A DNA stretch of 21,899 nt from a virus. The stretch is taken from the IMG/VR virus record IMGVR_UViG_3300030329_004383, positions 1 to 21,899 of that record; one strand, 5' to 3'. Under the pieces are notes generated by a model, which ran no database searches, had not been told where the DNA came from, and was given only the letters and a program-made list of their open reading frames with translations. The translations under genes and the position numbers were made by a program. Positions 1-21,899 of this stretch are shown here, piece after piece; the first letter of the stretch is position 1; each line of letters opens with the position of its first letter.

Positions 1-2
1 AG

Positions 3-107
3 TCCCGCCGCACAGGTCGACGTTTTTACGAGATCAAAGCCGAAAGACTAAAACTCAATTTTCAAAATGATTATCCATTGCAAACATACAAAGACGGTTC
101 CGCTTGA
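3..107 (+). CDS. Possible C-terminal end of an upstream gene (partial)
   Basis: The frame beginning at base 3 is open from the window edge to a TGA at 105-107 and gives about 34 residues, basic at first, containing GRRFYEIKAERLKLNF. The composition looks protein-like, but the piece is too short to assign to a family. It would overlap the next gene by about 41 bases. A rival reading is the frame from base 2, which ends at the TGA of an ATGA overlap (67-70). That overlap style is common in this operon, but the peptide is less protein-like. Only upstream sequence can decide between them. Confidence 0.25.
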   Translation, partial: SRRTGRRFYEIKAERLKLNFQNDYPLQTYKDGSA

Positions 108-1314
108 TGAGTTGGTGCCAAACCCCAAAAACCCGAACACCCACAGCAAGGAACAAATAAAGCGCTTGTCTGCTGTGCTGCAATGGCAGGGGTGGCGCTC
201 GCCCATCGTGGTTAGTAATTCAAGCGGCTTTATCGTTAAGGGACACGGACGCTTGGCGGCCGCAAGGAAAGCTGGCTTTGAATGTGCGCCGGTTGATTTT
301 CAGGATTACGAAAGCGAAGCGCAGGAATGGGCAGACTTGATTGCCGATAACCGTCTGGCTGAATTGGCCGAATGGGACGAAGCCGGCTTGAATGAACTAC
401 TGCAAAAGCTAAATCAAACAGACATTGACGTGGAACTTTCAGGCTTCACGGAAAGCGAGCTTGATGACCTGCTTGGGGAATTGGGTGAAACTGAAACAAC
501 AGAAGACAATTTTGACGAAGAACCACCAACCATTCCGCAAACCAAGCTTGGTGACCTGTACGAGTTGAACAATCACCGAATTCAATGCGGTGACAGTACC
601 GACCTGAAGGTGGTTGAAAAAACCCTTGCCGGCCAAAGTCCTGACCTGATGGTGACCGATCCACCTTATGGTGTGGAGTATGACGCAGACTGGCGCAATA
701 GGGTAAAAAGACCCGATGGCACGCCCTATGGGGCAAGCGCTGTGGGTGCTGTTGAAAACGATGACCTGTGCGACTGGACACCGGCGTGGAAACTTTTTGA
801 AGGGAGTGTGGCTTATGTATGGCACGCTGGCAAATTTGCGCCCATTGTTTTTCAGTCATTGGAAGCCACTGAACTTTTAATAAGATCACAGATCATTTGG
901 GCAAAGGATCGGTTTGCAATTTCGCGTGGTCACTACCATTGGCAACACGAGCCTTGTTGGTTTGCTGTCAAAAAAGGACGAACCGCAAACTGGGCAGGTG
1001 GTAGAAAACAGACAACCCTGTGGCAAATCGGCCACCAAAAGTCTGAAACCGGCCATAGCACGCAAAAGCCAATCGAGGCAATGGCTCGCCCGATACGAAA
1101 CCACAAGGGCGATGTGTATGATCCGTTTCTAGGGTCAGGCACCACCTTGATTGCGGCAGAACAATTGAACCGCACTTGCTATGGGCAAGAACTTTCACCC
1201 GAATATTGCGATTTGATAGTCAGGCGCTGGGCGCAATACATGCAAGGCGAAGGGAAGAAGTATTCTGTAAAGGTAAACGGAAAAGACATCACGAAAGCTT
1301 CATGGATTTACTGA
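67..1314 (+). CDS. ParB-like domain fused to DNA methyltransferase (beta-type order)
   Basis: This 415-residue protein has two domains. Residues about 10-130 resemble the ParB/sulfiredoxin N-terminal fold, with the signature GHGRLAAARKAG at 59-70. Residues about 155-395 form an S-adenosylmethionine-dependent DNA methyltransferase. The catalytic DPPYG is at 198-202, an H-S-T-Q-K-P motif at 330-335, and the AdoMet-binding loop DPFLGSGTT at 352-360. The catalytic motif precedes the AdoMet loop, as in beta-type amino-methyltransferases. DPPY favours N6-adenine over N4-cytosine as the target, but the family does not settle this. ParB-methyltransferase fusions are common in phages, often near the packaging genes. 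The likely role is to methylate phage DNA against host restriction or to mark it for packaging; the second is inference. No clear Shine-Dalgarno precedes the ATG, and no other in-frame ATG lies near the ParB start. The 3' end overlaps the terminase small subunit by 13 bases. Confidence 0.88.
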   Translation: MIIHCKHTKTVPLDELVPNPKNPNTHSKEQIKRLSAVLQWQGWRSPIVVSNSSGFIVKGHGRLAAARKAGFECAPVDFQDYESEAQEWADLIADNRLAELAEWDEAGLNELLQKLNQTDIDVELSGFTESELDDLLGELGETETTEDNFDEEPPTIPQTKLGDLYELNNHRIQCGDSTDLKVVEKTLAGQSPDLMVTDPPYGVEYDADWRNRVKRPDGTPYGASAVGAVENDDLCDWTPAWKLFEGSVAYVWHAGKFAPIVFQSLEATELLIRSQIIWAKDRFAISRGHYHWQHEPCWFAVKKGRTANWAGGRKQTTLWQIGHQKSETGHSTQKPIEAMARPIRNHKGDVYDPFLGSGTTLIAAEQLNRTCYGQELSPEYCDLIVRRWAQYMQGEGKKYSVKVNGKDITKASWIY

Positions 1315-1931
1315 CCACAGACCAGTTTAAGCAGATAGAAAAGAAGAACCTGGAAAACCTTGTCAAAAAGGCAACGGCAGGAAAGCCGCTAAACGCCAAC
1401 GAACTCGCCACGCTGGCAGAATATACAGGCGAAACAGATAAATATTTTAAAACCTACAAGGAACTTGCCGGCGCGCTTGGGATAAGGACTGAAACCTTAA
1501 GCCGCTGGCGAAAAGAAAAAAAGGCGCCAAAAGGGAAGTCATTAAAACAGTGGCGTGCATTCATCAAAGAACGCGAGGCAATTAACCAAAAGGGAAGCGG
1601 AAAGGTGACAATCGGCGGCGCAAGCTTCAGCGCGGCAGACGTTATCGACCTAAAGGCCAAGCTTGTGAAGGAACAGGGCGAAGGCCAAGCGATTCGCAAC
1701 AAGTTGAACACGCTTGAACTTAAGCAGAAGTCTGAAGGGCTGGTGCCTATGGCTGAAGCGCAGGCCGCAATCAAGGAAGTGCTGGAACCATTAAGCCGGC
1801 TTTTAGAGTCACTGCCCAAAGCTGTTGCCGTGCGAGCCAATCCGGCCGACCCACACTTAGCGGAAGAAGCCTGCCGCGATGGGTTGGATCAAGTTTTCAA
1901 GCTGATGGAACAGGGCAAGAATGGAACTTAG
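1302..1931 (+). CDS. Terminase small subunit (Nu1-like, HTH)
   Basis: This gene is predicted to encode the DNA-recognition subunit of the packaging motor. The 209-residue product has a helix-turn-helix segment at about 51-72 (YKELAGALGIRTETLSRWR). It is followed by a basic stretch and a helical C-terminal half that would suit oligomerisation and large-subunit contact. The frame is open further upstream to 1176, but the extension lies inside the methyltransferase gene and is Arg/His-rich and poor in structure. The ATG at 1302 is therefore the better start: it overlaps the methyltransferase by 13 bases and begins MDLLTTDQF. The stop overlaps the large-subunit start by 11 bases. The Nu1-then-GpA order matches lambda-type packaging genes. 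Confidence 0.78.
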   Translation: MDLLTTDQFKQIEKKNLENLVKKATAGKPLNANELATLAEYTGETDKYFKTYKELAGALGIRTETLSRWRKEKKAPKGKSLKQWRAFIKEREAINQKGSGKVTIGGASFSAADVIDLKAKLVKEQGEGQAIRNKLNTLELKQKSEGLVPMAEAQAAIKEVLEPLSRLLESLPKAVAVRANPADPHLAEEACRDGLDQVFKLMEQGKNGT

Positions 1932-3702
1932 GGAATACGCTTTTTCTTTTTTCAAATACGTGCCGCGCCTGTCGGTGGTGGACTGGGCAGAAAGCAACCT
2001 GCACCTGTCGGCGCGGATTACTGAAACGCCTGGGCCATACACCACAAGGCTGCACCCATACGTGCGCGAAATCTTGCTGGCCTTCAATGACCCAAAGGTG
2101 CGCCGCATTAGTTTGTGCTGGGGTAGTCAAACGGCCAAAACTACCACCTTTTACACTGGGCTTGCTTACGTCATCTGCCAGCAGCCCAAACCTATTCTGT
2201 GGATTTTGCCCAACGAAAAGAACGCGCGCCAATTCAGCACGGAACGCTGGATGCCGTTCTGCGAGGAATGCGAGGCCATACGCGCCAACCTTCCCATGTC
2301 GGCATCCGGCATTGATCGCGACAGGTTCACAATTCTGCGGCAAGAATTCGCACGTTGCACGATGCACTTGGTGGGTGGTGGCTCGCCTGCCAATGTTCGC
2401 AGCCTGCCAATCGGCGTGCTTGTGCTGGATGAAATAGACGTGATTGATGAAACCATTCGGCGCGAATCGATGGACAGAATCAAAGGCCGGCATGATTACA
2501 AAATATTTCAATCAAGCACGCCGGTAAAAGAACAGGGCGGCATTTGGCAGGAATACCTTGAAGGTGACCGCAGGCGCTATTTCGTGCCATGCCCACACTG
2601 TGACGAATCAATCACGCTGGACTGGAAAGACGATGACGGAAATTATCTGATCAAGTTTGATGAGTCGGCCAAGTTGGAAGACCGCAAGTGGGATTTCGGC
2701 AAGGTCATGGCAAGCGCCTATTACGAATGCCCCAAGTGCAAGGGCAAGGTGACTGATTCGCACAAGTCTAAGATGCTGCGGAATGGCGAATGGGTGGCGA
2801 GTAATCCGCGAGCCGAACCGGGCAGCCGCAGTTACCACCTGAATTCGCTTTACTCGCCCACGCTCACATTCGGCCGCATTATGGTAGAATGGTTGCGAAG
2901 TCAGGAAACACTTGGAAGCTTGCAGAACTTTGTGAACGGTTGGCTTGCGGAACCGTGGAAAGACAAGGCGCTGGATGCCGACCCCAAGCTAATTGAAAAC
3001 CTGCAAGGCGAATATGGCAGGGGTGACATCGTTGGCACGCACCGCATCATGGGTGTGGACGTGCAACGCAGCCATTTGGTTTACGTGGTGATGGGCTTTT
3101 CGCCTGACGGTTTAATGCAGATTATCGACCACGGCAACCTGCCTGACTGGGGCGATTTGGATGGCGTGGTGGATGCTTACAAGGTCAGCGCCGTAATTGT
3201 TGATTCTGGATTTGGCATGCGAACGCAAGAAACCTATGAAGCCGTTTTCAAGCGGCGCCGCACGTGGTGGGCTGCCAAGGGCTGGGAAAAGTTGCCTGTG
3301 CCGCAACGGATTAACCAAGTAGATCCATTTACCGGCACCAACAAGGCAGGCCGCTACAAGATTAGACTGCTGAACATAGACACAACGGTCTGGCAGGGCG
3401 AGCTTGGCCAGCGCCGCGCAGGGCGCATTGAAGGCTTTGAAGTTTACAAAGACGTTGACCCAGAATTCGTGCGCCAGTTTTTCGCCAAGTACCAGGTCGA
3501 AGAAACCGACAAGCGAGGCCGCAAAAAAGTGATTTGGAAGGTGCGCCGCCACAGGCAAGACCATTACTGGGACTGTTGCACCTATGCCTTGTGCCTGTCC
3601 AAGATTATGGGTTTTGGCCAAGTCGGCGCGCAGGACGAACCAGAACCCAAGGAACCGGCGCCGCCACCCAGCAAGCCACCACCGAAATCGTTCTGGGCTT
3701 GA
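1921..3702 (+). CDS. Terminase large subunit, GpA family
   Basis: The product is the ATP-driven packaging motor and nuclease that loads DNA through the portal. It is 593 residues, slightly shorter than lambda gpA. A divergent Walker A is at about 67-74 (WGSQTAKT) and Walker B at 165-173 (GVLVLDEID). A four-cysteine zinc-binding pair (C224/C227 and C270/C273) sits between the ATPase and nuclease parts, as in GpA proteins. The nuclease half shows acidic strand ends at GVD 378-380 and VDSG 427-430 and a late RQDHYWDC segment, all expected of the RNase H-like fold. The proline-rich tail (PEPKEPAPPPSKPPP) is probably disordered and may contact the portal; that is inference. GpA family membership suggests cos-type cutting, but no cos site can be identified here. 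Confidence 0.95.
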   Translation: MELREYAFSFFKYVPRLSVVDWAESNLHLSARITETPGPYTTRLHPYVREILLAFNDPKVRRISLCWGSQTAKTTTFYTGLAYVICQQPKPILWILPNEKNARQFSTERWMPFCEECEAIRANLPMSASGIDRDRFTILRQEFARCTMHLVGGGSPANVRSLPIGVLVLDEIDVIDETIRRESMDRIKGRHDYKIFQSSTPVKEQGGIWQEYLEGDRRRYFVPCPHCDESITLDWKDDDGNYLIKFDESAKLEDRKWDFGKVMASAYYECPKCKGKVTDSHKSKMLRNGEWVASNPRAEPGSRSYHLNSLYSPTLTFGRIMVEWLRSQETLGSLQNFVNGWLAEPWKDKALDADPKLIENLQGEYGRGDIVGTHRIMGVDVQRSHLVYVVMGFSPDGLMQIIDHGNLPDWGDLDGVVDAYKVSAVIVDSGFGMRTQETYEAVFKRRRTWWAAKGWEKLPVPQRINQVDPFTGTNKAGRYKIRLLNIDTTVWQGELGQRRAGRIEGFEVYKDVDPEFVRQFFAKYQVEETDKRGRKKVIWKVRRHRQDHYWDCCTYALCLSKIMGFGQVGAQDEPEPKEPAPPPSKPPPKSFWA

Positions 3703-3718
3703 CCGTTTGCCGTATGGC

Positions 3719-4327
3719 ATGGCGAGGTCATCAGTAGACACGAAAGGTTTTCAGCAGATGATGCGTGATTTGTCTTTCATCAAAGGCAAGGACTTGGCCG
3801 AAGTCGTAAAAGAAGAAGCCACGGCCGTGCTGAACAAGGCCACCAAATCCACCAAGGCCGCCAAAGTTGCCAAAATTAAAAACGAAGAACAAAGACTGCA
3901 CGCATGGTTTCAGTCTGAAGCGAAAGCAGGCAAGCCGGTCAGGGCATCAGTTCAGAAACGTAAACTGGCAGCCGTTAAAAAGCGCCAACAAGAAAAGCTT
4001 TTAATGCGAGGCATGGCCAAAGGCACCTATTACCTAATTGGCCGCCAGCTTGGGTTGCAAGTCGAAGCCCCATCCTATGCCGTCAAGGCAGTGGAAAAGG
4101 CACGCAGTAAACTTTCCAACGCAGTAAAAGGCACCGTTTCTGGCACTGATAAATACGAAGTGACTATCAAAAACTTTTCAATCGTTGCCATGACCTATGA
4201 TGCCGGTGGTTACCGCGCTTTTACACGCGCCATGCGTGGCCGAATGTCTTATTTTCAAAGGCGCTTGCAGGACGGTTTTAGAAAGCGAATCAAGAAAGCA
4301 GTGAAGACCAAGGCGAAGGTTACTTGA
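3719..4327 (+). CDS. Basic helical protein of unknown function between terL and gpW
   Basis: The product is about 202 residues and strongly basic, rich in Lys, Arg and Ala. The N-terminal part (TKGFQQMMRDLSFIKGKDL) is followed by a long helix (about 35-85) and a C-terminal basic helix ending KRIKKAVKTKAKVT. The ATG at 3719 is preferred over the upstream in-frame ATG at 3584 because the 45 extra residues lie inside the terminase gene and look like out-of-frame translation. The layout (short N-terminal helix, long helix, compact C-terminus) loosely recalls HK97 gp10-like or phage virion-morphogenesis proteins. No diagnostic motif is visible, and this is not the usual place for a neck protein. 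A DNA-binding or head-assembly role is only inferred from charge and neighbours. Confidence 0.7.
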   Translation: MARSSVDTKGFQQMMRDLSFIKGKDLAEVVKEEATAVLNKATKSTKAAKVAKIKNEEQRLHAWFQSEAKAGKPVRASVQKRKLAAVKKRQQEKLLMRGMAKGTYYLIGRQLGLQVEAPSYAVKAVEKARSKLSNAVKGTVSGTDKYEVTIKNFSIVAMTYDAGGYRAFTRAMRGRMSYFQRRLQDGFRKRIKKAVKTKAKVT

Positions 4328-4332
4328 CGAAA
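4324..4332 (+). promoter_or_regulatory. TTGACGAAA element upstream of the gpW-like gene
   Basis: TTGACGAAA begins 20 bases before the ATG at 4344 and includes the TGA stop of the preceding gene. The same core occurs at similar spacing before four other starts (6168, 6743, 15414, 21260). I infer an initiation-related element; function is unproven. Confidence 0.35.
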
Positions 4333-4343
4333 GGCCATTGTTG

Positions 4344-4595
4344 ATGGCCGCAATTCCACAATCCACGCTTGAAACGATTCGTGATAACCTGCTGACGGCA
4401 TACACCACCTTAAGCACGAACAACGTTTCCAGCTATTCGATAGGTGACCGCAGCTTCACCTATCAAGACCGTGGCGCCTTGCTGGAAGAAATCATGCGCC
4501 TGGACAAGCTGATCGCACGGCGCGACACAACCACAGCCACGGTTGTTGGTTATAACAGGGTGGATTTTTCAACCTTTAGAGTGAACGACCAATGA
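4344..4595 (+). CDS. gpW-like head-tail joining protein
   Basis: This is a small 83-residue protein. It begins with a helix (STLETIRDNLLTAYTTL), then has a beta-hairpin-like segment (VSSYSIGDRSFTYQDR) and a second helix (GALLEEIMRLDKLIARR). This helix-hairpin-helix arrangement matches lambda gpW, which plugs the head-tail junction after packaging. Its position between terL and portal matches the lambda A-W-B order. The ATG at 4344 is used; TTG codons directly upstream could extend it by two residues. The TGA stop overlaps the portal start as ATGA (4592-4595). The assignment rests on size, predicted structure and synteny. Confidence 0.75.
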   Translation: MAAIPQSTLETIRDNLLTAYTTLSTNNVSSYSIGDRSFTYQDRGALLEEIMRLDKLIARRDTTTATVVGYNRVDFSTFRVNDQ

Positions 4596-6052
4596 CCTTT
4601 TTTCAACGAGCCAAGGCCGCCGGCAAAATACTTTTTGGCAACGCATACGCCGGCATACGAAACACGCGCCGCAGGGCGCACCGTTACACTCGAAACCTTG
4701 GCGCAGAGCATAGGGAATTTGACACTGGTGACCGTGAAAAGATGGCCAGCGTGCTGTTGGACTTCAGGCGCAACAACCCAACCATCAAAGCCATAAGCCG
4801 CTTGCGCCGCGCAGACGTCGTTGGCGCAGGCATCAGGCCGCAGGCAGTGACCGGTGACGAAGAACTAGACAAGCAACTGGAAGCGCTGTGGGAAGAATAC
4901 GCGCAGAATCCAGAAGTGACTGGCACCATGACCGTGGTGGAAGTTCAAAAGCAATTGGCCGAAATGCCACTTTGGTATGGTGACGGTGGCTTGATGCTGG
5001 CGCGAGGTGGGCAAGTGCAGGTCATCGAAGGCTTGCGGATTGGTGAACCTAGCAACGCATTCAACATATCCACGCCGCAGGAAGAAGGCAGGGCGCAGGG
5101 CGTGGAATTTACAAGATCAGGGCGGCCGGTGGCTTATCATATCGGCAACCGTGAAGACGGCAGCCTGAAGAACTTGGTTCGCGTGCCAGTGCGGAATTTC
5201 GCTTTTTACCAGAAAGCCATGCGGCCTGGGCAACTGCGTGGGGTCAGCGAATTGGCCAGCATCATCAATCTGGTTCAAGACCTCGATGAATACAAAAACG
5301 TTGAAATGTTGGCCGCCAAGATTGCCGCCAGCATGGCCGTGGCCGTGACTCGCGAGGATGCCCACGAATTTGAAATCGCCAACCGTTCGACTGATGAAGG
5401 CGAAGACCGTTTGCAAAGCTTTGAACCGGGCAGTTTCAACTACTTGAATCCGGGCGAGGATATTAAAATCATTAGTTCCGGCGGCCGCCCGAACACGCAG
5501 GCCATTGCTTACATCGAACACAGCTTGCGCGAAATCGGCAGCGCAATCGGCATACCCTTGGAATTTCTTACCCAAAGCATTGGCGGCAGTAGCTTTTCGG
5601 CTAGCCAAGGCGTTGTGCTTCAATACCAGCAAACGGTTGAAGAAGAACAAAGGGCGCTGGAACCAGTGTTAAACAAATGGTGGAAGTGGAAAGTTGTTGA
5701 ATGGTTGAAAGGCGGCGTTGTTGAAGCGCCTGCAAACAGCAGACCGTTCCGCGTCCGTTGGCGGCCACCTGCTTTTCGGTGGATCAACAAAGCCGCCCAA
5801 GTGCAAGCCGATCGGTTTTACGTACAACTGGGCGCCATGTCCTTGGATGACGTCACGGCTCAATTTGGCAAAGACGCTGCGGAAGTCATGGAACGCAAGG
5901 CCAAGAACATTGCGCAGGCCAAGGAAATCGCCGCGCAGTATGGTCTTGATGACTGGCGCGAGCTATTCAACGACATGCAGACCACAGGTGGCGTGGACAT
6001 TTTAGCGCTCCGCAACCAAGGCAAGGATGATGATTCTGCTGAAGTGGCTTAA
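4592..6052 (+). CDS. Portal protein, lambda gpB family
   Basis: This gene encodes the dodecameric ring at the capsid vertex through which DNA enters and to which the neck attaches. The product is 486 residues. It starts with a basic N-terminus (NTRRRAHRYTRN). Then come the portal-typical segment about replacing 'isrlrradvVGaGIRPQA' near residue 70, a wing region, and the clip/stem region rich in Q and D around residues 205-235 (RGVSELASIINLVQDLDEYKN). The segment GIPLEFLTQSIGGSSFSASQGV near residue 330 is characteristic of lambda-type portals. The order terL, gpW, portal, protease, capsid supports this strongly. The end of the gene overlaps a small membrane-protein gene in another frame by 26 bases. 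Confidence 0.93.
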   Translation: MTFFQRAKAAGKILFGNAYAGIRNTRRRAHRYTRNLGAEHREFDTGDREKMASVLLDFRRNNPTIKAISRLRRADVVGAGIRPQAVTGDEELDKQLEALWEEYAQNPEVTGTMTVVEVQKQLAEMPLWYGDGGLMLARGGQVQVIEGLRIGEPSNAFNISTPQEEGRAQGVEFTRSGRPVAYHIGNREDGSLKNLVRVPVRNFAFYQKAMRPGQLRGVSELASIINLVQDLDEYKNVEMLAAKIAASMAVAVTREDAHEFEIANRSTDEGEDRLQSFEPGSFNYLNPGEDIKIISSGGRPNTQAIAYIEHSLREIGSAIGIPLEFLTQSIGGSSFSASQGVVLQYQQTVEEEQRALEPVLNKWWKWKVVEWLKGGVVEAPANSRPFRVRWRPPAFRWINKAAQVQADRFYVQLGAMSLDDVTAQFGKDAAEVMERKAKNIAQAKEIAAQYGLDDWRELFNDMQTTGGVDILALRNQGKDDDSAEVA

Positions 6053-6185
6053 CCTAATCTGGGTGGCAATCAAGGCAGTGCTGATTGCGCCGCTTGTTGT
6101 CATTCCGTTCTGGTGGTTGTGCCTGCTAATCACCTTCAATTTGCCCTACATCATAAAAGGGTGGCGCTTGACGAAAACGGCTTAA
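6027..6185 (+). CDS. Small membrane protein (52 aa) between portal and protease
   Basis: This short gene begins within the last 26 bases of the portal gene (ATGATG at 6027-6032; the second ATG is equally possible) and stops at a TAA at 6183-6185. It encodes about 52 residues. Nearly all of residues 3-40 are hydrophobic (LLKWLNLIWVAIKAVLIAP, then LVVIPFWWLCLLITFNL), followed by a basic tail (KGWRLTKTA), so one long or two short membrane spans are expected. The gene exactly fills the gap between portal and protease, and its stop lies four bases before the protease ATG. This spacing supports a real coding gene. Function is unknown. A holin-like or membrane-anchoring role is possible, but no lysis partner is present. 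Confidence 0.6.
   Translation: MMILLKWLNLIWVAIKAVLIAPLVVIPFWWLCLLITFNLPYIIKGWRLTKTA
6168..6176 (+). promoter_or_regulatory. TTGACGAAA element upstream of the prohead protease
   Basis: TTGACGAAA begins 22 bases before the protease ATG at 6190 and lies inside the 3' end of the small membrane-protein gene. It repeats the nine bases seen at 4324. The function is inferred only from recurrence and spacing. Confidence 0.35.
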
Positions 6186-6189
6186 TTAG

Positions 6190-7203
6190 ATGACTGACCG
6201 GAAAACCTATCAATTAGCAGCCAAGCCCGATGCCGTAGACGCTGAAGCCGGCTTGATGCGTGACGTAACGATCATTGCTTTTGGCGAGGCTAAAGGCCAC
6301 GAGGCTTTCATTGATGACAAAAGCCTAGAGCAAGGCGTAAAGCTTTTAATGGGCAAAAGCCTGAAAGCCTACGTGACCCACGATGGCGCGTATGGTGACA
6401 GGACACTTGGCGAGGTTGGTTTATTTAGTGGCTTTTACCTTTTGGACGGCAAGATCAAGGCAAGCCAGTTTAAAGCTTTCGACAGTTTTCGCGCCGATGA
6501 GCCGGAAAGATATAACCGGCTTTTTGAATTGGCCGCGATGGCGCCGGAAGAATTCGGCATCAGCATTGTATTTACCGGCGAACTGGCGTGGCCTTTGCGT
6601 TCAGGTGATGACGCGCCTTTTGAATTTGGCGAAGATCGGCCGGCCGGCGCGGTTCGCGAACTGCCAAGCATTCGCATCAAGGACATCGAAAGCGCTGATT
6701 TCGTAGCGCAACCGGCAGCCACACCATCACTTTTCAATCAACTTGACGAATCAACCAATGATAACATGGAAGAAGAAACTTTAGAAACTGAAGAAACCGA
6801 ACTGGCTGAAGAAACAGAAGAACTTCAAGCCGGCACCTGTTCAGTGTCAGACTACGCTGACCAAGAATCATGCGAAGCCGCAGGCGAAACTTGGACAGAA
6901 GAAACCGAAGCCGAAGAAACTGAACCGGTTGAAGAAGTCGAGGAAGTCGAAGAAGTCGAGGAAGTCGAAGACGAAGCGCTTTCAAAACTTGTCGAACACA
7001 TTGCAATTTTAGAAGCAGAAGTAGCAGACGCTACTGAACGAATCAAAGCGCTTGACCAGCTTTTAGAAGGTCAACCGGCATTGGACGCGCAGACAGAAGA
7101 AGTCGAAAGCAAAAGCGTTCGTGACCACTACTTGCAACTTTCGGGCGCCGACAGGCATGCCTTTTGGAAAGCCCACAAAAACGAAATATTGCTGGGCAAG
7201 TAG
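6190..7203 (+). CDS. Prohead protease with scaffold-like acidic C-terminus
   Basis: This gene is predicted to mature the procapsid and to supply scaffold function. Residues about 10-185 form a protease-like domain. They contain YVTHDG at 61-66 with a candidate catalytic His64, EEFGISIVF at 120-128 with a candidate Ser125, and a conserved end SADFVAQPAATPSLF at 168-182 of the kind seen in phage Mu-I/U35-type proteases. The active-site residues are inferred. From about 190 the protein becomes extremely acidic, with an EEV repeat (248-260) and a coiled-coil segment (265-295), as in scaffolds. A short C217/C228/W235 insert lies inside the acidic part. An in-frame Met at 193 (base 6766), preceded by a TTGACGAA element, could start a separate scaffold protein as in lambda C/Nu3. 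The gene lies directly before the capsid gene, the expected place. Confidence 0.8.
   Translation: MTDRKTYQLAAKPDAVDAEAGLMRDVTIIAFGEAKGHEAFIDDKSLEQGVKLLMGKSLKAYVTHDGAYGDRTLGEVGLFSGFYLLDGKIKASQFKAFDSFRADEPERYNRLFELAAMAPEEFGISIVFTGELAWPLRSGDDAPFEFGEDRPAGAVRELPSIRIKDIESADFVAQPAATPSLFNQLDESTNDNMEEETLETEETELAEETEELQAGTCSVSDYADQESCEAAGETWTEETEAEETEPVEEVEEVEEVEEVEDEALSKLVEHIAILEAEVADATERIKALDQLLEGQPALDAQTEEVESKSVRDHYLQLSGADRHAFWKAHKNEILLGK
6743..6750 (+). promoter_or_regulatory. TTGACGAA element before an internal in-frame Met (nested scaffold start)
   Basis: TTGACGAA lies inside the protease gene, 23 bases before the in-frame ATG at 6766. The spacing matches the copies in front of ordinary genes. 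It may mark an internal translation start for a 145-residue scaffold protein (6766-7203). Confidence 0.35.
6766..7203 (+). CDS. Possible nested scaffold protein (internal start in protease gene)
   Basis: In-frame internal initiation at ATG 6766 would yield a 145-residue protein identical to the acidic, coiled-coil C-terminal part of the protease (residues 193-337). Lambda-type heads commonly make their scaffold this way: Nu3 is nested in C. The protease domain ends just before this Met, after its conserved PSLF segment. No separate scaffold gene is visible between protease and capsid. A TTGACGAA element precedes the Met at the spacing seen before real starts. Whether the internal start is used cannot be known from sequence alone. 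Confidence 0.4.
   Translation: MEEETLETEETELAEETEELQAGTCSVSDYADQESCEAAGETWTEETEAEETEPVEEVEEVEEVEEVEDEALSKLVEHIAILEAEVADATERIKALDQLLEGQPALDAQTEEVESKSVRDHYLQLSGADRHAFWKAHKNEILLGK
6934..6972 (+). repeat. Tandem 9-base repeat in the protease/scaffold gene
   Basis: Four tandem copies alternate GAAGTCGAG and GAAGTCGAA, so the true period is 18 bases; a partial fifth copy (GAAGAC) follows. They encode the EEV acidic run. The alternating last base means this is not a recent single-unit expansion. Copy number could vary between relatives. Confidence 0.85.
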
Positions 7204-7221
7204 CCCAAACATTTAAAAACT

Positions 7222-8115
7222 ATGGCTAACACAATCGCATCTGGACTGAATAACGCAATCGTTGCGGAATCGGCACTTGAAGCCTTCACCGCAGCCCTTG
7301 CGCCTCTCAACGCGTTTAGCGTTTCTTTTAATGACGATGCCGCCCAAAAGGGCAGCACAATTGACGTGCCTTTTGTTGCAACCGCAACTGCGGCAACCGA
7401 CTTTTCCAGCAGCTACAGCATGCAGGATTCCACGCTGAACACGAAGCAGGTTTCCTTGAACAAGCACAAGTATGCTTCTTGGTTCGTCACCGACACGGAA
7501 AGCGCCAACAGCAGCGCCGTGGCCTTGTCTCGATTCGGCGCCCAAAAGGGTTTTCAACTCGCCAAGGCAGTGTTTCAAGACGTGCTTTCAGTTGTCTTGA
7601 CAACCAACTATGGCGCGGCCGCTCTCACTTCCGCAGCCGGTTCCTTTGACGGTGACGACGTGGCCGACCTGCGAGGCTCTGCCATTGATTCCGACATCCC
7701 ACCAGAACAAGCCAACCTTGTACTTGATAACGCTTATTTCACGGCATTGCTGAAAGACAGCAACCTGCGCGGCGCAAATATTTACGGTGGCGCCGACGTA
7801 ATACAGGGCGGCAGTATTCCGCAACTGTTTGGCCTTGGTGGAATTCACGAGTCAAACATCTTGCCGGACAACAGCATTAACCTTGTTGGTTTCCTCGCCA
7901 GTCCAAATGCCATTGTGGCCGCCATGCGCTATCTCGCGCCAGTCGGTGGTGGTGATTACCTTAGCGCCAACAGTGTCAGCAATGACAGTGGCATGGTTCT
8001 GGGTTATCGCGAGTGGTATGACAATGATGCCGGCCAACTTCGCGCTGTCCTCGAAGCCTCTTACGGTTATGCCGTAGGTGACGGCAACGCCTGCAAAATC
8101 ATCGTTTCCAGCTAA
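7222..8115 (+). CDS. Major capsid protein
   Basis: This gene encodes the main shell subunit, 297 residues, with mixed alpha/beta composition and no long hydrophobic segment. The N-terminal region is rich in Ala, Ser and Thr (SALEAFTAALAPLNAFSVSF). The middle contains the segment DIPPEQANLVLDNAYFTALL, like the capsid phrase in which recombinant subunits place a helix after 'P...LVLD', and a late GYREWYDNDAGQLRAVLE followed by a C-terminal strand. The HK97 fold is inferred from size and position after the protease and before neck genes, not from a motif. There is no Shine-Dalgarno; the leader is A-rich (TTTAAAAACT before the ATG). It is the only major gene followed by a strong hairpin, which fits separate control of a highly expressed product. 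Confidence 0.83.
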   Translation: MANTIASGLNNAIVAESALEAFTAALAPLNAFSVSFNDDAAQKGSTIDVPFVATATAATDFSSSYSMQDSTLNTKQVSLNKHKYASWFVTDTESANSSAVALSRFGAQKGFQLAKAVFQDVLSVVLTTNYGAAALTSAAGSFDGDDVADLRGSAIDSDIPPEQANLVLDNAYFTALLKDSNLRGANIYGGADVIQGGSIPQLFGLGGIHESNILPDNSINLVGFLASPNAIVAAMRYLAPVGGGDYLSANSVSNDSGMVLGYREWYDNDAGQLRAVLEASYGYAVGDGNACKIIVSS

Positions 8116-8138
8116 TTGCTAAGTTGCGTTCATTCCTT

Positions 8139-8172
8139 GAAGCCTCGCTGGTTCCCATCCCAGCGAGGCTTC
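8139..8172 (+). terminator. Strong hairpin after the capsid gene, probable (partial) terminator
   Basis: GAAGCCTCGCTGG (8139-8151) and CCAGCGAGGCTTC (8160-8172) are perfect 13-base inverted repeats around an 8-base loop. The stem is GC-rich and stable. The following GCCTTTCC is only a weak T tract, so it may be an attenuator or an mRNA-stabilising 3' end rather than a full stop. It lies in the longest non-coding gap of the window (8116-8185). Downstream late genes would need read-through or their own promoter. Confidence 0.62.
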
Positions 8173-8185
8173 GCCTTTCCAAGTA

Positions 8186-8518
8186 ATGAGCGTAGGCACT
8201 ACCCAATTAAGCGCCGATCTGGACTTCATGCTGGGTCACTATTCAACGACCCTGACAGGCGTGGTGCCGACAACGATGGCCACGGCAACCTGGGAGGCCA
8301 GCAAGCAATCAATTCGCGATGGTTTCGACGTGGTAGATGCCGGCAGGGAAGTGACACTGGACACACGCTTTCATTTAAACGCCACAGCCACGGCAATCAT
8401 GCCCCAGCGTGGATGGGTTTTAACGGACGGTGCAACGAGATTCAAAGTAATCGAAAGGGAAACGGACGCAACCGGCGTGCTGTTGACCATCGATTGCGCA
8501 AGTAACTACCAACGATGA
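8186..8518 (+). CDS. Probable head-tail connector/neck protein
   Basis: The product is 110 residues. After an N-terminal helical part (STTLTGVVPTTMATATWEAS) the sequence is beta-rich. It ends with a segment built like head-closure proteins of the lambda gpFII type (GWVLTDGATRFKVIERETDA, then a final strand). It lies directly after the capsid hairpin, where head-completion genes are expected. The ATG at 8186 is 13 bases after the hairpin. A longer overlapping frame from 8116 is a shadow. The TGA stop forms an ATGA overlap with the next gene. The function is inferred from position and fold-like pattern only. Confidence 0.6.
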   Translation: MSVGTTQLSADLDFMLGHYSTTLTGVVPTTMATATWEASKQSIRDGFDVVDAGREVTLDTRFHLNATATAIMPQRGWVLTDGATRFKVIERETDATGVLLTIDCASNYQR

Positions 8519-8784
8519 GCAAGACCATTACAGTACGGCCGGCGCATGGCAGAATAACAGGCGAGGGCTGGGTGGCCGGTGGCGTGCATGACGGCAAGTT
8601 GCTGCGCAGCGACAACGGCAAAGCAATTCCATTAAATCAAATCAGCGGCCTCGTTTACGTAGGGCCACCTAAATCAATCAAGATCAATGAGCCGAAAAGG
8701 AAAAGGAAGAAGAAAGAAGTCTTCAAGCCAGACGATTTCGACACTGGCGCAATCGAAGAACAAGAAGCCGATTTCAGCGCCTAA
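8515..8784 (+). CDS. Small protein of unknown function, basic patch near the C-terminus
   Basis: The product is 89 residues: a beta-rich N-terminal part (VRPAHGRITGEGWVAGGVHD, then LLRSDNGKAIPLNQISGLVY), a highly basic run (KRKRKKK, 62-68) and an acidic tail (DDFDTGAIEEQEADF). I do not recognise the family. It starts in an ATGA overlap with the connector gene. Its last 98 bases overlap the start of the first glycosyltransferase in another frame. It may be a head or neck accessory protein, or the first gene of the glycan cassette. The A/G-rich stretch in the overlap (about 8695-8720) is notable. Confidence 0.6.
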   Translation: MSKTITVRPAHGRITGEGWVAGGVHDGKLLRSDNGKAIPLNQISGLVYVGPPKSIKINEPKRKRKKKEVFKPDDFDTGAIEEQEADFSA

Positions 8785-9880
8785 GATTGCGCTTTATTTA
8801 ATCGGTCACGCGCCCGATGCGGTTTACGTGCCGCAATTACTAGCCAGCGCAGATGGCGCTTTTGACGTCTTGGTATACGTCGACACCAGCAAGGACAAGG
8901 CGTGCAGGCAGGCAGTTGAAGGCTGGGCAGGCCAGCATGGCGTTGAATTAAAAGCCTACGACTTTGACAATTGGCCAGATGGCTTCCACTACGGCGAGGC
9001 TCGAGCGTTTGCAAAAATCCAAGCTGAAAACACAGGCGCCGACTGGTGCTTTTGGCTAGACTTGGACGACGTGCTGCAACCGGGCTGCGTTGATCGGATC
9101 AGGGCGCAGGCTGAAGCCAAGGACGTTGATTGTTGGGGCTGGGTTTACGAGGTAAAAGGCACAGGCAAATTCATGCGTGAACGCATGACTCGCCCAACGC
9201 ACGGCAAATGGCGCCGGCGCATCCATGAACTAATGGATTTTAAAGACGGCACGCGCATGAAGCCCGATAATGAGTGCGTGGTTGTTCACATGCCGCAAGA
9301 CAGTAAAAGCAACCATGCCCAGCACATAAAGATTTTATGGAATGAAATGCCGAACCTTGGCCCGAACTTGGTTTACTTGGCGAAGGAACACAAGAATTCG
9401 GCACGCTATGACGAAGCCGAAGAACTTTACAAACTAGCCCTTGAAGCGATGCGTTCCAAGGTTGTGGACTTTGACAATCGCGTGGAATCCCACAACGCCT
9501 TGACCGACTTGGCAAAACTTGCCCACCGCAAGAATGACCTGCCCACCGCGCGGCGCTATTTCTTGGAAGCAATCGAGTGCGACCCACAGCGGCGCGAAGG
9601 CTATTTTTATTTAGCTGAAATGGCGTGCGTAGATAAGGACTGGAAAGCAGCCCTTGGTTGGATTCGCGCCGCCAACGCGCAGCCAAAGCCCAACCTGCCG
9701 CTGCTGGAAGATCAAGTTTACGACAACTTCAGCATGCGCCTGCATTGGCGCGTCTTGGCAAGGTGCCACGAATTTGAAGAAGCCAACAACGTGTGCCAGC
9801 ACTTTGCAAAATTTTTGGGAACGGAAGACCCCAGCATTAAAAATGAAATGGAAATCCTAAACATATTGGCAAGCGCATGA
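8687..9880 (+). CDS. Glycosyltransferase (GT2-like) with TPR repeats
   Basis: The enzyme is predicted to transfer a sugar from a nucleotide donor in the cytoplasm. The GT-A fold begins at about residue 32 (KIALYLIGH). It includes FHYGEARAFAKIQAEN (100-115) and a metal-binding DLDD at 125-128 after WCFW. A basic KWRRRIHE segment (175-182) is typical of this GT2/TPR class. Residues about 228-345 form TPR-like helices (YDEAEELYKLALEA; PTARRYFLEAIECDP), often used to bind a protein acceptor. The first 31 residues are Lys/Ser-rich and lie inside the previous gene. ATG 8687 is the only canonical in-frame start near the domain, so either this long overlap is real or the domain is reached by frameshift or reinitiation. 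The gene ends with an ATGA overlap onto the next. Confidence 0.83.
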   Translation: MSRKGKGRRKKSSSQTISTLAQSKNKKPISAPKIALYLIGHAPDAVYVPQLLASADGAFDVLVYVDTSKDKACRQAVEGWAGQHGVELKAYDFDNWPDGFHYGEARAFAKIQAENTGADWCFWLDLDDVLQPGCVDRIRAQAEAKDVDCWGWVYEVKGTGKFMRERMTRPTHGKWRRRIHELMDFKDGTRMKPDNECVVVHMPQDSKSNHAQHIKILWNEMPNLGPNLVYLAKEHKNSARYDEAEELYKLALEAMRSKVVDFDNRVESHNALTDLAKLAHRKNDLPTARRYFLEAIECDPQRREGYFYLAEMACVDKDWKAALGWIRAANAQPKPNLPLLEDQVYDNFSMRLHWRVLARCHEFEEANNVCQHFAKFLGTEDPSIKNEMEILNILASA

Positions 9881-10494
9881 AGGCTTATTGCTGGTTGACT
9901 GAATCACATGCCGGCTTGCTGGAAGAATTCCTTTTGCCCAGCCTGCCGGAAAGCATGCCCATCAGCGTGGTGGTGGGTGACCAAGATTGCCCTAGTGGCG
10001 AGTTTATGAAGGAAGGGTGGCGCGAAAGCATGAAGGCTCGCTGCAAGTGGTGGGCTGAAATCGTGGCCAATGAAAAGGAACCATTCCTTTTGCTTGATGC
10101 CGACGTGCAATTTTTCAAAGACCCACGCGAGGACTTGTCGAGCCGCTTGCAAGACTTTGAACTGGTTGGACAGTATGACGTTTATACGCCTATTTGTTGC
10201 GGCTTAATGGCAGTGCGTCCGACAAGGGCAACACGCCAGCTATTTATTCACATCTGGCAACAGTTTGAAGGCTTTGCAAATGACCAGATTGCCCTCAATA
10301 GCAACCTTGATGGGCTGGACTGGGCAAGCTTGCCGGAAACCTACTGGACAATAGGACAAGCCAACGGTGGGCAGGTTTGGACGCAAGGCCAAGAAGTAAA
10401 CCCACCGGCCGACTTAATTGCCCACCACGGCAATTTCACCGTAGGGCTGGAAGATAAAGCGGCGCTGATGCGGCAAGTGAAGGGCATGCAATGA
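9877..10494 (+). CDS. Glycosyltransferase, nucleotide-diphospho-sugar transferase (GT77-like)
   Basis: This 205-residue, probably cytoplasmic GT-A enzyme shows LLLDADVQFFKD (71-82), with the DxD motif that binds the metal and sugar nucleotide. It also has NDQIALN at 135-141 and an AHHGNF segment at 182-187. These match the Nucleotid_trans/GT77 pattern: an acidic NDQ loop and a late His-rich segment. The acceptor and sugar are unknown. The gene is translationally coupled at both ends (ATGA at 9877-9880 and 10491-10494). It lies directly upstream of the sialyltransferase, so it probably builds the acceptor glycan. The family assignment is by motif only. Confidence 0.78.
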   Translation: MKAYCWLTESHAGLLEEFLLPSLPESMPISVVVGDQDCPSGEFMKEGWRESMKARCKWWAEIVANEKEPFLLLDADVQFFKDPREDLSSRLQDFELVGQYDVYTPICCGLMAVRPTRATRQLFIHIWQQFEGFANDQIALNSNLDGLDWASLPETYWTIGQANGGQVWTQGQEVNPPADLIAHHGNFTVGLEDKAALMRQVKGMQ

Positions 10495-11018
10495 AGGGCG
10501 AAGCCATTTGCATCGTGGGCAATGCCCCAGACATGAAAGGCAGCGGATTGGGCGCAACCATCGATGCTTTCCCGCGCGTCTTGCGTTTTAACAATTTCCA
10601 CTTGGAAGGTTATGAGGTGGACGTTGGCACAAAGACCACTGACTGGTGCCTTGCCAATAACGCCAACCAATACCACCGGCCTGAAGTAGGCGCGAAGCTT
10701 TGGCGCACGAACCGGCCGCAGTGGTATGACCAATTAGTGCGGATTGAAGGTGACCGGATGGTGCCAATTGAAATCGCAAGGGAAGGCGAGCTTGCCGTTG
10801 GCATCGACCCTAGCCGGCAGCATTTAAGCAGCGGCCTCGCCATACTTTATTACTTCTGGAAGGAAGGCGCCGAAATAACCTTTTGCGGATTGGGCGGCAC
10901 GGTTGGTGATCATTATTACGACAAAACCAATTACCCAGGCAGCACTTGGCATGACATGGTAAAGGAAAGGGCGTGGCTTTCGCGTATGGTAAGGGAAGGG
11001 GAACTGGTGGAACTGTGA
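10491..11018 (+). CDS. Sialyltransferase-like protein, GT29 family
   Basis: The predicted reaction is transfer of sialic acid from CMP-sialic acid to a glycan acceptor. All four GT29 sialylmotifs can be recognised in 175 residues. Motif L (about 6-53) has ICIVGNAPDMKGSGLG, then VLRFNNF and EVDVGTKTTDW, like the eukaryotic C-VVGNSG...G-G..ID...VLR.N...G...DVG..TT pattern. Motif S (about 106-136) has PSRQHLSSGLAILYYFWKEG, then TFCGLG. Motif III is HYYD (141-144), and VS is the H(x4)E of HDMVKE (154-159). There is no N-terminal membrane anchor or stem, so it would be a soluble minimal catalytic domain. It lies directly before NeuB, NeuC and NeuA-like genes that would make its donor. It starts in an ATGA overlap; the stop overlaps the NeuB GTG start. 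Confidence 0.8.
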   Translation: MKGEAICIVGNAPDMKGSGLGATIDAFPRVLRFNNFHLEGYEVDVGTKTTDWCLANNANQYHRPEVGAKLWRTNRPQWYDQLVRIEGDRMVPIEIAREGELAVGIDPSRQHLSSGLAILYYFWKEGAEITFCGLGGTVGDHYYDKTNYPGSTWHDMVKERAWLSRMVREGELVEL

Positions 11019-12043
11019 AGATCGAAGGCCGCGAAATCAGTGAAGATGCCGACCCTTTGTTTATTGCGGAAATCGGCATCAACCACGAAGGCAGTTTAGA
11101 CCATGCGAAGTGGCTCGCCACGATGGCCGTGACGGCAGGGGCAAGGGTCATCAAGCACCAGACGCACGTGATTGCGGACGAAATGACCGATGCCGCCAAA
11201 ATGGTCAAACCGGGCAACACGGATGCAAGTATTTGGGAAGTGATGGAACGCTGTGCCTTGGGTGAAGCGGAAGAAAGGAAACTGAAAGCCCACGTGGAAA
11301 GCCAGAAAGCCACTTTTATTTCCACGCCATTTAGCAGGGCGGCAGCCGACAGGCTCGAACGAATGAACGTGAGCGCCTACAAAATAGGGTCAGGTGAGTG
11401 CAATAACCTGCCGCTGGTTGGCCACGTGGCGGCCTTTGGTAAACCCATGATTGTTTCCACCGGCATGAATGGCATGGAAAGCGTAAGCGAAACCGTGGAA
11501 GTGTTGCAGGCCGCAGGGGTGGAATTCGCCTTGCTGCACTGCGTGAACAGTTACCCGCAACCGTATGCAGACACGCGACTGGATTGCATCACGGAAATGC
11601 GCGAGGCATTCCCCAGCGTGCCTATTGGCTTAAGTGACCACACGCCGACCATTTGGACGGCACTGGCTGCCGTTGGCCTTGGTGCCTGCATCATTGAAAA
11701 ACACGTCACCGACAGAACCAGCAGAAAAGGCCCAGACGTACCGTTTAGCCTTACACCTGCGCAAATCTTTGAACTGGTCACGGCCATTCGCGCGGTTAAG
11801 CAAGCGCGTGGTGGCGGCAAGGGGATGGTTGCCAGCGAAGAAGTCACTGCAAAGTTTGCTTTTTCTACCGTGGTGACCACCGCATCAGTTAAAAAACATG
11901 AGTGTTTAACCGATGAAAATCTATGGGTAAAGCGTCCGGGCATTGGTGATTACCCTGCGGCCGATTATCAAGACTTGCTTGGCGCCTACGCCACACAAGA
12001 CTTGCCGGCAGGTCATCATCTGATGATGGGGGATATTAAGTGA
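11015..12043 (+). CDS. neuB: N-acetylneuraminate (sialic acid) synthase
   Basis: The enzyme condenses ManNAc (or a related sugar) with phosphoenolpyruvate to make a nine-carbon sialic acid, in the cytoplasm. The product is 342 residues, close to the usual NeuB length. Residues 1-270 are the TIM barrel, with AEIGINHEG (18-26), KHQTH (47-51), STPF (103-106), YKIGSGE (122-128), the metal-ligand region SDHT (207-210) and EKHVTDRTSRKGPD (228-241). The C-terminal 60 residues form the antifreeze-like SAF domain. The start is GTG 11015, giving a GTGA overlap with the sialyltransferase stop; a longer reading from 10973 adds residues that do not match the family. A legionaminate or pseudaminate synthase is possible from sequence alone, but the neighbours favour neuraminate. 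Confidence 0.93.
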   Translation: MKIEGREISEDADPLFIAEIGINHEGSLDHAKWLATMAVTAGARVIKHQTHVIADEMTDAAKMVKPGNTDASIWEVMERCALGEAEERKLKAHVESQKATFISTPFSRAAADRLERMNVSAYKIGSGECNNLPLVGHVAAFGKPMIVSTGMNGMESVSETVEVLQAAGVEFALLHCVNSYPQPYADTRLDCITEMREAFPSVPIGLSDHTPTIWTALAAVGLGACIIEKHVTDRTSRKGPDVPFSLTPAQIFELVTAIRAVKQARGGGKGMVASEEVTAKFAFSTVVTTASVKKHECLTDENLWVKRPGIGDYPAADYQDLLGAYATQDLPAGHHLMMGDIK

Positions 12044-13104
12044 AACAGGTTTTGTTTATAACCGGCAGCCGCGCCGACTGGGGCAAACTGGTCACGCTTG
12101 TGCGCCGTGTCCACAATTGCCCAGACTTCCACGCCAGAGTATTTGTGACAGGAACGCATTTGCAAATTGCCTACGGCCACACGGCAAACGACATAAACGC
12201 CGGATTTGAGCAGGTGCGAAAATGTAACTTGGCTTCAAGCCCGGACCTGTCGCTGGCCAAGACGCTGGAAGGATTGGCCAGCATCGACCTGCCTGACTTG
12301 GTGGTGGTACATGGTGACCGAATGGAAGCCCTTGCCGGCGCCATTTACGGACTAACCAGAAGCCTGCCGGTTGCCCACGTCGAAGGTGGTGAATTTTCGG
12401 GCAGCATGGATGAATCCACGCGCCACGCCGTGACCAAGCTGGCAACTCACCATTTCGTGGCCAACCAAGACGCTGCCGATGCTGTGCAAGCTTTGCAGGA
12501 AGACCGCAAACGCATCCACATAATTGGCAGCCCAGATTTGGACGTGATGCTGAACGAGTCACCGCTTGACCTGCGTGGCTTGATTCCATTTGCCGCCAAG
12601 GATTATGGCGTGCTGTGTTTCCACCCAGTCACCACGGAACTGGACAAGTTGGACGAACAGGCCAAGGAAGTGGCTGCTGCGGCAGATTTGTCAGGGGAAA
12701 ACTGGGTGGTGATTATGCCTAATAATGACCTTGGCCACTATCGCATTGAGGTGGCCTTCAGGCGCTTTCAGGGGTGCCGTTTTTACGTCCAGCACCACCT
12801 GCGATTTGAGAGCTTTTTATCTGTTTTGCAGAACGCCAAGTTTATGATGGGAAACAGCAGCGCAGGCGTGCGCGAAGCGCCGGCCTTTGGCGTGCCTTCC
12901 ATAAACGTTGGGAGCCGGCAAAACGGCCGTTATAAATGCGAGGGCATTGCCGACGTGCCGGCAGAACGCGAGGCCATTATGGCAGCCCTTGCCAACCCAC
13001 CAAAGGCAAAGCCCGATCATCATTTTGGCGAAGGAAAGGCAGCCCAAGGATTCATGGCGCGGCTGCGTGACGAAAAGTTCTGGAAAGTGCCGGTGCAAAA
13101 ATGA
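12040..13104 (+). CDS. neuC: UDP-N-acetylglucosamine 2-epimerase (hydrolysing), NeuC-like
   Basis: The enzyme hydrolyses UDP-GlcNAc with inversion at C2 to give ManNAc, the NeuB substrate. The product is 354 residues with two Rossmann-like halves. It shows GSRADWGKL (9-17), a VVVHGDRMEALAGA segment with HGDR at 91-94, HVEGGEFSGSMDESTRHA (113-130) with the conserved acidic pair, a family-typical GSPDLD (163-168), and GNSSAGVREA (271-280) in the nucleotide-binding half. The start is GTG 12040 in a GTGA overlap with neuB. The end overlaps the next gene by ATGA. It could instead use a UDP-diacetamido sugar (LegG type), but no dehydratase, aminotransferase or acetyltransferase for that route lies here. 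Confidence 0.92.
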   Translation: MKQVLFITGSRADWGKLVTLVRRVHNCPDFHARVFVTGTHLQIAYGHTANDINAGFEQVRKCNLASSPDLSLAKTLEGLASIDLPDLVVVHGDRMEALAGAIYGLTRSLPVAHVEGGEFSGSMDESTRHAVTKLATHHFVANQDAADAVQALQEDRKRIHIIGSPDLDVMLNESPLDLRGLIPFAAKDYGVLCFHPVTTELDKLDEQAKEVAAAADLSGENWVVIMPNNDLGHYRIEVAFRRFQGCRFYVQHHLRFESFLSVLQNAKFMMGNSSAGVREAPAFGVPSINVGSRQNGRYKCEGIADVPAEREAIMAALANPPKAKPDHHFGEGKAAQGFMARLRDEKFWKVPVQK

Positions 13105-13757
13105 AACACAAAGACGATATAACTGTCTGCTTTCAAAGTAGGCTGGAAAGTGAACGCATCCCAAACAAGATGCTGGAACCGTTTGCCGGCACCACGCTGT
13201 TTGATCTAGCCCTTGCGAGGCTGGAAATGGTGGACGCGCCGAATAAGTTCGTGAGTTGTCGCGGCTGGGAATTGGAACAAAGGGCAAGCAAGTTCAGTTT
13301 GCCGATATTCGAGCGCAGCGAACAATCCGCGCTTGAGGAAGAATGCTTGGCCACAATGTTCGAGTGGTGCCGTGAATACGTGCAAACCGAATGGGTTGCA
13401 TGGTTCAACCCATGCCTGCCGATGCTGAAGGTTACGGCAATAAACGATTTCCTGACCGACTTCATGGCCTGCGAGGATGACGGCATGCTGGCGGCCGTGG
13501 AAACCAAGAATTACTTTTTTGAAGAAAGCGGCGAGCCAGTTGCGGCAGGCAGTGAAACCTTGAACACTAAAACGGCACCCATCCTGTACCGCGCGGCGCA
13601 TGCCATTTATGCCACACGCACTGAGGACATCAAGGCAGGCAGGCTTTTCAGGGTGCCGCCAAAACTTTGGCCGATGCGTGACGATGAACAACTAATCGAC
13701 ATCGACTGGCCGTGGCAGTTCCGCATGGCTGAAGTCTACTTCGAGGCGCAATGCTGA
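13101..13757 (+). CDS. CMP-sugar synthetase, NeuA/SpsF-like cytidylyltransferase
   Basis: The enzyme is predicted to activate sialic acid with CTP to CMP-sialic acid, the donor for the GT29 gene. The product is 218 residues, close to a minimal CMP-NeuAc synthetase. The N-terminal nucleotide-binding loop reads FQSRLESERIPNKML (11-25). It keeps the basic residues R14, R19 and K23 but resembles SpsF-type Q-x-R-x-x-S-x-R-x-P-x-K-x-L more than classic NeuA. An NPCLPM segment (103-108) and a C-terminal DIDWPWQFRMAE (200-211), with two conserved acidic positions, follow the CTP_transf_3 pattern. I name no gene symbol because the loop is divergent. It starts in an ATGA overlap with neuC. The next gene overlaps by seven bases. 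Confidence 0.75.
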   Translation: MKHKDDITVCFQSRLESERIPNKMLEPFAGTTLFDLALARLEMVDAPNKFVSCRGWELEQRASKFSLPIFERSEQSALEEECLATMFEWCREYVQTEWVAWFNPCLPMLKVTAINDFLTDFMACEDDGMLAAVETKNYFFEESGEPVAAGSETLNTKTAPILYRAAHAIYATRTEDIKAGRLFRVPPKLWPMRDDEQLIDIDWPWQFRMAEVYFEAQC

Positions 13758-14551
13758 ACGTCTTCACCATCGTGCTGAATGGGCAGCCATTCATTGAGCG
13801 GCACCACTTGCAGCTTGAAAAGCTTTCCATTCCTTGGCGCTGGACGATTTGCGAAGGCCCAAGCAAAGCAATAAAGGACACTTCCCATTGCACCACCTTA
13901 ACGGCCGACTGGTACGAACCCGATGGGCGCAGCGTGGATGGCACGGCAGAATATTTAAACATGCTCGAGCAGGAAGATTCGCGTTGCACCGTTCTACGTG
14001 AATCAATGTGGGAAGGAAAGACCGCGCAATGCAACGCAGCCCTTGCGACTTTCGACAGGGCAGGGGTTTTAATGCAAATTGATTCGGACGAATTGTGGAC
14101 GGCAAGCCAATTGGCCACCGTTTACAGTGTACTGAAAAACAGCACAACGCACAACGCCGCCACCTTTTGGTGCCGTTATTACGTCGGCGCCGACTTGGTG
14201 CTTTCCACTGTTCCAGGCTACGCAAATAATCCAGCCTATGAGTGGCGCAGGGCGTGGCAGTTTCAGCCCGGTGATTTTTTCAAGACGCACGAACCGCCGG
14301 TTTTGCAGGGCAAGGAAAAGTATTTACCACAGGACACGATGGCGCGCCTTGGGTGCGTGTTTGACCACGCAAGTTATTGCACGCTCGAGCAGATGGAACT
14401 GAAAGCGGCCTTTTACAGTCACATGCCCAACCTGCTGGATGGTTGGCAGCGGATGCAATCAGCACTACCACCCTTTGATTTAAAGACCTATTTGCCGTGC
14501 TGCTACACCAGCAGCCAAGTGATAAGAACCCAAAACATACTACATCAATGA
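13751..14551 (+). CDS. Glycosyltransferase, GT2-like
   Basis: This 266-residue predicted cytoplasmic transferase begins with a strand (LNVFTIVLNGQPFIERH). It has an SVDGTAEYL loop (61-69), a WEGKTAQCNAAL segment (87-98) and the DxD-like LMQIDSDELW (107-116) that would bind metal and nucleotide sugar. A later EWRRAWQFQPGDFF segment and a C-terminal FYSHMPNLLDGW helix complete a GT-A layout. Donor and acceptor are unknown; it could add an inner or capping sugar. It overlaps the NeuA-like gene by seven bases and the next gene by ATGA, so it belongs to the same translated unit. Confidence 0.75.
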   Translation: MLNVFTIVLNGQPFIERHHLQLEKLSIPWRWTICEGPSKAIKDTSHCTTLTADWYEPDGRSVDGTAEYLNMLEQEDSRCTVLRESMWEGKTAQCNAALATFDRAGVLMQIDSDELWTASQLATVYSVLKNSTTHNAATFWCRYYVGADLVLSTVPGYANNPAYEWRRAWQFQPGDFFKTHEPPVLQGKEKYLPQDTMARLGCVFDHASYCTLEQMELKAAFYSHMPNLLDGWQRMQSALPPFDLKTYLPCCYTSSQVIRTQNILHQ

Positions 14552-15195
14552 ACATATATTTGTGCCACCCAAGCAGGGGCAGGCCGGACATGGCGGCCGA
14601 CTGCATAAAAGACTGGAAAAGCAAGGCGCAGGCGCCCGATAAAATAAGGCACTTTCTTTCACTGGACGCAGACGACCCCACCAGAAGCCTTTACCCTGAA
14701 GCAGATGAAACCTTGATCAATGAAAACGCCGGCATGGTGCAGGCAATAAACAGGCTGCTGCCTTTGTGCGAAGATGAAAACGGCTTGCTGGTTACCCTTT
14801 ACGATGACTTTAGCCCGCCCGAACGGTGGGACAGGTGGCTGGCTGGATTGATAAAAGCCAAAGGCGCCGGCGTTGTTTTCGTGGATTGCTGCAATCACCA
14901 GTTGCAAACCATCCAAATTGGCAGCGTTTCAGTTTTTAAAAGATGGGGCTACGTGTTGCACCCAGAGTATAAATCAATGTTTAGCGACAACGATTTTACT
15001 GAACACGCCACCACGGACGAAAGCACCACCGTGATCGATGCAAGGTTTGCCCTGCTTTTCGAGCATTCGCACCCAGTCATCACTGGACGTGACGAAGACA
15101 TGGATGAAACTTACAGGCGCACCAATGCGCAAGACCGTTATGACCAAGGCGCCGCCATACTTGAAAAACGCCGCGCCAACAACTTTGCCGCATGA
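14548..15195 (+). CDS. Glycosyltransferase-like protein (GT-A fold)
   Basis: The product is 215 residues and starts with a strand and loop typical of GT-A enzymes (NIYLCHPSRGRPDMAADC). It has FLSLDADDP (37-44), YDDFSPPERWD (85-95) with an acidic pair likely to bind metal, and SDNDFTEHA (146-154), which resembles the DN-F-E-A loop of phage and bacterial GT2-type enzymes. ATG 14548, in the ATGA overlap, is preferred. An upstream ATG (14497) adds 17 residues inside the previous gene. It is the last clear glycan gene of the cassette; the next gene starts in an ATGA overlap. Confidence 0.68.
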   Translation: MNIYLCHPSRGRPDMAADCIKDWKSKAQAPDKIRHFLSLDADDPTRSLYPEADETLINENAGMVQAINRLLPLCEDENGLLVTLYDDFSPPERWDRWLAGLIKAKGAGVVFVDCCNHQLQTIQIGSVSVFKRWGYVLHPEYKSMFSDNDFTEHATTDESTTVIDARFALLFEHSHPVITGRDEDMDETYRRTNAQDRYDQGAAILEKRRANNFAA

Positions 15196-15431
15196 TTGAA
15201 ACTTGCGACACAGACTTGGCAGCGGCAGCCATTGGGTGTGGCTATGCCCTTGCCGAACCGGCAACCATACGCAAAGGCAATCGCGTGTTTTGGCGCATCG
15301 AAACGGATGAAGATTTGCAAACGAAGTTTTACGTTGGCGCCAAGGGTGATCTGGCTGTGGCCAAGCGTGTTTTGGATGCCAAAAAATACCTGCTTAGTAA
15401 GGTAAAAGGGAAGTTGACGAATCTGCCATAA
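15192..15431 (+). CDS. Small protein, DUF5659-like
   Basis: The product is 79 residues: an N-terminal helix-loop (TDLAAAAIGCGYALAEPATI), a strand (RVFWRIETDED), then FYVGAKGDLAVAKRVLDAKK and a helix. This order of a helical 'AA...G' start, a 'VFFxFE' strand and a 'Y..G...V.A...A.K.L' end recalls DUF5659, a small domain seen in phage and environmental bacteria. The match is by pattern only and is weak. It sits at the junction between the last glycosyltransferase (ATGA overlap) and the tail module, so it could belong to either. Confidence 0.6.
   Translation: MIETCDTDLAAAAIGCGYALAEPATIRKGNRVFWRIETDEDLQTKFYVGAKGDLAVAKRVLDAKKYLLSKVKGKLTNLP
15414..15421 (+). promoter_or_regulatory. TTGACGAA element before the first tail-module gene
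   Basis: TTGACGAA begins 22 bases before the ATG at 15436 and overlaps the end of the preceding gene. The element matches the copies at 4324, 6168, 6743 and 21260. It is the first after the glycan cassette, whose internal junctions lack it. Confidence 0.35.
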
Positions 15432-15435
15432 CTAA

Positions 15436-15792
15436 ATGGCAGTAGTAAAACACAGTACAACCGCAGCATTCGGCATCGAGGCAAGCCCTTTGACCATAGG
15501 GGCAAACACTTTCGTGGCCGAATCAATGACCTTTTCACGTGTCGGCAATCGCGTAGATATAGCAGACAGCAATGGGGCAGTGACAGGTGTGGCCGTAGTT
15601 TCGGCCATCACCGAAGGTTCTTGCACCGTTCAGCTTGCGACTGAAACAACGCCGATTCCAACCGTTGGCGCCACCTTTGCGCTTTCCGGCACTCGTAATG
15701 ATGGTACGTACATCATAACGAATTCCGAAACGGCCGATAGCCAAGGCGAGTTCAGCAAAGTTTCTTTAAACTTCTTTGCTTCCTTAGACTAA
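15436..15792 (+). CDS. Small probable virion protein of unknown function
   Basis: The product is 118 residues, rich in Ala, Thr, Ser and Val and beta-rich throughout (VDIADSNGAVTGVAVVSAIT; CTVQLATETTPIPTVGATFA). It has no membrane segment or catalytic motif. The gene has the spacing and composition of a virion structural protein and lies before the tail chaperone and tape measure genes, where a tail tube or decoration protein often lies. It is shorter than most tube proteins. The family is not recognised. Confidence 0.68.
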   Translation: MAVVKHSTTAAFGIEASPLTIGANTFVAESMTFSRVGNRVDIADSNGAVTGVAVVSAITEGSCTVQLATETTPIPTVGATFALSGTRNDGTYIITNSETADSQGEFSKVSLNFFASLD

Positions 15793-15803
15793 GGGCGCAC
15801 GCA

Positions 15804-16391
15804 ATGGCTCGCGACTGGGCAGAAGTCGCAGCGCAAATTGCGGCTAACAGGGTCAAAGACCGCGAGGCGCGCATCTGTGCCTTGCTTGGCGTTTGCGAAG
15901 ATTGCGCCGGATTACCTGCCGACCCTTTGACCTTTAGAAAACTGTTGCTGCTAGAATACGCAGACAACAAGTTTATCACTGGTGGCGAAGTTACACCACA
16001 AGACGTGATCCAGTTGCTGTGGGTTATTTCGCCGCAGTATAGCAAAAGCCAGAAAAGCGCGCGTGCCTTTTCGCAAAAGATCGGCGGCATGGAAATGGAA
16101 GCCACGGTGGAATCCATTATTGAATGGGTGACCGGCCAATTGCGCGACCTGCCGAAAGGAAAGGCAACCGGCGAGGTTTCCGGCCGTGTTTGGCTTGCTC
16201 AATACGTTGACATTTTTGCCAGTGAATATGGGTGGACTGATGAAAAAATCATGGACACGCCACTACTGCGCCTGGGCGCCTACAAAAGCGAAATAGTGGC
16301 AAGGCTAAGTGGTGAAACCTACAAGGAACCAAGCGCAGCCAACGAGGACAGGATCAAGGGCGATTGGCTGCGGGAAATAAACAGGAACTAA
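15804..16391 (+). CDS. Probable tail assembly chaperone
   Basis: The product is 195 residues, mostly helical and acidic, and lies directly upstream of the tape measure gene, the usual place for chaperones that bind the tape measure. The sequence holds ADPLTFRKLLLLEYADN, then a helical VTPQDVIQLLWVIS, and near the C-terminus YGWTDEKIMDTPLLRLGAYK, a pattern like that of other tail chaperones. There is no obvious slippery sequence or overlapping G/T-type frameshift extension; the next gene starts one base after the stop. An AAGGG about seven bases before the ATG could act as a Shine-Dalgarno. The role is inferred from order and composition. Confidence 0.65.
   Translation: MARDWAEVAAQIAANRVKDREARICALLGVCEDCAGLPADPLTFRKLLLLEYADNKFITGGEVTPQDVIQLLWVISPQYSKSQKSARAFSQKIGGMEMEATVESIIEWVTGQLRDLPKGKATGEVSGRVWLAQYVDIFASEYGWTDEKIMDTPLLRLGAYKSEIVARLSGETYKEPSAANEDRIKGDWLREINRN
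16383..16386 (+). promoter_or_regulatory. Shine-Dalgarno-like AGGA before the tape measure gene
   Basis: AGGA lies six bases before the ATG at 16393, overlapping the end of the preceding gene. It is one of the few clear Shine-Dalgarno-like sites in a window where most starts lack one. Confidence 0.5.
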
Positions 16392-16392
16392 A

Positions 16393-19038
16393 ATGGCGAA
16401 TTTGGGCATATTGGCAAAGCTTGGGGTTGATTCGACTTCCCTGAAAGCCGGCCTTGTTTCGGCCAAGAAAAGCGTTGCCGACTTTGCCAAAAGCGCCGGC
16501 GGCATGTTGCTTGGTTTAGCTGGGGCGGCAGGATTTGGGGCAGTGATTCGCAGTGCCATTTCCTTTGGTTCCACCATGTCAGACCTAGCAGACAGGACTG
16601 GCACCACCGTTGAAGAATTTGGCGCCTTGCGTGACATTGCAAGGGATGCCGGCGTGCAGCAATCAGTGCTGGAACGTGGCTTGCGAAACGTGGCGCTGCG
16701 AGCGCAAGAGGCAGTGGACGGTAATAAGGATTATGGCGAAGCCTTGGAACGGTTGGGCATCAATGCCAAAAAGTTCGTGGGCTTAAGCACGGCCGATAAG
16801 TTTGAAGCCATTGCCATTGCCGTTAATGACGCAAAAAACAAAAGCCAAGCTTTTGCAGATTCAGCGAAAATTCTTGGTGAAAAAGCTGGGCCACAGTTAA
16901 CCGAAGTTTTGCGGCGCTTGAAAAGTGAAGGGCTGGACGAAATCAAAAAGGGTTTGATGGAAAGCGGCGCCATAATGGATGGCGAAACCGCAGCAGCCTT
17001 GGACGGTCTGGAAGATGACCTGCAACGATTCAAGGACACGGTGGTTATTACGTCCGGCAAACTGCTTACCAAGATGATGCCCACGCTGAAATCAGTGGCC
17101 GGCACCATTGGCAACTTGTTTAAAGCGATTGCGCCAACGGTTATAGTTTTAAGCAAGCTGGCCGCAATTGTGTTGGTGGTCAAAGGCACAATGATGGCTG
17201 CGACCGTAGCCGCAAAAGCATACGCGGCAGTTCAGCTTTTATTGACCAACGGATTGAAAAAGGCGCGTGCTGCAATGATTGCTTTCAATGCTGCCATGAG
17301 GGCCAACCCAATCGGCGCGGCAATTGCCGTAATTTTGGCTGCCGTGGCTGCCTACAAGTTGTTTTTTGGTGGCATGAGTAAAACCGAAAAAGCGGCCAAC
17401 GCACTGAAAGACGAAATCGAAAGCCTTAAAGAAGAGCAAGAAAAGTATAAACAAGAAACCGAAGAAACCAAAAGCCGTGTCGATGCTCTGCGCAAGTCCA
17501 TGCAGGAACTGCGCAAAGAGTATGAACAAGCGGACATGACCAACCCGGAAATCATCGAGCAGAACACTAAAGAGCTTAAGCAAAACAATTCCAAAATAGA
17601 CACACTAAAAAAGCAGATCAAGGAACAGCAAAAACTGGCAGCTGAAGCAAAGATTACCCAGCAGGTTGCCAATGAGGCAGCCATTGCGCTTTTAAGGGCA
17701 GGTGAAGGCAGGGACGAAAAGGCTGTAATAATGAACTCGAAGGCTTATTTGCGAAGCGTTCGAGATTCCGAGAACGCCACCATAGACCTAAACAAAGCAG
17801 AGGCTGCGCACGTTGCACTGGTTGAAGAACTAACCGAACTGCAAAAGGAAAATCTGATCCTTGGCCAGAAAACGGAAACCCTGAAAAAAGAACATGCCGC
17901 CGACACGGCAGAGGCGAATGAAAAAAGCATCAAGTCGCAAAAGGAACTGGAAAGCATCTTACAGGATATCAACAAGGAACATAAACTAAGCAAAGACGCG
18001 CAGGCCAAACTTGCAGATGACGCTGAAAAGTTGCCGGAACTAATGAAGGAACAGGCACGCCTTGCGATGCTTGTAAAGGAAGGCCACAAATTAACCGTTT
18101 CCGAAAGTGAACAGTTGATTGCCCGCCAAAAGGAAATCTTGCGAATTCAGGGCGCAATGGCCGGCGAAGCGAAACGCCTAGCCGACATTGAAAGCCAGCG
18201 AGTCAAAGACCTTCAAAATGACTTGAAGGTGGCGCGGCAAGATGAACTGAATATGGTCAGGAACTTAGTTGGCGAACTGCGCAACGCCGCCAATGAAGAA
18301 GAAAGAAAAGCGAAGGCCGCCAAGGATGCCGCCCAGGCTAAAGAAAAAGAAGTGGCCGACCTACGCAAAGAGTTGGCCGGCGCCGAAAAGGGTTTAGACC
18401 CTTTCCGCAAGTTCTTTGCCGTTGACCCCAATTTGCGTGGTGGTGGTGGTGGCGTGCGCGCCAACACTGCTGCAATGGCTCGCGAATTTCGCAAACTTAG
18501 GCGCGAAGGTGACTTGCCGGAAATCTTGGACGCAGAGGGAAAAGGCACCGGCAAGCGTGTTAGGACACTGCGCGAATTTCAGGAACACATCATTGCGCAG
18601 GCCAAGGCAGCCAAAAAGCAAAGGGATGATATAGTGGCGCGAGGCAAGGCCGCAAAGGCTGAAGCCGCAAAGCTGCGAGCCGACCAGAAAGCCCATGAAG
18701 AAAAGTTGGCTGGTATAAAAGAAAAGGTGCAGAAAAAGGAACGCGCCATTTTAAAGATGCGCGAAAAGTTGCAAGACAAGGAACTGCGGAATTTGAAAGA
18801 ACTACGGAAGGCGCGCAAGGATTTGGAAAACGTTTTGAAGCAGGCAGAAAAGGGTGTGAACGTTGTTGTTCGCGGCCAGCAATTCGGCAAGCCGGCAGCC
18901 GGCCAAGTGGTGGCAGTGAACGTGCCGAAACCTGTGGTAACGGTTCAAGGTGATAACAACTTCCGCGATGACATTGCAAGCGAAGCCACGGCCAGACGAA
19001 CGGCAGAGGCGCTTGAAGGTAAATTTGTAAATCAATAA
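16393..19038 (+). CDS. Tape measure protein
   Basis: This 881-residue protein should set tail length and occupy the tail lumen. The N-terminal domain (about 1-230) is typical: LGVDSTSLKAGLVSAKKSV, then DLADRTGTTVEEFGALRDIA. Two hydrophobic stretches follow, at about 244-286 and 306-325, like the membrane-active parts of many tape measures. Long coiled coils with charged heptads cover about 330-545, 560-665 and 700-840, separated by a Gly5 run near 680. The C-terminus (about 845-881) is a compact segment. At roughly 1.5 angstroms per residue for a helical rod the tail would be on the order of 130 nm, but that ratio varies between phages and this is an estimate only. The start one base after the chaperone stop suggests coupled translation. 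Confidence 0.95.
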   Translation: MANLGILAKLGVDSTSLKAGLVSAKKSVADFAKSAGGMLLGLAGAAGFGAVIRSAISFGSTMSDLADRTGTTVEEFGALRDIARDAGVQQSVLERGLRNVALRAQEAVDGNKDYGEALERLGINAKKFVGLSTADKFEAIAIAVNDAKNKSQAFADSAKILGEKAGPQLTEVLRRLKSEGLDEIKKGLMESGAIMDGETAAALDGLEDDLQRFKDTVVITSGKLLTKMMPTLKSVAGTIGNLFKAIAPTVIVLSKLAAIVLVVKGTMMAATVAAKAYAAVQLLLTNGLKKARAAMIAFNAAMRANPIGAAIAVILAAVAAYKLFFGGMSKTEKAANALKDEIESLKEEQEKYKQETEETKSRVDALRKSMQELRKEYEQADMTNPEIIEQNTKELKQNNSKIDTLKKQIKEQQKLAAEAKITQQVANEAAIALLRAGEGRDEKAVIMNSKAYLRSVRDSENATIDLNKAEAAHVALVEELTELQKENLILGQKTETLKKEHAADTAEANEKSIKSQKELESILQDINKEHKLSKDAQAKLADDAEKLPELMKEQARLAMLVKEGHKLTVSESEQLIARQKEILRIQGAMAGEAKRLADIESQRVKDLQNDLKVARQDELNMVRNLVGELRNAANEEERKAKAAKDAAQAKEKEVADLRKELAGAEKGLDPFRKFFAVDPNLRGGGGGVRANTAAMAREFRKLRREGDLPEILDAEGKGTGKRVRTLREFQEHIIAQAKAAKKQRDDIVARGKAAKAEAAKLRADQKAHEEKLAGIKEKVQKKERAILKMREKLQDKELRNLKELRKARKDLENVLKQAEKGVNVVVRGQQFGKPAAGQVVAVNVPKPVVTVQGDNNFRDDIASEATARRTAEALEGKFVNQ

Positions 19039-19043
19039 ACATC

Positions 19044-19856
19044 ATGGCCACACCAGTATATTCAAACATAGGAGCGACCGCGATAAGGACAGGCGCGCCC
19101 AAGACGCGCTTGCCTTTCCAAAGTCACAACAGTTGCCAAATTGTTGATGAAGATTACGTGCAGAAAAGCAGCGCATTTTCCAACGCCGCGCGGCTAAGTT
19201 CCAGCGCCCTGCCAACGGCCAGCGTGGCCTTGGATGGGTCAGGACACTTGGATAGTATAACCATAACCAGCGCCGGCAGTGGTTACACCAGTCCACCAAG
19301 TATTACGGTAAATGGTGACGGCGCAGCGGCCGTGGTCAGCGCGGTCTTGGAAGGTGACAAACTATCAAGCATTGCCATCACCAATGCTGGCAATAGCTAC
19401 ACAACGGCCACGCTAACCATTGCCGCGCCCACTTCCAGCAAGGCGTGGTTGAGGTCAGACACAAACCCTGACGCAATCCTAGTGGCTGAAAGCGGCACCA
19501 CCGGCATTGGTTGCGGCCTGCTTAAATTTACGCGCACTTTTTCGGAAATACCACCGCAGCGAATTGAGTATGAGCAAGTTTCATATCAGCAGCCTGCCCT
19601 TTATTCCACTGCATCAGTTGAGTCTAAGCCGGGTTTTACGGCACTGACTTTAGCCAAAGTAACTTATGATTATTTCTTAACGGCCACCGTGACCGACATA
19701 CCGCTGGCCACAGCCACGCAAGTGACTGAAAAAACGCCCACGGTCATGAACAGTGTCGGCGGCAACGTCGTTCTTGCTAATGATGATTCTTTAAGCCGCT
19801 GGATGGGTGACATCTGGGAACGCAAAAAAGTTGAGGTGACCATTCAGTCAGCATGA
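19044..19856 (+). CDS. Minor tail-type protein with beta repeats
   Basis: The product is 270 residues. Residues about 68-128 hold two repeats: LDSITITSAGSGYTSPPSIT and LSSIAITNAGNSYTTATLTI, each followed by a short beta segment. This AG-x-GYT repeat is common in phage tail and adhesin-like proteins, where it makes a small beta module. The rest is beta-rich, with YYDFLT- and LATATQ-like strands and a final SRWMGDIWERKKVEVTI. It lies right after the tape measure, the place of distal tail or hub-linked proteins, but I do not recognise a distal tail fold. It begins five bases after the tape measure stop and ends in an ATGA overlap. Confidence 0.68.
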   Translation: MATPVYSNIGATAIRTGAPKTRLPFQSHNSCQIVDEDYVQKSSAFSNAARLSSSALPTASVALDGSGHLDSITITSAGSGYTSPPSITVNGDGAAAVVSAVLEGDKLSSIAITNAGNSYTTATLTIAAPTSSKAWLRSDTNPDAILVAESGTTGIGCGLLKFTRTFSEIPPQRIEYEQVSYQQPALYSTASVESKPGFTALTLAKVTYDYFLTATVTDIPLATATQVTEKTPTVMNSVGGNVVLANDDSLSRWMGDIWERKKVEVTIQSA

Positions 19857-20140
19857 GCCTAAGCCCTAATTTAAAGTTCAGCGCGGCCGAAAGCTTTTCG
19901 CCTGGGACTTTCCCCACCTTTTTGGAATCGGAACAGGCGCAAAAGGTGCGCAATTTCATTATGGCTTTCGACAAGTTCACCTTTGCCCTTGCCCCAGAGG
20001 GCAACAGCAAGACCTTGGAAAATAAGCTTTTGGTTTCTGAAAATGGGGCGATTTTGCAGCTGGGTTACGAGGAAAAGATTATTGAAATCTGCGAAACCGG
20101 CACAGTTGCCACCTACAAAATGTTAGTCAAAAGGGTCTGA
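19853..20140 (+). CDS. Small tail-module protein, unknown function
   Basis: The product is 95 residues with mixed composition: an N-terminal SPNLKFSAAESFSPGTFPT, a helix (EQAQKVRNFIMAFDKFTFA), and a C-terminal strand region (AILQLGYEEKIIEICETGTV). I do not recognise the family. The ATGA overlap with the previous gene and the TGATG overlap with the next support a real gene in the tail operon. Confidence 0.62.
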   Translation: MSLSPNLKFSAAESFSPGTFPTFLESEQAQKVRNFIMAFDKFTFALAPEGNSKTLENKLLVSENGAILQLGYEEKIIEICETGTVATYKMLVKRV

Positions 20141-20505
20141 TGGCCTATTTGCGCGGCGCAGATTGTGGCGATTGTTCCAACCCCAGCCCATGCGGCTGCT
20201 GCGGCACAATTGTAGTGGTAGATGATACCGGCGGCACCGTGGACTTTTCCGGCACCTATTACCGTGATGGCAGTTATGAGGACGAAGAAGGCACAAGCGC
20301 GCCCAAGTGGACACGCACCAGCCCAAGCACGGCCTACATACACCGGCAGGTTGAGTGGTGGACTATATCCACCGTGCTAGGCGAGTATGATCCCGGCCAC
20401 ACGCAATCAGAAACCGGCGAAATATCAGATTGCCCCACAGATTTAATCGAAGGCGAAGGCTTCTGGTATGATCCATCGAGGGAAGTGACTGTGGAATGCG
20501 CCTAA
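20140..20505 (+). CDS. Cysteine-rich small tail-module protein
   Basis: The product is 121 residues. The N-terminus has six closely spaced cysteines (C at about 9, 12, 18, 20 and 21, after MAYLRGAD), giving CGDC and CGCC motifs that could bind a metal. A beta-rich, Trp/Tyr-rich body follows (GTYYRDGSYEDEEGT; VEWWTISTVL), and two further cysteines lie near the C-terminus. The start shares one base with the previous stop (TGATG). I do not recognise the family; a small virion or tail-tip protein is possible. Confidence 0.6.
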   Translation: MAYLRGADCGDCSNPSPCGCCGTIVVVDDTGGTVDFSGTYYRDGSYEDEEGTSAPKWTRTSPSTAYIHRQVEWWTISTVLGEYDPGHTQSETGEISDCPTDLIEGEGFWYDPSREVTVECA

Positions 20506-20759
20506 TATTTCATGCCAAGCAACTGGCTGCCCTAGATCGAAAAGCGCAGGGCATTGCATCTGAAATCAAGGCCAAGGGTGAAAGCAGGGGCAGCATGGTT
20601 TTCATTGACCGCAAAATTTACCGCGAAACAAGGCGCAAACATGGCCTGCCAGTCGGATTGGGTGACACGATTGCAAAGGCAACCAAGGCAGTGGGAATTA
20701 AACCCTGCAAAGGCTGCCGCAAAAGACAGGCGAAATTAAACAGGCTTGTGCCGTATTGA
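20496..20759 (+). CDS. Small basic protein with C-terminal CxxC motif
   Basis: The product is 87 residues and basic. The final 34 residues (GLGDTIAKATKAVGIKPCKG, then CRKRQAKLNRLVPY) follow a short pattern seen in other phage tail-module proteins: a helix, KPC-x-x-C, a basic run and a short C-terminus. The paired cysteines could bind a metal or form a disulfide. The gene overlaps the previous one by ten bases. The function is unknown; the pattern is recalled, not searched. Confidence 0.58.
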   Translation: MRLIFHAKQLAALDRKAQGIASEIKAKGESRGSMVFIDRKIYRETRRKHGLPVGLGDTIAKATKAVGIKPCKGCRKRQAKLNRLVPY

Positions 20760-20777
20760 CCTTGCACCCTTTGACAA

Positions 20778-21263
20778 ATGGCCGCGCCAGATATTCCAAC
20801 AATTTACGACTTCGAAGGTGCCTTTGAAACATTGGCGAAAACCTTTCTGCAAGATGCCTTGACCCCAACGGTTACGGTAAACACTACCTTTAGTCAGGAC
20901 AACCTTGACACGCCGCGCATAGATTTGCGTTTTGAGGTTGGCGAAGCCCAGCCCGAAACCCTGCCCTTTGCAAACGTTGCCGGCGATACAGAAGAACACG
21001 TGGCTTATTCTGCGATTCTCGTTGCCGACGTTGTGACCGACAACGAATTTGACACGCAGGCAACGCATCGAAGCTTGCGCGCGCAGGTGCGCGATATATT
21101 CAGAAGGAACGGCAGCAACTGGACAACGGCCAGCTTGCCCTACCACGAATTTCGCCACATCCGGCCAAGTGGCACCGGCTACAGTACTGACGGCAACCTG
21201 CAAAGCAGCGAACTGAGGTTTGACCTGACTTTCAACATTAGGTCAGACGCTTTCCCATCTTGA
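20778..21263 (+). CDS. Tail-terminator-like / tail completion protein
   Basis: The product is 161 residues: an N-terminal helix (DFEGAFETLAKTFLQDAL), strands ending in RIDLRFEVGEAQP, a central helix (HRSLRAQVRDIFRRNGSNW), and a strand region (LPYHEFRHIRPSGTG, then LRFDLTFNIRSDAFP). The helix/strand order and the C-terminal 'f-I-sdAFP' ending recall small tail terminators (lambda gpU-like). The position after the tape measure is unusual for a terminator, which more often precedes it, so the role is tentative. Upstream bases 20760-20777 are non-coding. Confidence 0.5.
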   Translation: MAAPDIPTIYDFEGAFETLAKTFLQDALTPTVTVNTTFSQDNLDTPRIDLRFEVGEAQPETLPFANVAGDTEEHVAYSAILVADVVTDNEFDTQATHRSLRAQVRDIFRRNGSNWTTASLPYHEFRHIRPSGTGYSTDGNLQSSELRFDLTFNIRSDAFPS

Positions 21264-21268
21264 CGAAA
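21260..21268 (+). promoter_or_regulatory. TTGACGAAA element before a small structural gene
   Basis: TTGACGAAA begins 23 bases before the ATG at 21283 and includes the TGA stop of the preceding gene. It matches the copies at 4324 and 6168 exactly over nine bases. Confidence 0.35.
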
Positions 21269-21282
21269 GCGGCTTTAGTACC

Positions 21283-21597
21283 ATGCCAAGACCCATAAAT
21301 CATTCCACGCTTTTAAACGCTTCAACGGCCACGGTAAGCACCGCAAGCGCCACCTTTGTCGAAGCCAGAAACCAGCTTTACCACACCTTTTGCATTACGA
21401 CTGGCGGCACTGTGTCAGGCACTTTGAGTGTCTTGCATAAAACGCCAAACGGCAACAGTGCAGCCATCCACGAAGAAGCCTTGACCACGGCCACCACTAA
21501 ATTCGTTTTTCTGACCGGCCAGCTTGAGCAAGTAGGCGTGGCAGTGCCGACTTATTCCACCGGCACTTTCGGGGTTGAGTACTACGCAGGCTGTTAG
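21283..21597 (+). CDS. Small beta-rich structural protein, unknown
   Basis: The product is 104 residues, rich in Thr, Ser and Ala and almost entirely beta: STLLNASTATVSTASATFVE, then FCITTGGTVSGTLSVLHKTP, ending FGVEYYAGC. This is the composition of a small virion or fibre-associated protein. No family is recognised. The stop (TAG) is two bases before the ATG of the next gene. Confidence 0.65.
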   Translation: MPRPINHSTLLNASTATVSTASATFVEARNQLYHTFCITTGGTVSGTLSVLHKTPNGNSAAIHEEALTTATTKFVFLTGQLEQVGVAVPTYSTGTFGVEYYAGC

Positions 21598-21599
21598 CC

Positions 21600-21899
21600 A
21601 TGACCGTAACGGCCAACAGCGCAGGGGCCGCCAACCAATCGGTCACGGCCAACGCTGGCGAAGCCGCTGCCAGCGTTACTATTTTGGAACAAGGGCGTGT
21701 TGGTGGCGTTGGTGACATAGGACGCGGCGCAGGGAAGGCATTAGCAGGTGCTGTTAGCGTTTCCTACGATGAAGACGCGCAGACATATTTTGACGCGCTT
21801 GAGGCCGCGAGCGGATGGTCAGAGCCAGCGGATTACGCAGACAAGAAAACCGCTATTTCAGATTATTTCACCAACCTTAAAGCAGATAACAACTTTACC
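21600..21899 (+). CDS. Tail-fibre-like protein (partial, runs off the window)
   Basis: The gene starts at ATG 21600 and is open to the window edge, giving 100 residues. The N-terminal part is Ala/Thr/Ser-rich (MTVTANSAGAANQSVTANAG) with a Gly-rich stretch (GRVGGVGDIGRGAGKALAGA). The last part, FDALEAASGWSEPADYADKK then AISDYFTNLKADNNF, resembles a short helical motif found in phage tail-fibre and LamG-type proteins next to their receptor-binding part. The family is inferred from this motif and the distal-tail position. Confidence 0.6.
   Translation, partial: MTVTANSAGAANQSVTANAGEAAASVTILEQGRVGGVGDIGRGAGKALAGAVSVSYDEDAQTYFDALEAASGWSEPADYADKKTAISDYFTNLKADNNFT

Follow-up and report, generated by a model that had tools for sequence, protein, structure and literature searches.

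Candidate genes for CMP-sialic acid synthesis and transfer within the virion operon of a tailed phage

The window analyzed here is a 21.9-kb virus fragment, the partial genome of an uncultured phage (IMG/VR record IMGVR_UViG_3300030329_004383, positions 1–21,899), in which a sequence-only reading had described an eight-gene glycan cassette at positions 8687–15195, encoded on one strand with an overlap at every junction. We recovered all eight open reading frames there on the plus strand, with two starts revised: that of NeuB from 10973 to a GTG at 11015, and that of the last transferase from 14497 to an ATG at 14548. The products are, in order, a GT2-like transferase with tetratricopeptide repeats (TPR), a PF03407 transferase, a GT29 protein, NeuB, NeuC, a NeuA-type synthetase, a second GT2-like transferase and a phage glycosyltransferase. 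Junctions are 4-base ATGA or GTGA overlaps, with the exception of 7 bases at 13751, and the last cassette gene likewise overlaps the next, tail-side open reading frame by 4 bases at 15192. The cassette sits between head-completion and tail genes, and its flanks are viral, comprising TerL, portal, a major capsid protein (7222–8115, plus strand; phrog_283, 1.8e-19) that is a candidate glycan acceptor, and a downstream tape measure protein (16393–19038, plus strand; phrog_8462, 5.5e-25). Cassette GC3 resembles that of the structural genes, and no excess of promoters or terminators was found within the cassette.

A second contig, L002, shares the phage/cassette junction with the window and has the same gene order through NeuA, at 63–87% protein identity and with dN/dS values of 0.03–0.17 indicative of purifying selection. 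L002 stops within NeuA; for the two transferases beyond it and for the junction with the tail genes, the window is the only source.

The NeuB candidate (11015–12043, plus strand) combines a TIM barrel with a SAF domain (PF03102, 1e-67; PF08666, 3.5e-8) and is 53% identical to the Neu5Ac synthase SiaC of Neisseria meningitidis. The two proteins are identical at all catalytic and substrate-contact positions compared (E25, K53, T110, K129, S132, E134, N184, Y186, H215, H236, D247 and R314), and differ at five residues within loop 70–85. Position 184 is Asn in the window and meningococcal proteins, Tyr in the Leg pathway and Ser in the Pse pathway. In a phylogenetic tree the window NeuB groups with bacterial Neu-type synthases, apart from other viral NeuBs, on a long branch (identity to bacterial NeuBs no higher than about 55%), and a NeuC-type gene lies near 76 of the 80 closest bacterial NeuB loci. 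The protein scores below the NCBIfam TIGR03569 equivalog cut-off (341.9 versus 399.65 bits), as, by a little, does the NeuB of the marine bacterium Oleispira (396.0). Because the NeuB of another phage contig, L003, passes this cut-off yet falls outside the clade containing the window NeuB, TIGR03569 does not define the sugar.

The adjacent gene (12040–13104, plus strand) encodes a predicted hydrolysing UDP-GlcNAc 2-epimerase, NeuC, that clears its equivalog cut-off (TIGR03568, 307.3 bits; cut-off 235.9). Its nearest solved structures are hydrolysing epimerases, the best match being of LegG type and only slightly ahead of human GNE. Of 87 alignment columns with 95% or higher conservation among bacterial NeuCs, it matches 68 and is therefore divergent.

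The product of 13101–13757 (plus strand) was initially a weak assignment (PF02348, CTP_transf_3, 28.6 bits; cut-off 22.6), which profiles and a predicted structure now make firm: it belongs to the CMP-sialic acid synthetase family, as a NeuA-type CMP-nonulosonate cytidylyltransferase of a divergent phage subfamily. Mouse CMP-Neu5Ac synthetase headed a profile search of the PDB (5e-9, against 0.067 for KdsB), hhalign comparison with bacterial NeuA gave 4e-15, and a structure model with pLDDT 81 retrieved CMP-NulO synthetases as all 14 of its top Foldseek matches. The C-terminal DxD is kept (D200, D202), and the first motif reads R..S.R.P.K rather than ARGGSKG. Relatives of this enzyme occur in 13 other viral contigs, every one of which also encodes NeuB. 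Given how the profile and fold searches ranked their matches, we consider it less likely that the 13101 protein has a Kdo or SpsF function.

The GT29 gene (10491–11018, plus strand) encodes a compact, sialyltransferase-like protein of 175 amino acids (PF00777, 54.2 bits; cut-off 23). Its motif L aligns with that of a solved ST3Gal-type sialyltransferase, and the elements VGN, R.N, VG..T, S.G, HY and H....E are invariant in six viral GT29 proteins, those of megaphages included. Judged by sequence, this small protein retains all hallmark residues of sialylmotifs L, S, III and VS. An AlphaFold model built from two sequences reached a pLDDT of 32, and a scan of genome contigs with GT29 gave no match. 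The L002 counterpart is 87% identical, with a dN/dS of about 0.03. The family calls of the sequence-only reading were borne out for NeuB, NeuC, GT29 and, after further work, NeuA. In a different phage type we observed a lone GT29 gene immediately downstream of TerL, which we count in favor of the reading preferred below.

Four further transferases complete the cassette. The first (8687–9880, plus strand) is a GT-A/GT2-like glycosyltransferase with a C-terminal TPR (phrog_13126 'beta-1,4-glycosyltransferase', 3e-28; weak GT2 and TPR profile matches); it is 70% identical to its L002 counterpart, and its putative ATG start at 8687 lies 98 bases inside the upstream open reading frame, a layout found in L002 as well. 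It is followed by a nucleotide-diphospho-sugar transferase-like protein (9877–10494, plus strand; PF03407, 29.8 bits, cut-off 22) that is 63% identical to that of L002. Beyond NeuA lie a GT2-like glycosyltransferase (13751–14551, plus strand) falling just under the PF00535 cut-off (21.9 bits, 1.8e-4; cut-off 23.3) and a phage glycosyltransferase (14548–15195, plus strand; phrog_14945 'glycosyltransferase', 1.5e-10) whose homologues in Arthrobacter phages are annotated as glycosyltransferases. PADLOC returned no defence match for the cassette glycosyltransferases.

Each type of cassette gene is already known elsewhere, and the full set was found in one other phage fragment only. Among about 60 other GT29-, NeuB- or NeuA-bearing viral records, many contained NeuB and NeuA, with or without GT29, and two contained NeuB and NeuC, but none united all four families. 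The sequence-only reading had known of no standard phage module with the full set; this stands for the complete four-family set, which we found solely in the window/L002 lineage, whereas environmental phage contigs commonly carry part of a nonulosonate/GT29 module, in some cases beside packaging genes. Environmental contigs L049–L051, L039, L054, L058 and L059 carry GT29, NeuB and NeuA, megaphage LR756508 has four GT29s and a NeuB, and in such records a NeuB-family synthase, frequently accompanied by a cytidylyltransferase, lies close to GT29. However, NeuC was found on none of the 37 records, their NeuBs belong to other clades than the window NeuB, and the loci examined in L039, L050 and L054 are large glycan islands. 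Phage contigs L003 and L004 have adjacent NeuB and NeuC genes, in L003 directly after TerL and portal and both above NCBIfam cut-offs, but neither a cytidylyltransferase nor a GT29 was found on these contigs, and their NeuB lies outside the clade of the window NeuB. The portal is shared by only three contigs, two of them too short to show whether the cassette is present, and among these we found no close phage devoid of it; scans with the tape measure and first transferase yielded no further phage relatives.

Close parallels occur in bacteria. Oleispira (L081) has GT29-NeuB-NeuC-NeuA in the window order, and neuA-neuB-neuC of Moritella viscosa specifies the same enzymes, but both loci are chromosomal, that of Moritella adjoins capsule genes, and the bacterial NeuA is of the ordinary ARGGSKG type in contrast to the divergent phage enzyme. 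We found no report of a complete phage CMP-sialic acid pathway in the open-licence literature, in which virome tables list neuA/neuB entries (PMC3877843, PMC10653327), phage TayeBlu has an annotated sialyltransferase (PMC12772287) and marine actinophages carry genes for sialic acid cleavage (PMC7771536). Mycobacteriophages including Che8 and Rita likewise encode their own glycosyltransferases and have glycosylated capsid and tail proteins (Freeman et al. 2023, cited in PMC11256854 and PMC12619734); excerpts of the two citing accounts mention neither a sialic acid pathway nor GT29, whereas the window phage also encodes genes for synthesis of the donor sugar.

Sequence comparison and profile searches, supplemented for NeuA by a structure model, establish the protein families, conserved catalytic residues, operon layout and purifying selection, whereas the exact sugar, enzyme activities, late co-expression and acceptor are our inferences. 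NeuC would convert host UDP-GlcNAc to ManNAc, NeuB would condense ManNAc with phosphoenolpyruvate to give Neu5Ac, and the NeuA-type enzyme would activate Neu5Ac with CTP to CMP-Neu5Ac. GT29 would then move Neu5Ac from CMP-Neu5Ac onto a short glycan made by the other four transferases, with capping by soluble glycosyltransferases in the cytoplasm, most likely on a virion protein, and with the whole pathway and capping module expressed alongside the virion genes. A structural-protein acceptor appears most likely because no membrane helix is predicted in the cassette products, the cassette has no flippase or lipid-carrier step, and it is placed between head and tail genes. We favor this reading, in which a phage module produced together with the virion genes makes CMP-Neu5Ac, or a close relative of it, and caps glycans on a phage structural protein, with somewhat better than even confidence.

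The same pathway might instead supply CMP-Neu5Ac late in infection for a glycan on the host surface, where it could serve, for instance, as a barrier to superinfection or to readsorption of progeny. The Moritella relative sits in a capsule/surface-polysaccharide locus, the Oleispira chromosome has the identical gene order, and phage enzymes modifying capsule nonulosonates are reported in Acinetobacter (PMC12053666, PMC6586298), but the cassette lacks a flippase, a membrane anchor and any transferase acting on a lipid carrier and lies within a structural operon, and we regard a host target as possible but unlikely. Somewhat more doubtful still is that the sugar is a relative of Neu5Ac (Leg, Kdn or another acylated neuraminic acid) built from precursors supplied by the host. 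LegG and LegI also belong to the NeuC and NeuB families, TIGR03569 is no guide, and the best structural match of NeuC is LegG-type; against this, the checked NeuB substrate contacts, Asn184 among them, match those of N. meningitidis, and the window contains no Leg/Pse dehydratase or aminotransferase gene, in agreement with the initial observation that LegB/LegC/LegH- and PseB/PseC-type genes are absent. It is improbable that the transferases act on hypermodified phage DNA and end its glycans in sialic acid: some viruses are known to encode transferases by which DNA is hypermodified with glycans (Pyle et al. 2024, cited in PMC12619734), but no base hypermodification enzyme was recognized in the 21.9-kb window of this partial genome, only a ParB-like/DNA methyltransferase protein, and the cassette accompanies virion genes. 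Fusion of a bacterial sialic acid operon to a phage contig during assembly, which the sequence-only reading had named as a potential refutation, is scarcely credible despite the bacterial homologues of individual enzymes and the identical gene order in one bacterium, because the separate contig L002 repeats the junction and order at 63–87% protein identity and under purifying selection, and the 4 bases shared with the phage gene that follows, the homogeneous composition and the long-branched NeuB also speak against it.

If our preferred reading is true, this would be, as far as our searches show, the first phage lineage recognized to carry a full route from UDP-GlcNAc to CMP-sialic acid with a matching transferase in its virion operon. 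Whether some tailed phages synthesize sialic acid de novo and cover their virions with it by means of a minimal GT29 of the animal sialyltransferase family, so that the particles are negatively charged and sialylated, is in our estimate an evenly balanced proposition. GT29 proteins and nonulosonate synthesis genes emerge as a recurrent, little-described component of environmental phage genomes, and the 175-residue cassette protein offers a very small GT29 for study. Phage sialylation becomes directly testable, with a bearing on how phages may control the surface charge, stability or recognition of their particles.

The 21,899-base virus record encodes a DNA methyltransferase, large terminase, portal, major capsid protein, and tape measure protein on one strand, with eight glycan genes (8687–15195) placed between small post-capsid genes and tail-side genes. 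A ParB-like plus DNA methyltransferase protein lies upstream of the terminase at 67–1314. Family searches identified the cassette, in order, as a GT2-like/TPR transferase, a PF03407 transferase, GT29, NeuB, NeuC, a cytidylyltransferase, a GT2-like transferase, and a phage glycosyltransferase. With NeuB restarted at GTG 11015 and the final transferase at ATG 14548, those cassette junctions whose start codons are settled are 4-base overlaps, apart from one of 7. Cassette GC3 resembles that of the structural genes, and shuffled sequence contains promoter-like and terminator-like patterns at least as often as this region does.

An assembly artefact is ruled out by an independent phage contig, L002, with matching gene content and order: the end of TerL, portal, capsid, and small genes are followed by the first six cassette genes, with the contig stopping within NeuA. 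Only the window shows the two final transferases and the cassette's downstream junction. Cassette proteins of the two contigs share 63% to 87% identity while synonymous sites are near saturation, so the dN/dS values of 0.03–0.17 across the cassette (lowest for GT29) are rough. Together with an uncorrected pN/pS of 0.12 for GT29, these low ratios show that the genes are maintained as functional proteins.

The 175-aa GT29 scores 54 bits to PF00777, and its motif L aligns to solved mammalian sialyltransferases; across the GT29s of the window, L002, and the megaphage LR756508 (four copies), 18 columns are invariant, most of them sialylmotif hallmarks. The best match of NeuB among solved structures is the N. 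meningitidis enzyme, at 53% identity (181/342 columns). At every catalytic or substrate-contact position checked the two enzymes agree, among them the positions that a paper comparing Neu, Leg, and Pse synthases discusses (PMC7371886); within loop 70–85, five residues differ. NeuB scores below the TIGR03569 cut-off, as does, just barely, that of the marine bacterium Oleispira. In a tree of 125 proteins, window and L002 NeuBs share a long branch and group with the bacterial Neu-type set, apart from other viral NeuBs; the bacterial rows were gathered with the window NeuB as bait, leaving other bacterial clades under-represented. Of the bacterial loci recovered, the 80 closest include 76 with a NeuC-type gene nearby. 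The window NeuC passes the TIGR03568 cut-off and keeps 68 of 87 columns near-invariant in bacterial NeuCs, and is thus divergent.

Searching the PDB with the single NeuA-type sequence gave no convincing match. Using a profile of fourteen viral sequences, the best match was mouse CMP-Neu5Ac synthetase (5e-9), with Kdo synthetases reaching only 0.07. Alignment to bacterial NeuA by hhalign gave 98.5% probability (E 4e-15), and the top 14 matches of a structure model (pLDDT 81) are CMP-Neu5Ac, CMP-Kdn, and CMP-Pse synthetases. Moreover, NeuB is present on 13/13 other viral contigs with this subfamily. We therefore assign the NeuA-type protein to a divergent phage subfamily of nonulosonate cytidylyltransferases.

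A motif-based scan yielded 37 viral records with GT29-like proteins, including L002. The other 36 and the megaphage carry NeuB in 14 cases and a cytidylyltransferase in 17, often adjacent, and none has NeuC. Among 15 NeuB relatives, 13 co-occur with a cytidylyltransferase and three with NeuC (L002 and two phage contigs, L003 and L004, on which no GT29 or cytidylyltransferase was found). Within these searches, all four families occur together only in the window and L002; because records are mostly fragments and scans were seed-based, we hold the rarity of this set among viral records with lower confidence. An Oleispira operon (L081 5979–10861) has GT29-NeuB-NeuC-NeuA in the same gene order as the phage cassette.

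Related arrangements were also observed. In L003 (3862–11020), an epimerase, NeuB, NeuC, and a FabG-like gene come after phage TerL and portal, which makes this a second phage lineage whose NeuB and NeuC adjoin packaging genes. Two phage contigs (L025 5810–9236; L024 2529–6413) carry a lone GT29 in the packaging/morphogenesis region, shortly after the large terminase gene. Another contig (L143 396–8687) holds two nonulosonate modules, one a dehydratase-NeuB-aminotransferase set with phage-type NeuA and the other a NeuB overlapping a second phage-type NeuA. In the unannotated record of the 484-kb uncultured phage LR756508.1, a NeuB-family synthase and GDP-fucose-type genes share one cluster (4203–11019) with four GT29 genes, three of which are in tandem.

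From the established biochemistry of these families, NeuC would convert UDP-GlcNAc to ManNAc, NeuB would condense ManNAc with PEP to Neu5Ac, NeuA would activate Neu5Ac with CTP to CMP-Neu5Ac, and GT29 would transfer it to an acceptor, whose underlying glycan the other four transferases could assemble. We favor a cytoplasmic virion protein as acceptor, because the cassette lies among structural genes and lacks membrane or lipid-carrier functions; none of its proteins is likely to contain a membrane helix. Mycobacteriophages offer precedents for virion glycosylation (PMC11256854, PMC12619734). The host surface and DNA are less likely candidate acceptors.

Virome NeuA and NeuB genes (PMC3877843, PMC10653327) and one annotated phage sialyltransferase, in TayeBlu (PMC12772287), are already in the literature; among open-licence papers we found no report of a complete phage CMP-sialic acid pathway. 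We read the cassette as a probable glycosylation system encoded by the phage, which would supply its own sialic acid donor.
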